From an uncultured Eubacteriales bacterium (GTDB taxonomy: Bacteria > Bacillota > Clostridia > Peptostreptococcales > Anaerovoracaceae), in contig OMZI01000002.1 of assembly GCA_900315485.1 (NCBI GenBank), positions 40,521-104,520 on the forward strand: DNA of 64,000 nt, in the 5' to 3' direction. The notes beneath the pieces are model-generated. The model searched no databases, was not told where the DNA came from, and worked only from the letters and a program-made list of their open reading frames with translations. Shown here one piece after another: positions 1 to 64,000 of the stretch. The translations under genes and the position numbers were made by a program. Position 1 is the stretch's first letter. Every line of letters begins with the position of its first letter.

Positions 1-728
1 TACTGGTAATGCAGGGCGTCATCGGATTCCCTATCGCTTCATTCCTCTGCAAGAAAGAAGCACTCAGACTCAGATCCGCTTTCAGAGATGGATCACTTAA
101 GATGCTTGATGATTCAGCAGTTGCTGATGGAAATGCTGCAAAGAAGACAATTCTCCCACAGGTACCGGAGAAATATAACGGACCTAATTTCATGATCGCA
201 AAGCTCGCCATCGTAGCTTGCATCGCACAGTGGCTTTCCGGTCTTACAGCAGGCAAGGTCAACATGCTTGTTATCTGCCTGATCCTCGGTGTAATCTTCC
301 GTGCAATCGGATTCCTTGATGAAGGCTCACTGACAAAGGCTAATGGATTCACATTCGTAATCGGAGCCGTACTGACCAACGTATTCGATTCTCTTGCAAA
401 TACAACACCATCACAGCTTGTATCAATGATTGGACCTCTCGTGATCATCTTCGCAGTCGGACTTGCGATCTGTGCAATCGTTGCTATCCTTGTTGGAAAG
501 CTTCTTGGAGAGAGTTGGTACATGTCATTTGCACTTGGCGTAACTGCACTTTTCGGATTCCCGGGAACACTCATAGTTCCTACAGAAGTTGCCAACGCTG
601 TTGGTGAAAGCGAAGAAGAAGTCGAAATGCTCAAGAAACATCTCGTACCTAAGATGATTATCGCAGGAATGGTTTCGGTATCAGTAGTATCAGTAGTATT
701 CGCAGGTATAATGGCTGCGTGGGCATAA
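1..728 (+). CDS. C-terminal part of a multi-spanning membrane transporter (possibly GltS-like)
   Basis: The reading frame is open from the left edge, so the 5' end lies outside the window; the first in-window ATG (position 9) is not necessarily the true start. The visible ~240 residues contain a basic loop, then about five long hydrophobic segments (roughly residues 65-85, 87-103, 115-130, 143-165, 175-195 and 215-238 counted from the first ATG), with glycine-rich helices such as 'ALFGFPGT' and a short acidic loop before the last helix. The pattern resembles sodium-coupled carboxylate/glutamate symporters, but I cannot assign the family firmly. It ends in a strong terminator. The next gene is an amidohydrolase, so the pair may import and hydrolyse one substrate; that is inference. 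Confidence 0.6.
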   Translation, partial: LVMQGVIGFPIASFLCKKEALRLRSAFRDGSLKMLDDSAVADGNAAKKTILPQVPEKYNGPNFMIAKLAIVACIAQWLSGLTAGKVNMLVICLILGVIFRAIGFLDEGSLTKANGFTFVIGAVLTNVFDSLANTTPSQLVSMIGPLVIIFAVGLAICAIVAILVGKLLGESWYMSFALGVTALFGFPGTLIVPTEVANAVGESEEEVEMLKKHLVPKMIIAGMVSVSVVSVVFAGIMAAWA

Positions 729-752
729 CAAAGGCTTTGGAACTAAAATGCG

Positions 753-785
753 AGGAACCGTTGAAATTTCAACGGTTCCTTTTTT
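753..785 (+). terminator. Intrinsic terminator after the transporter
   Basis: A perfect 28-nt palindrome (arms 753-766 and 767-780, AGGAACCGTTGAAA and its complement) is followed at once by a run of T (780-785). It lies 25 bases after the stop codon. Confidence 0.9.
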
Positions 786-891
786 GATGATGTCAAAATG
801 ATGTTTTTTCCGGAACGTCCTGAAGGCAGTCAGACAATAGCCGTTATTTTGTTGTGTGGAGTATAAGATGTATAACGAGCAGGGAGTTTGT

Positions 892-897
892 TATAAT
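892..897 (+). promoter_or_regulatory. Candidate -10 box before the amidohydrolase
   Basis: TATAAT stands at 892-897, directly before the repeated hairpin block. No convincing -35 box lies 16-18 bases upstream (the bases there read TGTATA), so this is only a candidate. Confidence 0.35.
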
Positions 898-1001
898 GGT
901 TTCATCAATCATAACGGCTTCGCCGTAAGGATGAAACCATTGATCTCCGGAGGCTAAGCTCCTCCGATAGAGTGGTTTCATCAATCATAACGGCTTCGCC
1001 G
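896..1001 (+). repeat. Duplicated 29-bp element with competing inverted repeats
   Basis: A 29-bp sequence occurs identically at 897-925 and 973-1001 and ends in the small hairpin CGGCttcGCCG. Its first bases (ATGGTTTCAT, 896-905) are complemented exactly by ATGAAACCAT at 931-940. The same 931-939 segment is also complementary to TGGTTTCAT at 973-981. A further stem (CGGAGG/CCTCCG) lies between about 948 and 966. The middle arm can therefore pair with either flank, as in a two-state RNA leader; alternatively the three half-sites are protein operators. The 729-1067 interval holds no gene. Confidence 0.6.
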
Positions 1002-1067
1002 GCTCTGTGGGGGCAGACACTGATCAGAAAGCTGCTTGAATCGTAGCGACTGAAGGGGGTAAGCGAC

Positions 1068-2357
1068 ATGAAGTATGCATTTGTTAATGGTATAATCCTC
1101 GATGGCAGCAAGGACATGCAGCCTGTTTCAGGCAAGGCCGTACTGACAGACGGGGACCGCATAGCAGGGATCGTTTCTGAACTTAAGGATCTGCAGGGAT
1201 ATGAGATAGTTGATCTTAAGGGCGCTTATCTGCTGCCGGGACTGATCGACATGCACGTACATCTTGCTCTCAGCGGCAAACCTCCCAGGGCAGACAGCAA
1301 GCCGAAGGATTACGACAAACTGTATAAGCTGCTTACCGGAAACAAACTGATCAGAGCAGCGGTCAAGCAGATGGTAGCAGGATATGCCAGGACCGAGCTG
1401 ATGAGCGGAGTAACAACGATCAGGACTGTCGGCGGCGTGCTGGATTTTGACGCGCAGGTCAGAGATCTTATCAACGAAGGCAAAATGACAGGACCGCGCA
1501 TCATAGCATCGAATACCGGAGTGTCAGTTCCCGGAGGACATTTTGCCGGATCGATCGCAACGGCCGTCAGCTCACCCGAAGAAGCAAGGGCGCTCGTCCG
1601 TCAGATATCTGATACCAGACCAGATCTTATCAAGCTGATGATCACCGGAGGCGTAATGGATTCAGACGAGGAGGGCATGCCGGGTGCTCTGAAGATGTCA
1701 CCTGAGATCGTAAGAGCCGCGTGCGAAGAGGCACACAGTCTCGGATATGCTGTTGCAGCTCATGTGGAGAGCACGGAAGGTGTCAGAGTTGCGCTTGAGA
1801 ACGGTGTTGATACGATCGAGCATGGGGCAAAGCTTACAGATGAGACGATCAGACTGTTCAAAGAGAGAAAGGCAGCAGATATCTGCACTTTATCGCCTGC
1901 GATACCATATGCGATGTTTACTCTCGAAGAGAGTCACGCTACGGAGATCGCGAAGAAGAACGGCAGCGTAGTCCTTGAAGGGATAATTGACTGCGCAAAA
2001 ACCTGCATAGAGAATGATATCCCTGTAGGCCTCGGAAGCGATGTGAGCTGCCCGTTCGTAACACATTACAACTTCTGGAGAGAACTGTATTTCTTCAGCA
2101 GATACATAGGAAGGTCAGCGCAGGAGACACTTTACAGGGCCACTGCAGGCAATGCGGCCATCGCCGGCATAGATATGGAGACCGGCACGATCGAAGCCGG
2201 TAAATGTGCTGACATGATAGTTGTCAGGGAGAATCCGCTGGACGATCTGAACGCACTCAGAAATGTATCAATGGTAATGGCAAGAGGCAAACTCATCCGC
2301 AGACCGAAACATAAGCAGATGAAAGCTATTGATGAAGTGATAGACAGATATTTTTAG
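1068..2357 (+). CDS. Metal-dependent amidohydrolase (imidazolonepropionase/prolidase-like)
   Basis: A 429-residue protein of the amidohydrolase superfamily, predicted to hydrolyse an amide or dipeptide-like bond in the cytoplasm. The metal site is complete: HxH at H63/H65 within 'DMHVHL', a candidate carboxylated lysine K189 ('LIKLM'), H232 ('AAHVES'), H252 ('TIEHGA') and D325 ('GLGSDV'). The small N-terminal and C-terminal strands form the usual beta-sandwich around the barrel. Xaa-Pro/Xaa-Arg dipeptidases and imidazolonepropionase-like enzymes share this pattern, so the substrate is not settled. Start: ATG with AGGGGG just upstream. A candidate terminator follows. The preceding partial transporter may deliver the substrate (inference). 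Confidence 0.85.
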   Translation: MKYAFVNGIILDGSKDMQPVSGKAVLTDGDRIAGIVSELKDLQGYEIVDLKGAYLLPGLIDMHVHLALSGKPPRADSKPKDYDKLYKLLTGNKLIRAAVKQMVAGYARTELMSGVTTIRTVGGVLDFDAQVRDLINEGKMTGPRIIASNTGVSVPGGHFAGSIATAVSSPEEARALVRQISDTRPDLIKLMITGGVMDSDEEGMPGALKMSPEIVRAACEEAHSLGYAVAAHVESTEGVRVALENGVDTIEHGAKLTDETIRLFKERKAADICTLSPAIPYAMFTLEESHATEIAKKNGSVVLEGIIDCAKTCIENDIPVGLGSDVSCPFVTHYNFWRELYFFSRYIGRSAQETLYRATAGNAAIAGIDMETGTIEAGKCADMIVVRENPLDDLNALRNVSMVMARGKLIRRPKHKQMKAIDEVIDRYF

Positions 2358-2405
2358 GCGACCTGGGCTGAAGAATATCAGTTGAGAGAGAATAACAAAC
2401 AAAAG

Positions 2406-2446
2406 AAGGCCGCAGCACCTGGACTTGCAAGGTGCCACTGCCTTTT
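2406..2446 (+). terminator. Probable imperfect terminator after the amidohydrolase
   Basis: Stem arms AAGGC/GCCTT (2406-2410, 2440-2444) and GCACCT/AGGTGC (2415-2420, 2430-2435), with an internal mismatch, then TTTT. It resembles the hairpin after guaA. Confidence 0.6.
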
Positions 2447-2507
2447 GTGCTATCATTAACGACAGAACAATGTACGGAGAATGGCATATGAAATGCCGGA
2501 GGGGGAT

Positions 2508-3212
2508 ATGATAAAAATCAGTTTTGACGTTCAGGAGATCAATTACGAGAAATGTTTCGAGAGCCTGATACCGCAGCTAACACAGGAATTAAGATCAAGT
2601 AAGAATCCGGCCGAGCTTGAGAAACTGATAATACGGCTCGGAGATGATCTTGTTCCGGTGGTAAATAAGCTTGTTGGTTTTCTGGATACAGATACACGTG
2701 ATCAGATCATAGTATGGATGGTCGAAAAAATGCAGGATTCGATCGTTAGCTCTGTGAACAAGGCGCTGCATGATTATCTTGGCGGGGACGCGGTTATGAT
2801 CGGTACCATATATGTTGAAGATAGGCCGGGCCCAAAGATAACACTGCATGCGGTGCAGGTGAAGACAGACAGCACACAGCTCACTGATTCCCCTGCGCTG
2901 ACCGGCATTATCGGAGGCGTGGCAAAACTTGCTTTCCTGTTCACTGATCCGGGGACGATCGAGAAAGACGTGATAAAGCTTTTGTCCTCCGACTATGTTA
3001 AGCCTAAGATCATTTCAACACTTTCGGACGGCCTTCGTAAAGCCGGGCTGTATCTCACATTAAGTGATATAGTGGTCAGGGAAGATACCGGAAACGTTAA
3101 GATACCGCATATGACGGATCCGGAAAAGGATGAAGGCCTGCTTCCGGATGCTATCGAAGATAAGATCATTGATGCCATTGCCGGATGGCTGAAACAGACC
3201 TTATTGGTTTGA
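2508..3212 (+). CDS. Conserved-looking protein of unknown function
   Basis: A soluble protein of 234 residues without signal peptide or membrane segments. I recognise no family. The N-terminal half is helical and rich in acidic residues; a central stretch ('IIGGVAKLAFLFTDPGT') is hydrophobic but not a membrane helix; the C-terminus is amphipathic. Start choice: in-frame ATGs occur at 2481 and 2508; GGAGGGGG at 2498-2505 places a good ribosome site only before 2508, so the shorter form is preferred. It lies 34 bases before the 5'-nucleotidase-like gene and is probably cotranscribed with it. Confidence 0.7.
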   Translation: MIKISFDVQEINYEKCFESLIPQLTQELRSSKNPAELEKLIIRLGDDLVPVVNKLVGFLDTDTRDQIIVWMVEKMQDSIVSSVNKALHDYLGGDAVMIGTIYVEDRPGPKITLHAVQVKTDSTQLTDSPALTGIIGGVAKLAFLFTDPGTIEKDVIKLLSSDYVKPKIISTLSDGLRKAGLYLTLSDIVVREDTGNVKIPHMTDPEKDEGLLPDAIEDKIIDAIAGWLKQTLLV

Positions 3213-3246
3213 TTCAATACAGAAATAACCAGGGGAGAAATATATA

Positions 3247-4716
3247 ATGAAGAACCTGAAAAAACTTACATTGCTGCACTCCAACGACCTTCACGGGGAC
3301 TTCCTTGCAGAGAAGGTTGACGAGAAACTCATCGGCGGCGTTTCGCGCCTGTCCGGCTATATAAACAAGGTCCGGAACGAGGAGAAGAATGTTATCTATT
3401 CTATCTCCGGTGACATGTTCCGCGGCTCGCTGATCGACAGCGAGTTTCAGGGGCTCTCGACGATCGAAATCATGAACATGCTCGCACCTGATGTTGTGAC
3501 GATCGGAAATCATGAGGCAGATTATGGGCTGGCGCACATGCTGTTCATCGAGAAGTGCGCGTCATTCCCGATCATCAATGCCAACATGTATATCAAATAC
3601 GTCGGCACCCGTCTGTTCAACTCTCACTTCATCAAGGAAATCGATGGAATGCGTGTGATGTTCATAGGCATACTTACCGAGGAAGTGCTGAAGAACACAA
3701 AGAGCGAAGGGGTTGTCGGCACCCTGATAGATATACAGGATGCAGTATCTGAGATCAGCAAAATCTGCGATGCATACCGCACTGAGGATGTTGATTTGAC
3801 CGTTTTGCTCACACATATCGGTATTGAAGAGGACAAGAAACTTGCCGAGGCACTCGACCCGGCATGCGGAATAGATATTATTATCGGTGGACACAGCCAT
3901 ACGCTCCTCGAAGAGCCTTGCGTTGTGGCGGGGATCCCGATCGTACAGGCGGCTGTCGGCACAGATCAGATCGGACGTTTCGATATAATGGTCGATACTG
4001 ACAAAAACTGCATAGATTCATATACATGGCAGTGCATCCCGATCACAGAAGAGAATTGCCCGCGTGATGAAGCTCTGGAGAAGGTCGTCAGCGAGTACAA
4101 GGATTATACGGACGAGAAGTACGGACGCATCCTTACAAGATTTCCGCGCGCTTATACACATCCGAAGCGCAACATGGAGACCGAACTCGGAAACCTCCTG
4201 GCGGAATGCATGCGCGATCAGATCGGTGCGGATCTTGTTCTCATCGGCTCAGGAAGCATACGCAAGACATCGCTTGGACCTGCAGTCACGGTCAGGGATT
4301 TCCTTGAGATATTCCCGTTCGCGGAGCCTGCGTTCGGTTTCAGACTGACAGGCAAACAGCTCAGGCATATCGTGACATTCATGCTCCGGGAAGACTCATT
4401 CCTGGACAGCGAGCATAATGAATGGTTCCAGTTCTCAAAAGGATTCTGCTGCGAGTTTGACCGGAAGAATCACCAGGTCATATCACTTAAGATGAACGGG
4501 AAAGAAGTCGGAGACGAGGATATGTTCACCGTCGTCATGCAGAAGTTCTTCTTCGATAATATCGGAGATTTCCTGGATCTCCCTAGCGAGGAGATAGAGA
4601 AGAACGGAAGACCTATCGAAGTTGCCACCAAAGCGCCGAACCTGCTGGAGGAATACTTCAAGGACCACGAGAGCATCAAGCTCGACGATGAACAGAGGCT
4701 GATAATTCATACATAA
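3247..4716 (+). CDS. 5'-nucleotidase/UshA-like metallophosphoesterase, no signal peptide
   Basis: A 489-residue two-domain phosphoesterase of the calcineurin-like/5'-nucleotidase family, which removes phosphate from nucleotides or related phosphodiesters. Metal ligands are all present: D14 and H16 ('HSNDLHG'), D56 ('SGDMF'), N88-H89 ('GNHE'), H190 ('LLTHIG') and H216/H218 ('GGHSH'). The C-terminal substrate domain shows 'GSGSIR' and 'FPFAEP'. Most homologues are exported or wall-anchored, but this one begins with a short basic stretch and no hydrophobic leader, so it should act in the cytoplasm. The start has GGGGAGAAA upstream. Confidence 0.88.
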   Translation: MKNLKKLTLLHSNDLHGDFLAEKVDEKLIGGVSRLSGYINKVRNEEKNVIYSISGDMFRGSLIDSEFQGLSTIEIMNMLAPDVVTIGNHEADYGLAHMLFIEKCASFPIINANMYIKYVGTRLFNSHFIKEIDGMRVMFIGILTEEVLKNTKSEGVVGTLIDIQDAVSEISKICDAYRTEDVDLTVLLTHIGIEEDKKLAEALDPACGIDIIIGGHSHTLLEEPCVVAGIPIVQAAVGTDQIGRFDIMVDTDKNCIDSYTWQCIPITEENCPRDEALEKVVSEYKDYTDEKYGRILTRFPRAYTHPKRNMETELGNLLAECMRDQIGADLVLIGSGSIRKTSLGPAVTVRDFLEIFPFAEPAFGFRLTGKQLRHIVTFMLREDSFLDSEHNEWFQFSKGFCCEFDRKNHQVISLKMNGKEVGDEDMFTVVMQKFFFDNIGDFLDLPSEEIEKNGRPIEVATKAPNLLEEYFKDHESIKLDDEQRLIIHT

Positions 4717-4735
4717 CAGTGATTGTGAGGAAAAA

Positions 4736-5293
4736 ATGACTTCTAAGGAATGGGAAAAACATACTCTTGAAGAGGACCGCAAGATCAGAAAGAAGATAGA
4801 TAAGTACAGGAACAAGGGCACAAACCGGGTGATCCTCGGATTGCTCATTGCTTTATTCGGCTTTGATTCGCTTAACGATGTCATCAAACAGTTCACGAAA
4901 GTTGCCACTGAGTATACAAAGACGGCCGGAAAAAAGAATATGTCGCTGGATGTGATCGCCGGTGCAGTCAAAGCAGGGTCGCAGGAGACTGACGGCAGGC
5001 TTGCCATGGTTGCTCTGGCATTCATCCTTCTGGCTCTTGCAGTATTCTTCTGGGCTGTGACTGCCCGTAATAAAGCTGATGCGATCGAGACGAAAATGTT
5101 CAGATGGATGCCGGATGAAGAAGAAGAAATCAAAAAGAATGTCCGCTGGCTTCTCAAGGAGATATACAAGCTGACCAGATACAAGAAATTAAAGCCGAAG
5201 GAAGAACATGAAAAGGCGGTTCTTGTAGAAGGCGGACATATAGTACTGAACAAGGGATACCGTGAAAACACCGAAAAATATAAAGCGTTATGA
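4736..5293 (+). CDS. Small membrane protein with two helices, unknown function
   Basis: A 185-residue protein with a strongly charged N-terminus (residues 1-30), hydrophobic segments at about 31-46 and 90-109, and a long charged, helical C-terminal tail. The second segment is a convincing membrane helix; the first is short. Between them is a ~40-residue polar loop. No family recognised. Its end overlaps by six bases the end of the opposite-strand permease gene, and it begins 19 bases after the phosphoesterase, so it probably belongs to that transcript. Confidence 0.65.
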   Translation: MTSKEWEKHTLEEDRKIRKKIDKYRNKGTNRVILGLLIALFGFDSLNDVIKQFTKVATEYTKTAGKKNMSLDVIAGAVKAGSQETDGRLAMVALAFILLALAVFFWAVTARNKADAIETKMFRWMPDEEEEIKKNVRWLLKEIYKLTRYKKLKPKEEHEKAVLVEGGHIVLNKGYRENTEKYKAL

Positions 5294-6556
5294 CCATACC
5301 AGCCAGATGAAGATATATCCGGCAATGACTGCAACGAGGGTGTACGGAACACCTATGCGCATGAAATCTTTGAACGATACCTGGTAGCCTTCGCTTTCAA
5401 GCAGACCTACAGCTGCGATATTTGCTGAGGCACCTATAGGTGTGATGTTGCCGCCGAGGGTCGCACCGGACAGAAGTCCGAAGTACAGAAGATACGGTTC
5501 TATACCGAGTGTAGAAGTAACAGCGGTCAGGACCGGAAGCATCGTCGCAACATACGGAATGTTATCCACGAATGCGGATATGAGGACTGAACCCCAGACT
5601 ATGATCGTGTACAGCAGGAATTTATCGTTTCCTCCTGCTTTGACTATGAGGTCTGCAAAGTCATTGATGATACCTGTATTGGTAAGCCCGCCGATAACGA
5701 CGAAAAGCCCCGTAAGGAGACCGAGAGTACCGAAGTCGAGAGTCATTACCGAAGCGATGGTGTCCTCTGTATTGCCGTCTCTGATAGTATCAATGATTAT
5801 CGTGATGACTGCCAGTGTGCAGCATATGACGCCGTTAGTGATAGACGGTGTATCCGGGATAAAAGATGCTGTAATGAGCGCGCCGACCATCAGGATCAGC
5901 ATAGCGGTCGGGAGATAATCATGCACTTCAGTCATTTCGACTGAAGTGATTTTTTCTTTAAAATTGCGGAAGAGGATGAACATGACAGGTATGGTGGCAA
6001 GTGCTCCGAGCTCTACTGCGAAAAAGATACCCGGGCGGCCGTTCATCCAGAAAAAGTCCATGAAGTTCATGCCTGCATAGTCTCCGAGCATGATCGAAGT
6101 CGTATCGCCGACAAGAGTTGCAGCACCCTGCAGGTTGGACGACACTGAAACGGAAAGAATCATTCCGACAGGGTTGATCCTGAGTTTCCTGCATATGGCC
6201 AGAGCGATAGGTGCAACGATCAGGACGGTGGAAACATTATCTATAAATGCGGATATGATACCGGCAAAAAGAGACATGCGGATGGTTACCCACATCGCAT
6301 TTTCAGACTTTGACAGCAGAATGTCTGCCAGAAGGGCGGGCATCCCCGAATCAATAAAGTAATAGACGATGACCATTGTTCCGGCGATCATCAGTAAGAC
6401 GTTCCAGTTGATGACAGATGCCAGCATTGAAACAGGCAGTATACCTGCAGCAAGAAAGGCCACAGCGGTCACAAGCGCTATGTACGGCCTGTACTTAGGC
6501 GCTGCGATCATAAGAACATACATCAGTATAAACAGTATTAAAGCTGCCAGTTTCAT
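5288..6556 (-). CDS. ArsB/NhaD-type anion or sodium/proton permease
   Basis: A 422-residue integral membrane protein of the ion-transporter superfamily with about ten hydrophobic helices in two inverted halves. Diagnostic repeats are visible: 'SAFIDNVSTVL' and 'SSNLQGAATLVGDTTS' in the first half, 'SAFVDNIPYVATML' and 'GATLGGNITPIGASANI' in the second. These re-entrant loops are typical of ArsB, NhaD and SLC13-like carriers; substrate (arsenite, sodium, dicarboxylate) cannot be chosen from the sequence. No arsenic genes are nearby, so arsenite is not favoured. The start is preceded by GGAGGG at 6561-6566 on the minus strand. It is convergent with the upstream gene set. Confidence 0.85.
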   Translation of the reverse strand: MKLAALILFILMYVLMIAAPKYRPYIALVTAVAFLAAGILPVSMLASVINWNVLLMIAGTMVIVYYFIDSGMPALLADILLSKSENAMWVTIRMSLFAGIISAFIDNVSTVLIVAPIALAICRKLRINPVGMILSVSVSSNLQGAATLVGDTTSIMLGDYAGMNFMDFFWMNGRPGIFFAVELGALATIPVMFILFRNFKEKITSVEMTEVHDYLPTAMLILMVGALITASFIPDTPSITNGVICCTLAVITIIIDTIRDGNTEDTIASVMTLDFGTLGLLTGLFVVIGGLTNTGIINDFADLIVKAGGNDKFLLYTIIVWGSVLISAFVDNIPYVATMLPVLTAVTSTLGIEPYLLYFGLLSGATLGGNITPIGASANIAAVGLLESEGYQVSFKDFMRIGVPYTLVAVIAGYIFIWLVWS

Positions 6557-6587
6557 CCAGTCCCTCCAGATATATGTGTATCACAGA

Positions 6588-6769
6588 TATAATAGCACTG
6601 TCAGGACGCAAAATGAACTGCCTGTTGTGCGCTAAATACTGTTCAGACCCGTATGCTGTGACAGAGATGGAGGATGCTGCAGTGGCAGCGACATCAGCGG
6701 AAAGATGTAGGCGCAGCATCGAAAATAATATGATTTACCAGAGAGCCGTTCAGCCGGACGGCTCTTTTT
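6588..6769 (+). ncRNA. Candidate structured leader or small RNA upstream of pepD
   Basis: The 298-bp gap before pepD holds a TATAAT at 6588-6593. A long hairpin follows (GATGCTGC 6673-6680 with GCAGCATC 6713-6720, and an inner ACATC/GATGT pair at 6691-6695/6704-6708), then a textbook terminator. Promoter-like box, folded body and terminator together suggest an attenuated leader or a small RNA. I do not recognise a known riboswitch or housekeeping RNA, and no -35 box is convincing. Confidence 0.35.
6742..6769 (+). terminator. Terminator hairpin ahead of pepD
   Basis: Arms AGAGCCGT (6742-6749) and ACGGCTCT (6758-6765) with an 8-base loop and TTTTT (6765-6769). No coding gene ends just upstream on this strand, which makes it an attenuator or the end of an untranslated RNA. 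Confidence 0.75.
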
Positions 6770-6854
6770 GTGGTATAGTTAGTGTACCGGCAAGGGGGGC
6801 CGCCTTAAGGGACGGCTTTAATGCTGAAATAAAAAAAGGAGAGAATCAGATAAA

Positions 6855-8303
6855 ATGGGTGTATTAAGCAATCTTGAACCAAAGGAAGTATTTGAAAACT
6901 TTGAAGCTCTGTCAATGATCCCGAGGAGGACATTCAGAGATGAGAAGATCAGCGATTTCTGTGTTGAATTTGCCAAGAAGCACGGCCTTGAGTATGTACA
7001 GGACCATGTAGGCAATGTCATCATCTATAAGCCGGGAACAGAAGGATATGAAAACAGCGAACCTGTCATCCTTCAGGGCCATATGGACATGGTGGCAAGC
7101 AAAACACCTGATTCCGATCATGATTTCGATACCGATCCTCTCGATCTGTTCATCGAGGACGGATACGTCGGTGCAAGAAATACGACCCTCGGCGGTGACG
7201 ACGGTATAGCTCTCGCATATGCCATGACAGTTCTTGCAAGTGATGATATCCCGCATCCTCCGATCGAAGCGGTCTTCACAATAGATGAGGAGATCGGTAT
7301 GGGCGGTGCTGAGGCACTCGATGTATCGATGCTCAAGGGCAGGAAGATATTCAACATCGACGGAGAACTTGACGGTGTTCTCAATGTCGGATGCGCAGGC
7401 GGAACTGTATGCGATGTAGTTATCCCTGTATCCAGAAGAGAGAGAAACGGTGCAAAAGTGACCATCAGGGCTCATGGCTATCTCGGCGGGCACTCCGGAA
7501 ACGATATCCAGAGACAGAGAGGCAACGCTATCAAGGATATGGGTCGTCTGCTGTATGATCTGAGCAAGAAGATAGACTTCTCTCTGATGTCGGTAAACGG
7601 CGGAAATGCGGCTAACGTAATTGCCCAGTACTGCACTGCGGAAGTCGTCATGAGCGCTGACAGGGCTGAGAACTTTGTTTCAAGACTCAATGACCTTGTT
7701 GAGGTAATGCGTTCAGAGTATCAGGGCAGTGAGCCTGATATGGTCATCGAGGCTGAGATCGGAGAAGAAGATACATACGATGTATTCAACTGGGAGTGCA
7801 CTGTAAATGTTATCTGGTATATGTACGGAGCCATCGACGGAGTACAGGCCATGGAGCGCAATGTACCGGGTGCAGTAGAGAGCTCACTCAACACCGGCAT
7901 CGCAGTCACAGATAATGATTCAGTTGATGTAACATATCAGGTAAGAAGCTCCATCGAGAGCAAGAGGGATGAGATGGTACACAGGCTGGGTCTCTGGAGC
8001 GAGATCGTAGGCGGTCATGTCGTGGTGCAGTCTGCTTATCCTGCATGGCCTTACAATCCGGAATCCGAACTGAGAGCTGTAATGGAGGAGACATACAGAG
8101 ATATGTTCGGAAGCGATCCTGAGGTAAGTGTCATCCATGCCGGACTCGAAGGAGGCATCCTGATGGGCAAGAACCCTGATTTCGACATAGTCACATTCGG
8201 ACCTGAGATGCTGAATGTACATACACCTGGAGAGAGGCTGAATATAGAGTCGACAAGAAAGAACTGGGAATACCTCAAAGAGGTCCTTGCAAGACTCAAG
8301 TAA
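6855..8303 (+). CDS. pepD: PepD-type aminoacyl-histidine dipeptidase (M20 family)
   Basis: A 482-residue cytoplasmic zinc peptidase of the M20C group that splits beta-Ala-His/Xaa-His and other dipeptides. Metal and catalytic motifs appear in order: 'LQGHMDMV' (H and catalytic D, about residues 75-82), 'TLGGDDG' (bridging D, about 112-118), 'TIDEEIGMGG' (catalytic E and ligand E, about 141-150) and a C-terminal 'HAGLEGG' region with the last ligand histidine. Length matches the family (about 480). AAGGAGAG lies 13 bases upstream of the ATG. It has its own promoter region and terminator, so it looks monocistronic. Confidence 0.93.
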   Translation: MGVLSNLEPKEVFENFEALSMIPRRTFRDEKISDFCVEFAKKHGLEYVQDHVGNVIIYKPGTEGYENSEPVILQGHMDMVASKTPDSDHDFDTDPLDLFIEDGYVGARNTTLGGDDGIALAYAMTVLASDDIPHPPIEAVFTIDEEIGMGGAEALDVSMLKGRKIFNIDGELDGVLNVGCAGGTVCDVVIPVSRRERNGAKVTIRAHGYLGGHSGNDIQRQRGNAIKDMGRLLYDLSKKIDFSLMSVNGGNAANVIAQYCTAEVVMSADRAENFVSRLNDLVEVMRSEYQGSEPDMVIEAEIGEEDTYDVFNWECTVNVIWYMYGAIDGVQAMERNVPGAVESSLNTGIAVTDNDSVDVTYQVRSSIESKRDEMVHRLGLWSEIVGGHVVVQSAYPAWPYNPESELRAVMEETYRDMFGSDPEVSVIHAGLEGGILMGKNPDFDIVTFGPEMLNVHTPGERLNIESTRKNWEYLKEVLARLK

Positions 8304-8314
8304 TAGAAAACATG

Positions 8315-8352
8315 CGCCGGAAAGATGCATATCATGCTGTTCCGGCGTTTTT
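8315..8352 (+). terminator. Intrinsic terminator after pepD
   Basis: CGCCGGAA (8315-8322) pairs with TTCCGGCG (8340-8347), followed by TTTTT. Confidence 0.9.
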
Positions 8353-8417
8353 CTTCCTGTAACAGGTGCTTCATGTGGTAATATCTGCATATATCAGACA
8401 GAAAGGATATCCGGAAC

Positions 8418-9746
8418 ATGAGAAAAATAGTATTTATAGGAGCAGGCTCGCTGGTATTCACCCGCAACCTCGTAAGAGACATAATGACATTCCCGGCATT
8501 CGATGACTGCGAGATCGCTCTTGTGGATATCGACGAAAAGCGCCTCGGATACGCAAAACAGGCTGCTGAGACTGTCATCTCTGCAGGGGGACACAATGCT
8601 GTCGTGACAGCTTATACAGACAGAACAGAGGCTCTCCCGGGAGCTGACGGAGTGCTCATAACAGTACTGCAGGGCGGCGTGGATGTATGGAGATACGACA
8701 TCGAGATCCCTAAGAAGTACGGTGTGGACATATGCGTCGGAGATACAAGAGGACCGTCGGGCATTTTCCGTTTCCTCAGAACGGCACCTCTCATGCTCGA
8801 GATCATAAGAGATATTGAGAAGCTGTGCCCGGATGCTGTAGTACTCAACTACACCAATCCTATGGCGATGCTCTGCAGCTATCTTCAGGCGCAGACGGAT
8901 GTCAGCGTGACAGGTCTCTGCCACAGCGTTCAGGGAACAGCAGCAATGCTCGCAAGATGGATGGGGATCGCACCTGAGGAGCTTGAATACACATGTGTCG
9001 GCATCAACCATCAGGCGTTTTACCTTGACCTGACCCATGACGGACAGGACATGTATCCGGCTCTATTTGAAGCTATAAAGAGACCGGAGGTAGCCAATGA
9101 GGAGCAGGTGAGAAACGAGATGTTCCGTCACCTGAAGTTCTATCCGACAGAGTCATCCGGACACAATTCAGAGTACAACCCGTGGTTCAGGAAGAGACCT
9201 GATCTCATCGAGAAATACTGCACCCACGGCACGGGCTGGAATCCGGGCGCATATGCATTCATCCTGAACGAATACCTCGACCGCGAGGATACATGGGAGA
9301 ATGAGTATAAGGAGTGGCTTGAAACCAAGGCAAGGACAGACCTTGACAGGGGAGAGGAGTACGCTTCGTACATATTCAATGCGATCTTCGGTGACCATAC
9401 TTCGGCTCCTTTCAACGCTAACCTCAGGAATCTGGGATATGTAACAAATATAGATGAGGGGGCATGTGTTGAAGTTCCTGTAACGGCAGACAAGGACGGA
9501 ATCCATGTCAATGGAGTATATACTCTGCCGCCTCAGATCAGCGCTCTCGTGGGACATTCCGCAAAGCTTGAGGAGATGGCGGTCCAGGCAGCTATTACCG
9601 GCGATCCTGACCTCGTTTTCCAGGCAGTTCTGCAGGATCCTCTAACAGCGAGCGTATGCAGCATGCAGGAGATACACGACATGGTACAGGAGATGTTCGA
9701 TAAGAACGCAGAATATCTCGGCTACTTCAAGTCACTGAAAATATAA
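8418..9746 (+). CDS. melA: NAD-dependent alpha-galactosidase, glycoside hydrolase family 4 (MelA-like)
   Basis: A 442-residue GH4 enzyme, which cleaves glycosides by an NAD- and Mn-dependent oxidation-elimination mechanism. The Rossmann fold begins with 'FIGAGS' (7-12); 'NYTNPM' (144-149), the metal-binding C168-H169-S170 and 'GINHQAF' (195-201, H198) follow. 'CHSVQ' is the form found in MelA alpha-galactosidases rather than in 6-phospho-glycosidases of this family, so melibiose/raffinose-type substrates are likely; substrate specificity remains inference. Start: ATG with AGAAAGGA upstream. The GPH symporter 167 bases downstream supports an uptake-plus-hydrolysis pair for alpha-galactosides. 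Confidence 0.88.
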   Translation: MRKIVFIGAGSLVFTRNLVRDIMTFPAFDDCEIALVDIDEKRLGYAKQAAETVISAGGHNAVVTAYTDRTEALPGADGVLITVLQGGVDVWRYDIEIPKKYGVDICVGDTRGPSGIFRFLRTAPLMLEIIRDIEKLCPDAVVLNYTNPMAMLCSYLQAQTDVSVTGLCHSVQGTAAMLARWMGIAPEELEYTCVGINHQAFYLDLTHDGQDMYPALFEAIKRPEVANEEQVRNEMFRHLKFYPTESSGHNSEYNPWFRKRPDLIEKYCTHGTGWNPGAYAFILNEYLDREDTWENEYKEWLETKARTDLDRGEEYASYIFNAIFGDHTSAPFNANLRNLGYVTNIDEGACVEVPVTADKDGIHVNGVYTLPPQISALVGHSAKLEEMAVQAAITGDPDLVFQAVLQDPLTASVCSMQEIHDMVQEMFDKNAEYLGYFKSLKI

Positions 9747-9913
9747 ACATGAAGATGAGAGTCAGCATATTCTCTGACAGGCAGGATTATCCTGTATTCA
9801 TAGAGAAAATTAAAGTATGAAGAACGGCCATTTTTGGGTATAGTAGACAGGTAGGGTATAAAGGGGACCCGGGGATCAACGTTACCGGGAAAAACAAAAG
9901 GAGTATATTTCAA

Positions 9914-11278
9914 ATGCAGAAGAAACCTATCACCAATAAGCTGCTGTGGATCTTTGCCGTTGGACAGTTCGGCTGGAGCCTGCTCTCAGGCATCGTTACC
10001 AACTGGATGGTGTATTACTATACAGGCAGCCCTGATGCACAGAATCCTAACACCGGAATCTTTGCTGCAGGGATCACCCAGCATCCGATCCTGTTCAAGC
10101 TGACTCTCTTCGGTCTCGTAATGGCGGTAGGCCGTGTCTTCGACGCGATCACAGACCCGCTCATTGCCGGCTGGTCAGACCGTTCAAACTATAAGGGCGG
10201 ACGCCGTATTCCGTTTATGAGGACGATAGCAGTTCCTTTTGCTCTTGTAACGATAGGGCTGTTCACACTGCCGCAGACAGGAAACGTTGTAGTCAACGAT
10301 GTGGTGCTCTTCGCGCTCCTTATAATCTTCTATCTGTTCATGACAATTTTCTGTACTCCTTACAACGCTCTCATCGCAGAGCTTGGAGATACACAGGAAC
10401 ACCGTATCAACGTTTCAACATACATTTCGTTCACATTCATCGCAGGTCAGTCCATATCCTTCATGCTTCCTAATGTAGCGGGAGCACTGCAGGGAGCATT
10501 CGGACAGGCCGGTTCAGTACGCATGGCAGTTGCCATTCTTGCAACGATCGCGTGCATCGCGATGCTTGTTCCTTCGCTGTATATCAAGGAGAGGGAGTAC
10601 ATCGATTCGAAGCCGAGCGAAACACCTGCGTTCTCATCACTTCTCAAGACATTCAAAAACGGACAGTTCCGTCGTTTTGTATACAGTGATGTGATATATT
10701 TCTTCGCGCTGACTCTGTTCCAGACAGGACTTGCGTTCTATGAGACCAAGCTGATGGGAATCGAGGATACATGGACATTCGTACTGACAGCTACCATGAC
10801 ATTCATAAGCGTGCTCCTGTATCCTGCAGTCAACAAGCTCGCACCTAAGCTGGGCAAGAAGAAGCTGATCATAACGGGATTCTTCGGATATGCTGTAGTA
10901 TTCCTGATCACTTTCCTGTGCGGAAAGGGTCTGTACTGGGGCTTCATAGTAGCGGTATGCGCAGCTGTACCGATGGCCATCCTCGGCATCCTGCCGCAGG
11001 CCTGCGTTGCTGACGTTGCTGAACTCAGCCGCCTTGAGACAGGCGAGGACCGCAGCGGAATGTTCTTCGCTGCACGTACATTCGCATTCAAGATGGGGCA
11101 GGCACTTGCCATGGTAGTATTCACATCCATCACAGTATCGGGTACACCTGCAAGTTACCGTGCTACAGCTGCAGTCGCATTCGTTACATGTGTCATCGGA
11201 GCGTGCCTGTTCTTCCTCTATAACGAGAAGATGATCCTCTCGAAGATCGAGGCGATCAAGGCAGAGCAGGGCAAGTAA
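9914..11278 (+). CDS. GPH-family glycoside/cation symporter
   Basis: A 454-residue membrane protein of the glycoside-pentoside-hexuronide:cation symporter family (MFS superfamily) with about 12 hydrophobic helices. The family signature after helix 2 is clear: 'DAITDPLIAGWSDRS' followed by a basic 'KGGRRIPFM'. A second basic loop ('KLGKKK') sits at the middle of the protein. AAGGAG is 10 bases before the ATG. Position behind the GH4 alpha-galactosidase suggests import of alpha-galactosides by symport with sodium or protons, as MelB does; the exact sugar is not shown by sequence. The 167-bp gap holds a TATAGT at 9839-9844, a weak candidate for a second promoter. Confidence 0.9.
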   Translation: MQKKPITNKLLWIFAVGQFGWSLLSGIVTNWMVYYYTGSPDAQNPNTGIFAAGITQHPILFKLTLFGLVMAVGRVFDAITDPLIAGWSDRSNYKGGRRIPFMRTIAVPFALVTIGLFTLPQTGNVVVNDVVLFALLIIFYLFMTIFCTPYNALIAELGDTQEHRINVSTYISFTFIAGQSISFMLPNVAGALQGAFGQAGSVRMAVAILATIACIAMLVPSLYIKEREYIDSKPSETPAFSSLLKTFKNGQFRRFVYSDVIYFFALTLFQTGLAFYETKLMGIEDTWTFVLTATMTFISVLLYPAVNKLAPKLGKKKLIITGFFGYAVVFLITFLCGKGLYWGFIVAVCAAVPMAILGILPQACVADVAELSRLETGEDRSGMFFAARTFAFKMGQALAMVVFTSITVSGTPASYRATAAVAFVTCVIGACLFFLYNEKMILSKIEAIKAEQGK

Positions 11279-11335
11279 TCGTTTATCAAATCCATTTTTC
11301 AGGTTATAAGAATAAAGCAGAAGCTAAATCACAAA

Positions 11336-12259
11336 ATGAACGGTAACCGTAAGAAAAGAAGAAACAGGAAAAGAATCATCATCATACTCCTTATGCTCTT
11401 ACTGTGCGTGCTGGCGGTATTCTACATAATCAGCAGCGCACACAGCAGGGCTGAAGCAAGGCAGAAAGAAGCCGCCGCGGCTGAAGAAGCAGACAAGGCG
11501 GCTGCGGAGGCAGCTGAAGAAACGGCAGAGCAGGAGGAGAAGGCAGCACAGAACGCAGCCGGATCACATGTGATCGCACACAGGGGCTCAGCCGGTGATG
11601 ATGAGCTCTCATTTGCTGCATACGATAAGGCTGTGGAAGCGGGTGCGAAGTATATCGAAGCGGATATGGTCGTGTCTGCAGACGGGACTGTTTATGTGGC
11701 ACATGAGGATGAGTCAAAACCTATGACGGGGTATGACGGATACTTCTCCGGGATGTCTGACAGCCAGATAGACTCACTGACTACAAGATCAGGAAACAAG
11801 GTACTGAAGCTGACAGACCTGTTCGACAAGTACGGAGACTCCGTCACATATATCGTGGATATAAAGTATAATGCCCCGAGAAATGCTGAGGCTCTGGTTA
11901 AGACTGTAAAGGAGTACGGGAATGAGGAAAATGTCGTGGCAGCGTCGTTCCTGCCTAAGGCACTCAATGCCGTTGAGGAGGAGCTTCCTGACATGACCAA
12001 GATATACCTTTGCAGTGATCAGGGTACGTTCAATGCAGGGCTCGGGTATTCGTTTGCAGACATAATCTGCGTTCCTTCTGACATCATGAACGCAGATAAC
12101 CTGAAGGCAGCAAACGACAGCGGAAAGAAGTTCAGCGCATGGACTCTTAACACAGAAGAAGAGATCAAGAACGCAATAGACCTCGGCGTTGATATGTACT
12201 TCACAGATGACTCCGCACTCGCAGTCAGGCTGGAAGAAGAAAACCGGAAGGCAGAGTAA
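11336..12259 (+). CDS. Membrane-anchored glycerophosphodiester phosphodiesterase-like protein
   Basis: 307 residues: a very basic N-terminus (1-13), one membrane helix (about 14-34), an acidic Ala/Glu-rich probable coiled linker (36-75), then a GDPD domain outside the membrane. Catalytic features: 'AHRG' with H82 and R83, an acidic pair E108/D110, and H123 in 'VAHED'. The usual glutamate-asparagine-threonine after HRG is replaced by 'DDELSF', so the glutamate position is shifted or conservative. The likely reaction is hydrolysis of glycerophosphodiesters from lipid or teichoic acid turnover. No clear Shine-Dalgarno precedes the ATG, but the basic leader fits this start. The polysaccharide deacetylase near 55.5 kb has the same style of anchor. 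Confidence 0.8.
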   Translation: MNGNRKKRRNRKRIIIILLMLLLCVLAVFYIISSAHSRAEARQKEAAAAEEADKAAAEAAEETAEQEEKAAQNAAGSHVIAHRGSAGDDELSFAAYDKAVEAGAKYIEADMVVSADGTVYVAHEDESKPMTGYDGYFSGMSDSQIDSLTTRSGNKVLKLTDLFDKYGDSVTYIVDIKYNAPRNAEALVKTVKEYGNEENVVAASFLPKALNAVEEELPDMTKIYLCSDQGTFNAGLGYSFADIICVPSDIMNADNLKAANDSGKKFSAWTLNTEEEIKNAIDLGVDMYFTDDSALAVRLEEENRKAE

Positions 12260-12327
12260 TGATGCCATGCCGGAGGAACAGGGCAGTGTCCTGTGAACAG
12301 TAAACAAGTCAGGGAGAACGATTATTG

Positions 12328-13302
12328 ATGGATAATACATTACTTGAGGAAAAACTGACCGCCCTTGGCGAAACCGAGATGCAGATGTTCAGGTTCATGC
12401 TGGACAGGCCTGCAGGCGCCATACTTACAGTTGAGACAGACAAAATGCTGGCACAGCTGCTGGCAGAGGACGGTCTTGCAGAAGTCGACGGTGACAAGGT
12501 GATCATCCCTGCTGAGATCCGTGATGCATACAGAGAGATATGGTCAGATGAGCTGACTCTGAAATGGCGCAAGCGCAACTGGATGTACAAGTGTATTGAG
12601 GCCGGCAATTACCTGTACGGAGTCATGACATGGGATGTTCTTAAGGACCTGTTTGCGCTGAGATATCCTCACGCTGAGATGGATGAGGTGAAGGAGCTGT
12701 TTGCAGCCACACCTGTCTTCTACCAGTGGTTCACTGAGAGGGACGGGCAGCTTGTCCTTAACGGATACGAAAAGGATGATTACTACAGGTACCTCCTGCA
12801 GATGCAGGGTGATACACCTTTCTACATCCCGTCTAAGGAGGAAGTCGAGGAGCTGTATGAGAGAGGCTGCCTCATAAGCCGCGAGTCTCATGCAAAACTG
12901 AAGGACTTCATAGATGAGACCTTCGGATGCGGCCCTGATGCTGCAGAGCTCAAAATGGCAAGGCTGTACCAGGCTGTCAATGACAGGGTAAGAGTCAACG
13001 ATGCGGTCGATATGTTCCTCGTAGGAGACATCGAAGACGGTGAAAAGATGAAGTTCCCTTCGGATGAAGCTGAGGTGAAGTTCATCGAGCTCTATATGGA
13101 CATGAGCAGGGAGTGCCGCACCAGAGACAACCGCGGTCATGACTGGTACGAGATGACAGCCATCATGGCGGAAAAAAACAGAACTGCGGGATCAGACAGA
13201 AAGAATGCGCCTGTAAAGCGTGTCAAGATAGGAAGAAACGAGCCGTGTCCGTGCGGAAGCGGCAAGAAGTATAAAAACTGCTGCGGAAGGAACATTAGCT
13301 GA
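12328..13302 (+). CDS. SEC-C motif protein
   Basis: A 324-residue soluble protein ending in a SEC-C zinc-binding motif, '[13 protein letters not shown]' (cysteines at about 307, 309, 318 and 319). This is the module also found at the SecA C-terminus and in many uncharacterised bacterial proteins. The N-terminal ~290 residues are mostly helical and acidic, and I recognise no enzyme signature. Start: the ATG at 12328 is preferred over the TTG at 12325; AGGGAG lies 11 bases upstream. The MATE gene begins only five bases after its stop, suggesting coupled translation. Confidence 0.75.
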
Positions 13303-13307
13303 ATCTG

Positions 13308-14714
13308 ATGGCAGGGCAGTATAAAAGGCAACAGGATAATCCTCTGGGATCAGCGCCGCTGATCCCTCTGATCGCGGCTTACGCGATACCGTCGGTGATA
13401 AGCATGCTGGTTGGTGCGGCATACAATATCACCGACCAGATTTTTATTGGCCATGTTGTCGGAATGCTCGGAAACGCAGCGACCAATGTCGCTTTTCCTA
13501 CAGTCACCCTTACGACAGGCATAAGCATGCTGTTCGGGATAGGCACAGCAGCCAACTTCAGCATCAACCTCGGCGCAGGTGATGAGGAAGAGGCAAGGCG
13601 GTATGTCCACAACGGGCTGACCGGCGTTGCAATAGCAGGGATCATTACAGGGATACTCGTATTCCTCTTCAGGAACAGCATCGTTGTGCTGTGCGGTGCT
13701 GATGCGGGAGGAAATGTATTCCCGTATGCGGTATCCTACCTGTCGATAACAGCCTGCGGACTGCCTTTCCAGATGTTTGCCCATACATCATCATCTATCA
13801 TAAGAGCTGACGGCAGCCCGAGATATTCGATGATATGCACTGTAACGGGCGCGATACTGAATATATTCCTTGACTGGCTGTTCATGTATCCTCTCGGCAT
13901 GGGCATAGAGGGCGCTGCTGCAGCGACAGTACTGTCGCAGATGGTGAGCTGCCTCATCGCGGCGCTGTACTATCCTAAGTTCAGAGCCTTCAGGCTTTCA
14001 GTCAGGGAGCTGGGCATAAGCATCAGGCATCTTATCGGCAGCATGGAGGCAGGCATACCGAATTTCTGCAACCACATGCTGATGATGTGCACCAACATAG
14101 TACTGAACAACATGCTCTCGACTTACGGAGCCATGTCGGTATACGGCCCGGATATCCCGCTTGCTGTTTCAGGCGTAGCGCAGAAGACCAGCATGATAAT
14201 GGTCTCCTTTGCCGTCGGAATAGCCCAGGGGTGCCAGCCTGTATGGGGGTTCAACCTCGGAGCAGGGAAGTATGACCGCGTAAAAGGAGCATACTGGAGG
14301 GCGTTCACTGCAGCCTTCCTGATAGGCGTCATTTTCTTCTTTGCCTTCCAGTTCTTCCCGAGACAGATCATATCCATATTCGGGACAGGGAGCGACCTGT
14401 ATTATGAGTTCGCGGAGAAGTACCTCAGGGTATTCATGATGCTGGTGTTCTTCCAGAACATACAGCCGGTCTCCATCAATTATTTCTCGGCTACAGGCAA
14501 CCACAGACAGGGACTGCTGGTATCACTTTCAAGGCAGGGGCTGTTTCTTATCCCGCTTCTGGTGATACTCCCGAAGTTCATGGGTATAGACGGCATACTC
14601 GCCGCAAGCCCTATATCCGACGCGCTGGCATTCATAATGTCAGTATCAATGGTGGTTATCAGCTTCCGAAAGTTCGGAAAAACAGATGAAAAAGATGATT
14701 CCCAGGCCGGATAA
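13308..14714 (+). CDS. MATE-family multidrug/sodium antiporter
   Basis: A 468-residue membrane protein with about 12 helices, of the MATE exporter family (NorM/DinF/MepA-like). The first half shows 'PSVISMLVGAAYNITDQIFIG' broken by polar residues typical of family helix 1, and the second half repeats the fold near 'GIPNFCNHML'. It probably exports cationic compounds using a sodium or proton gradient. There is no own strong ribosome site at the ATG; a GGAAGG lies inside the end of the SEC-C gene, and the gap is five bases. The stop codon lies inside the left arm of the following terminator hairpin. Confidence 0.9.
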   Translation: MAGQYKRQQDNPLGSAPLIPLIAAYAIPSVISMLVGAAYNITDQIFIGHVVGMLGNAATNVAFPTVTLTTGISMLFGIGTAANFSINLGAGDEEEARRYVHNGLTGVAIAGIITGILVFLFRNSIVVLCGADAGGNVFPYAVSYLSITACGLPFQMFAHTSSSIIRADGSPRYSMICTVTGAILNIFLDWLFMYPLGMGIEGAAAATVLSQMVSCLIAALYYPKFRAFRLSVRELGISIRHLIGSMEAGIPNFCNHMLMMCTNIVLNNMLSTYGAMSVYGPDIPLAVSGVAQKTSMIMVSFAVGIAQGCQPVWGFNLGAGKYDRVKGAYWRAFTAAFLIGVIFFFAFQFFPRQIISIFGTGSDLYYEFAEKYLRVFMMLVFFQNIQPVSINYFSATGNHRQGLLVSLSRQGLFLIPLLVILPKFMGIDGILAASPISDALAFIMSVSMVVISFRKFGKTDEKDDSQAG

Positions 14715-14736
14715 CAGGTATCCGGCCTTGTTTTTG
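14704..14736 (+). terminator. Strong terminator overlapping the MATE stop codon
   Basis: AGGCCGGATA (14704-14713) pairs with TATCCGGCCT (14719-14728), loop of five, followed by TGTTTTT. Confidence 0.92.
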
Positions 14737-14766
14737 TTGAAGCACGGCGTATAAAAAATGTATAAT
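14737..14766 (+). promoter_or_regulatory. Promoter of the purC-purA-purB operon
   Basis: TTGAAG (14737-14742), 18-base spacer, TATAAT (14761-14766), right behind the previous terminator and 60 bases before the purC start. No purine riboswitch fold fits in the short leader. Confidence 0.75.
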
Positions 14767-14825
14767 TATCTGGTTGAAAAACTGAGACATAACACAGACA
14801 GTACAAAAAGGGAGGTACAGGGACA

Positions 14826-15542
14826 ATGACCAAAGGTGAGCAGTTATACGAAGGTAAGGCCAAAAAGGTATTCAGCACAGAAGATCCTGAGCTGCTGATA
14901 GTATCATACAAGGATGATGCTACAGCTTTCAACGGCCTCAAGAAGGGGACCATTCAGGGCAAAGGCGTTATAAACAACAGAATGTCCAACATGCTCATGA
15001 AGTATCTGGAGACCAAGGGAATCCCGACTCACTATGTTGAAGAACTGAACGACAGGGACACAGTTGTAAAGAAGGTTTCCATCGTTCCGCTCGAGGTGAT
15101 CGTAAGAAACATCGCAGCAGGATCCTTCTCCAAGCATTACGGAGTAGAGGAAGGCGTGGTGTTTGAATCCCCGACAGTGGAATTCTCTTACAAGAATGAC
15201 GACCTCGGCGATCCGCTCCTCAACACTTATCACGCACTGGCACTCGGCCTTGCGACTGAAGAGGAGATAAAGCTCATAGAAAAGTACGCATTCGGCGTCA
15301 ACGAAATCCTCTCCGATCTCTGGAGAAAATGCGGAGTGATCCTCGTTGACTTCAAGCTCGAGTTCGGAAGACTCTCCGACGGCACTATCGTTCTGGCAGA
15401 TGAGATCAGCCCGGACACATGCCGCCTGTGGGACAGCGAGACCAAGGAAAAGCTTGACAAGGACAGATTCCGCAGGGACCTCGGTGGCGTTGAAGAGGCA
15501 TATAACGAGATCATGAGCCGCCTTGAGGAGAATATGAAATAA
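14826..15542 (+). CDS. purC: SAICAR synthetase
   Basis: Phosphoribosylaminoimidazole-succinocarboxamide synthase, 238 residues, which ligates aspartate to CAIR with ATP in purine synthesis. The N-terminus 'LYEGKAKKVF' is the family hallmark; the central 'EVIVRNIAAGSF' (about 92-103) and 'LVDFKLEFGR' (about 176-185) with 'DEISPDTCRLWD' (about 192-203) are the conserved substrate and nucleotide motifs. Length is standard for bacterial single-domain PurC. GGGAGG precedes the ATG. First gene of purC-purA-purB, with 12 bases to purA. Confidence 0.97.
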   Translation: MTKGEQLYEGKAKKVFSTEDPELLIVSYKDDATAFNGLKKGTIQGKGVINNRMSNMLMKYLETKGIPTHYVEELNDRDTVVKKVSIVPLEVIVRNIAAGSFSKHYGVEEGVVFESPTVEFSYKNDDLGDPLLNTYHALALGLATEEEIKLIEKYAFGVNEILSDLWRKCGVILVDFKLEFGRLSDGTIVLADEISPDTCRLWDSETKEKLDKDRFRRDLGGVEEAYNEIMSRLEENMK

Positions 15543-15554
15543 AAAGGAGACAAA

Positions 15555-16829
15555 ATGGGTAATTGCGCAGTAGTAGGTATCAACTGGGGAGATGAAGGTA
15601 AGGGCCGCATGGTCGACCTTCTGACTGAGGACTATGATGTTGTAGTCAGATTTCAGGGCGGCGGAAATGCAGGTCATACCGTAATAAATGACAAGGGCAA
15701 ATTCGCTCTTCACCTTCTTCCGTCAGGAGTATTCAGAGACGGCGTGCTGAACATCCTCGGAAACGGAGTTGCGCTCGATCCTGAAAACCTCTGGAAGGAG
15801 ATGCAGGAAGTAGCGGCCAAAGGCGTTGAGATCACGCCTGACGCTCTTAAGATAAGCGACAGAGCATCCCTCCTGATGCCATGGCACAGAGAACTCGACG
15901 GCCTTGAAGAGGCGCGTCTTGCAGACAAGAACTACGGATCCACCAAACAGGGCATAGCTCCGTTCTATTCAGACAAGTATCAGAAGAAGACAGTACTCGC
16001 AGGAGAGCTGTTCTTCCCTGATGAGCTGCGTGCTCATATCAAAGACCTGCTCGAGTGGAAGAACCTCACACTGACAGGTGTATACGGTGCTGAACCGTAT
16101 ACCATGGAGATGATGGAAGACTGGATCGAAGACTACTGCGAGAAGATCAAGCCGTACGTATGTGACACAGGACTTCTTCTGAAGGAAGCTCAGGAGCAGG
16201 GAAAGAAAATACTCTTCGAGGCACAGCTCGGAGCACTCAGAGACCTCGATTTCGGTATCTGCCCGTACACGACATCTTCAAACACTCTTGCAAAATACGC
16301 TCCGATCGGATCAGGTATCCCTTCCGCCAGTGTCGATGAGATCATCGGCGTAGTCAAGGCATACTCGACATGCGTAGGCGAAGGTCCTTTCGTAGGAGAG
16401 ATGGACGGAGAGGAAGCTGAAAAGCTCCGTGAGGCAGGCGCTGAATACGGCGCAAAGACAGGAAGACCGCGCCGTGTGGCACCGCTTGACCTCGTCGCTA
16501 CCAAGTACGGAACCGAGATGCAGGCAGCTACAGGCCTCGCAGTCACCAAGATGGACGTACTCAGCTACCTCGACAGGATCCCGGTCATCACCGCATATGT
16601 TGTGAACGGTGAGAAGACTGACAGATTCCCGTTCCCGGCACTGCTGGATAAGGCAGAAGCACACGTTGAATATGTGGACGGCTGGAACTGCGATATCTCC
16701 GGAGCCCGCAAGTGGGAAGATCTGCCTGAAGCAGCTCAGAACTACATCACGATGATCGAGAAGGCGACAGGCTGCCCGGTCACATATATCTCTGTAGGAG
16801 CTGAGAGAGAAAGCATTGTTATAAGATAA
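15555..16829 (+). CDS. purA: Adenylosuccinate synthetase
   Basis: 424 residues; GTP-dependent condensation of IMP with aspartate, the first step from IMP to AMP. The N-terminal 'NWGDEGKGR' (about 9-17) is the GTP/IMP-binding loop with the catalytic Asp; 'GGGNAGHTV' (about 35-43) is the second conserved loop; 'TGRPRRVAPLDL' (about 306-317) is the C-terminal IMP/GTP site. AAGGAG lies just before the ATG. It follows purC closely and precedes purB, the next enzyme of AMP synthesis, so substrate flow follows gene order. Confidence 0.97.
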   Translation: MGNCAVVGINWGDEGKGRMVDLLTEDYDVVVRFQGGGNAGHTVINDKGKFALHLLPSGVFRDGVLNILGNGVALDPENLWKEMQEVAAKGVEITPDALKISDRASLLMPWHRELDGLEEARLADKNYGSTKQGIAPFYSDKYQKKTVLAGELFFPDELRAHIKDLLEWKNLTLTGVYGAEPYTMEMMEDWIEDYCEKIKPYVCDTGLLLKEAQEQGKKILFEAQLGALRDLDFGICPYTTSSNTLAKYAPIGSGIPSASVDEIIGVVKAYSTCVGEGPFVGEMDGEEAEKLREAGAEYGAKTGRPRRVAPLDLVATKYGTEMQAATGLAVTKMDVLSYLDRIPVITAYVVNGEKTDRFPFPALLDKAEAHVEYVDGWNCDISGARKWEDLPEAAQNYITMIEKATGCPVTYISVGAERESIVIR

Positions 16830-16905
16830 GAAACATCACTGGCTGCAGTACAGCATATGACCGCTGCACTGCAGTTTAGTTATATAAACGATCAGGAGAA
16901 AACAT

Positions 16906-18321
16906 ATGACAAACAAGTACGAATCCCCGCTGTCCTCAAGATATGCATCTGACTACATGCTCGGACTCTTTTCATCAGATACAAGGTACCAGACATGGAG
17001 ACGTCTGTGGGTCTCTCTTGCAAAGCAGGAGATGAAGCTGGGCCTTCCGATCACTGAAGATCAGGTAGCAGAACTCGAGGCGCATATAACGGATATAGAT
17101 TATGAAGTAGTAAGACTCAGAGAGAAGGAAGTGCGTCATGACGTAATGGCTCATGTATATGCATACGGCAAAGTCGCTCCGTCGGCTGCCGGGATCATCC
17201 ACCTCGGAGCAACAAGCTGCTATGTCACAGACAACGCAGATCTCGTAATATACAGGGATGCTCTCAAGTACATCCGCGCAGAGCTTCTCAAGGTCATCGC
17301 AAACCTCGCAAAATTCGCTGACGAGTACAAAGCGATGCCGGCTCTCGGATATACGCACTACCAGCCTGCACAGCCGGTGACCATCGGAAAGAGGGCGACA
17401 CTGTGGATGCAGGACTTCGTTTCGGATATAGGGGAAATCGATTTTGCCCTTGAGAACATCAAGTTCCTCGGATGCCGCGGCACCACTGGCACTGAGGCAA
17501 GCTTCATGGACCTCTTCGAGGGAGATGAGGCGAAGATCGACGAGATGAACCGCGGAATCGCGGCAGACTTCGGATTCACTGAGTGCTTTGACGTATGCGG
17601 CCAGACTTATCCGAGAAAGGTCGACAGCAGGATCCTGAATGCGCTGTCATCAGTCGCACAGAGCTGCTACCGCATGGCGAACGACATCCGCCTGCTGCAG
17701 CATGACAGACAGGTCGAGGAGCCTTTTGCGAAGAACCAGATCGGTTCGTCAGCAATGGCTTACAAGCGCAACCCGATGAGATGCGAGAGGATATGCTCTC
17801 TGGCAAGATATCTGATGGCAGACGCTGCGAACGCTCCTATGACTGCCTCGGTGCAGTGGATGGAGAGAACACTTGATGACTCTGCCAACAGACGTATCTC
17901 GATGCCGGAAGGATTCCTGTGTGCTGATGCTATCATCCGCCTGGCTCAGAACGTGACCGACGGTATCCACGTCAACGAGAAGATAGTGGAGAAGACTCTC
18001 CGCGAGTTCCTGCCGTTCATGGCTACAGAGAACCTTCTGATGGAGGCTGTAAAGCGCGGCGGCGACAGACAGGAGCTGCATGAAGTCATCCGCAGATGCT
18101 CGATGGAAGCGACCGCTAAGATGAAGAACGGTGAGGAATGCGACCTGATGGACAGACTGATGAAGGAAGAGGCATTCCAGCTCAGCTCTGATGAGATCAG
18201 GGACATCCTGAGACCTGAGCTGTACATCGGAAGATGCCCGCAGCAGGTAGAGCAGTTCCTTGCAAAGGTCGCTCCGCTGATTGAAGGCGTAGAGGAAGAG
18301 TCTGCAGAGATCAATCTGTGA
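16906..18321 (+). CDS. purB: Adenylosuccinate lyase
   Basis: 471 residues, aspartase/fumarase superfamily; releases fumarate from SAICAR and from adenylosuccinate, serving the products of both genes upstream. The signature loop is 'GSSAMAYKRNP' (about 283-293) with the catalytic serine. 'GATSCYVTDNADL' (about 98-110) and 'GYTHYQPAQPVT' (about 147-158) with the catalytic histidine are also present. Alanine replaces the more usual Met/Pro in the signature, which is common in this lyase clade. The 76-bp gap after purA holds a CTGCAGT/ACTGCAG hairpin without a T-run, so transcription probably continues. Confidence 0.96.
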   Translation: MTNKYESPLSSRYASDYMLGLFSSDTRYQTWRRLWVSLAKQEMKLGLPITEDQVAELEAHITDIDYEVVRLREKEVRHDVMAHVYAYGKVAPSAAGIIHLGATSCYVTDNADLVIYRDALKYIRAELLKVIANLAKFADEYKAMPALGYTHYQPAQPVTIGKRATLWMQDFVSDIGEIDFALENIKFLGCRGTTGTEASFMDLFEGDEAKIDEMNRGIAADFGFTECFDVCGQTYPRKVDSRILNALSSVAQSCYRMANDIRLLQHDRQVEEPFAKNQIGSSAMAYKRNPMRCERICSLARYLMADAANAPMTASVQWMERTLDDSANRRISMPEGFLCADAIIRLAQNVTDGIHVNEKIVEKTLREFLPFMATENLLMEAVKRGGDRQELHEVIRRCSMEATAKMKNGEECDLMDRLMKEEAFQLSSDEIRDILRPELYIGRCPQQVEQFLAKVAPLIEGVEEESAEINL

Positions 18322-18354
18322 TCTGATGGGCCGGCAGCATTCAGCTTTTGGACA

Positions 18355-18381
18355 GTTATCATACGCAAAAAGTATGATAAC
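18355..18381. other. Perfect 10-bp hairpin downstream of purB
   Basis: GTTATCATAC (18355-18364) and GTATGATAAC (18372-18381) form a perfect stem around an A-rich loop. No T-run follows, so it may be an mRNA-stabilising stem rather than a terminator. Confidence 0.6.
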
Positions 18382-18399
18382 CAATAAGATATACATATG

Positions 18400-18429
18400 G
18401 CGCCCGTATTCATAATGCAGGCGCTTTTG
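18400..18429 (+). terminator. Probable terminator after purB
   Basis: GCGCC (18400-18404) pairs with GGCGC (18420-18424), followed by TTTTGT. A TATAAT at 18433-18438 directly behind it is a possible -10 box for ilvE, but no clear -35 box is seen. Confidence 0.55.
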
Positions 18430-18501
18430 TTATATAATTGCGGGAAAAGATTCCTCATTAGAAGGATTAGCAAAAGAAAATAACACGATGGAGGGATTGA
18501 G

Positions 18502-19584
18502 ATGGATTATAATTTTCCGGTAACAAGAACAACAACACCTAAAGAAAAACCGACTGACTGCAAGACTCTCGGATTCGGCAAGTATTTCACTGACCACATG
18601 TTCATCATGGAGTATGATGAGGGCCAGGGCTGGCATGACGGAAGGATAGTGCCTTACGGACCGATCAGCCTCGATCCGGGTTCGACCTCACTGCATTACG
18701 GCCAGCTGATGTTTGAGGGTCTCAAGGCTTACCGCAACCCTAAGGGAACACTCAACCTGTTCAGACCGGACATGAATGCAAAGCGCCTCAACAACACTAA
18801 TGAGCGTATGTGCATCCCTCCGATGGATGAGGAGCTTTTCCTTGCTGCTGTCAAAGCGATAGTCAAGGTCGATGAGGACTGGACTCCGACTGATCCGGGA
18901 ACATCGCTGTACATAAGACCGTTCATCGTTTCGCCTGAGGTCAGCTTTTCCGTACTTCCGGCCAAGAAGTATCTCTTCATCATCATCCTGTGTGCAGTAG
19001 GCGCTTACTATGCAGGAAATGAGAGCAAGCTGCACGGAAGCCGCATCCTCGTTGAGGAGAACTACATCCGCGCTGCTGTAGGCGGTACAGGTGCTGCCAA
19101 GACTGCAGGCAACTACGCATCCGGAATGATCGCTTCGTACAAGGCGCATGACCACGGCTGCGAGGAAGTCCTGTGGCTCGATTCCAAGGAGCACCGCTAT
19201 GTAGAGGAAGTAGGGACATCCAACGCTTTCTTCAAGATAAACGGCAAGATCGTAACTCCTGAACTGACAGGATCCATCCTGCCGGGCGTTACCCGCGACA
19301 GCGTCATTAAGCTGCTGAAGAAGTGGGGATACGAGGTAGAGGAGCGCCGCATCGAGCTCGCTGAGGTATTCGAGGCTGCTGAGAACGGCACACTCGAAGA
19401 AGCGTGGGCAACAGGAACGGCATGCGTCATCTCGCCAATCGGAGTTCTCGTATACAAGGACAAGGATTATCCTATCAACAACGAGGTCGTCGGAGATGTC
19501 AGCCAGCGCCTGTATGACAGCCTCTACGGTATGCAGACAGGAAAGCTGCCTGATGAGATGGGAGACTGGATCGTAGAAATTTAG
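18502..19584 (+). CDS. ilvE: Branched-chain amino acid aminotransferase
   Basis: A 360-residue fold-type IV PLP enzyme that interconverts Val/Leu/Ile and their keto acids with glutamate. The Schiff-base lysine is K200 in 'GGTGAAKTAGNYA'; 'LHYGQLMFEGLKAYR' (64-78) and 'VEEVGTSNAFF' (about 231-241) are the type-IV cofactor motifs. The ~360-residue length with an N-terminal extension is that of the BCAT2/eukaryotic-like bacterial group. GGAGGG precedes the ATG. It is separated from purB by a hairpin region and followed 33 bases later by a LysR gene on the same strand. Confidence 0.95.
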   Translation: MDYNFPVTRTTTPKEKPTDCKTLGFGKYFTDHMFIMEYDEGQGWHDGRIVPYGPISLDPGSTSLHYGQLMFEGLKAYRNPKGTLNLFRPDMNAKRLNNTNERMCIPPMDEELFLAAVKAIVKVDEDWTPTDPGTSLYIRPFIVSPEVSFSVLPAKKYLFIIILCAVGAYYAGNESKLHGSRILVEENYIRAAVGGTGAAKTAGNYASGMIASYKAHDHGCEEVLWLDSKEHRYVEEVGTSNAFFKINGKIVTPELTGSILPGVTRDSVIKLLKKWGYEVEERRIELAEVFEAAENGTLEEAWATGTACVISPIGVLVYKDKDYPINNEVVGDVSQRLYDSLYGMQTGKLPDEMGDWIVEI

Positions 19585-19617
19585 TGTCTCCGGAGTGATT
19601 TGAAACGGAGGGTCATT

Positions 19618-20511
19618 ATGGAACTCAGGACTCTTCAGTACTTTGTTACTGTAGCTGAGGAACTGAATATAACAAGAGCCGCGGAAAAGCTGCACATGAG
19701 CCAGCCTCCGCTCAGTGCTCAGATCAAGAACCTTGAGTCTGAACTCGACACAGTACTCTTCATAAGGGGCAAGAGACGGCTCAAGCTGACCGAATCAGGA
19801 CAGCTCCTGTACAGAAGAGCCAAGGATATCCTGAGCCTTGCAGACAGGACGCAGGCCGAGATACTTTCGATGGGTGAAGGCATGAGAGGGACTATAGCTA
19901 TCGGTCTCGTCGAGGGTATGGCTCCGGATATCGCGGCAGAGTGGTTTGCAGGCTTCATAAAGATGCATCCGAACGTCAGATTCAGAATACTCGACGGAAG
20001 CACTGATGATCTGCTGGAAAAACTCAGAAGCGGCATAGTGAGCCTGGCAGTGATCACATCTCCGTGTGACAATTCCCTGCTGCACAGCTTCCACGTTGGC
20101 GAGGAGAAAATGACGGTCATCATGAGCAAGGAACACCCTCTCGCTGCAGATAACGGCAGGAAGGTGAGGATCAAGGACCTTGTCGGGGAAAATCTTATCG
20201 TTCCGAGCAGAAGGGCTCTGATCGATACCATATATAAATGGTTCCGCGGGATAGGAGCTGAGCCTAAGATAGTCTGCGAGATGGACAGCTATCTTGATGC
20301 TGCGGCACTCGCCGGAAGGCAGGTCGGCCTCAGTATATATCCAAGGACAGCGTACATCCCTAACGAGTCGCTTGTGTACAAGGAGATAGCAGGTAAAGAT
20401 AAAAAATTGGAGTATCTGTTCGTGTGGCGGAAGGGGCATCCGCTTCCGACTATCGAGGAGAGGTTTATTGACTTCGTAAAGGGGATGATAGCAGAGCCCG
20501 AAGCGGAGTAA
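19618..20511 (+). CDS. LysR-family transcriptional regulator
   Basis: 297 residues. The winged helix-turn-helix is at about 1-60, with 'RTLQYFVTVAEELNITRAAE' beginning the motif and 'SQPPLSAQIKNLE' as recognition helix. The type 2 periplasmic-binding-like effector domain spans about 90-290. The ATG at 19618 is chosen over an upstream TTG (19600) because CGGAGGG at 19605-19611 has correct spacing only for the ATG. It sits between ilvE and a run of glutamine-metabolism genes on the same strand, with its own terminator, so it could control either side; GltC-like nitrogen regulators are of this family. The effector is unknown. Confidence 0.92.
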   Translation: MELRTLQYFVTVAEELNITRAAEKLHMSQPPLSAQIKNLESELDTVLFIRGKRRLKLTESGQLLYRRAKDILSLADRTQAEILSMGEGMRGTIAIGLVEGMAPDIAAEWFAGFIKMHPNVRFRILDGSTDDLLEKLRSGIVSLAVITSPCDNSLLHSFHVGEEKMTVIMSKEHPLAADNGRKVRIKDLVGENLIVPSRRALIDTIYKWFRGIGAEPKIVCEMDSYLDAAALAGRQVGLSIYPRTAYIPNESLVYKEIAGKDKKLEYLFVWRKGHPLPTIEERFIDFVKGMIAEPEAE

Positions 20512-20521
20512 TGCTTGTGGA

Positions 20522-20558
20522 AAAAGAGAGGACTGCGGTATGGATGGTCCTCTCTTTT
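20522..20558 (+). terminator. Intrinsic terminator after the LysR gene
   Basis: AAGAGAGGAC (20524-20533) pairs with GTCCTCTCTT (20547-20556), followed by TTTT. Confidence 0.88.
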
Positions 20559-20649
20559 CATATGCAGAAGATATGATATGGCCTATGATATACGTATTTT
20601 ATTTGAGAGACCTCAGGGTTTATTTTTGAAATATGTTTTTACTTTGATC

Positions 20650-20667
20650 TGCAGACAAATGTCTGCA
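20650..20667. promoter_or_regulatory. Palindromic candidate operator upstream of glnN
   Basis: TGCAGACA-AA-TGTCTGCA is a perfect 8-bp inverted repeat 20 bases before the glnN start, overlapping the leader and close to the ribosome site. It could be a repressor operator or an RNA stem; the neighbouring LysR protein is one possible ligand. Confidence 0.5.
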
Positions 20668-20687
20668 AACAGAAAGGGGTGACTGGA

Positions 20688-22778
20688 ATGAGTACAGTAT
20701 CTGAATATTTCGGATCAATGGTTTTTGACGACAAGGTCATGAGGTCGATGCTCTCGGCTGATGTCTATCACGCTATGAAGAAGACAATAAATCAGGGTAA
20801 TTCCCTGAATCCGGAAGTAGCTAATGCTGTTGCTCAGGCCATGAAGAACTGGGCGGTGTCCAAGGGAGCCACACACTTCACACACTGGTTCCAGCCTCTG
20901 AACGGAGTCACCGCTGAGAAGCATGACAGTTTTATCCAGGGATCGCCTGACGGAGGGGTCATCATGGACTTTTCCGGCAAGGAACTCATCAAGGGTGAGC
21001 CGGATGCATCATCATTCCCATCGGGAGGCCTCAGGGCTACTTTCGAGGCAAGAGGATATACCGCATGGGATCCTACATCATACGCTTTCATAAAGGGCAA
21101 AACGCTTTGCATACCTACAGCTTTCTGTTCATACAGCGGGGAGGCTCTCGATGAGAAGACCTCGCTCCTGAGATCGATGGATGCTCTGAACAGGCAGGCT
21201 CTGAGGGTGCTTCACATCATCGGTAATGATTCGGTGAAGAGGGTGGATGCAGTTGCAGGAGCGGAGCAGGAGTACTTCCTGGTGCCGCTGGAGCTGTATG
21301 AAAAGAGACCGGACCTCAGATTCACGGGAAGGACTCTGTTCGGAGTCATGCCTCCCAAAGGGCAGGAACTTGATGATCACTATTTCGGACCGATAAAGCC
21401 TGAGATCACAAGATTCATGGAGGAACTGAATGATGAGCTGTGGAAGCTCGGGGTATATGCCAAGACTGAACACAATGAGGTAGCTCCATCACAGCACGAG
21501 CTGGCCTGCATATATTCCAAGGTAAACGTTACGACCGATCAGAACCAGCTTGTCATGGAGATGATCAAGAAGGTCGCGGAAAGCCACGGGTTCGTAGCTC
21601 TGCTGCATGAGAAGCCTTTTGACGGCGTGAACGGAAGCGGCAAGCACAACAACTGGTCGCTCTCGACAGACAAGGGCGGCAACCTGCTGTCTCCGGGAGA
21701 TACTCCTCATGACAATGCACAGTTCCTGCTCTTCCTCTGCGCAGTCATAAGAGCGGTGGATGAGTATCAGGATCTTCTCAGGATATCTGTAGCTTCTGCA
21801 AGCAATGACCACAGACTCGGAGCAAACGAGGCTCCTCCGGCTGTCATATCCATTTTCCTCGGGGATGAGCTGACTGAAGTACTTAAGTCTATCGAGGAGG
21901 ATGAGCCTTATGAGAAGCATGAAGAAGTCCTGATGAAGCTCGGAACAGCAGTGCTCCCGGGATTCAGCAGAGACAATACCGACAGGAACAGGACTTCGCC
22001 TTTTGCCTTCACCGGCAACAAGTTTGAATTCAGGATGCCGGGCTCGATGAGCAGCATAGCGTTCCCGAATGTCATCATAAACAGCGCAGTCGCAGATTCG
22101 CTTGAGTATTTTGCAGGCCGTCTCGAGGGAACAGAGGATGTGGCCAGAGACGTATATGACCTTGTAAGGGAGACTCTGAGAGATCACGGAAGGATCATAT
22201 TCAACGGCGACGGATATACGGATGAGTGGATCGAAGAGGCGGAAAGAAGGGGACTCTCCAACTACAGGACGACTGCAGACTGCGTGCCTCATCTTACAGA
22301 TGAGAAGAACGTCGCCATGCTCACAGCCCAGGGAGTCTTCTCCAGGACGGAGCTTGAGTCAAGGTGCGAGGTAATGCTTGAGAACTACTGCAAGACCATC
22401 TGCATCGAGGCGAAGACTATGAGGTCCATGGCGGTAAAACGCATCGCGCCGGCGATCGAAAGCTACTCCGCAGAGCTGGCAAGAAACGCATCGGACAAGA
22501 GACGCCTTATACCTGACCTTGAATGCAGGTTCGAGGCGAAAACGGTCAGATTCCTGTCGCAGCAGACTGACCGCATATACGAAGATGTCGATGCCATGGT
22601 ATCTGTACTCGAATCTCTCAGCGGAGAGGATTACTGCTCGGATGCAGGTGTGATACGTGACAGCCTTCTGCCTGCAATGGCACAGCTCAGAAAGGACAGC
22701 GACGCAGCTGAGGCTGTGACCTCGAAGAAATACTGGCCGCTTCCTAACTACGGACTTCTCATGTTCGGAGAGAAATAA
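20688..22778 (+). CDS. glnN: Glutamine synthetase type III
   Basis: 696 residues; makes glutamine from glutamate, ammonia and ATP. The length (~700 against ~450 for type I) and the motif 'PSGGLRATFEARGYTAWDPT' mark the GSIII class common in Bacteroides and gut Clostridia. 'EQEYFLV' and 'KTEHNEVAPSQHELA' carry metal- and glutamate-binding residues, and 'GSGKHNNWSLST' the ATP-site loop. Start: the ATG at 20688 has AAAGGGG eight bases upstream; an in-frame GTG at 20679 lies inside that site. asnB follows after 11 bases, so the cell's glutamine maker is cotranscribed with a glutamine consumer. Confidence 0.96.
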   Translation: MSTVSEYFGSMVFDDKVMRSMLSADVYHAMKKTINQGNSLNPEVANAVAQAMKNWAVSKGATHFTHWFQPLNGVTAEKHDSFIQGSPDGGVIMDFSGKELIKGEPDASSFPSGGLRATFEARGYTAWDPTSYAFIKGKTLCIPTAFCSYSGEALDEKTSLLRSMDALNRQALRVLHIIGNDSVKRVDAVAGAEQEYFLVPLELYEKRPDLRFTGRTLFGVMPPKGQELDDHYFGPIKPEITRFMEELNDELWKLGVYAKTEHNEVAPSQHELACIYSKVNVTTDQNQLVMEMIKKVAESHGFVALLHEKPFDGVNGSGKHNNWSLSTDKGGNLLSPGDTPHDNAQFLLFLCAVIRAVDEYQDLLRISVASASNDHRLGANEAPPAVISIFLGDELTEVLKSIEEDEPYEKHEEVLMKLGTAVLPGFSRDNTDRNRTSPFAFTGNKFEFRMPGSMSSIAFPNVIINSAVADSLEYFAGRLEGTEDVARDVYDLVRETLRDHGRIIFNGDGYTDEWIEEAERRGLSNYRTTADCVPHLTDEKNVAMLTAQGVFSRTELESRCEVMLENYCKTICIEAKTMRSMAVKRIAPAIESYSAELARNASDKRRLIPDLECRFEAKTVRFLSQQTDRIYEDVDAMVSVLESLSGEDYCSDAGVIRDSLLPAMAQLRKDSDAAEAVTSKKYWPLPNYGLLMFGEK

Positions 22779-22789
22779 GGAGGCTAAGC

Positions 22790-24421
22790 ATGTGTACGAT
22801 AATGACAACAACGGGAAGCCTCACGACAATACCGGAATTTGAAGAGGCTTTCGCACTTACAAAATACAGAGGCCCGGATGATACCAGGATCATAAGCATT
22901 GACCGCATGGAGATGGTCTCCTCATCAGAGACAGATATCCCGGTCAGCTGCCCGAAGGGCATCATGGGCTTTCACAGACTGTCCATAATGGGACTGACGC
23001 CGGAAGGCATGCAGCCGTTTATAAAGGATTGCTGCAGCGTTGTCTGCAACGGCGAGCTTTATGGATTTGAAAAAATGAAAGAGGAACTGGAGAAGAAGGG
23101 TTACACCTTCAGATCCGGTTCGGACTGCGAACTGCTGCTGCCGCTGTGGTTTGAGCACGGCACAGACATGTTCAGAATGCTGGACGCTGAATTCGCCTGC
23201 GTCATATATGATGGCAGGACGGATGAATATATAGCGGCAAGAGATCCAATCGGCATCAGACCGCTTTATTACGGTTACGACAGGGAAGGATGCATAGCTT
23301 TTGCCAGCGAACCTAAGAGTCTGCTGGGAATATGCAGCAAGGTTATGCCGTTTCCGCCGGGGTGTTACTGGCAGAAGGGGGAATTTACTGGATACCGTGA
23401 CATGACATCAGTCGATGGATATGTCACAGGGAGTCTTGAAGATATCTGCGGTAACATAAATGCACTGCTGACGAAAGGGGTCAGCAAGCGCCTGGTGTCT
23501 GATGCCAGGGTCGGTTTTCTCCTCTCAGGCGGCCTCGACTCATCTCTCGTATGCTCGATCGCTGCGAGAGAGTCGGCTGAGCCTATAAGGACTTTTGCCA
23601 TAGGCATGGATGTCGATGCTATCGACCTTAAGTATGCGAAGAAAGTCGCTGAATATATCGGCAGTGATCACACCGAAGTCATCATAAGCAGGCAGGACGT
23701 GCTTGAAGCACTGGACTATGTCATATATCTGCTGGGGACATATGACATCACTACTATAAGAGCATCGATAGGCATGTACCTAGTGTGCAAAGCGATACAT
23801 GAACAGACTGACATCAGGGTGCTGCTGACAGGCGAGATATCCGATGAGCTGTTCGGCTACAAGTATACGGATTTTGCACCATCGCCAGAGGCATTCCAGG
23901 AGGAGGCCTGCAAGCGCATACGCGAACTGCACATGTATGATGTTCTGAGGGCTGACAGATGCATATCCGGCAACAGCCTTGAGGGAAGAGTGCCGTTCGG
24001 CGATCTCGACTTCGTTCAGTACGTAATGTCGATAGACCCTGCGCTCAAGGTGAACACATACGGCAAGGGCAAGTACCTGCTGAGGAAAGCCTTCGAAGGA
24101 GACTACCTGCCTGATGAGATACTCTGGAGAGAGAAGGCGGCATTCTCAGATGCTGTCGGCCACTCAATGGTCGATGACCTCAAGGAGTACGCAGAGACGC
24201 AGTACGCGGATAAAGAGTTTGAGGCAGGCTGCATGAAATATGAACATGCAAGGCCGTTCACAAAGGAATCGCTCCTGTACAGGGAGATATTCGAAAAGTA
24301 CTACCCGGGACAGGCGGAAATGATTACAGACTTCTGGATGCCTAATAAGGCATGGGAAGGCTGCGATGTTGACGACCCGTCAGCAAGAGTACTCTCCAAC
24401 TACGGAGACAGCGGGATATAG
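22790..24421 (+). CDS. asnB: Glutamine-hydrolysing asparagine synthase
   Basis: 543 residues, class II amidotransferase. Cys2 (after Met removal the N-terminal nucleophile) starts the glutaminase domain (about 1-200, with 'KYRGPDD' and 'CNGELYGFE'). The synthetase domain follows with the pyrophosphate loop 'SGGLDSS' at 246-252 and 'LTGEISDELFGY' as the AMP/aspartate site. It converts aspartate plus glutamine to asparagine. AAGGAGG stands right before the ATG, and the gene is 11 bases behind glnN. A terminator closes the pair. Confidence 0.94.
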   Translation: MCTIMTTTGSLTTIPEFEEAFALTKYRGPDDTRIISIDRMEMVSSSETDIPVSCPKGIMGFHRLSIMGLTPEGMQPFIKDCCSVVCNGELYGFEKMKEELEKKGYTFRSGSDCELLLPLWFEHGTDMFRMLDAEFACVIYDGRTDEYIAARDPIGIRPLYYGYDREGCIAFASEPKSLLGICSKVMPFPPGCYWQKGEFTGYRDMTSVDGYVTGSLEDICGNINALLTKGVSKRLVSDARVGFLLSGGLDSSLVCSIAARESAEPIRTFAIGMDVDAIDLKYAKKVAEYIGSDHTEVIISRQDVLEALDYVIYLLGTYDITTIRASIGMYLVCKAIHEQTDIRVLLTGEISDELFGYKYTDFAPSPEAFQEEACKRIRELHMYDVLRADRCISGNSLEGRVPFGDLDFVQYVMSIDPALKVNTYGKGKYLLRKAFEGDYLPDEILWREKAAFSDAVGHSMVDDLKEYAETQYADKEFEAGCMKYEHARPFTKESLLYREIFEKYYPGQAEMITDFWMPNKAWEGCDVDDPSARVLSNYGDSGI

Positions 24422-24430
24422 GTATCAGTA

Positions 24431-24467
24431 TCAGGGAATCTGTTCGCAGACTCCCTGATTGCGTTTT
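24431..24467 (+). terminator. Intrinsic terminator after asnB
   Basis: TCAGGGA (24431-24437) pairs with TCCCTGA (24452-24458), with an inner TCTG-TTCG-CAGA tetraloop hairpin, followed by TTTTT (24463-24467). Confidence 0.88.
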
Positions 24468-24487
24468 TAGTAAGTGCAGTTGCTCCG

Positions 24488-24672
24488 TGGTCCTGGCTGG
24501 TCCTAAGGCGAGGTTAAAAGGATGCTTTGCAGCTAAATTGGTCCTGACGGTGGTCCTAAGGTGAGGTTAAAAGGATGATTTGCTGCAAAATTGGTCCTGG
24601 TTGTGGTCCTGAGGCGCAGGTGAAAGAGGAATTTACTGCAGAATTGGTCCTCCCTGTGGTCCTGAAGTAAGG
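24488..24672 (+). repeat. Tandem 51-53 bp repeat rich in GGTCCT upstream of pyrG
   Basis: About 3.5 imperfect units begin at 24488, 24539, 24592 and 24645 (periods 51, 53, 53). Each unit starts with two GGTCCT hexamers 10 or 12 bases apart (24489/24499, 24540/24552, 24593/24605, 24646/24658), followed by a purine-rich stretch like GAGGTTAAAAGGATG and a TTTGC-AAAATT tail. All forward frames are interrupted, so it is not coding. It fills most of the 309-bp gap between asnB and pyrG, after the asnB terminator, and so lies in the promoter or leader of pyrG. Confidence 0.9.
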
Positions 24673-24691
24673 AAAAAATAGGGATGGCTGA

Positions 24692-26356
<1,665 letters not shown>

Positions 26357-26404
26357 CAATAATCAATAATAGTAAAGAATCAAAAGGACCGGAGGAAAAG
26401 ATAT

Positions 26405-28273
26405 ATGTGCGGAATAGTAGGATTTACAGGAAGGCAGCAGGCGGCGCCTGTGCTGCTTGACGGTCTTTCAAAGCTTGAATACAGGGGATATGATTCAGCC
26501 GGTCTGGCAGTACGCGACGGCTCTTCGCTTGCAGAGGTCGTAAAATCCACCGGCAAGCTCAGAAATCTTGCAGAAAAGACAGATAACGGGAGAACTTTGC
26601 CCGGGAACTGCGGGATAGGCCATACGAGATGGGCCACACATGGTGAGCCGTCTCAGACCAATGCTCACCCTCATGTCAGCGGCAATGCTACAGGGTCTGC
26701 TTCGGGACCTGTCGAGTCTGATGTAGTAGGCGTGCACAACGGCATCATAGAGAACTATGAAGAGCTGAGAAGCAAGCTTCTTGGCAACGGGTACACTTTC
26801 TACAGCACGACAGATACAGAGGTCGCCATCAAGCTTGTCGATTACTATTACAAGAAGTACAAGATCGGACCTATCGATGCCATAAACAGAATGATGGTGC
26901 GTGTACGCGGGTCATACGCGCTGGCACTAATGTTCAAAGATTACCCCGGCGAGATATATGCTGCCAGAAAGGACAGCCCGATGGTGATAGGCGTCGCAGA
27001 CGGCGAGACCTTCCTGGCATCCGATGTGCCGGCTGTTCTTAAGTATACTCGCGACATCTATTACATAGATAACCTGCAGTCTGTGAGGCTGCTGCCGGGC
27101 GAGGCTCACTTCTTCGACCTGAACGGCGATGAAGTGGAGATGCAGAGCACTCACATATCCTGGGACGCTGAGGCAGCTGAGAAGGGCGGATACGAGCACT
27201 TCATGATCAAGGAGATCCATGAGCAGCCTAAGGCAGTCAGGGACACCCTTGCAGGCATGATAAAGGACGGCAGGATCGATCTGTCTTCAGCCGGGCTCAC
27301 AGAAGAGATACTTGCAGGCATCAGTGAAGTCAGGATCGCTGCATGCGGCTCGGCATGGCATGCGGGAATGGTTGGCCAGTATGTGATTGAGGACCTTGCA
27401 GAGATACCTGTAAGAGCAGAGCTGGCGTCCGAATTCAGGTATAAGAAGATGATCATAGATAAGGATGCCCTTGTTGTCGTCATATCCCAGTCAGGTGAGA
27501 CTGCAGACACTCTTGCTGCCATCAGAGCGGCTAAGGAACACGGCCTGAGGACTCTCGCTGTCGTAAATGTAGTGGGCTCAACTATCGCGAGAGAGGCGGA
27601 CAATGTGCTGTACACTCTTGCAGGGCCTGAAATAGCAGTGGCTACCACCAAGGCGTACAGCTCGCAGCTTGCGGCGATGTATGCTCTTGCACTGGCTGTT
27701 GCCTCTGCAAAGGGCAGGCTGGACGGCAGTGACTACAGTTATTATATTGAAGAGCTGCAGTCCATTCCGGACAAGATAGAACGCATCCTTGAGAACAAGG
27801 AGAGGATACAGTGGTTTGCATCTAAGTATTCCAACGCTCATGATGTATTCTTCATAGGGCGCGGGCTCGACTATGCCATAAGCCTCGAGGGCAGTCTCAA
27901 AATGAAGGAGATAAGCTATATACACAGTGAGGCTTATGCGGCAGGGGAACTCAAGCACGGCACTATCAGTCTTATTGAGAACGGGATACTTGTCATCGGA
28001 GTTCTTACCCAGGGCGAGCTCCTTGAGAAGACTGTCAGCAACATGGCAGAGTGCAAGGCGAGAGGGGCTTACCTCATGGGCATAACGATCAACGGCAACT
28101 ACAGCGTTGAGGACTCCGTAAACTTTACGATATATGTGCCGAGGACTGATGAACATTTTGCTGGAAGCCTTGCGGTCATCCCGCTGCAGCTTCTCGGATA
28201 CTACCTCAGTGTTGCAAAGGGGCTTGATGTGGACAAGCCGAGAAACCTTGCGAAATCGGTCACTGTAGAGTAA
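26405..28273 (+). CDS. glmS: Glucosamine-6-phosphate synthase (isomerising)
   Basis: 622 residues; forms glucosamine-6-phosphate from fructose-6-phosphate and glutamine, the entry to peptidoglycan amino sugars. N-terminal class II glutaminase with Cys2 ('CGIVGFTG'), 'YRGYDSAG' and 'HTRWATHGEPS'; two SIS sugar-isomerase domains at about 295-425 ('CGSAWHAG', 'SQSGETADTL') and 470-600. The invariant C-terminus 'DKPRNLAKSVTVE' is intact. GGAGG precedes the ATG. No glmS ribozyme fits in the 48-base gap after pyrG, so control is probably through the shared transcript. Confidence 0.96.
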   Translation: MCGIVGFTGRQQAAPVLLDGLSKLEYRGYDSAGLAVRDGSSLAEVVKSTGKLRNLAEKTDNGRTLPGNCGIGHTRWATHGEPSQTNAHPHVSGNATGSASGPVESDVVGVHNGIIENYEELRSKLLGNGYTFYSTTDTEVAIKLVDYYYKKYKIGPIDAINRMMVRVRGSYALALMFKDYPGEIYAARKDSPMVIGVADGETFLASDVPAVLKYTRDIYYIDNLQSVRLLPGEAHFFDLNGDEVEMQSTHISWDAEAAEKGGYEHFMIKEIHEQPKAVRDTLAGMIKDGRIDLSSAGLTEEILAGISEVRIAACGSAWHAGMVGQYVIEDLAEIPVRAELASEFRYKKMIIDKDALVVVISQSGETADTLAAIRAAKEHGLRTLAVVNVVGSTIAREADNVLYTLAGPEIAVATTKAYSSQLAAMYALALAVASAKGRLDGSDYSYYIEELQSIPDKIERILENKERIQWFASKYSNAHDVFFIGRGLDYAISLEGSLKMKEISYIHSEAYAAGELKHGTISLIENGILVIGVLTQGELLEKTVSNMAECKARGAYLMGITINGNYSVEDSVNFTIYVPRTDEHFAGSLAVIPLQLLGYYLSVAKGLDVDKPRNLAKSVTVE

Positions 28274-28363
28274 AATTTTCCCAGCAAAGCAATAAGTGCC
28301 GGCTGTTGATAAAGCCGTGCGCTGCAGAACCATGAAACCACAGAACCATACGAAAGGAAGCAT

Positions 28364-29908
28364 ATGGCTGCAAACAGGATCCTTATAATAGACTTCGGCG
28401 GACAGTACAATCAGCTGATCGCGAGAAGAGTAAGAGAAAGCGGTGTGTACTCGGAGATCAAAGGCTTTGAGTCGGTGACTCTGGAAGACATAAAGGAATT
28501 CGACCCTAAGGGCATCATCTTCACAGGCGGACCGCAGAGTGCATACGGAGAGGGAGCACCGTCGATAGATGACGGAATATTTGAACTCGGTGTGCCTGTT
28601 CTTGGCATCTGCTACGGAGCCCAGCTCATGGCTTACCGCCTGGGCGGTAAGATCGAGTCCGCGCCTACAAGTGAATACGGACGTACAGAGGTCACCGTGA
28701 CAGGAAAGGACGGCATCCTCAGGACAGCAGACGACACCAATGTATGCTGGATGAGCCATACGGATTACATAAGCGAGCCGCCTGCAGGATTCACAGTCAC
28801 GGCACATACCGATGACTGTCCTGTAGCCGCAATGGAAGACCGCAGCAGGGGATTCTATGCGGTGCAGTTCCATCCTGAGGTCAATCACACACAGCACGGC
28901 GCAGAGTTCATAAGAGACTTTGTGCTCGATGTCTGCAAATGTGCTCAGGACTGGAAGATGGACTCATATGCAGAGACACAGATAGCTGCAATCAGAGAGA
29001 AGGTCGGTGACGGCAAAGTCCTCCTCGCACTGTCGGGAGGTGTCGATTCATCCGTAGTTGCCGCTTTGCTCGCGAAGGCCATCGGACCTCAGCTGACATG
29101 CGTATTCGTTGACCACGGTCTGATGAGAAAGAACGAGGCAGACGAGGTAGAGTCCATATTCGGAAAAGAGGGCAAGTTCGACCTCAATTTCATCAGGGTC
29201 AATGCTGCAGAGAGATACTACGCTAAGCTGGCAGGTGTTACTGAGCCTGAAAGAAAACGCAAGATCATCGGTGAGGAGTTCATAAGAGTATTCGAGGAGG
29301 AATCGAAGAAGATCGGTGCTGTTGATTATCTCGCTCAGGGCACGATATATCCTGACATCATTGAGAGCGGTCTCGGAAAGTCAGCTGTCATAAAGTCCCA
29401 CCACAACGTCGGCGGGCTTCCTGACTACGTAGACTTCAAGGAGATCATCGAGCCTCTCAGGATGCTCTTCAAGGACGAGGTAAGGCAGCTCGGAAGAGAG
29501 CTCGGCCTGCCTGAATACCTTGTTACAAGGCAGCCGTTCCCGGGCCCGGGACTCGGAGTCAGGATCATCGGCGAGGTCACTGCGGATAAGGTGAAGATAG
29601 TCCAGGATGCAGACGCGATATACAGAGAAGAGATAGATAAGGCAGGTCTGGCAGGGGAGATAAGCCAGTATTATGCTGCTCTAACAAATATGCAGACAGT
29701 CGGAGTCATGGGAGACTTCAGGACTTATGACTATGCTATCGCTCTGAGAGCAGTCATCACATCCGACTTCATGACAGCAACTGCTGCAGAGATACCTTGG
29801 GATGTCCTGCAGAGGGTCATGACCAGGATCGTAAACGAGGTCGACCACGTCAACAGAGTATTCTACGACCTGACGAGCAAACCGCCGGGGACAGTGGAGA
29901 TGGAATAG
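28364..29908 (+). CDS. guaA: GMP synthase (glutamine-hydrolysing)
   Basis: 514 residues; converts XMP to GMP. The class I glutaminase domain (1-190) has C83 in 'GICYGAQ' and 'QFHPEVNHT'. The ATP-pyrophosphatase has 'SGGVDSS' at 224-230, and the dimerisation domain ends in 'GTVEME'. AAGGAAG lies before the ATG. It is the last gene of the glutamine block and ends at a bidirectional terminator facing an opposite-strand gene. The 90-base gap after glmS shows no riboswitch-like fold I recognise. Confidence 0.97.
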
Positions 29909-29930
29909 CATAAGCAGTACACAAACGCAC

Positions 29931-29974
29931 AAAAAGGCCGCAGCACCTTGTAAATCAAGGGCTGCGGCCTTTGG
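29931..29974. terminator. Bidirectional terminator between guaA and the PLP lipoprotein gene
   Basis: AAAGGCCGCAGC (29933-29944) pairs with GCTGCGGCCTTT (29961-29972), with an inner CCTTG/CAAGG extension. A-run at the left and T-run at the right give a T-tract on both strands; the minus-strand one is longer. It serves two convergent genes. Confidence 0.88.
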
Positions 29975-30023
29975 TGTTACAGAATCAGACCCGGAATAAC
30001 AGTCAGACTGTACTGCTGCAGGA

Positions 30024-31451
30024 TCAGTATTCCGGATTAGCCAGACCCATGTTCTTTTCATTGGTCTTCTTGGCTTCCTGGACTGCCTTAGGCAGTACCT
30101 TCAGCAGGTAGTCGACTTCTTCCTCGGTATTGTAGATACCGAAGCTGACACGGATCATGCCAGGTGTGTTTATATCTGAGCATTCGATAAAGCTGCGTAC
30201 CTGCTCTTCAGTCAGTCCGTACAGTCTCCAGACGTATGGATTCGCGCAGAATGCGCCGCGCCTGGTCGCTACGCCGTAGTGATTGGACAGCGCCTCAGCG
30301 ATAAGGCCGGAGTTCGCATCGCTGAAATTGAAGGATACGACTCCTACGCGGTCGCTGAGATCCTTCGAGTCTCCGTATATTATGATGTTGTCCATCTTGA
30401 GAAGGCCGTCAACAAGTCTCTGATTCAGGGCTTTCTCGTGAGCTTCTATATTATCGAATCCGACTTCCTGCAGTATATCTATGGCCTTTCCGAGACCTAC
30501 TACTCCAGGATAGTTTGGGGAGCCCGCCTCATAGCTCTTCGGAGCATCTGTATATTCGACCCAGTCATCTCCTACGATGTTGATAGTACCGCCGCCGTAG
30601 AATTTAGGCATGTGCTGCATAAGATCCTCAGTCAGGCCTACAACAGCACCTCCGCCGTAAGGTGAGTACATCTTGTGTGCAGAGAATACGAAGAAGTCTA
30701 TATTCTCAGAAGGATCATCGCTTGTCATCGAGAACTTCCTGTGTGCAACGATCTGAGCTCCGTCAACGATTATCTTTGCACCGTACTTGTGGGCGAGCTT
30801 TGCTACCCTGTGGACATCGGTGACATAGCCGGTAACATTGGACGCAGCCGTTACTGTGACGTATTTGACCTTGTTGTTCTGCAGCTGTTTTTCTATTTCG
30901 TCATACATGACGCGTCCCTGATCATCCACCTCGGCATAGATGGTGGTGGCATTCTCACGCCATGGAAGATCGTTGGAGTGGTGTTCCATACGTGTAGCAA
31001 GGACGACATCGCTCTTATCTTCTATAAGAGCGGTTGCGAGCTTGTTCAGACCGTCTGTCGTATTGTTGACATAGAAGACGGTGTATGTTTCAGGGTCAGC
31101 ACCCAGAAACTCGAGGACCTTGTCCCTGGTATTATTGTAGAGCTCGGTCGAGTGGTTCGATTTAGGCGAATAACCTCTGCCGATAGAACCGTATTTCTTA
31201 AGTTCCTCATCCACGGCATCCGCGACAGGCTGCAGGGCAGGGGTGGTCGCAGCATTGTCAAAGTTTGTGATCGTCTTCTTTCCGCCCTGTTCCAGATCCA
31301 TCTTCTCATCGATGCCGACGACATAGTTTCTGATGTTGTCGATAGTATAGCCGGTGTCCGTACTCTGTTCAGACTGCTGACTGCAGGCTGCAGATATGCA
31401 TACACTGATGACAAGTACAGCGAAAAGCGGGATATATTTTCTGTATTTCAC
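30024..31451 (-). CDS. Predicted exported lipoprotein PLP enzyme, class V aminotransferase/cysteine-desulfurase fold
   Basis: 475 residues. Residues 1-22 look like a lipoprotein signal peptide: basic 'MKYRKY', a hydrophobic core, and 'SAAC' with candidate lipid Cys23 (Ser at -3 is less usual). A polar ~30-residue linker follows. The enzyme fold is complete: H157/H158 ('MEHHSND'), D230 and Q233 ('VDGAQ'), Schiff-base K260 ('FSAHKMYSPYGGG') and C402 in 'RGAFCANP', the position of the SufS catalytic cysteine. The GTG start at 31451 is backed by AAAGGAGGT about nine bases upstream, so the leader is not an artefact of overcalling; the next Met is residue 51, past the linker. PLP enzymes outside the membrane are rare. 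The reaction (desulfurase, lyase or epimerase) is unknown. It is divergent from the 1607-residue gene. Confidence 0.85.
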   Translation of the reverse strand: MKYRKYIPLFAVLVISVCISAACSQQSEQSTDTGYTIDNIRNYVVGIDEKMDLEQGGKKTITNFDNAATTPALQPVADAVDEELKKYGSIGRGYSPKSNHSTELYNNTRDKVLEFLGADPETYTVFYVNNTTDGLNKLATALIEDKSDVVLATRMEHHSNDLPWRENATTIYAEVDDQGRVMYDEIEKQLQNNKVKYVTVTAASNVTGYVTDVHRVAKLAHKYGAKIIVDGAQIVAHRKFSMTSDDPSENIDFFVFSAHKMYSPYGGGAVVGLTEDLMQHMPKFYGGGTINIVGDDWVEYTDAPKSYEAGSPNYPGVVGLGKAIDILQEVGFDNIEAHEKALNQRLVDGLLKMDNIIIYGDSKDLSDRVGVVSFNFSDANSGLIAEALSNHYGVATRRGAFCANPYVWRLYGLTEEQVRSFIECSDINTPGMIRVSFGIYNTEEEVDYLLKVLPKAVQEAKKTNEKNMGLANPEY

Positions 31452-31545
31452 GATACCGGACCTCCTTTGTCTGAAGAGAACCTTCTGCCTGTTTTGTTAA
31501 TTATATAATAATTGCCCTGATTTGTGCGGATAAAAGGCTTTTTTC

Positions 31546-31574
31546 GTGACCGGAATTCCCGCATGGTGTATAAT
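31546..31574 (+). promoter_or_regulatory. Promoter of the 1607-residue gene
   Basis: GTGACC (31546-31551) resembles a -35 box; 17 bases later is TATAAT (31569-31574), 23 bases before the ATG. AT-rich TATATAAT-like sequence on the minus strand near 31499-31507 may serve the divergent lipoprotein gene. Confidence 0.6.
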
Positions 31575-31597
31575 GTGTCAGGACAAAAGGGGGTATT

Positions 31598-34500
31598 ATG
31601 GACAGAGGGGAGCAACTTTACAGAGAAATTATATCTGCTCTTACGGACAGAGCATATCTTTCCACATGCGGGATCAGCAGAAGCAGGGTGCAGGAAAGGT
31701 CTTCAGACATCCGTTATCTTGCGGATATGATCCTGTCTTATTCAGATCAGAACGGCCGCATAAGCGCCGGAAATATTCTTAAAGCGGGCGCAGTATGCCT
31801 TGAAGAGATGAGCCGTATCCCTCAGGAGGGATGGGCTCTTCATTGTTATATGCATGTCCGCGGCACCATTTTCCCGCATCTGGAACTGCCGGATGATTCC
31901 GAAGAATTCAGGACCGGCCGCATCACGGCACTTACGCTCCTCAGGGCTGTTTTCACATATGAACGCAAAGCCTGCAGGTTCGACCCGACTCTGGACATGA
32001 CTCTTCTATCAGACAGCGAGGCGCAGTCAGAGGGGTGCGCATCTGAATATATAAGGATGCACAGACTGGTCCGGATCAATTTCATATATGAATTCATGCG
32101 CCTCGGAACAGAGGTCACGCCCTTCAATACCCTCGGACACATTTCCGGAGTGCATTATGTCGCGACATACATGGCAAGGCAGCTCCGCGATGCGGGCATC
32201 CCTGTTGATGTCGCACTCGCATCTGCCGCTGCTGCAAGCCATGACATAGGCAAATACGGCTGCCGCAAGAGCGAGGAGAGAAGGGTCCCGTACCTTCATT
32301 ACTACTATACAGACTACTGCATGACAGAGAACGGCATGCCTGAGATAGCTCACATTGCAGCCAACCATTCGACCTGGGATCTTGAGTTTGAGAATCTCTC
32401 GGCAGAGTCGCTTCTTCTCATCTATGCTGACTTCAGGGTCAAGAGCACGAGAGAAGACGGCAAAGAGATAATACACTTCTATACACTTGAGCAGGCCTTT
32501 GATGTCATCCTCAGCAAGCTTGACAATGTCGACGATGCCAAGAAGCACAGATATGAAAAGGTATATGCGCGGCTCAAAGACTTTGAAGACTACATGATCG
32601 AGCTCGGCGCTGTGACTGACCTGCCTTCGGATTTTGCCCTTGAGGACGGAGTCATTACGGCTCTGCCTGCAGAAGGCACGGGATACCGCAAGGACAAGCC
32701 TGTACGCGTAAGAAGGGAGATGTCACTCATCCAGGGCGACGATATAATCACACAGCTCAAAATGAAATCCGTGGGGCACAACATACGCCTCATGCACTAT
32801 TTCAATAATAAAGCGGATTTTGCACGCCTCATCGAGGATGCCCGCGGCGAGGCTGACTGGAGGAATCTCCGTACATATATAACCATTCTCGGTGAGTATT
32901 CCACATACATGACCGAAGAGCAGAAGGCCCTAACTCTCAGATTCCTCTACGACCAGCTGATGAACAGGGAGAGCGATGTCAGGGAGCAGTCGGCGCGCCA
33001 GATGGGGCAGATGACAGCAACGTTCAGACAGAGCTACAGAAAGGAGCTGCCTGAGGACATACCTAAGCTGGATGAGACCACGACCAATCTCGAGATGTTC
33101 GAGATGTATCTTCATAAGATGCTGAGTCCGTCTTCAAGGCTGACCGAGAGGCACAGGAACTGGATAATCCAGAGCATGGATTTCTATGTAAGTACAGCGC
33201 TCTCAAGCTGTGCAAAGCAGTTCCTACCGAGATACTATGAAGTGCTTGAGAAGCTGTTTGAAGATACCGGCAGGACTGAGCGGATGACGATGGCCGTCCT
33301 GAACTCAGCCCTTGCGGTCGATGAGGATACGTGTACTGACAGTTTCAGGGAAAAGGCCTCGGGATATGCATGCAATGTTACGGGAAAATACTCAGACAGC
33401 ACAGATCTCCTGGCCCTTGATGTGAGGGAAAAGTTCAGCGGTGATGAGGACGGTAGCATCCGCGCGGCAAGACTCAGGCTGATGGGGATCGATGACGGCG
33501 GCGAGGCTGCCGTGCAGTCTGCTGAGGAAAGGGATGCAGCTCTCTCGGCAATGTTCCTTGATGACCTCAAATTCCAGACCTCGTGGACACGCAAAACTGC
33601 AAACATACGGTACATGACTGACATCGCGGGATCATCCGACAGAAATGTCAGGATGCATATCGCGGCACACTTTGTGAACCTCATAAAGGTCAGCGAGACG
33701 GTCACGGTAAGACGGGAGGCCGGGGAGGCGCTTCTTAAACTCATAAGGAAGATGCCTGCGGATCAGTGCAATGAGATCATGGTCGAACTGTACAACGGAC
33801 TGGATATTGAGGACTACCAGTTCGCAAGGCTCATACCTGAGTATCTCGGCAGGATGATCCTGCTGATGCCGGACAAGGAGATCGACGAAGTCACAGGCAA
33901 TCTCGAGAGCCATATAAGCTCAGGCAATATCAATACGGCCTCGGCATCGCTCATGACAGTCTCGATAATGCTTGAGCACTTCAGTGAATACCGCAGGAGA
34001 GGGACAGAGGAAAGGTGTGAAGAACTTGTAAAACGTCTTTCCGGTCTTCTTATGAAGGGCGTTGCCCACTACAGGGACGCCGTCTCGCAGGAAGCTTTCC
34101 GGACACTTGCAGAGCGGGTCTTCGTGAGCGGTGCGGCATCAGATGATGAAAAACGCATGATACTGGCGCTTACAGGCAAGAGGATACTTACGCTCATCCC
34201 GGATACGGATTCCGAGAAGGACGCGATGGAGTTCTGCAATAATGCAGCAGCTCTCAGGGGTATATACAGATTCATCTCGGAATATATAGCTGAAGAGGGG
34301 CCGTTCGGACTTGAATGCAGGCAGAAAGCGGCTTTCTTCCCGGGCACTTTCGACCCGTTCAGCCTCGGCCACAAGGCTATAGCCTGCACGATACGCGACA
34401 TGGGCTATGAGGTGTACCTTGCGATCGATGAATTCTCGTGGTCCAAGAAGACCCTCCCGCACATGCTGCGAAAGGAGATCCTGGCGATGTCCATAGCCGC

Positions 34501-36421
34501 AGAGACGGACATGTACATATTCCCGGATGATGTTCCTGTAAACATTGCCAATCCTGAAGATCTCGGCAGGCTGCGCAGCCTGTTTGAAGGCAGGGACCTG
34601 TATATAGCAGTCGGATCGGATGTCGTAAGAAACGCTTCGAGCTACAAGGCCGGACCTCAGAAGAACTCGATACACACCTTCAATCACATCGTGTTCGCGC
34701 GTGAGGCAAGGCAGACAGACCGCGGTGAGGATGAAGCATATCCGGTCAGGGGCAAAGTCATAAACCTCAGGCTCGGAAAATTCTATGAAGATATAAGTTC
34801 GACAAGGATCAGAGAAAACATCGACCTCGGAAGAGACATAACATCTCTTATTGATCCGGTCGTACAGAACTACATATACGAGAACAATTTCTACATAAGA
34901 GAGCCGGCATATAAGCATGAGCTTCAGGCAAGAGATATACACATCTCGGGATATGAGCACAGTAACTGCAGGAGGATAAGAAGCCTCAGGGACGAACTGA
35001 CAGGAAGGGGATATGACTTTGACTCTCTCATGACTGTTCTTGAGCGTCCGCGCGTCAGGACGATATATATCGAGAGGACAGGAACTAAACGCTCCGGAGT
35101 ATGCGCTTTTGCATCAGGACGGAGGATAGACAGAAAGGACCTTCTCTTTGAATTCGGGGACACCGATGTCACGCGCAGCATCAGAAGGAGCGCGAACGGC
35201 TCGATAGGCATCATAAATGCCTTCTACTTCGAACGCAGCCGCGATATATCCAACCTCGGGCAGATACTTCTCACCGAGATACTGACTGACATGCTTGCAA
35301 AGGACTACGGATATGTCGTCTATCATCCGGCAGACCCTGCAGGCCTCAGCCAGAACGTGACGGAAGTCCTCAGAAGACAGGGCTTTGTCAACATATCAGA
35401 AGATCATGACAATCCTGTTTATGCGGTAGATATAACTGCACCGGTGGTGCTGTTCCGCGATGTCGAGACGGTGATCAAGGCACCGCTGAACAAGAATCCG
35501 AGGGTCATGAAGGCAGTGGATGATGCCCACAACAACCTTCTTAAGACATTCTGCGAGCTGTATCCGGGCAAGCTGATACTTTCCTTCAATACCAGCGCTG
35601 TCTACAGCAAGATCATTGAGATGGCCGCGAAGGAGAACATGGTGCCGTCAGTGCCAGACCCGGCAAAAAGGAGGGGCCCTTATATGGCGGTGCCGTTCGG
35701 AAAGGCTCTTTCTGATGTCGTCGTACCGAATACTGTCACCAAGGCTCTCAGGACAGAGAAGTTCATAAGTGAGTCGATCCGGGACTTTACGATAAGGGAG
35801 TCCCGCGGTTATGCAGAGCTTGAGGATCAGGTCAGGACGCTTAAATCTTTCAACAGAGATGTGATCCTCATAGACGACCTTCTCCACTCCGGCCAGAGGA
35901 TGAAAAGGATAGACCCTATCCTGAGAGAGAATGATGTGAATGTCAGGAAGGTCATAGTCGGCCTGCTGACGGGCAACGCAAGAGACGAGATGGCTGTCAG
36001 CCGCAGGGCTGTGGACGGGGCATACTTCATCCCTGTCATAACCATGTGGCTCAACGAGAGAGACTGCTATCCGTTCATCGGGGGAGACAGCTTTGAGTCA
36101 GGAGACAGGAACGCATCGATCAATATCATAATGCCGTACACATCCTACAGCTTTGTCGGCGGAAGGGACTCCGAGAAGGTGTACAGGTACTCGATGACAT
36201 GCCTTGAGAATGCGAGGGACATAATGAAGGTCATCGAGCAGGAATATCAGGCGGAGTTTGAAAAGCAGCTGACTCTCGGAAGGCTTGGTGCTGTCATCAC
36301 AAATCCGCGCCGTCCGGATTACGGAGACGGGCTCCTGTATGATGAGAACGCGGCACCGAGCGTGTATATAGAGAGCGACATAAAGCGCGCGAAGAGGCTG
36401 CACCTGTCACGGGATAAGTAG
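31598..36421 (+). CDS. Giant fusion: HD phosphohydrolase, helical repeats, nucleotidylyltransferase, GNAT-like and PRTase-like domains
   Basis: 1607 residues, soluble, no signal peptide. Region about 175-300 is an HD domain: H186, H215-D216 ('ASHDIGKYG'), H257 ('AANHSTWD') and D278 ('IYADFRVK'). Their spacing resembles YqeK (Ap4A hydrolase). About 380-900 is helical and repetitive, probably HEAT-like. About 908-1110 is a NadD/CoaD-type nucleotidylyltransferase with 'GTFDPFSLGH' at 916-925 and 'ISSTRIR' at 1066-1072. About 1120-1280 may be a GNAT fold ('LLTEILTDML', 'LRRQGF'), weakly supported. About 1290-1500 resembles a type I phosphoribosyltransferase, with 'VILIDDLLHSGQ' at 1422-1433 as PRPP loop. 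AAAAGGGGG precedes the ATG. YqeK and NadD are often neighbours in Firmicutes, so a link to NAD or dinucleotide metabolism is reasonable but inferred. Confidence 0.85.
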   Translation: MDRGEQLYREIISALTDRAYLSTCGISRSRVQERSSDIRYLADMILSYSDQNGRISAGNILKAGAVCLEEMSRIPQEGWALHCYMHVRGTIFPHLELPDDSEEFRTGRITALTLLRAVFTYERKACRFDPTLDMTLLSDSEAQSEGCASEYIRMHRLVRINFIYEFMRLGTEVTPFNTLGHISGVHYVATYMARQLRDAGIPVDVALASAAAASHDIGKYGCRKSEERRVPYLHYYYTDYCMTENGMPEIAHIAANHSTWDLEFENLSAESLLLIYADFRVKSTREDGKEIIHFYTLEQAFDVILSKLDNVDDAKKHRYEKVYARLKDFEDYMIELGAVTDLPSDFALEDGVITALPAEGTGYRKDKPVRVRREMSLIQGDDIITQLKMKSVGHNIRLMHYFNNKADFARLIEDARGEADWRNLRTYITILGEYSTYMTEEQKALTLRFLYDQLMNRESDVREQSARQMGQMTATFRQSYRKELPEDIPKLDETTTNLEMFEMYLHKMLSPSSRLTERHRNWIIQSMDFYVSTALSSCAKQFLPRYYEVLEKLFEDTGRTERMTMAVLNSALAVDEDTCTDSFREKASGYACNVTGKYSDSTDLLALDVREKFSGDEDGSIRAARLRLMGIDDGGEAAVQSAEERDAALSAMFLDDLKFQTSWTRKTANIRYMTDIAGSSDRNVRMHIAAHFVNLIKVSETVTVRREAGEALLKLIRKMPADQCNEIMVELYNGLDIEDYQFARLIPEYLGRMILLMPDKEIDEVTGNLESHISSGNINTASASLMTVSIMLEHFSEYRRRGTEERCEELVKRLSGLLMKGVAHYRDAVSQEAFRTLAERVFVSGAASDDEKRMILALTGKRILTLIPDTDSEKDAMEFCNNAAALRGIYRFISEYIAEEGPFGLECRQKAAFFPGTFDPFSLGHKAIACTIRDMGYEVYLAIDEFSWSKKTLPHMLRKEILAMSIAAETDMYIFPDDVPVNIANPEDLGRLRSLFEGRDLYIAVGSDVVRNASSYKAGPQKNSIHTFNHIVFAREARQTDRGEDEAYPVRGKVINLRLGKFYEDISSTRIRENIDLGRDITSLIDPVVQNYIYENNFYIREPAYKHELQARDIHISGYEHSNCRRIRSLRDELTGRGYDFDSLMTVLERPRVRTIYIERTGTKRSGVCAFASGRRIDRKDLLFEFGDTDVTRSIRRSANGSIGIINAFYFERSRDISNLGQILLTEILTDMLAKDYGYVVYHPADPAGLSQNVTEVLRRQGFVNISEDHDNPVYAVDITAPVVLFRDVETVIKAPLNKNPRVMKAVDDAHNNLLKTFCELYPGKLILSFNTSAVYSKIIEMAAKENMVPSVPDPAKRRGPYMAVPFGKALSDVVVPNTVTKALRTEKFISESIRDFTIRESRGYAELEDQVRTLKSFNRDVILIDDLLHSGQRMKRIDPILRENDVNVRKVIVGLLTGNARDEMAVSRRAVDGAYFIPVITMWLNERDCYPFIGGDSFESGDRNASINIIMPYTSYSFVGGRDSEKVYRYSMTCLENARDIMKVIEQEYQAEFEKQLTLGRLGAVITNPRRPDYGDGLLYDENAAPSVYIESDIKRAKRLHLSRDK

Positions 36422-36527
36422 AAATCTTCACTGAATCATTCTGCCGGAACTGTCTGCAGAATTGCAGAGTGGTAATATTCAGCATGATGACGCTCCGTGC
36501 AGACGATATGAAATAATCGATCATATA

Positions 36528-36548
36528 AAGAATTGATTATTAATTCTT
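36528..36548. promoter_or_regulatory. Inverted repeat before the dehydrogenase-like gene
   Basis: AAGAATT (36528-36534) and AATTCTT (36542-36548) flank seven AT-rich bases, 44 bases before the ATG, inside a 170-bp gap. It may be an operator; the gap shows no terminator for the preceding gene. Confidence 0.35.
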
Positions 36549-36591
36549 AAAGATCATGCATCAGCAAAATCAATAATAATCAGGAGTATAT

Positions 36592-37575
36592 ATGCACAGA
36601 ATAAAAGAACTGGTAAATGAGATCGGGGTGGACGCACCCGTATCACTGGCAGGACACCCCATACGCCCGGGGGAAAAGCACCGGGTCAATATCCTGGCGC
36701 TCGGTGATGTAGGGACCACGATGCTCATAGGACTGAGGCTGATGGGTGCGGATGTCATATCTGAGATAGGCATCTGTGACATAAGGCCTGAGAACTGCGA
36801 GAGGCTTGTACGCGAGATCAACCAGATAAGATTTCCGGACGGTGAGCCACATCTGCCTCCCGTGAGGATAGTGACTGAAGAGGAACTCTTCGATACCGAC
36901 GTCTTCATATTCTGCGCCAGCAAGGGTGTGCCGGACCTCGGAAAAGAGAAAGATCCGGACTTCGATGTCAGGATGGCGCAGCTGGATGCAAACAGAGGAA
37001 TCATAGAGCACTATGCCGGACTGGCGCGTGCGGCAGAGTTCAGGGGGCTGATCGCTGTGGTGAGTGATCCTGTGGACAACCTCTGCGTAGCATTTCTCGA
37101 TGCATCGGGCCTGAAGCCGTGGCAGCTGCGGGGGTACGGTCTCGGAGTCATGAACGCGCGGGCTGCATATTACGCTGAAAGAGACGAGAGATTCAGCTCA
37201 TATCTTTCAGAAGGCAGAGCTTTCGGTCCGCACGGGCAGGACCTGGTCATCGCCAACAGCATTGAGAACTATGATGATGAGCTGTCACGCGAACTTACAG
37301 AGCTGGCAACGGGGGCCAATCTTGAGGTGAGAGAGCTCGGCTTCAAGCCGTATATCGCACCGGCGATGTCGTCGGCGGCGATATCGATACTACTTACACT
37401 CAGGGGAGAGTGGAACTACGGCTCACTGTATCTTGGGGATGAGAACAGAGGATCCTTCTTGGGGATCAGGAGCAGATTTAACGGGGATAATTGGGACTAC
37501 GAGGATCCGGAGCTTCCGGATAAATTATATGAGAGGATCAGAGATTCATACATCAGGCTCTGCGATATCAGGTGA
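36592..37575 (+). CDS. Divergent lactate/malate dehydrogenase superfamily protein
   Basis: 327 residues. After a ~30-residue lead-in comes a Rossmann fold, 'LALGDVGTT' (36-43 region), with D63 ('CDIRP') at the end of strand 2, which suggests NAD rather than NADP. 'SDPVDNLC' (158-165) matches the family NPVD motif; 'GVMNARAAY' (185-193) aligns with the LDSARFR helix, and 'GPHGQD' (212-217) carries the catalytic histidine H214. R127 and R190 fit the substrate arginines, but the relay aspartate appears to be Met187. The enzyme may therefore act on an unusual substrate or have lost activity. AGGAG precedes the ATG. It follows the giant gene by 170 bases and overlaps the next gene. Confidence 0.75.
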   Translation: MHRIKELVNEIGVDAPVSLAGHPIRPGEKHRVNILALGDVGTTMLIGLRLMGADVISEIGICDIRPENCERLVREINQIRFPDGEPHLPPVRIVTEEELFDTDVFIFCASKGVPDLGKEKDPDFDVRMAQLDANRGIIEHYAGLARAAEFRGLIAVVSDPVDNLCVAFLDASGLKPWQLRGYGLGVMNARAAYYAERDERFSSYLSEGRAFGPHGQDLVIANSIENYDDELSRELTELATGANLEVRELGFKPYIAPAMSSAAISILLTLRGEWNYGSLYLGDENRGSFLGIRSRFNGDNWDYEDPELPDKLYERIRDSYIRLCDIR

Positions 37576-38698
37576 GGGGACCTGCAGCAGAGACAATATT
37601 AACAGAGACAATATTAATTCAGCAGAAAACCGCAGGCTCATCGTAATAAAGCCTGCATGTGATTCAGAGGACAGGGCGTCAAGACTCGACGGCATGCTGC
37701 TGCCGTATCTTGATGTACTGAAAGAGCGCGGCATCGATGTCGTAATATACAGCCATGTCAGTGAATTTGAGGACAGGGACATCTCGTCTGAAAGGATACT
37801 GTTTGCCGTGGCTCTGTCGGAAGCGGGGGTCAATATCGAGTACTACCGCCTGCTTGAGCACCTGCGCGGACACCCTGACTGCCTTGAAGGATCTGTCGGA
37901 GGGATAATAGTCGACGGAGGGGGAGAGTTCTATACCAAAGCAATCGCGAGGCGCTTTGCATTCTCTGCAAACATGTGCGGATGCACCTTCCCGGGGAAGC
38001 CGCTTGTGGAGGCGACAGGATCTCTCGGGAACTTCCATGTGCTCAGCACCATATCCGGTAGAGAGCCGGAAGATATATACAGTGCGCAGGTCCGCTCGCT
38101 TGTCGATAAGGTCCTGGACTTCGAACTGCCGGAAGCAGGCGGGAAGATAAAGCTTCTGGCTCTTCATGCCAGCACACGCAGGACATCCAATACACTTCTT
38201 CTGTGGGACATGGTGAAAAAGCATCTGTACAGCCGCGCGGAGATAACTGAGATATCTCTGCAGAACGGTCAGATCTACGACTGCCGCGGATGCAGCTATG
38301 AGGCATGTCTGCATTTCGGCGAGCAGGGAACGTGCTTCTACGGAGGGATAATCACGGACCAGGTGTATCCGGCGCTTCTCGAGGCAGATGCTGTTGTCCT
38401 CATATGCCCTAATTACAATGACGCACTCAGCGCCAATCTGACGGCCTTCGTCAACAGGCTTACTTCACTGTTCCGGTCACATGATTTCTCGGACAAGAGG
38501 GTGTATGCCGTGATCGTATCGGGCTATTCCGGCGGGGACATCATCGCAGAGCAGATCATCGGCGCGCTGAATTTCAACAAGTCATTCATACTGCCTGCGG
38601 ACTTTGCAATGCTTGAGACAGCTAACGACCCGAAGAGCATCCTTGCAGTCGCAGACATAGAAGAAAAAGCAGGGAAGTTCGCTTTCCGCATATACTGA
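37529..38698 (+). CDS. NAD(P)H-dependent FMN reductase-like protein with two flavodoxin-type halves
   Basis: About 389 residues from the ATG at 37529, which overlaps the dehydrogenase gene by 47 bases; an upstream in-frame ATG (37433) would overlap far more and is less likely. The start remains uncertain. The C-terminal half is a clear NADPH-dependent FMN reductase/flavodoxin-like fold: 'LLALHASTRRTSNT' phosphate loop, a Cys-rich 'CRGCSYEACLHFGEQGTC', and 'CPNYNDALSANLTAFVNRL' as the flavin/dimer segment. The N-terminal half looks like a second, degenerate copy ('VDGGGEFYTKAIARRFAF', 'CGCTFPGKPLVEATGSLG'). It ends at a strong terminator, closing the three-gene set with the giant protein. Confidence 0.75.
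   Translation: MRGSEIHTSGSAISGEGTCSRDNINRDNINSAENRRLIVIKPACDSEDRASRLDGMLLPYLDVLKERGIDVVIYSHVSEFEDRDISSERILFAVALSEAGVNIEYYRLLEHLRGHPDCLEGSVGGIIVDGGGEFYTKAIARRFAFSANMCGCTFPGKPLVEATGSLGNFHVLSTISGREPEDIYSAQVRSLVDKVLDFELPEAGGKIKLLALHASTRRTSNTLLLWDMVKKHLYSRAEITEISLQNGQIYDCRGCSYEACLHFGEQGTCFYGGIITDQVYPALLEADAVVLICPNYNDALSANLTAFVNRLTSLFRSHDFSDKRVYAVIVSGYSGGDIIAEQIIGALNFNKSFILPADFAMLETANDPKSILAVADIEEKAGKFAFRIY
37588..37617 (+). repeat. 15-bp tandem duplication near the start of the flavoprotein gene
   Basis: CAGAGACAATATTAA occurs twice head to tail (37588-37602, 37603-37617), giving the duplicated peptide RDNIN in the predicted N-terminus. It falls in a low-complexity stretch just before recognisable domain sequence. 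Confidence 0.85.
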
Positions 38699-38734
38699 CA
38701 GAAGAGAGCATCCTGGCATTAGGTGCAGCACGGC

Positions 38735-38762
38735 GGACAGCTTCACATGGAGCTGTCCTTTT
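38735..38762 (+). terminator. Intrinsic terminator after the flavoprotein gene
   Basis: GGACAGCT (38735-38742) pairs with AGCTGTCC (38751-38758), followed by TTTT. The rest of the gap to 38913 is AT-rich leader without a recognisable lysine riboswitch. Confidence 0.88.
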
Positions 38763-38913
38763 AACATGCGCTTTTTTCGAGGCTTTATATCACTGATCCA
38801 TTCGATATGCAATCGGTATGGCAACGCAGACGATATTGGTATGACAGAAAAAGACCGCTCTGTGAGAAAATTTTAATATGTTTTTTAATGATAGATATAA
38901 GGGGAAAGGGACC

Positions 38914-39606
38914 ATGGATGCACAGGAGATCATTCAGCTTATAAGGGATGCAGAGAAGAAGACGCCTGTAAGGATGTACGTCAGGGAAAAGGCACCGGTA
39001 GACTATGGTACTGCAAGGGTTTTCGGCGCAGGAGACAAGATAGTGTTCGGCGACTGGAATGAGCTTGAAGAGATAGTGAGGAAAAACAGCGACAGGATCG
39101 AGGACATCGTAATAGAAAATGACTGCCGCAACAGTGCGCTCCATCTGCTGGATACCAAGAACCTGCATGCGAGAATAGAGCCCGGAGCCTTCATAAGAGA
39201 GCAGGTAGAAATAGGCGATAATGCCGTGATAATGATGGGCGCAGTCATCAATATAGGTGCTGTCATCGGCGAGGGATCGATGATAGACATGGGGGCTGTT
39301 GTCGGCGGAAGAGCAGAGGTAGGCAGAAACTGCCACATAGGCGCCGGAGCAGTCCTCGCAGGTGTAGTTGAACCGGCTTCTGCAGTCCCAGTTGTCGTAG
39401 AAGATGATGTGCTCGTAGGAGCAAACGCTGTCGTGATAGAAGGCGTAAGGATAGGAAAGGGTGCTGTAGTGGCAGCAGGAGCGATAGTGACAGCGGATGT
39501 TCCGCCGGGAATGGTCGCTGCGGGATGCCCGGCCAGAATCATCAAGGCCAAGGATGATAAGACATCGATGAAAACGGCGCTTGAGCAGGGACTTAGGAAT
39601 CTGTAG
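38914..39606 (+). CDS. dapH: Tetrahydrodipicolinate N-acetyltransferase
   Basis: 230 residues; acetylates tetrahydrodipicolinate at the branch point of the acetylase diaminopimelate pathway. The N-terminal DapH domain (about 1-85, '[18 protein letters not shown]') is followed by a left-handed beta-helix of hexapeptide repeats (about 88-200, e.g. '[20 protein letters not shown]') and the conserved '[10 protein letters not shown]' near the end. The ATG at 38914 has AAGGGGAAAGGG upstream and matches the family start; an in-frame ATG at 38878 would add a poor leader. First gene of the long dap-pur-car operon, 13 bases before the aminotransferase. Confidence 0.93.
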
Positions 39607-39619
39607 GGTGGAGGTCAGA

Positions 39620-40768
39620 ATGGCAGTTCATGAACACATGAATCAGGCAGTCTACAGTCTGAAGAGGAGTGCAATAAGAGAGTTCTCCAGGCTGGCTGCA
39701 TCTGTTCCCGGGTGTGTAAGACTTACTCTCGGCGAGCCGGATTTTGATACGCCTGAGGTGATAAGCTGCGAAGTCAGCGCATCAGTCGCTGCAGGTGACA
39801 CACATTATATAGAGAATAACGGAAGCAGGATCCTGCGAGAGCGCATCTCAGCGTTCGAGAAAACTAAAGGCCTTGAGTACAGTGCAGATGAGATAATCGT
39901 TACTGCAGGCGCAACTGAGGCACTGTTCGTATCGCTTCTCGGAATACTGGATCCGGGTGATGAGGTGATCATTCCGGTGCCGGCATTTGTTCTGTATGAG
40001 CAGATAGTGAACCTCTGCAGGGGAGTATGTGTCCCGATGAATACATCAGGAGCAGGGTTTCAGATAAGAAAAGATGATCTTGAGCCCCTGATAAGCAGCA
40101 GAACGAAGGCGGTGATCCTCAACTCTCCTAACAATCCGACCGGCTGCGTATATGACGAAGAGAGCCTGAGAACGGTATATGAAGCTGTAAAGGGAAGAAA
40201 TGTTTTCGTCTTATGTGATGATGTGTACAGGTCACTGTACTACGGCTTCGGGTATCACAGTTTCGCGGAATACCGCGACATCAGGGAACAGATCCTTGCT
40301 GTGCAGAGCTTCTCCAAGCCTTACGCGATGACAGGATGGAGGATGGGCTACCTGATGGCTGACGCATCCGTAAAAGAGAGACTCGAGCTGGTGCACCAGT
40401 TCGATGTTGTCTCAACTCCGTCAATCATGCAGAAGGCCTGCATCACTGCACTGGATACAGATACTTCATATATGACTGAAGAATACAGAAGGCGGAGAGA
40501 CTATGTGACAGACAGGCTAAGGGATATGGGCCTTGAGACAGAGACCCCGGAAGGCGCATTTTATGTTTTCCCTTCGATCAGGAAATATGGCATGGGTTCG
40601 TTTGAATTTGCTGAGAGACTTGTCCGGGAGGGAGCTGTTGCTGTCACGCCGGGTGCGGCGTTCGGCTCAGATGATCACATAAGGATCTCATACTGCTGCA
40701 GCATGGATGATTTAAAGAAGGGCCTCGACCGTCTTGAGAGCTTCCTGATAACAATCCGGGAAAAATGA
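39620..40768 (+). CDS. N-acetyl-LL-diaminopimelate aminotransferase (PatA-like, class I/II)
   Basis: 382 residues, fold-type I PLP aminotransferase. Schiff-base lysine K233 sits in 'SFSKPYAMTGWRMGY'; 'NSPNNPTG' and 'DDVYRSLYYG' are the cofactor and tyrosine motifs, and the C-terminal arginine motif is 'DHIRISYC'. By itself it could be a general aspartate/aromatic aminotransferase; lying between dapH and dapF, it most likely transaminates N-acetyl-2-amino-6-oxopimelate with glutamate. The ATG at 39620 is preceded by GGTGGAGGT; the open frame extends upstream over the end of dapH but without a better start. Confidence 0.88.
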   Translation: MAVHEHMNQAVYSLKRSAIREFSRLAASVPGCVRLTLGEPDFDTPEVISCEVSASVAAGDTHYIENNGSRILRERISAFEKTKGLEYSADEIIVTAGATEALFVSLLGILDPGDEVIIPVPAFVLYEQIVNLCRGVCVPMNTSGAGFQIRKDDLEPLISSRTKAVILNSPNNPTGCVYDEESLRTVYEAVKGRNVFVLCDDVYRSLYYGFGYHSFAEYRDIREQILAVQSFSKPYAMTGWRMGYLMADASVKERLELVHQFDVVSTPSIMQKACITALDTDTSYMTEEYRRRRDYVTDRLRDMGLETETPEGAFYVFPSIRKYGMGSFEFAERLVREGAVAVTPGAAFGSDDHIRISYCCSMDDLKKGLDRLESFLITIREK

Positions 40769-40885
40769 GCAAAATAGTGCGGACACAGAGGATGCTGCAA
40801 AGGCTGAATGATACACAGCCGGAACAATAGTGTCAGCAGATCTATGAAAACGGCAACAGGCAGCCGGAACGGGGAGCGTAAAGAA

Positions 40886-41749
40886 ATGAAGTTTACCAAA
40901 ATGCAGGGATGCGGAAATGACTATATATATGTCAACTGTTTTGAAGAGAACGTGCAGGACCCTTCAGACCTGGCTGTAAAGCTCTCGGACAGAAGATACG
41001 GCATAGGGAGCGACGGGCTTATCCTCATAGAACCGTCAGACAGGGCTGATGCTTTCATGCATATGTTCAACCGTGACGGATCCGAAGGGAAAATGTGCGG
41101 CAACGGGATCAGATGTGTTGCCAAGTATATATATGACAACGGGATGGTCCCGCCGGAGAGAAAGGATGTCCTGATAGATACAAAAGCCGGCCTCAGAGAA
41201 ATCAGGCTCGATATAAAAGACGGCAAGGCCGCAGCTGCATCCGTTGACATGGGCATAGCTGAAGTAGCTGCTGAGCCTGAGAACATTGCGGCCGGCGGAA
41301 TTGACCTCTGTTTTACAGCAGTCAGTACAGGCAATCCGCATGCGGTATTCTTCCTTGATGATAATCCTGCTCTGAGCGGAATTACTGATGAAGATACTTC
41401 CGGCGGAGGCGGGGACTGCACGCTGCTCAGCCGGATCCCGCTTGAGATCATCGGACCTGAAATAGAAAGCTCAGGAAGATTCCCTGACGGGGTCAATGCA
41501 GAGTTCGTAGAGATGATCAGCCCGGAGGAGATCTCCTTCCGGGTCTGGGAAAGAGGATCGGGAGAGACGTATGCGTGCGGCACGGGAGCAACAGCAGCAG
41601 TGGCCGCCGGATGCTTTGCAGGAAAACTGGCGTGCAAAGTGCTTGTGCATCTCAGGGGCGGAGATCTTGAGATAGAGTGCGACATAGACACGGGCAGATG
41701 CATTATGACAGGACCGGCAGTGACCGTATTCACCGGAGAATTATTATGA
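40886..41749 (+). CDS. dapF: Diaminopimelate epimerase
   Basis: 287 residues; converts LL- to meso-diaminopimelate for lysine and peptidoglycan. Both catalytic cysteines are present: C71 in 'MCGNGIRC' and C231 in 'YACGTGAT'. 'KMQGCGNDYIYV' opens the protein in the usual way, and 'STGNPHAVFF' is the central motif. The start at 40886 gives the family N-terminus and has GGGGAGCG upstream; an earlier ATG at 40808 would add 26 unrelated residues. Its stop overlaps the next start as ATGA. Confidence 0.96.
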   Translation: MKFTKMQGCGNDYIYVNCFEENVQDPSDLAVKLSDRRYGIGSDGLILIEPSDRADAFMHMFNRDGSEGKMCGNGIRCVAKYIYDNGMVPPERKDVLIDTKAGLREIRLDIKDGKAAAASVDMGIAEVAAEPENIAAGGIDLCFTAVSTGNPHAVFFLDDNPALSGITDEDTSGGGGDCTLLSRIPLEIIGPEIESSGRFPDGVNAEFVEMISPEEISFRVWERGSGETYACGTGATAAVAAGCFAGKLACKVLVHLRGGDLEIECDIDTGRCIMTGPAVTVFTGELL

Positions 41750-42915
41750 TACAGATGATCAGAAGCGATGCGGAGAGATTCGCAGAGGAGATAAAGGGAT
41801 TAAGGATGACCATACACAGGCATCCTGAGATGGGAAATCATGAATACTGTACGGCTGAGCTTGCAGAAAAATACCTGAACGGACTCGGGATAGCGACCAG
41901 ACGGATACTTGACACGGCTGTTGTCGGAGAACTGAAGTGCGGTGCCGGAGACCCGGAGAACGGGCCGGTCAGGACGGCTGCGCTCAGAGCAGATATGGAT
42001 GCTCTTCCGCTGACCGAGATGACAGGGGCAGAGTTCGCATCGGAAGTCAGAGGTGTGATGCATGCGTGCGGCCATGATGTTCACACAGCAGCAGTGCTCG
42101 GAGCTGCCAGAATACTGGCAGAGCACAGAAACGAACTGAAAGGGAATGTAATATTCCTGCTGCAGCCTGATGAAGAGGGGCGCGGAGGTGCTGACAGAAT
42201 GATCAGAGAAGGCTGCATGGATGGAGTGGATGCTGTCTTCGGTGCGCATGTCAGCCCCGATCTGCCGGCAGGCCATATTGGTATACGCTACGGAATATTC
42301 TATGCTGCATCGGATATGTTCAAGGTTGAAGTAACCGGACTGGCATCTCACGGCGCAGTAAGAGAGAAGGGCATTGACGCTCTGGCAGCTGCAGCGGAAA
42401 TGGTAACAGCGCTTCTTGAACTGCCGTCGAAGATAACTTCTGATAAGTGCATTCTGACTGTAGGAAGGATGCAGTCAGGAACGGCAGGCAACATAATGCC
42501 GGGTGAAGCGGTATTCGAGGGAATAATACGCACGCTCGGCCCTGAAACACGGCGCAGAATGGAAGAGGAGTTCAGGAATACCGTGCAGGCTATAGCAGAC
42601 AGGACCGGAACTGCAGCAGACATAGACTATATACACAGTCATCCGGGCGTTGTAAATGATAAAAGCATGACAGACCTTGCATTCAGGGCTGCCTGCGGGA
42701 TGTTCGGAGAGGAGAAAGTGCACATTATAGAAGAGCCGGTCATGATAAGCGAGGATTTCGGCTGCTTCCTGGACAAAGCGCACGGTTCCTTCTACCACAT
42801 CGGGGCAGGCTGCGCTTTGCCTCTTCACAATCCGGCATTCCTTCCGGAGGAGGATGTTGTGACTGAACTGGCTGTGATGCATGCGGGGATGGTCTGGTCA
42901 TATCTGATGGAATAG
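41746..42915 (+). CDS. M20D amidohydrolase, probable N-acetyldiaminopimelate deacetylase
   Basis: 389 residues, M20 peptidase family D (aminoacylase-like). Metal-binding motifs: 'HRHPEMGNHEY' near residue 22, 'LRADMDALPLTE' and 'HACGHDVHTAAVLG' with C108, H110 and H113, then 'GAHVSPDLPAGHIG'. Family members remove acetyl groups from amino acids or hydrolyse indole-amino acid conjugates; here the setting next to dapH, a DapX/PatA-type aminotransferase and dapF makes N-acetyl-LL-DAP the likely substrate, which completes the acetylase pathway. Start overlaps the dapF stop by four bases (ATGA), indicating translational coupling. Confidence 0.9.
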   Translation: MIQMIRSDAERFAEEIKGLRMTIHRHPEMGNHEYCTAELAEKYLNGLGIATRRILDTAVVGELKCGAGDPENGPVRTAALRADMDALPLTEMTGAEFASEVRGVMHACGHDVHTAAVLGAARILAEHRNELKGNVIFLLQPDEEGRGGADRMIREGCMDGVDAVFGAHVSPDLPAGHIGIRYGIFYAASDMFKVEVTGLASHGAVREKGIDALAAAAEMVTALLELPSKITSDKCILTVGRMQSGTAGNIMPGEAVFEGIIRTLGPETRRRMEEEFRNTVQAIADRTGTAADIDYIHSHPGVVNDKSMTDLAFRAACGMFGEEKVHIIEEPVMISEDFGCFLDKAHGSFYHIGAGCALPLHNPAFLPEEDVVTELAVMHAGMVWSYLME

Positions 42916-42926
42916 GGGGTGCAGCA

Positions 42927-44354
42927 TTGAGTATTCATGAGGAATGTGGAGTGTTCGGCGTGTATTCGGATCATCCTGCTGATGTTGCAGGCATTTCATA
43001 CTATGGCCTGTATGCACTTCAGCACAGAGGTCAGGAGAGCTGCGGGATCGTTGTAAACGATGACGGGGTTTTCTTTTCACACAAGGACCTGGGGCTTGTA
43101 GGGGATGTTTTTACTGAGGACGTCATGCGTAAGATACCGCAGGGCAGAATGGCGGTCGGACATACAAGATACGGAACTACAGGAGCAGCCAGCAGACGCA
43201 ACTGCCAGCCGATAGAAGTGAACCACCAGAAAGGACGCATGGCCGTAGCACACAACGGAAACCTTTCAAACGCGGCGCAGCTCCGGTCTGAACTTGAGAT
43301 GTCCGGAGCGATATTCCATACGTCTACGGATACGGAGACTATTGCATATATCGTTACCAGAGAACGGCTCCGCTCCGGGTCAATAGAAGAAGCTGTCGAC
43401 AGGGCTATGGACACAATAGAAGGCGCTTACAGCCTTATCATCATGTCTCCGCAGAAACTTATCTGTGCGAGAGATCCTCACGGATTCAGGCCTCTGTGCT
43501 TCGGAGTGACAGAAGATGGTATATACGTTGTCGCTTCGGAAACCTGCGCCCTCGCAGCTGCAGGAGCAGAATACATCAGAGATGTTGAACCCGGAGAGAT
43601 AATCATTTTCAGCAGGAAAGGCATCGAGTTCAGACGAAGACACTGCGGAACACAGCCTGAAAAGCTGTGCATCTTTGAGTACATTTATTTTGCACGTCCT
43701 GATTCAGTGATAGAGGGAGTTCCGGTTCATAAAGCCCGTGAAAATGCAGGCCGCATCCTTGCCCAGACCCATCCAACTGAAGCAGACATAGTGATAGGAG
43801 TGCCGGATTCGGGCCTTGATGCCGCGCTCGGATTCAGTAAAGAATCGGGGATACCGTACGGGATAGGCTTGATCAAGAACAAATATATCGGCAGAACATT
43901 CATAGAGCCGGGCGGAAGACACGACAAGGTCAGGATAAAGCTTTCCGTGATAGAAGAGGCAGTAAGGGGCAAAAGGGTAGTGCTGGTCGATGACTCTATC
44001 GTGCGAGGAACCACCATGGGCCGCATTTCAGGACTTCTGAGAGAGGCAGGAGCCTCAGAGATACACATAAGGATATCTGCGCCGCCGTTTATGTATCCGT
44101 GTTACTACGGAACAGATATAGATTCACAGGAAAATCTTATAGCATGCAGATACAGCATAGACGAGATCGCTTCTATCATAGGCGCGGAATCGCTCGGATA
44201 TCTTCCTGCAGACAGACTCGGAGAGCTTTGCGGACATAAGGGATACTGCAGCGCATGCTTTACAGGTGAGTATCCGACAGATGTTTCAGGCGGGATCAGC
44301 AGGGACCGTTTTGAGCGCCGTCTGTCAGAAATGGCGGAGGAAACAGATGAGTGA
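42927..44354 (+). CDS. purF: Amidophosphoribosyltransferase
   Basis: 475 residues; transfers glutamine nitrogen to PRPP, the first committed purine step. The start is TTG at 42927, preceded by AGGGGGT with good spacing; it yields a six-residue propeptide before C7 of 'EECGVFGVY', the N-terminal nucleophile exposed by self-processing. Glutaminase motifs 'ALQHRGQES' and 'GHTRYGTTG' follow; the PRPP loop has D355-D356 in 'VLVDDSIVRGTT'. C-terminal cysteines ('CGHKGYCSACF') fit the Fe-S-containing Bacillus-type enzyme. It overlaps carA by eight bases, an unusual coupling of purine and carbamoyl phosphate synthesis. Confidence 0.96.
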   Translation: MSIHEECGVFGVYSDHPADVAGISYYGLYALQHRGQESCGIVVNDDGVFFSHKDLGLVGDVFTEDVMRKIPQGRMAVGHTRYGTTGAASRRNCQPIEVNHQKGRMAVAHNGNLSNAAQLRSELEMSGAIFHTSTDTETIAYIVTRERLRSGSIEEAVDRAMDTIEGAYSLIIMSPQKLICARDPHGFRPLCFGVTEDGIYVVASETCALAAAGAEYIRDVEPGEIIIFSRKGIEFRRRHCGTQPEKLCIFEYIYFARPDSVIEGVPVHKARENAGRILAQTHPTEADIVIGVPDSGLDAALGFSKESGIPYGIGLIKNKYIGRTFIEPGGRHDKVRIKLSVIEEAVRGKRVVLVDDSIVRGTTMGRISGLLREAGASEIHIRISAPPFMYPCYYGTDIDSQENLIACRYSIDEIASIIGAESLGYLPADRLGELCGHKGYCSACFTGEYPTDVSGGISRDRFERRLSEMAEETDE

Positions 44355-45441
44355 CTATACAAGAAAGATCATCCTCGAAAGCGGCGAGGAATACTATGGG
44401 TACGGGTTCGGATCAGACCGGGATAAGGTCCTTGAAATAGTATTCAATACATCGATGGCAGGTTATCAGGAAATAATATCCGATCCTTCGTACACTGATC
44501 AGGCTGTAGTGATGACTTATCCGCTGATCGGCAACTACGGAATGGCGGACGACGATTATGAGACAGAGGTTCCGTCGATCGGTGCTCTCATAGTCCGCGA
44601 GTATAATGATGAGCCGTCATGTTACAGGAGCAGTGAGACTCTCGGAGATGTAATGATGCGATTCGGTATTGCCGGAATATATGGAGTGGATACGAGAATG
44701 ATCGGAAGATCGATCAGGGACAGGGGCAGCCGGAAGGTACTTATATCTTCTCCGGATGTGACCCGGGAAGAGGGACTGAAGATAATTGAGAATACTGGGG
44801 TCCCGCATGACTCTGTATCCAGAGTCAGCTGCCGTACTCCGTGGGTATCAGCTCCTCAGGAAGAAAAATACCATGTCGTGGCCATTGACTGCGGAATGAA
44901 GAGGAACATTGTTAGGTCGCTAAACAGAAAAGGCTGCAGAGTCACAGTTGTTCCCTGGAATACAGATCCGGAGGAGATATTGAAACTTGATCCTGACGGC
45001 ATATTCATTTCGAACGGTCCCGGAGATCCTGAGGACGTTCAGGAAACGATAGGGACTGTCCGCAGACTGATTGGATGCAGGCCGTTATTCGGCATATGCC
45101 TGGGGCATCAGATAATTGCACTCGCCTATGGAGCGAAAACTTACAAGCTCAAGTTCGGCCACCGCGGCGGGAATCATCCTGTAAAGAATATTGAAACAGG
45201 CAAAATAGAAATAACATCACAGAATCATTCCTACGCAGTTGATGGTGAGAGCCTTGCCGGTACACCACTTACAGTAACTCATGTAAATATCCTCGACAAC
45301 ACCATTGAAGGCATGAAGTGCAGGAAAGACAGAGTGTTCAGTGTTCAGTATCACCCTGAAAGCGCGCCGGGGCCGCAGGACAGCGGATATCTCTTCGACC
45401 GCTTCATCGATCTCATGGAAGAAGGAAGAAAAAATGCCTAA
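44347..45441 (+). CDS. carA: Carbamoyl phosphate synthase, small (glutaminase) subunit
   Basis: 364 residues; hydrolyses glutamine and channels ammonia to CarB. The N-terminal CPSase small-chain domain (1-150, 'GYGFGSD', 'NTSMAGYQEIISDPSY') is followed by a class I glutaminase with C251 ('GICLGHQ') and 'QYHPESAPGPQDS' carrying His and Glu. Starts inside the end of purF (eight-base overlap) with GCGGAGGAAAC as ribosome site, and its end overlaps carB by eight bases. Both overlaps point to tight translational coupling. Confidence 0.96.
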   Translation: MSDYTRKIILESGEEYYGYGFGSDRDKVLEIVFNTSMAGYQEIISDPSYTDQAVVMTYPLIGNYGMADDDYETEVPSIGALIVREYNDEPSCYRSSETLGDVMMRFGIAGIYGVDTRMIGRSIRDRGSRKVLISSPDVTREEGLKIIENTGVPHDSVSRVSCRTPWVSAPQEEKYHVVAIDCGMKRNIVRSLNRKGCRVTVVPWNTDPEEILKLDPDGIFISNGPGDPEDVQETIGTVRRLIGCRPLFGICLGHQIIALAYGAKTYKLKFGHRGGNHPVKNIETGKIEITSQNHSYAVDGESLAGTPLTVTHVNILDNTIEGMKCRKDRVFSVQYHPESAPGPQDSGYLFDRFIDLMEEGRKNA

Positions 45442-48400
45442 AAGAACCGATTTAAAGAGAATACTGGTCATAGGCTCAGGCCCGATAGTGATCGGGCAGG
45501 CGGCGGAATTTGACTACGCAGGGACACAGGCCTGCCTTGCACTCAAAGAGGAAGGCTATGAGGTCATACTCTGCAATTCCAATCCCGCGACCATAATGAC
45601 GGATACTTCCATAGCGGACAAGGTATATATGGAGCCTCTGACTCTGGAATACATTGCCAGAATAATCAGATTTGAAAGGCCTGATGCCATACTGCCGGGA
45701 ATAGGCGGACAGACAGGGCTCAATCTGGCGATGCAGCTTGAGAAAAAAGGCGTTCTCAGGGAGTGCCGTGTCGAACTGCTCGGAACACGCAGTAGTTCAA
45801 TTGAAATGGCAGAAGACCGGGATGAATTCAAAAGACTGTGCGAGAGACTGGGTGAACCTGTGCTGCCTTCGGAAACAGTTTCTTCTCCTGAAGAGGCTCT
45901 GCGCACCGCGGCAAAGATCGGGTATCCTGTCGTGCTCAGACCTGCGTTCACCCTTGGCGGTACGGGTGGAGGTTTTGCTGACGATGAGAATGAACTGTCA
46001 CAGATGATCAGAAACGCTCTTGAACTTTCACCTGTCGGACAGGTACTGATAGAAAAGAGCGTCAAGGGGTTCAAGGAGATCGAATATGAGGTGATGCGTG
46101 ACAGCAATGATACGGCCATCACAGTCTGCAACATGGAAAATCTGGACCCGGTAGGCATACATACAGGGGACTCGATCGTTGTATGCCCGTCACAGACACT
46201 CACCAACAGGGAGTACCAGATGCTGAGGGACAGCGCGCTCAGGGTGATCCGTGCCCTTGAGATAGAGGGCGGATGCAACGTGCAGTTTGCTCTTGATCCG
46301 CTCTCGCCGCAGTATTACCTGATAGAGGTCAATCCGCGCGTTTCAAGATCTTCTGCCCTGGCATCGAAGGCTAGCGGATATCCTATAGCAAGAGTTTCCG
46401 CGAAAATAGGCATCGGAATGAATCTGGATGAAATACAGCTTGCCAACACACCGGCGGCATTTGAGCCCGCGCTCGATTATGTGGTTACAAAACTGCCAAG
46501 ATTCCCATTCGATAAATTCGCGGATGCCAGCAACTCACTTTCCACGCAGATGAAGGCGACAGGGGAAGTGATGAGCATAGGAAGGACATTTGAGGAAAGC
46601 CTTCTCAAGGGGATAAGGTCGCTTGAAACAGGCGCCAGCCACATTCAACTGGAGAAATTCAGCAGTGTACCGGACGGCGATCTGCTTGAATACATAAAGA
46701 CCGGGACCGATGACAGGATATATGCTGTCGCGGAGCTTCTGAGGCGCGGGATACTGCCGGATATGATACATGAAAAAACTGCGATAGACAGGTTTTTCAT
46801 ATATAAGATACGAAACATAGTCAGGATGGAAAGTGTGCTCAGAGAGCATCCCGGCGACACAGACATACTCAGAGAAGCCAAGAAAATGGGGTTCTCGGAC
46901 CGGGAAGCGGGCCGGCTCTGGAGCATGACGGAAAAGGAGATCGCAGAGTTCAGAATGAAAGCCGGCATGGCCCCTGTCTACAAGATGATTGACACGTGCG
47001 CATCGGAATTTGAGAGCTATGTACCGTATTTTTATTCAACTTACGAAGAAGAAAATGAGTCCCGCGTTTCAGACAGGGATAAGATCATAGTACTGGGCTC
47101 CGGCCCTATACGCATAGGCCAGGGCGTGGAATTCGACTATTCAACCGTCCATGCTGTAAGGACCATACGCGAGGCCGGGTTCGAAGCGATAATCATAAAT
47201 AATAATCCGGAAACGGTCTCGACCGACTATACCTGCTCGGACAAGCTGTACTTTGAGCCTCTGACCACAGAGGACGTAATGAACATAGTGGATCTTGAAA
47301 AGCCTTATGGAGTGATAGCAACTCTGGGCGGGCAGACTGCCGTAAATCTCGCGGCTTCTCTTGAAGAGCGCGGAGTAAGAATGCTGGGTACTGACAGTAA
47401 GGCAATTGACAGGGCGGAAAACCGTGAATTGTTTGAGAAGGTGCTGGAATCTCTCGGGATCCCGCAGCCTGAGGGCAGAGCCGTCACCAGTATTGAAGAA
47501 GGGGTGACAGCTGCCGCCGAAATCGGATATCCTGTGCTTGTCAGGCCGAGCTTTGTACTCGGAGGCAGGGCGATGCAGATCGTCACTTCTGAGGAGTCCT
47601 TAAGAGAGTACCTGCTGAACGCGGTAAGGATCGATGAAGACAAGCCTGTTCTGGTGGACCGTTATATACGCGGAAGGGAAGTCGAAGTGGATGCTGTCTG
47701 CGACGGACGGAGAGTATTCGTTCCGGGCATCATGGAGATGGTTGAGAGGACAGGAGTTCATTCGGGAGATTCAATAAGCATATATCCTCCTGTTAATCTG
47801 ACGGAAGAGGTCAGGAAAGTGATCCTTGACTATACCTGGAAGCTTGGCACGGCAACAGGCATAGTAGGGCTGTTCAACATACAGTTCATAGTGGACAGCA
47901 GCGGGAAGGTATATATCATAGAGCTTAATCCGAGATCATCAAGAAGTGTGCCGTTCATTTCAAAAGCGAGCGGCTGGAGCCTTGCGGACATAGGAACACT
48001 TGCCATGCTTGGACTGTCTCTGCAGGAGCAGGGCATTTTCAGAAGGTATCCTGAAGAAAAGAAACGGAGCTATGTCAAGGTCCCGGCATTTTCATTCTCC
48101 AAGCTGAGAGGCATGGACGCTTATCTGTCACCTGAGATGAAATCAACAGGAGAAGCGATCGGATATGATGGCATACTGCACAGGGCTGCATTCAAGGCTC
48201 TGACGGCTTCAGGACTGTCTCTGCCTAAATACGGAACGGTAATAGCAAGTATAGCCGATGAAGATAAAGACGAGGCTGTTCCTCTGATAAAACGGTTCTA
48301 TGATATGGGTTTCAATATAAAGGCTACTGAATCCACTGCGGCAAAACTGAAAGAGAACGGCATAAGAACAAGCAGACTGCGCAAGCCGAGCGAAGGGAGC

Positions 48401-48631
48401 AGTGAGATTCTGGATGACATACGTGCAGGATATGTCAGCTATGTGGTCAACACCCGCACCGTAATGACATCTAATCATTACGGTGACGGAGTGGCAATAA
48501 GAAGATGTGCAGCAGAGAATAATGTTACTATGCTGACATCGCTTGATACAGTAAGAATGCTGCTTGATGTACTAGAAGAGATGACGATCGGGATATCACC
48601 GGTCGACAGCTTTAAGGTGATACAGGAATGA
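45434..48631 (+). CDS. carB: Carbamoyl phosphate synthase, large subunit
   Basis: 1065 residues; makes carbamoyl phosphate from bicarbonate, ammonia and two ATP, for pyrimidines and arginine. Two homologous ATP-grasp halves are visible: 'IGSGPIVIGQAAEFDY' opens the first and 'LGSGPIRIGQGVEFDY' (about residue 555) the second. Matching ATP-site signatures are 'VNPRVSRSSALASKA' and 'LNPRSSRSVPFISKA'. The C-terminal MGS-like allosteric domain covers about 930-1065. Start with AAGGAAG inside the carA end. The last 36 bases overlap the end of the opposite-strand GH36 gene, and no hairpin terminator separates them. Confidence 0.97.
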   Translation: MPKRTDLKRILVIGSGPIVIGQAAEFDYAGTQACLALKEEGYEVILCNSNPATIMTDTSIADKVYMEPLTLEYIARIIRFERPDAILPGIGGQTGLNLAMQLEKKGVLRECRVELLGTRSSSIEMAEDRDEFKRLCERLGEPVLPSETVSSPEEALRTAAKIGYPVVLRPAFTLGGTGGGFADDENELSQMIRNALELSPVGQVLIEKSVKGFKEIEYEVMRDSNDTAITVCNMENLDPVGIHTGDSIVVCPSQTLTNREYQMLRDSALRVIRALEIEGGCNVQFALDPLSPQYYLIEVNPRVSRSSALASKASGYPIARVSAKIGIGMNLDEIQLANTPAAFEPALDYVVTKLPRFPFDKFADASNSLSTQMKATGEVMSIGRTFEESLLKGIRSLETGASHIQLEKFSSVPDGDLLEYIKTGTDDRIYAVAELLRRGILPDMIHEKTAIDRFFIYKIRNIVRMESVLREHPGDTDILREAKKMGFSDREAGRLWSMTEKEIAEFRMKAGMAPVYKMIDTCASEFESYVPYFYSTYEEENESRVSDRDKIIVLGSGPIRIGQGVEFDYSTVHAVRTIREAGFEAIIINNNPETVSTDYTCSDKLYFEPLTTEDVMNIVDLEKPYGVIATLGGQTAVNLAASLEERGVRMLGTDSKAIDRAENRELFEKVLESLGIPQPEGRAVTSIEEGVTAAAEIGYPVLVRPSFVLGGRAMQIVTSEESLREYLLNAVRIDEDKPVLVDRYIRGREVEVDAVCDGRRVFVPGIMEMVERTGVHSGDSISIYPPVNLTEEVRKVILDYTWKLGTATGIVGLFNIQFIVDSSGKVYIIELNPRSSRSVPFISKASGWSLADIGTLAMLGLSLQEQGIFRRYPEEKKRSYVKVPAFSFSKLRGMDAYLSPEMKSTGEAIGYDGILHRAAFKALTASGLSLPKYGTVIASIADEDKDEAVPLIKRFYDMGFNIKATESTAAKLKENGIRTSRLRKPSEGSSEILDDIRAGYVSYVVNTRTVMTSNHYGDGVAIRRCAAENNVTMLTSLDTVRMLLDVLEEMTIGISPVDSFKVIQE

Positions 48632-50794
48632 TGTGAACTCAGGCACTTCGCGAGGGACAGGGATGCCGGCGTGCATCAGAGCCATTCCGCTCATGATGTG
48701 GCCTTCGCCGTCGCCTTCCACTCTGTAATGTCTGTCACGGTCGAGTCCCTTGCACTTTATGTATTCCTGCGGGCCGTTTACGGTCAGCCGGACAGTGACT
48801 ACGGTCACCAGTGCTTCGCTCTTATCCTTCGCAACAGTCTCCCATGCAACGAGGTTGACCGGTGTGAAAGGATCGGAGAGCCTGTAGTAGTCGCCGAAAA
48901 AATTAAGATCGTAATACTTATGATAGAGATCACTCATCTTCTTGCAGGTGCGGATCTCTTTCTTTTTCAGTTTGGTCGCATCCAGCTCGTACCCGAAAGT
49001 ACCGCACATGGCAATAGCGGCCTTGGTCTCTATAGGGACCATCGGGCTTGCCTCCGAAACATGTGCACCCATGGTGCAGACAGGGTAGAGGAATGATGAG
49101 CCGTAGTGGAGCTTGAGGTTGTCAAGAGGCTTGGTATTGTCTGAACTCCAGTACTGGACAAAATATGTGAGCATTGCAGGGTCAAGCCTTCCGCCGCCTC
49201 CTGCGCAGCCCTCGAACATGATGTCAGGGTGAGTCTTTATGATTCCATCCATTATGCGGTAGAGTCCGAGAACGTAGCGGTGTGACACTTCACCCTGATC
49301 CTCGCCTGCAAGAGCATTGGACCACAGGTCAGTGATCGCGCGGTTTATGTCCCACTTTACATAATAGATGTTCGCGCTGTCCAGAATGCTGTTGACACTG
49401 CTGATCAGATAATCCTGGACTTCCTTTCTGCCAACATCGAGAACGAGCTGGTTGCGGCTCCTTACAGCATGTCTTCCCGGGATAGCCATAACCCAGTCAG
49501 GATGAGCCCTGAAGAGGTCAGAGTCCTCGGATACCATCTCAGGCTCGAACCAGATGCCGAACTTCATCCCGAGGTCATTGATCTGCCTTACGAGCTCGTG
49601 AAGGCCGCACTTTATCTTATTCTCATTGACATACCAGTCACCGAGACCTGAGTTGTCGTCATCGCGCTTGCCGAACCAGCCGTCATCCATGACTACCATT
49701 TCGACTCCCATGTCTCTGGCTGACTTTGCTATCTCTACGAGTTTCTTATCGTCAAAGTCAAAGAATGCAGCTTCCCATGTATTGATAAGAACAGGACGGC
49801 GTACGTCCTTTATGAACTTACTTCTGTTAAGGTTGTTTCTGAAGAAGTCGTGGTACCTGCGGCTCATGCCTGTGAGGCCCTTGTGAGTGTATGTCATCAG
49901 GACAGCAGGCGTGTCGAAGTCTTCGCCCGGCCTGACAGCATAGCTGAACTGTCTGTCATTGATGCCCATCACGAGACGGCACTGGTCATACTGGTCGAGT
50001 TCCGCTTCCGCAACGAAGCTGCCAGAGTACATCAGGGCAAAACCGTAGCATGATCCGTAGTCCTCATTGGCCTCGCTCTCTGCGAGTGCGACGAAAGGAT
50101 TCTGCTGGTGAGAAGAGATGCCGCGTCCGCTGCGGATCTTGTGGACATGATGAGTCAGCGGCTGGCGCTCTACCTGACGCTCCTGGCCGTATCTTCCCGG
50201 AAGGGAGATGAGGTCCATGCCGCTCCCGTTCATATAGTCCATGCACACAGACATTATCCTCTTGAGATGAACAGTATCTTTGCCGGCATTGTGTACTCTT
50301 GCTGCACGCATTATGATGTCTGCTTCCTCAAATACAGAGTAGAGCAGTGTGACCTGTATGTTCGTGATGCTGTCCTCAATGACCAGCTCGAGTGTATCGA
50401 CTGTGTCATTCTCAGTCGCGAAAGGGACAGGGAGCCCTTCCAGTGTGAACGGTCCCTTGTATATAGAGTGGGAGCGGTATCTTCCGTTGAAGGAGAAGCT
50501 CCCGTCTGAATTCTGTACTTCGATAGAGCTGATGCGGAAATCGCCCTGCTGCTGAGTGGTGAACTCCTGTGGCTGCGCATCCAGTGAGAAGGTGCGCTCC
50601 TTAAGTGAATCATACGGATTGCCCGAGAATCCGCGGTCGTAGCGGCGGATCAGATATGAAAGGTCATCATCCCTGATCGTCGCACCGTAATACAGGTGGT
50701 TCACATAATCAAGATTGCCTATCTTGAGCTGATAGGTCGTCTTCGCAGTATGAAGTGAAAAGGTCTTCTTTTCTTTATTGAAAATGATTGCCAT
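48596..50794 (-). CDS. Alpha-galactosidase, glycoside hydrolase family 36
   Basis: 732 residues, cytoplasmic (no signal peptide), the length of clostridial and lactobacillar GH36 enzymes. N-terminal beta-supersandwich (about 1-340), TIM barrel with 'MDDGWFGKRDDDN', nucleophile D482 in 'YVKWDINR' and acid/base D552 in 'SSDNTKP', then a C-terminal beta domain. It releases terminal alpha-galactose from raffinose-type sugars by a retaining mechanism, unlike the NAD-dependent GH4 enzyme at 8.4 kb. GGAGAT precedes the start. It lies 103 bases behind the GH5 gene on the same strand and is probably cotranscribed with it. Confidence 0.94.
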   Translation of the reverse strand: MAIIFNKEKKTFSLHTAKTTYQLKIGNLDYVNHLYYGATIRDDDLSYLIRRYDRGFSGNPYDSLKERTFSLDAQPQEFTTQQQGDFRISSIEVQNSDGSFSFNGRYRSHSIYKGPFTLEGLPVPFATENDTVDTLELVIEDSITNIQVTLLYSVFEEADIIMRAARVHNAGKDTVHLKRIMSVCMDYMNGSGMDLISLPGRYGQERQVERQPLTHHVHKIRSGRGISSHQQNPFVALAESEANEDYGSCYGFALMYSGSFVAEAELDQYDQCRLVMGINDRQFSYAVRPGEDFDTPAVLMTYTHKGLTGMSRRYHDFFRNNLNRSKFIKDVRRPVLINTWEAAFFDFDDKKLVEIAKSARDMGVEMVVMDDGWFGKRDDDNSGLGDWYVNENKIKCGLHELVRQINDLGMKFGIWFEPEMVSEDSDLFRAHPDWVMAIPGRHAVRSRNQLVLDVGRKEVQDYLISSVNSILDSANIYYVKWDINRAITDLWSNALAGEDQGEVSHRYVLGLYRIMDGIIKTHPDIMFEGCAGGGGRLDPAMLTYFVQYWSSDNTKPLDNLKLHYGSSFLYPVCTMGAHVSEASPMVPIETKAAIAMCGTFGYELDATKLKKKEIRTCKKMSDLYHKYYDLNFFGDYYRLSDPFTPVNLVAWETVAKDKSEALVTVVTVRLTVNGPQEYIKCKGLDRDRHYRVEGDGEGHIMSGMALMHAGIPVPREVPEFTSFLYHLKAVDR

Positions 50795-50897
50795 TGCATT
50801 ATCTCCGTCATTCAGAAATAGTATGTATACGCACCTTGTATATTAGAGCATCGCGGCGGATTCTCATATAGACAGATGTGAGATAATATTGTCTAAA

Positions 50898-51926
50898 TTA
50901 CACAAGTCTGACAATTTCATCGATAACACCTTCAAGGCGCCCGTCTGTGAAGCCGAAATCCATCGCCTTGTAGCTCCATGCTGCCCGTCCGATGCCGTGC
51001 TTATCGAATACTGAGCAGATCATCCTGTACCACTCAAGTGTATCCTCAGGCGATGCGAGGTCGATGACACCGAATTCACCGCAGTACAGCGGAACGTTTC
51101 TTTCCTCTGCGGTCTGAACAGCTTCGGCTATAAGCTCCTCGAAGAACTCAGGCCCGAATTTCTTATCGCGGTCAAAGCCGTCGAGGCTAACAAAGTAGTG
51201 CTGAAGCTGCTTTTCCGCTCTCTCTTCGTATTCACCATAAGTCATGTCTATAGGCATGCGGAATGATGTATCCATGCTGCTGATCCAGTACGCGCCCTGA
51301 TGTGTGAAAATGAGCGGCTCATAGCAGTGGAAGTTGTAAATGATATTCTCATCATACGGCGGATCAAGGTCCTTCAGGGCTTCGATGCTGTTGTTGTAAT
51401 ACCCGCCGATGAGGATCTTTATATCACCTGCGATTTCCCTGATGCGGCGTATGCATTCAGCTGCGATCTCATTCCACTTATCGCTGTACTCCTTGTCTGT
51501 AACCTCATTGAGAAGCTCGAAAGCGACACGGTCTGAATGCTTTCCGAACCTGAGAGCGAACTGCTCCCACAGGCGAAAGAACCGCTCCTGATATGCCGCA
51601 TTCTCAAAGAATCCTGACTCTTCTTCGCTGTCGTCAAAGCTGAATCCGTAAGTCTTGTGAAGGTCGAGGACCATGTTGAGACCGTATTCTCCGCACCAGT
51701 CTATGACCTGCTGTATCCTGTCAAAACCGTCCGGGAAATAGCTCCCTTCAGCATCTTCAACAAGATCATAGTCGACCGGAAGGCGGAGGTGGTCAAAGCC
51801 CCATTCGCTGATGCGTCTGATGTCATCTCTGCATATGAATGTGTCGTAGTGTTCAGATGTATGTTCGCACTGTGAGAACCAGCCTCCGAGGTTGATCCCG
51901 TGCATATATCCGTGTACAGATTTCAT
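50898..51926 (-). CDS. Glycoside hydrolase family 5 (cellulase-like), cytoplasmic
   Basis: 342 residues, single TIM-barrel domain without signal peptide or carbohydrate-binding module. Acid/base E141 in 'FELLNEV' and nucleophile E284 in 'YCGEFG'; 'GINLGGWF' near the N-terminus and 'DLHKTYG' are further family motifs. Absence of export suggests it acts on imported oligosaccharides (beta-glucosides, beta-mannosides or similar), not on polymer outside the cell. AGGAG lies upstream of the ATG. It heads the minus-strand pair with the GH36 gene and is divergent from the aldo/keto reductase. Confidence 0.9.
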   Translation of the reverse strand: MKSVHGYMHGINLGGWFSQCEHTSEHYDTFICRDDIRRISEWGFDHLRLPVDYDLVEDAEGSYFPDGFDRIQQVIDWCGEYGLNMVLDLHKTYGFSFDDSEEESGFFENAAYQERFFRLWEQFALRFGKHSDRVAFELLNEVTDKEYSDKWNEIAAECIRRIREIAGDIKILIGGYYNNSIEALKDLDPPYDENIIYNFHCYEPLIFTHQGAYWISSMDTSFRMPIDMTYGEYEERAEKQLQHYFVSLDGFDRDKKFGPEFFEELIAEAVQTAEERNVPLYCGEFGVIDLASPEDTLEWYRMICSVFDKHGIGRAAWSYKAMDFGFTDGRLEGVIDEIVRLV

Positions 51927-52019
51927 TTTTCGCTTCTCCTTGCAACTTACTGGTTCTATTGTCAGAATACAGTGTTTACTTTGCTGACATGACCGATGTC
52001 TTTATGTTTCTGCTTTTGT

Positions 52020-52048
52020 TATAATATCATTGTCAATTACTTATGCAA
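52020..52048. promoter_or_regulatory. Overlapping divergent promoter candidates
   Basis: In the AT-rich 204-bp gap, TATAAT at 52020-52025 points toward the aldo/keto reductase. On the minus strand TTGCAT (52043-52048) and TATTAT (52021-52026) have a 16-base spacer and could serve the GH5-GH36 pair. The boxes overlap, so the two promoters may interfere. Confidence 0.45.
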
Positions 52049-52130
52049 TAACTGTTCTCACAAATAGTAAATACAACTGATAAGAACAATAATTGCCTGA
52101 AGGTGTTGGGGGCATTAGAGAGGAAACGAT

Positions 52131-53309
52131 ATGAAGTACAGAAAAGACAGATACGGAAATGAGATCTCCCAGCTCGGGTACGGCTGCATGAGATTCACGA
52201 AAAAGGGTGCCGGTATCGATTATGACAAGGCTGAGAAGGAAGTACTTCTTGCAATAGAAAAGGGAGTCAACTATTTTGACACTGCCTATATATATCCGGG
52301 AAGCGAGGAATGCCTCGGCAGGATCCTCGATGAGAATAACTGCCGCGACAAGGTGAACATCGCGACCAAGCTGCCTCAGTACATGCTGAGGTCCATGAAG
52401 GCGATAGAGAAGACTTTTGCTGAAGAGCTGACACGCCTGAGGACTGATCACGTCGACTACTACCTGATGCACATGTTCACAGACTATTCAGAGTGGGAAA
52501 AGCTCAAAGCCCTGGGCATAGAGCAGTGGATAGCTGACCGCAAGGCGGATGGCAGCATCAGGAATATCGGGTTCTCATATCACGGTAACACTGACAGCTT
52601 TATTAAGATACTCAACGCATATGACTGGGACTTCTGCCAGGTACAGTACAACTATCTCGATGAGCACAGTCAGGCTGGAAGAAGAGGTGTTCAGGCGGCA
52701 GGTGATAAGGGTGTGCCTGTAGTCATCATGGAGCCGTTGAGAGGCGGCAAGCTTGTCAATCTTCCTGTAAGGGCAAAACAGGAACTTCTCAATTCAGGCA
52801 CAGGATACACAGCAGCTGAACTTGGCCTCCGATGGCTGTGGGATCAGCCGGAGATCATGTGCGTGCTGTCGGGTATGAACTCTGAAGAAATGGTCAGGGA
52901 GAACATCCGTATCGCATCAGAAGCAGAGGCCGGAAGCTTCACTGACGCTGACAGGGCTCTCATAGACAAAGTGAAAAGGATAATAAAAGAGAAGGAACAG
53001 GTGGGATGCACGGGCTGCAGGTACTGCATGCCTTGCCCTCATGGCGTGGATATCCCGGGGACATTCTACAACTGGAACCTTATGTACATAGAGGGAAAGA
53101 AGAATCCTGTGAGATTCGAATACGCCCGCAACATAGGGATGCAGAAGGATCCGGCCTTTGCATCACAGTGCATCGGATGCGGCAAGTGCGAACAGCACTG
53201 CCCGCAGCACATCCGTATAAGAGCAATGCTGAAGAAGGCAGACAGAGACCTCAGACCGCTGCCGTATAAGATCGGGATAGCTGCAGCGAGAAAGTTCATG
53301 TCAAGGTAG
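52131..53309 (+). CDS. Aldo/keto reductase with C-terminal 4Fe-4S domain
   Basis: 392 residues. The AKR barrel (about 1-275) has the catalytic tetrad D50, Y55, K80 and H114 ('NYFDTAYIY', 'TKLP', 'LMHMF'). The tail (about 285-370) carries two cysteine clusters, 'CTGCRYCMPCPHG' and 'CIGCGKCEQHCPQ', typical of ferredoxin-like AKRs in anaerobes. It probably reduces an aldehyde or ketone with NAD(P)H, possibly with electron exchange through the Fe-S centres; the substrate is unknown. GAGAGGAAACG precedes the ATG. Confidence 0.93.
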   Translation: MKYRKDRYGNEISQLGYGCMRFTKKGAGIDYDKAEKEVLLAIEKGVNYFDTAYIYPGSEECLGRILDENNCRDKVNIATKLPQYMLRSMKAIEKTFAEELTRLRTDHVDYYLMHMFTDYSEWEKLKALGIEQWIADRKADGSIRNIGFSYHGNTDSFIKILNAYDWDFCQVQYNYLDEHSQAGRRGVQAAGDKGVPVVIMEPLRGGKLVNLPVRAKQELLNSGTGYTAAELGLRWLWDQPEIMCVLSGMNSEEMVRENIRIASEAEAGSFTDADRALIDKVKRIIKEKEQVGCTGCRYCMPCPHGVDIPGTFYNWNLMYIEGKKNPVRFEYARNIGMQKDPAFASQCIGCGKCEQHCPQHIRIRAMLKKADRDLRPLPYKIGIAAARKFMSR

Positions 53310-53355
53310 AACACAGCTGAACCGGGTGCTATAATAGCAGATAAGGTTTTGAGTA

Positions 53356-53380
53356 TATCCGGCTGTGGGAAAGCCGGATA
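53356..53380 (+). other. Hairpin in the kup leader
   Basis: TATCCGGCT (53356-53364) pairs with AGCCGGATA (53372-53380), ending five bases before GAGGT, the kup ribosome site. It could affect translation start. A TATAAT at 53330-53335 upstream is a candidate -10 box. It is too short for a ydaO-type riboswitch. Confidence 0.45.
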
Positions 53381-53394
53381 AATGAGGTATTGGT

Positions 53395-55422
53395 ATGCAG
53401 GAAATTGAAACCCGCAAGGGACGCTTTAGCGTGGGAATGTTCCTTGTGACGATAGGCATCGTCTACGGAGATATAGGAACATCTCCTATGTACGTAATGA
53501 AGTCGATCGTCGAGGGAAACGGAGGCCTTGCCAACGTTGACGAGACCTTTATAGTCGGCTCATTATCACTTGTCATATGGACTATCACGCTCCTGACAAC
53601 AGTCAAGCATGTGCTCATAGCGCTGCGTGCAGACAACCACGGTGAGGGCGGTATATTCGCCCTGTACAGTCTTGTCAGTGAATGCGGAAAATGGCTTATC
53701 ATCCCGACGATGATAGGGGGAGCCACGATGCTCGCCGACGGTGTTCTGACACCGGCCGTGACCGTTACTACTGCGGTCGAAGGTCTCAGGAGCATCAGCG
53801 TGATGAACCGTATCCTGGGAGACGGGCAGCACCTCGTACTTCTGATCACGATAGCAATAGTCTGCGCGCTTTTCGTCATCCAGAGAAACGGCACGAGCGC
53901 GATAGGCAAACTGTTCGGACCTGTAATGATGATATGGTTCCTGTTCCTGGGGATAACAGGGATCTGGCTGTCACTTGGCGATCTGAGCATAATAAGAGCT
54001 CTCAATCCGCTGTATGCTGTCAGGGTGCTCTTCAGCCCGGGCAACAAGGCAGGACTCATGATACTCGGAAGTGTATTCCTCTGTACGACAGGTGCGGAGG
54101 CCCTGTATACGGATATGGGCCATGTCGGCAGAGAGAATATCTTGATCAGCTGGCCGTTCGTCAAGATCTGCCTGATCCTGAACTACATGGGTCAGTGCGT
54201 ATGGATCATCAGAAACAGCACTAATGCTGAGATGACGGCAATAGAAGAGATCAATCCGTTCTATATGATGCTCCCTGCAGGCATGAGACCGGTAGCTATC
54301 ATACTGAGTGCACTTGCGGCTATCATCGCGAGCCAGGCTCTCATAAGCGGCAGCTATACTCTCGTTCACGAGGCAGCAAGCCTTGACCTGATGCCGCATC
54401 TCAACGTGAGATACCCGTCGGATACCAAGGGACAGATATACGTTCCTATAATCAATAAGATACTGTGGTTCCTGTGCATAGCCGTCATTCTGTATTTCCG
54501 CAGCGGATCACGCATGGAGAACGCATACGGACTCGCGATCACCATCAGCATGCTGATGATGACGATTATGTTCACGGTATACATCGGCATAGTTCACAGA
54601 AGGGTGTTCGGTGCGATCCTTTTCGCGATCACATTTTTCGCTCTGGAAGGAGTCTTCTTCATATCCAGCCTGGGCAAGTTCGCTGTAGGAGGCTATGTAG
54701 CTGTTATACTTTCACTTGCCATTCTCTTCGTGATGCTCAGCTGGTACCGCGGTACCCAGCTCGAACGCATGCAGAGTGTCAAGCTGCCGATGCGGGATTA
54801 TCTCGATACGATCAAAGGCCTTCAGGAAGATGAAGATATCCCGCTCTGCTCCAATAATCTTGTATATATAGCAAAGGGAGCGGATTTTGAGGAGATCGAC
54901 AGAGATATCCTGTACTCTATCCTCGATAAGGAGCCTAAGAAGGCGGATGCGTACTGGTTCATCAGCGTCAATACGACCAACAGTCCGTTCCAGAGAGAGT
55001 ATGAGGTCGAGACCTTCGGTACGGATTACATATTCCGCGTTAATCTGAACCTGGGATTCAAGGTAAAACAGGCCGTAAATGTCTATCTGAGGCAGATAGT
55101 GCATGACCTGCTTGCGACCGGAGAACTGCCAAAACAGAACAAGAAGCACTCGATATACGGACCTTCCGAAGTCGGGTCATTCAAGTTCTGCATGCTCAGA
55201 AAGAGGATGCCGCTTGAGGGAGACATTTCCGCAAGTGACAATCTGTTCATACATACCAAGTATTTTATCAGAAGGATCGCCGGAAGCCCGGCAAGATGGT
55301 TCGGACTTGAAACCTCCAACCTGATCGTAGAGTATGTACCTCTCTTCCTGCCGAGACGCAGCAACACCGAGAAACTTGAGAGAGTCCTGTGGGTGAGAGA
55401 TGATAAGGCCAGAAGGAACTGA
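53395..55422 (+). CDS. kup: KUP-family potassium uptake protein
   Basis: 675 residues; potassium/proton symporter in the cytoplasmic membrane. The N-terminus has the family motif 'GIVYGDIGTSPMYVMKSIV', followed by about 12 hydrophobic helices to residue ~460 and a ~215-residue cytoplasmic domain. 'GSVFLCTTGAEALYTDMGH' (split by charged residues, about 222-243) is also highly conserved. Length fits bacterial Kup (620-680). GAGGT is upstream of the ATG. It lies 85 bases after the aldo/keto reductase with its own leader hairpin. Confidence 0.95.
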   Translation: MQEIETRKGRFSVGMFLVTIGIVYGDIGTSPMYVMKSIVEGNGGLANVDETFIVGSLSLVIWTITLLTTVKHVLIALRADNHGEGGIFALYSLVSECGKWLIIPTMIGGATMLADGVLTPAVTVTTAVEGLRSISVMNRILGDGQHLVLLITIAIVCALFVIQRNGTSAIGKLFGPVMMIWFLFLGITGIWLSLGDLSIIRALNPLYAVRVLFSPGNKAGLMILGSVFLCTTGAEALYTDMGHVGRENILISWPFVKICLILNYMGQCVWIIRNSTNAEMTAIEEINPFYMMLPAGMRPVAIILSALAAIIASQALISGSYTLVHEAASLDLMPHLNVRYPSDTKGQIYVPIINKILWFLCIAVILYFRSGSRMENAYGLAITISMLMMTIMFTVYIGIVHRRVFGAILFAITFFALEGVFFISSLGKFAVGGYVAVILSLAILFVMLSWYRGTQLERMQSVKLPMRDYLDTIKGLQEDEDIPLCSNNLVYIAKGADFEEIDRDILYSILDKEPKKADAYWFISVNTTNSPFQREYEVETFGTDYIFRVNLNLGFKVKQAVNVYLRQIVHDLLATGELPKQNKKHSIYGPSEVGSFKFCMLRKRMPLEGDISASDNLFIHTKYFIRRIAGSPARWFGLETSNLIVEYVPLFLPRRSNTEKLERVLWVRDDKARRN

Positions 55423-55480
55423 TCACAGAAACCAGATAAAAAAGGGGACCGGGGACTGCTGAAAGGTCGGATCATAGCAG

Positions 55481-56680
55481 ATGCAGACAGACAGAAACGA
55501 AGAACTCAGAAAAGCCGCAGCTGCTGCAAGCCTTGAAAAGAGAAAGCAGCAGATGAGGAGACAGAAGAGGCGGAGACGTAAAAGGCTGAGAGCCTTTATC
55601 CTGCTCGGCCTCATTCTTGTGCTCATAATGATCGCAATCATTGCGTGCTCGGTCCATGCAAGAAACAGCAGGGATGAGAAACCGCAGGATGCCGCCGCAC
55701 CGGCAGAGCAGACAGAAGAGAACGATGCTGATGCTGAGGCTGCCTCTGAGAACATAGTCATCGGACTCAAGGGATCGTCTGTACAGAAGGTCCTCGTGGG
55801 CGACCCGTATATTGAGAACGGGGCTTTTGCCATAGACAGGAGAAGCGGGGCCATTCCTGAAAGCGATATCGTCATAAAGGGCAAGGTCGACACTTCAAAG
55901 CCGGGAGAATACAAGGTAACATACAAGGCGAAAAACGACGGGGATTCCGCAGCAGCTGAGAGGACTGTACAGGTGCTGAGTGAGGAGGATTTCGGGGACA
56001 AGGCCTCAAACGTGCCTGTAATGATGTATCACTGGGTATATACGGCTGACGATGTTCCTGAAGACCTCGACGGCAACTGGATACTCGATACGACCCTCGA
56101 GGAGCATCTTGCATTCCTTCAGGAGAATGACTTCTACTATCCGGGATGGAAGGAACTCAGAGCATGGGTCGATGATGAGATATCTCTGCCGGCGACATGC
56201 ACTGTCCTCACATTCGATGACGGAAAAGAAGCATTCCTGAAGTACGGTATTCCTGTACTGGAAAAATACAACATACCGGCAACATCCTTCATGATCGGAT
56301 GGGAGAAAAACGACGGAGCTGAGAAAATCAGGGAGTACGCGTCCCCGCTCATAGATTTTGAAAGCCATACGTATGCGATGCATCAGAAGGTGGATCCGCT
56401 TGTTGACGGTCATAAGGGCATTATGGCAGCGATGAGCAAGGATGAGATCAAGGCCGACCTCACTAAGGCAGCAGAGCTTACAGGGACCAATGACGCGATG
56501 GCTTATCCGTACGGAGACTATACTGAGGATATGCTTGATGCCGTTCGCGAGCAGGGCATTGCCTGTGCATTCACGGTGGAATATGACAGAGTAAGAAAGG
56601 GTATGGACCCGGTAAAACTTCCGAGAGTAAGGGTCCTCGGAGACGAGAGCTTCCAGATATGGAAGGATTCGGTATACTGA
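55481..56680 (+). CDS. Membrane-anchored polysaccharide deacetylase (NodB fold)
   Basis: 399 residues: a very basic cytoplasmic tail (about 1-38), one membrane helix (about 39-58), an acidic linker, a DUF5011-like Ig fold (about 95-165, 'VDTSKPGEYKVTYKA'), then a NodB-type domain. Catalytic 'TFDDG' is at 244-248 and a zinc-histidine segment is in 'ESHTYAMH'; a C-terminal 'AYPYGDY' matches motif 3. It should remove acetyl groups from a cell-wall glycan outside the membrane. The ribosome site is weak. The anchor design resembles the glycerophosphodiesterase-like protein at 11.3 kb. Confidence 0.9.
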   Translation: MQTDRNEELRKAAAAASLEKRKQQMRRQKRRRRKRLRAFILLGLILVLIMIAIIACSVHARNSRDEKPQDAAAPAEQTEENDADAEAASENIVIGLKGSSVQKVLVGDPYIENGAFAIDRRSGAIPESDIVIKGKVDTSKPGEYKVTYKAKNDGDSAAAERTVQVLSEEDFGDKASNVPVMMYHWVYTADDVPEDLDGNWILDTTLEEHLAFLQENDFYYPGWKELRAWVDDEISLPATCTVLTFDDGKEAFLKYGIPVLEKYNIPATSFMIGWEKNDGAEKIREYASPLIDFESHTYAMHQKVDPLVDGHKGIMAAMSKDEIKADLTKAAELTGTNDAMAYPYGDYTEDMLDAVREQGIACAFTVEYDRVRKGMDPVKLPRVRVLGDESFQIWKDSVY

Positions 56681-56733
56681 TCTGACAGGGGAGAAGGATC
56701 AGGCCGTCGATATCATATGTAAGGAGATATAAC

Positions 56734-59733
56734 TTGAAATACAGGATCAACAAGACCAACTACTGCAGTTTTGATACGATCAGCATCAATGAGCTGCAGC
56801 CGAGAAGCTATTTCATCCCTTATCCGGACAGGGCATCTTCCGATGCGGCTTCCGGTAAGGCCAAGAGATACAGCTCACCTATGGTAAAATGCCTGAACGG
56901 CGACTGGGATTTCAGATTCTATCCGCTTCCTGCGGAAATTCCTGATGTCCTTGATACGGACAACACCGATTTTGACAAAATCGATGTGCCGTCATGCTGG
57001 CAGTTCAGAGGCTACGATAAGCCTTTCTATGTCAACACGAGATATCAGTTCCCGTTCGATCCGCCGAAGATCCCTGAGACTGAGAAGGTGGGCAGGACAT
57101 TCTGCTGGACCGGCGCAGATAAGGGTACCAGACCGAGATGGACGGATCCGGGCGAGGAATACAATTTTGCAGGTATCTACAGGACGTTCTTCACTGCTGA
57201 AGACCTGTCAAAAAAGCATATTCTGAGCTTTCTTGGTGTAGCCAGCTGTGCTGACATCTATGTCAACGGGAGATTTGCAGGATATACCGAAGGAGCTCAC
57301 AATACAGCGGAATTCTATGTATCACATCTCATTCACGAGGGTGAAAACGAGCTCGTGGTCGTAGTGCGCAGGTGGTGCAACGGCACGTATCTTGAATGTC
57401 AGGACATGTTCCGCAACAACGGCATATTCCGCGATGTGCTGCTGAGGATCGAGGACAGAGACGGCATCAGGGATATTGATTTTGCCTGTGAAAAGACTTC
57501 TGACGGATATACTGCCAGGCTGAAGGCCGAGATGTATGCTGACAATGAGGTGACATTTACTCTTAAGGGCCACGGCATAGAGGTTACAAAGACGGTCAGG
57601 TCGGAGGATAATACTGCTGAGGCAGTCTTTGAGGGGCTCGATGTGACAGAGTGGAACGCCGAGAAGCCTGTTCTCTACGATATCTATTACGAGACAGCAG
57701 GTGAGTGCATACATGAGAGGGCCGGATTCCGCACAGTAACGATCGAAGGTGACATCTTCCTGATCAACGGAAGGAAGGTCAAGCTTCACGGTGTCAACCA
57801 TCACGACACAAGTTCTGTAAACGGATACACAATGACTCCTGAGGAGATCGAGCGCGATATGCTCATCTGCAAGGAGTACAACATAGATACAGTAAGGACT
57901 TCGCATTATCCGCCGGATCCGTATCTTCTTGAGGTGTGCGATGAGATCGGCATCTACATAGTTGACGAGGCGGATATTGAAACACACGGAACCTTCTCCA
58001 TGCAGCTCCCGGCTACATACAATACGATCAGCCACGATCCGAAGTGGGAGGCACACTATCTTGACAGGGCTGAGCATCTGTATCAGAGGGACAAGCTGCA
58101 CACATCCATCGTGATGTGGAGCCTTGGAAACGAGGCGGGCGGATACAATAACACGGACAAAATGTACGGCTATCTCAAGAGCCGCTCTTCACTTCCTGTC
58201 CACTACGAGAGCGCCGTTCACTGCAGAAGAAAGGCATATGACGTAGCAAGTGAGATGTATCCTCCTGTGGAGAGAGTACATGAGATAGGCGAGAAGACCT
58301 ATAAGATCAGAGAAATGTGCGACAGGCCGTATTTCCTGTGTGAATATGCTCATGCAATGGGCGTGGGACCGGGAGACATGGAGGCGTACTGGAAAGAGAT
58401 ATATACTCATGACAGCCTGTTCGGAGGCTGCGTATGGGAGATGGTCGACCATGCAGTTCTGCATGAGGACGGCAGCTATACATACGGCGGAGATCACGGC
58501 GAATGGGAACATGACGGCAACTTCTGCGTGGACGGCATGTTCTATCCTGACAGGACGCCCTCGACCGGAGCAAGGATCGCAAAATTCATATACAGGCCTC
58601 TGAGGGTCAGACATTTCGGCAGGAACCTCTTTGAGATATTCAATACGAAGTCATTCACTGACGGCAGCGAGTATGAGATGAAACTGAAATGGAGCGACGG
58701 CCATGAGGAGACTCTCGTTCCTGATGTGAAACCGCTCGGGAAGGTTACGGTAGATCTCGATGAGAGCGGTCACAGGGCCGGTGCAAGGCAGGCCGGAAGG
58801 GACTGCCTCCTTGACATCATCACCACAGAGAAGGCTACAGGCCGTGAGGTCAGCCGCGAGCAGCTGGTTTTCGAGGAGAGGATACCGGGAGTGCCTGCGG
58901 GAACAGGCACCGTGCAGCTTTCGAAGTTCATCGGCTCGGACGGAGCAGACATAGTAGAAGCTGCTGCGGATACCGGCGATGCTCCTGAGGTCATTCTGGG
59001 CGGGATCCCTGTAAGGCCGGGAGAGCCTTACACCATAATCTTCCGTGCGCCTACGGACAATGATTTCATTCTTTACGGTGCGAAGAACAGCATGAAGGAA
59101 TTCTCGGAGCAGAAGGAGGAGATCACTTCTGTGGAGAAGACCGACGGAAAAGCTGTCATAAAGTCCAGGATAACAACGAGGAGACATGCGTTCACATGCA
59201 CAGATACGTATGAGGCCGTCCCAGAAGGGATTCTCGTAACAAGCAGACTTAAGTGCACTAAGGGAAGGGGCAATCTTCCGAGATTCGGAAAGGCGTTCAG
59301 ACTGGACTCATCCTATGACAGAGTAAGATATCTCGGCAGAAACGGCGAGTCATATGCTGATATGAAGGATCAGACCCAGATAGAAGAGGTCAGCTGCAGA
59401 GTCAAGGACATGACAGAGCCTAACATCAAGCCGCAGGAGAGCGGAAACAGGATGGACTGCAGATGGGCAAGCGTGAGCAACGGGAAGAAGACCCTGACAT
59501 TCACAGCTGCAGGCAGGGCATTTGAGCTCGGTATCAAGAGATACAGCGACACAGAACTTCTCAGCATGAAGCACAGAGAGGACGAGGTGACTACGGGCAC
59601 ATACGTTACGATCTCAGCATTCCAGCAGGGAATAGGCACCGGCATCTGCGGACCGCAGACAGCACAGGAGTACTGCTATCCTGTAAAGGACGAATACGAG
59701 CTGAAGTTCCTTATAAGTACATCGGATAAATAA
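56734..59733 (+). CDS. lacZ: Beta-galactosidase, glycoside hydrolase family 2
   Basis: 999 residues, LacZ-type five-domain enzyme without signal peptide. N-terminal sugar-binding domain (about 40-220), Ig-like domain, TIM barrel with acid/base E467 ('SLGNEAGG') and nucleophile E537 ('FLCEYAHAMG'), and a C-terminal small-chain domain (about 745-995). It hydrolyses lactose and other beta-galactosides inside the cell. The start codon is TTG, supported by AAGGAGATA five bases upstream; no ATG fits, since the next Met is after the conserved N-terminus. A terminator follows. No lactose transporter is adjacent. Confidence 0.96.
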   Translation: MKYRINKTNYCSFDTISINELQPRSYFIPYPDRASSDAASGKAKRYSSPMVKCLNGDWDFRFYPLPAEIPDVLDTDNTDFDKIDVPSCWQFRGYDKPFYVNTRYQFPFDPPKIPETEKVGRTFCWTGADKGTRPRWTDPGEEYNFAGIYRTFFTAEDLSKKHILSFLGVASCADIYVNGRFAGYTEGAHNTAEFYVSHLIHEGENELVVVVRRWCNGTYLECQDMFRNNGIFRDVLLRIEDRDGIRDIDFACEKTSDGYTARLKAEMYADNEVTFTLKGHGIEVTKTVRSEDNTAEAVFEGLDVTEWNAEKPVLYDIYYETAGECIHERAGFRTVTIEGDIFLINGRKVKLHGVNHHDTSSVNGYTMTPEEIERDMLICKEYNIDTVRTSHYPPDPYLLEVCDEIGIYIVDEADIETHGTFSMQLPATYNTISHDPKWEAHYLDRAEHLYQRDKLHTSIVMWSLGNEAGGYNNTDKMYGYLKSRSSLPVHYESAVHCRRKAYDVASEMYPPVERVHEIGEKTYKIREMCDRPYFLCEYAHAMGVGPGDMEAYWKEIYTHDSLFGGCVWEMVDHAVLHEDGSYTYGGDHGEWEHDGNFCVDGMFYPDRTPSTGARIAKFIYRPLRVRHFGRNLFEIFNTKSFTDGSEYEMKLKWSDGHEETLVPDVKPLGKVTVDLDESGHRAGARQAGRDCLLDIITTEKATGREVSREQLVFEERIPGVPAGTGTVQLSKFIGSDGADIVEAAADTGDAPEVILGGIPVRPGEPYTIIFRAPTDNDFILYGAKNSMKEFSEQKEEITSVEKTDGKAVIKSRITTRRHAFTCTDTYEAVPEGILVTSRLKCTKGRGNLPRFGKAFRLDSSYDRVRYLGRNGESYADMKDQTQIEEVSCRVKDMTEPNIKPQESGNRMDCRWASVSNGKKTLTFTAAGRAFELGIKRYSDTELLSMKHREDEVTTGTYVTISAFQQGIGTGICGPQTAQEYCYPVKDEYELKFLISTSDK

Positions 59734-59737
59734 CAGA

Positions 59738-59769
59738 AGAGCCTGCAGGAGTTGTCTGCAGGCTCTTTT
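59738..59769 (+). terminator. Intrinsic terminator after lacZ
   Basis: AGAGCCTGCA (59738-59747) pairs with TGCAGGCTCT (59757-59766), followed by TTT. Confidence 0.88.
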
Positions 59770-59804
59770 GGAGCTCCTCTTACGGCTCGTACGCAGCTGC
59801 TCTG

Positions 59805-59831
59805 AAAAAAAGAGGAGCCGAAAGCTCCTCT
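59805..59831 (-). terminator. Terminator of the tRNA-Val transcript
   Basis: On the minus strand the arms 59824-59831 and 59811-59818 (AGAGGAGC and its complement) close a 5-base loop and are followed by a T-run (59810-59805). It begins directly at the encoded CCA end of the tRNA. Confidence 0.85.
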
Positions 59832-59907
59832 TGGTGGTCTATGTGGGGCTCGAACCCACGACATCATGGTTGTGACCCATGCGCTCTCCCAGCTGAGCTA
59901 ACAGACC
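59832..59907 (-). tRNA. tRNA-Val (anticodon CAC)
   Basis: Reading the minus strand from 59907: acceptor GGTCTGT pairs with ATAGACC (one G-T pair); D arm GCTC/GAGC; anticodon arm CATGG/CCATG with loop GTCACAA, giving T33 and anticodon CAC; five-base variable loop; T arm GTGGG/CCCAC with TTCGAGC. A73 and an encoded CCA end follow. CAC reads GUG (valine). The plus-strand text shows GTG at this place, which must not be mistaken for a histidine anticodon because the T arm fixes the orientation. Confidence 0.93.
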
Positions 59908-59952
59908 GGATATGAGTATTATAGCACAAAAAAAGTGTATGGTTGTGGTAAA

Positions 59953-61512
59953 ATGTTATCAGACATGAATACAGACTACTTAGTACGGGCATTGATAATG
60001 GCAGGAAGTCTGATCATGGTGATCAACATATTCCTGTATGTGAGATTAGAGAGGTACATTGTACGGGAGTGGAAAGTCGGAAAAGAAGTCCGCGGACTGT
60101 ATGTACCTATCACTTTGCTTGTGCTGTTTCTTGCGGGGTATCTGGCTGTAGGGATCTTCGGCAGACCGGATATCGTGATGGCGGGAATACTCTTCGGCGG
60201 CAGTGTTTTCGTGCTTGCCATATTCAGGATAATAAGCGATCTGGCTGAGAAGGTCCGCAGTACAGAGTCACTGAGGGTCGATCTGCAGGCAGCTGAAAAG
60301 GCCAGCAAGTCCAAGACTGTTTTCCTGTCCAACATGTCGCATGATATAAGGACTCCGCTGAACGCCATCATAGGATACGCATCTCTTGCGGAAGAGGAGG
60401 ATACGACTGAAGAACAGGTAAGGACGTATGTTCATAAGATAGGCATCTCCGGCAAGCATCTTCTCGACCTCATAAACGATATCCTTGAGATGAGCAGGAT
60501 AGAGAGCGGCAGGATGCATCTTGATGAGCAGCCTGTGGATATAATACAGATATTCGATGATGTGGACACTGTTTTCACCGATCAGATGAAAACGAAGAAT
60601 ATCGCATTTTCAGTCGATACGTCCGGTGTTGAAGACAGATATGTCATGTGCGACAGGGTGAGGTTCAGCCGGGTGCTCATGAACCTTGTCAGCAATGCGT
60701 TCAAGTTCACTCCGGAAGGCGGCAGGGTAGCCGTGGTACTGAAGCAGAAAAAGCCTGTGTCCGGTGACAGGTCAGTATCTGAATATATACTGACTGTCGA
60801 AGACAACGGTATAGGCATGTCTGAAGAATTTGCTGCCAGAGTGTTCGAATCATTCGAGCGTGAGCGCACTTCCACTGTCAGCAGCATACAGGGCACAGGT
60901 CTCGGGCTCGCCATAACCCGCAGTATCGTGGAGATGATGAACGGCAGCATCGAAGTCGAGACCGAGAAGGATAAGGGGAGCACGTTCACTGTGCGCATCC
61001 CGATGGCAGCAGCAGATACGGGCGCCTCTCCTGAGACTGAATCCATCAGACTGGATAATCAGGACTGCAGGTGTGCTGGCGGAATGAGAGTCCTGCTTGC
61101 TGAGGATGTTGAGGTCAACCGCGAGATAGCTGTTATGATACTCAGCAACATGGGATTCTGCGTTGAGACTGCCTGCAACGGAAAAGAGGCAGTGGAGATG
61201 CTCATGGCATCCGAGCCGGGCTACTACAACGCAGTGCTGATGGATGTCCAGATGCCTGTAATGAACGGGTATGAGGCAACCAGGATGATAAGGTCGCTTG
61301 AAGATCCGGACCTCGCTGCGGTGCCGGTCATCGCTGTGACTGCGAATGCTTTTGCAGAAGACATACAGGATGCGATGGATGCCGGAATGGACGGTCACAT
61401 TGCGAAGCCTCTCGATCCGCAGATGATCGCAAAGGTGCTGAGACCTCTTATACTGGGATCATGCGGAGCGGACGAAGATATAAATCAATTGAAGAAGGGA
61501 AATACAGAATAG
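59953..61512 (+). CDS. Hybrid sensor histidine kinase with receiver domain
   Basis: About 519 residues. Two or three membrane helices near the N-terminus (about 8-30 and 48-85), a short helical linker, then HisKA with phospho-accepting H130 ('MSHDIRTPLNAIIGYASLA'). The ATPase domain has N box 'LVSNAFKFTP', G1 'VEDNGIGM' and G2 'GTGLGLAI'. The C-terminal receiver domain has D431 in 'LMDVQMP' and the lysine in 'AKPLDPQ'. No large sensory domain is present and no DNA-binding regulator is adjacent, so output is unclear. The start is uncertain: GTG 59935 and ATG 59953 or 59965 are all in frame without a clear ribosome site. The next gene starts within its stop codon. Confidence 0.9.
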   Translation: MLSDMNTDYLVRALIMAGSLIMVINIFLYVRLERYIVREWKVGKEVRGLYVPITLLVLFLAGYLAVGIFGRPDIVMAGILFGGSVFVLAIFRIISDLAEKVRSTESLRVDLQAAEKASKSKTVFLSNMSHDIRTPLNAIIGYASLAEEEDTTEEQVRTYVHKIGISGKHLLDLINDILEMSRIESGRMHLDEQPVDIIQIFDDVDTVFTDQMKTKNIAFSVDTSGVEDRYVMCDRVRFSRVLMNLVSNAFKFTPEGGRVAVVLKQKKPVSGDRSVSEYILTVEDNGIGMSEEFAARVFESFERERTSTVSSIQGTGLGLAITRSIVEMMNGSIEVETEKDKGSTFTVRIPMAAADTGASPETESIRLDNQDCRCAGGMRVLLAEDVEVNREIAVMILSNMGFCVETACNGKEAVEMLMASEPGYYNAVLMDVQMPVMNGYEATRMIRSLEDPDLAAVPVIAVTANAFAEDIQDAMDAGMDGHIAKPLDPQMIAKVLRPLILGSCGADEDINQLKKGNTE

Positions 61513-62042
61513 TGAAAGTTAAGAAGATTTTCTTTGATCTCGACGGTGTTATGGCGGACTTTGACAGGGGAGTTCATGAACTGTGCGGAATGGATGCATT
61601 CTCACATGAGGACGACCCTGCATATAATTTTGACGATGAGATGTGGGTCAGGATCAAGGAAGTAGGTCACTTCTATGACAAGCTGGAGCTGATGCCGGGA
61701 GCCAAAAAGCTGTTCGATGACCTGTATGCAAGGTATGGCAGCAGGTGCGAGATTCTGAGCGGCATCCCGAAGCCGAAAAGGGGGATCACAACTGCCGGCC
61801 AGGACAAGATAAACTGGGTGCGCAGGATGCTCTCAAAAGATGTTGTTGTCAATATCGTCTATAAGGAAGATAAGCCGGACTACTGCACCGGCAGGGACTG
61901 CATCCTCATAGATGACCTGCCTGCGAACATAATGGCATGGGAGAAGATGGGAGGCACTGGAATCATCAACACCGGTGCAGAGGACACCAGGATGATACTT
62001 GAGGAAATGGGACTTCTGGAGCCCGTTGAGGCAGATCATTAA
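61512..62042 (+). CDS. HAD-family 5'(3')-deoxyribonucleotidase-like protein
   Basis: 176 residues. HAD motif I 'FFDLDGVMADF' near the N-terminus provides nucleophile and acid/base aspartates; 'DCILIDDLPANI' is motif IV. 'LMPGAKKLFDDL' and 'ILSGIPKP' (motif II serine) complete the NT5C-type architecture, which dephosphorylates (deoxy)nucleoside monophosphates. Start is GTG at 61512, one base inside the kinase stop (TAGTG), with GAAGGGA upstream; the longer upstream frame has no ribosome site. Coupling to a sensor kinase gene is odd and may be only a packing effect. Confidence 0.82.
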   Translation: MKVKKIFFDLDGVMADFDRGVHELCGMDAFSHEDDPAYNFDDEMWVRIKEVGHFYDKLELMPGAKKLFDDLYARYGSRCEILSGIPKPKRGITTAGQDKINWVRRMLSKDVVVNIVYKEDKPDYCTGRDCILIDDLPANIMAWEKMGGTGIINTGAEDTRMILEEMGLLEPVEADH

Positions 62043-62043
62043 T

Positions 62044-62072
62044 AAAAAAAGATCCGGTCAGCGGCCGGATCT
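62044..62072 (-). terminator. Terminator of the DapF/PhzF-fold gene
   Basis: AGATCCGG (62050-62057) and CCGGATCT (62065-62072) form the stem; the minus-strand product continues into seven T. The stop codon (62058-62060) lies in the loop. Confidence 0.85.
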
Positions 62073-62876
62073 GAATATGACTTTACCAGTAAGCATTGGC
62101 TGCCCGCCGGTGACATCCACACGGATGATGCCTCCGGGCTGTTTTATTTCCGTATGTGAGCTGCCGCCCGTCATGTAGCGGTACCAGCCTGCTGCAGTAC
62201 TTCCTGTAGCACAGCCGTGCTCCCAGAAAAGCGTTTCCTGATCGGGAACATATACAAGCGGTCTGATGCTGACAGAGTCCTCATCAGGCTGCGTGGATGT
62301 CAGGGCATCATAGTCAGGACACAGCATGAGACCCAGAGCTGAGACCTCGAGCTCGCGCGCATATTCCTGCACTGCCTTTTCTGCATGAGGTATGCTGAAG
62401 TCATCAGCAGGTACGAGAAGGTGGGATATGCCCTCGAATGAGATGAGAGGGTAGCCTCTGTACGTGCTGAGTGCAGGAACAGGCATCCCGACTGTTCCCT
62501 CGAAGTACGAGCCGCCGAAAAGAACATCTGAAGCGGCTTCAGGGTCCTCTTCAAGCCTTCTGACATGTACATTCAGGAGCTCATCGGCTCCAGATGATTC
62601 CACCGTGATGACAGCATCACAGCCCTGCTCAAGGCCGTGAGTGCCTGCGTGCCATGCCGCTGCAGAAAGAGTCGCGTTGCCGCAGAACTCGTAACCCATC
62701 ATCTCAAGCCCTGTATCTGAGTCTGAATCAGACATCAGAAAACCGACCTGCTCGCAGGAGGGTTCTCTGTCAAAAGCTTCCTGTATCATGTCCTGACGGG
62801 TCTCCGGCGTATACGGTGATGTTATCAGGACTGTAATGTTCCCCGTAGGGTCAGCAACTATGTAATCAAAATCCAT
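62058..62876 (-). CDS. DapF/PhzF-fold two-cysteine protein, possible amino-acid racemase/epimerase
   Basis: 272 residues. Two half-barrels each offer a cysteine in the DAP-epimerase position: C65 in 'EFCGNATLSAA' and C222 in 'HGCATGSTAAG'. PhzF isomerases usually lack this pair, while DapF-, proline/hydroxyproline- and CntK-type racemases have it, so cofactor-independent epimerisation is likely. The substrate is unknown; a true DapF is already encoded at 40.9 kb, so this protein probably has another one. The start ATG follows TAGGTG on the minus strand. It is a single gene, divergent from the kinase downstream. Confidence 0.8.
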   Translation of the reverse strand: MDFDYIVADPTGNITVLITSPYTPETRQDMIQEAFDREPSCEQVGFLMSDSDSDTGLEMMGYEFCGNATLSAAAWHAGTHGLEQGCDAVITVESSGADELLNVHVRRLEEDPEAASDVLFGGSYFEGTVGMPVPALSTYRGYPLISFEGISHLLVPADDFSIPHAEKAVQEYARELEVSALGLMLCPDYDALTSTQPDEDSVSIRPLVYVPDQETLFWEHGCATGSTAAGWYRYMTGGSSHTEIKQPGGIIRVDVTGGQPMLTGKVIFRSGR

Positions 62877-63017
62877 GCACCTATATTAACACATTAAAGT
62901 GCCGGATGCTGTGCAATCTTGAAATAAAAATAGCACGGAATTGTATATTGTTACGTTCATGCGCAAGGCTTAAGATAGTAAAAGGTTATTATTATACTGA
63001 GAAAAGAGGAATCCAGA

Positions 63018-63851
63018 ATGAAAAGAGTTTTGACCATACAGGATATATCATGCCTCGGAAAGTGCTCCATCACCATAGCTCTGCCGGTGATCTCAGCGCT
63101 TGGCTCAGAGGCTGTCATACTGCCGACCGCAGTACTTTCGACACATACGATGTTCAAGAATTTCACAGTTAAGGATCTTTCAGACCAGATCGAGCCTATC
63201 ACACAGCACTGGCTGAGTGAGGATGTGAAGTTCGATGCTATCTACACAGGATATCTCGGGACACCTGAGCAGATCGACCAGATGAAGGAGCTGTTCACTC
63301 AGTTCAGAGGCGAGAATACCCTCGTATTCGTAGACCCTGTAATGGCAGACAACGGCAAGCTGTATCCTGCATTTGACATGGCCTATGCGAAGAAGAATGC
63401 AGAGCTCTGCGGAGCTGCGGACATCATCGTGCCTAACATCACAGAGGCTGCCTTCATGACAGACATGGAGTACAGGGAAGAGAAGGACCACGATGAAGAG
63501 TATATCAAGAAGATGCTCGGAAGACTGGCTGAGCTCGGAGCACGCATCAACGTGCTGACAGGCGTTTCACTCGAGCCGGGAAAGACAGGCGTCATGGGAC
63601 TGGACACTGAGACAGGCGACTATTATCTGTATCAGAACGACAAGATCAATGCGTCATTCCACGGAACAGGAGACCTCTTCTCAAGCACCTGCGTCGGTGA
63701 AATGATGAGAGGAAAGAGCTGGCAGGATGCGATGAGGATAGCTGCGGAATATACCGCACGCACGATCGAAGTCACGATGCATAATCCTGACAAGCCTTGG
63801 TACGGTGTGGACTTTGAGGCCACACTGCCTGAACTGATCCTCGCAAAATAG
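63018..63851 (+). CDS. pdxY: Pyridoxal/pyridoxamine kinase
   Basis: 277 residues, ribokinase superfamily; phosphorylates pyridoxal or pyridoxamine to make PLP. 'TIQDISCLGKCS' at the N-terminus, 'VDPVMADNG' (about 106-114) and the ATP/catalytic 'FHGTGDLFSS' with base D219 are diagnostic. The pyridoxamine-kinase group in Clostridia has this short form. AGAGGAA precedes the ATG, and TATACT at 62993-62998 is a candidate -10 box. PLP is the cofactor of three enzymes in this window, but no operon link exists. Confidence 0.92.
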   Translation: MKRVLTIQDISCLGKCSITIALPVISALGSEAVILPTAVLSTHTMFKNFTVKDLSDQIEPITQHWLSEDVKFDAIYTGYLGTPEQIDQMKELFTQFRGENTLVFVDPVMADNGKLYPAFDMAYAKKNAELCGAADIIVPNITEAAFMTDMEYREEKDHDEEYIKKMLGRLAELGARINVLTGVSLEPGKTGVMGLDTETGDYYLYQNDKINASFHGTGDLFSSTCVGEMMRGKSWQDAMRIAAEYTARTIEVTMHNPDKPWYGVDFEATLPELILAK

Positions 63852-63901
63852 GTATTCAGCGGACTACTCAATATGCACGCATATGCAAAACCCCGCAGCC
63901 T

Positions 63902-63930
63902 TGAACTGCTACCCGTCAAGAGGACAGTGA
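63902..63930 (+). mobile_element. Possible terminal repeat of an IS3-family element, cut by the window end
   Basis: TGAACTGCTACCCGTCAAGA, continuing with GGACAG, resembles terminal inverted repeats of IS150-group IS3 elements (TGxACTGCxCCC...GGACA). Only ~100 bases remain to the right and no transposase start is visible, so this rests on motif resemblance alone. Confidence 0.35.
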
Positions 63931-63948
63931 AAAATCAAAAGATTATGG

Positions 63949-63981
63949 CAACCAGTAACAGAAATGTTGCTGGTTGTTTTT
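63949..63981 (+). terminator. Intrinsic terminator downstream of pdxY
   Basis: CAACCAGTAAC (63949-63959) pairs with GTTGCTGGTTG (63966-63976, one G-T pair), followed by TTTTT. If the IS end at 63902 is real, this hairpin lies inside the element and would block read-through into it. Confidence 0.8.
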
Positions 63982-64000
63982 GGGGAAAGCAGACGCTGTT

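Follow-up and report, generated by a model that had tools for sequence, protein, structure and literature searches.

The long fusion gene in the window (the whole stretch of 64,000 nucleotides analysed here) heads a three-gene cassette, in which it is followed by a gene for a dehydrogenase and a gene for a flavoprotein. This linkage is our main new result; both downstream partners, as well as a GNAT-fold module within the fusion, were missed by the preliminary description of the sequence. The finding is carried by the architecture of the protein, the conservation of its catalytic residues, the linkage of the three genes, their co-occurrence across genomes and the presence of the fusion alongside nadD and yqeK. 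In our best reading, to which we give a probability of about 0.45, the cassette encodes an accessory factory for nucleotide assembly and turnover with two dedicated redox enzymes. The earlier proposal of a single polypeptide able to make and break a nucleotide stays the best reading, but the NAD-like product proposed with it is not supported.

The 1607-residue multi-module fusion is real. Its reading frame (31598..36421, + strand) runs from an ATG at 31598 to a stop ending at 36421, and its motifs lie where they had been reported. Upstream, a candidate -10 box (TATAAT, 31569..31574, +) and a candidate ribosome-binding site (AAAAGGGGG, 31585-31593, +) can be read by eye. A chance or misjoined reading frame can be ruled out because relatives of about 1600 amino acids (mostly 1550–1700) with 34–99% identity occur in many assemblies. 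The modules had been named correctly but counted as five. We count six: an N-terminal helical region, an HD domain, a solenoid, an NMNAT-fold domain, a GNAT-fold domain (the overlooked part, residues ~1113–1281) and a PRTase-like domain. The calls of an HD domain, helical repeats, an NMNAT-type transferase and a PRTase-like domain are all borne out, the last on weak sequence matches. That no protein with this order had been described agrees with searches of the open-licence PMC literature, in which no listed paper appears to describe the architecture or the cassette.

The fusion architecture is present in Clostridia and Atribacterota. Of 99 near relatives, 38 have a strong match (E ≤ 1e-50), as do 8 of 398 genomes sampled from the phylum; the window's own genome is part of both counts. 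A scan of named records yielded 57 fusion loci, some of them near-duplicates; they include Anaerovorax, Peptoclostridium, Alkalithermobacter, Fervidicella, Anoxynatronum and Atribacterota. The closest records, with 99% identity, are assemblies of uncultured Clostridiales, and in a quick, unrooted tree three Atribacterota rows fall to one side of a single branch. Conservation was assessed in 53 rows left after dereplication, among them that of the window, and in a second, partly overlapping set of 44 loci from carrier genomes. The catalytic residues of the HD, NMNAT and PRTase parts are invariant or almost so in the 53 rows. When domains are aligned separately, mean column identity is 69% for the HD part, 58% for the PRTase part and 39%, the lowest value, for the GNAT-fold part.

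The first partner is an LDH/MDH-like dehydrogenase of 327 amino acids (36592..37575, +), which matches Pfam Ldh_1_N at 7.6e-5, under the curated cut-off. The second is an FMN_red flavoprotein of ~389 amino acids (37529..38698, +; Pfam FMN_red 6e-19, run on 37520-38695). Judging from the translation, the flavoprotein gene likely starts with an ATG at 37529, which places its first 47 nt within the dehydrogenase gene. Of 57 loci, 53 have the dehydrogenase gene next after the fusion, and the other four have fewer than 300 bases of contig left. The flavoprotein gene comes second in 47 of 57. Eight of the ten loci without it have fewer than 700 bases after the fusion; at one locus (L056) the contig ends about 400 bases beyond the dehydrogenase gene, and another (L052) also lacks a flavoprotein call. 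In the 44-locus set both partners lie on the same strand as the fusion in 39. Four of the five pairless loci are second copies in genomes that have a paired copy elsewhere (G082, G092, G069 and G091); in the fifth (G423) the pair is found near the start of another contig. Opposite-strand frames at the cassette loci are taken for shadows of the cassette genes.

The partners also follow the fusion across genomes. At E ≤ 1e-10 the dehydrogenase family was found in 3/3 and 10/10 carriers in two scans (two carriers shared) and in none of 52 fusion-lacking genomes. The full-length flavoprotein (>300 bits) occurs in 6/6 carriers and 0/52 fusion-lacking genomes; partial matches of 43–59 bits occur in four of the 52. 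In lactate dehydrogenases (LDH), a mobile-loop Arg and an active-site His are accompanied by an Asp-x-x-Arg segment that holds the hydroxy-acid. The Arg and His positions align in the cassette dehydrogenase, and the Asp-x-x-Arg segment is replaced by MNAR (L028 and L071 were left out when conservation within the family was aligned). Hence, a different substrate is likely. The flavoprotein has four invariant cysteines (C255, C258, C263 and C272, numbered along the aligned stretch; L025 left out), a set that to us recalls iron-sulfur flavoproteins; the protein probably carries an Fe-S cluster.

The HD-domain region comprises residues 140–345 (32015..32632, +), as supported by Pfam HD and conservation. 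It belongs to the HD superfamily, with an H..HD..D arrangement, invariant ligands and a match to Pfam HD, which scores 21.0 bits for the whole window protein (cut-off 22) and 22 bits for residues 1–905. Among 41 members, 11 match Pfam HD at E ≤ 0.01, and the HD profile finds PDB sequences weakly (E 0.18). Three of the YqeK-like elements reported before hold: H215 and D216 are each found in 53 of 53 rows, H257 in 52 and D278 in 53. H186 does not (H in 46 rows, N in 6, S in 1), and the first metal ligand is instead H181, which is invariant in alignments of 41 and 42 rows. The same alignments reveal a further invariant histidine, H234, so that the ligand order becomes H..HD..H..H..D. Two extra histidines between HD and D, here H234 and H257, mark the dinuclear hydrolase YqeK according to a review (PMC8177086). 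As a statement of family membership, "YqeK-like" is not supported, since TIGR00488 at E ≤ 1e-3 gave no match at a fusion gene in 41 carrier genomes. In the 44-locus set the HD part is absent from one locus (L105), and H257 is replaced by Tyr in another (L117). Residues 160–284 (window 32075-32449) also match NCBIfam NF045665, a DVU_1551 family NTP transferase, at E 5.5e-6, far under the cut-off and over profile positions 201–314 of 359.

The NMNAT-fold nucleotidylyltransferase (residues 908–1103; 34319..34906, +) has the fold together with the GxFDP..H and SSTxxR motifs. GTFDPFSLGH at 916–925 and ISSTRIR at 1066–1072 are indeed where they had been described, and G916, F918, D919, P920, F921, H925, S1068 and R1072 are each conserved in 53/53 rows. 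With the NadD model TIGR00482 the window protein scores 49.8 bits, where the cut-off is 112.45, and all fusion places listed fall under this cut-off. Canonical NadD carries SYTxDT and TW motifs with a role in nicotinate recognition. Both are absent from the fusion when it is aligned with two different canonical NadD proteins (three rows, one protein appearing twice; the candidate NadD locus L086, which the search pattern did not fit, was left out), and SWSKK occupies the loop after the second strand. Given the nicotinate contacts of the missing motifs, the acceptor of the NMNAT part may have changed.

Could the fusion still serve NAD? We tested 41 of the 45 known carriers: each of the 41 has, apart from the fusion, a canonical nadD that exceeds the curated cut-off, and in 37 a canonical yqeK exceeds its own. 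The idea that the fusion replaces a missing nadD or yqeK is thereby ruled out, and the fusion is probably not an enzyme of housekeeping NAD synthesis. Together with the missing SYTxDT and TW motifs, the retained nadD also speaks against the NAD product suggested earlier. One could argue for NAD damage control, in which an enlarged NadD-YqeK-type unit remakes or proofreads NAD-type dinucleotides and damaged forms are dealt with by the redox partners. Most mycoplasmas have a NadD-YqeK fusion, for which a proofreading role has been proposed (PMC9426524), and the HD ligand order fits dinuclear YqeK (PMC8177086). We nevertheless regard this explanation as unlikely: the carriers keep their own nadD and mostly their yqeK, the SYTxDT and TW motifs of NadD and any TIGR00488 match are lacking from the fusion, and the PRTase part would be left without a role.

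The C-terminal part is a type-I PRTase-like domain with a C-terminal extension (residues 1290–1600; 35465..36397, +; D1426-D1427 and R1434). Its assignment draws on weak but consistent NCBIfam and Pfam matches and on the strand and helix order of the AF2 model, which fits a PRTase; the structure matches listed are NMNAT and a few acetyltransferases. At E ≤ 0.1 the NCBIfam APRT model finds 28 of 42 members (best E 9e-5), and at E ≤ 0.01 Pfam PRTase models find 5 of 42, while the window protein itself reaches no curated PRTase cut-off. Against the PDB the profile gives E 0.14, and hhalign separates poorly. The textbook PRPP motif is DDxxxTGxT, ending in T/S-G-x-T/S. Of the PRPP-type loop claimed before, the DD pair stands (D1426 in 53 of 53 rows, D1427 in 52; pair kept in 41/42), but the textbook ending is found in 0/42 rows. 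Arg takes the place of the final Thr/Ser in 42/42, and the residue before the loop Gly is Lys in 36 rows and Ser in 6. The loop consensus is DD-[LIY]-[LVY]-[HNY]-[KS]-G-[YQH]-R, from which one row departs at the second D and one at the G, where it has S. In the 44-locus set the pair is DE in L124 and TD in L129. From the altered phosphate loop and these two departures it follows that the PRTase-like domain may not use PRPP.

An N-terminal helical region (residues 1–139; 31598..32014, +) is seen in the AF2 model, and the helical-repeat region of ~500 residues noted before is a HEAT-type alpha-solenoid (about residues 382–900; 32741..34297, +). The segment from about 1113 to 1281 (34934..35440, +) has a GNAT fold. 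GNAT enzymes bind acetyl-CoA through a [QR]xxGx[GA] loop, a pattern present in one of 39 rows and there out of place (L038, L065 and L077, with shorter GNAT regions, were left out). Since this part is also the least conserved of the three domains aligned separately, it is probably structural and non-catalytic. These features, together with the large solenoid and the altered PRTase loop, would suit a mostly non-catalytic scaffold that senses nucleotides or assembles, maturing or holding the two redox enzymes. We find this quite improbable, as residues of the HD, NMNAT and PRTase parts stay invariant or nearly so down to 34% identity, which is unusual for dead domains, and the copies we found with degenerate NMNAT motifs are, in each of two genomes, the second copy.

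These second copies are informative. In G082 a copy of 1076 amino acids lacks the HD part but keeps its NMNAT motifs intact and is accompanied by both partners; a second copy of 1217 amino acids keeps the HD residues, has lost the NMNAT motifs and lacks the partners. The second copy of G092 likewise has an intact HD part, Gln in place of the NMNAT His and no partners. This pattern suggests, from two genomes only, that the HD and transferase activities are separable, the redox pair going with the transferase. The pair is not always needed in cis, as indicated by pairless copies with all motifs intact and no adjacent partners (L115 and L128) or with H257 changed to Tyr (L117). Within the 44-locus set, NMNAT motifs are degenerate in the second copies L106 (4437-8090, +) and L107 (4523-8893, −), both with intact HD residues and no redox pair. 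In G054 (L108, 4257-9394, −) the gene is split between the GNAT-fold and PRTase parts into frames of 1355 and 378 amino acids that overlap in different frames; a true split and an assembly error are both possible.

Make-and-break domains on one chain, the recurrence of the same two partners and the patchy distribution of the fusion could also indicate a signal-nucleotide machine, in which the dehydrogenase and the flavoprotein are controlled by an alarmone-like dinucleotide made by the NMNAT part and broken by the HD part. We judge this improbable. Apart from the partners, no same-strand gene family near the fusion exceeds 9 of 57 loci, and thus no regulator or receptor is conserved nearby. 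Nor, at gathering thresholds, does any Rfam element adjoin the fusion gene, either in the window or at seven other loci; a T-box, a SAM riboswitch and a 6S RNA in three of the seven lie away from it. The only Rfam match at this threshold in the window is a tRNA gene (59835-59907, −). The window also holds a Class V aminotransferase gene (30024-31451, −; Pfam E 2.4e-85), whose N-terminus, VISVCISAAC, resembles a lipoprotein signal by eye; an exported PLP enzyme would be odd.

A phage or plasmid origin is rejected. A phage collection of 50,697 records gave no fusion match, and the single plasmid record is a 2.63-Mb Acetoanaerobium replicon, chromosomal-looking in size. One profile scan found two short, partial IMG/VR matches to the NMNAT-motif region (L103 5001-5096 and L104 5001-5174; 32 and 58 query residues). 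A known anti-phage defence system is rejected as well, with 0 PADLOC families at E ≤ 0.01 for the three cassette proteins.

How might the nucleotide factory work? Every substrate, direction and product in what follows is inferred. The PRTase-fold domain would make or exchange a (phospho)ribosyl compound. The NMNAT-fold domain would then join a phosphorylated acceptor to an NTP-derived nucleoside monophosphate, giving a dinucleotide-like product, and the HD domain would hydrolyse a phosphoanhydride, whether for proofreading, for turnover or as the next step. The active sites may be kept together by the HEAT solenoid and the GNAT-fold domain, and the product could be modified by the dehydrogenase and the flavoprotein, or be their cofactor or signal. 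A more specific and rather speculative version is that the cassette makes and uses an undescribed anaerobe dinucleotide cofactor. The basic K-G-Y-R loop of the PRTase fold would act on a 5'-diphospho (dinucleotide-type) ribose and not on plain PRPP, the NMNAT part would cap a non-nicotinate nucleotide with AMP, the HD part would edit, and the dehydrogenase and the Fe-S flavoprotein would be the dedicated redox users. That the fusion and its redox pair are kept beside normal NAD genes in Clostridia and Atribacterota points to a metabolite or cofactor step missed by present annotation. The linkage names a few partners that can be tested and some hosts in culture, such as Anaerovorax, Peptoclostridium and Acetoanaerobium.

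The closest known fusion is the mycoplasma NadD-YqeK protein JCVISYN3A_0380, which also places an NMNAT-fold transferase and an HD hydrolase on one chain for make-and-break chemistry. It is, however, built from canonical NadD and YqeK, and the window protein passes neither of their models; the available text of its description mentions no solenoid, GNAT-fold or PRTase part or linked redox pair (PMC9426524). With YqeK (TIGR00488), a dinuclear HD Ap4A hydrolase, the fusion shares the ligand order (PMC8177086), but it has its own conserved stretches, LHYYYTD and NHSTWDLE. Canonical NadD (TIGR00482) shares the fold and the GxFDP..H and SSTxxR motifs, whereas the fusion has SWSKK for the PPHK-type loop. 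L-lactate and malate dehydrogenases have the Rossmann domain in common with the first partner, which differs from them in its MNAR segment and in reaching no curated cut-off. Finally, adenine and hypoxanthine type-I PRTases match the fusion weakly around the DD loop, but the fusion loop reads DDxx[HNY][KS]G[YQH]R and is accompanied by conserved VPNTVTK and GGD stretches.
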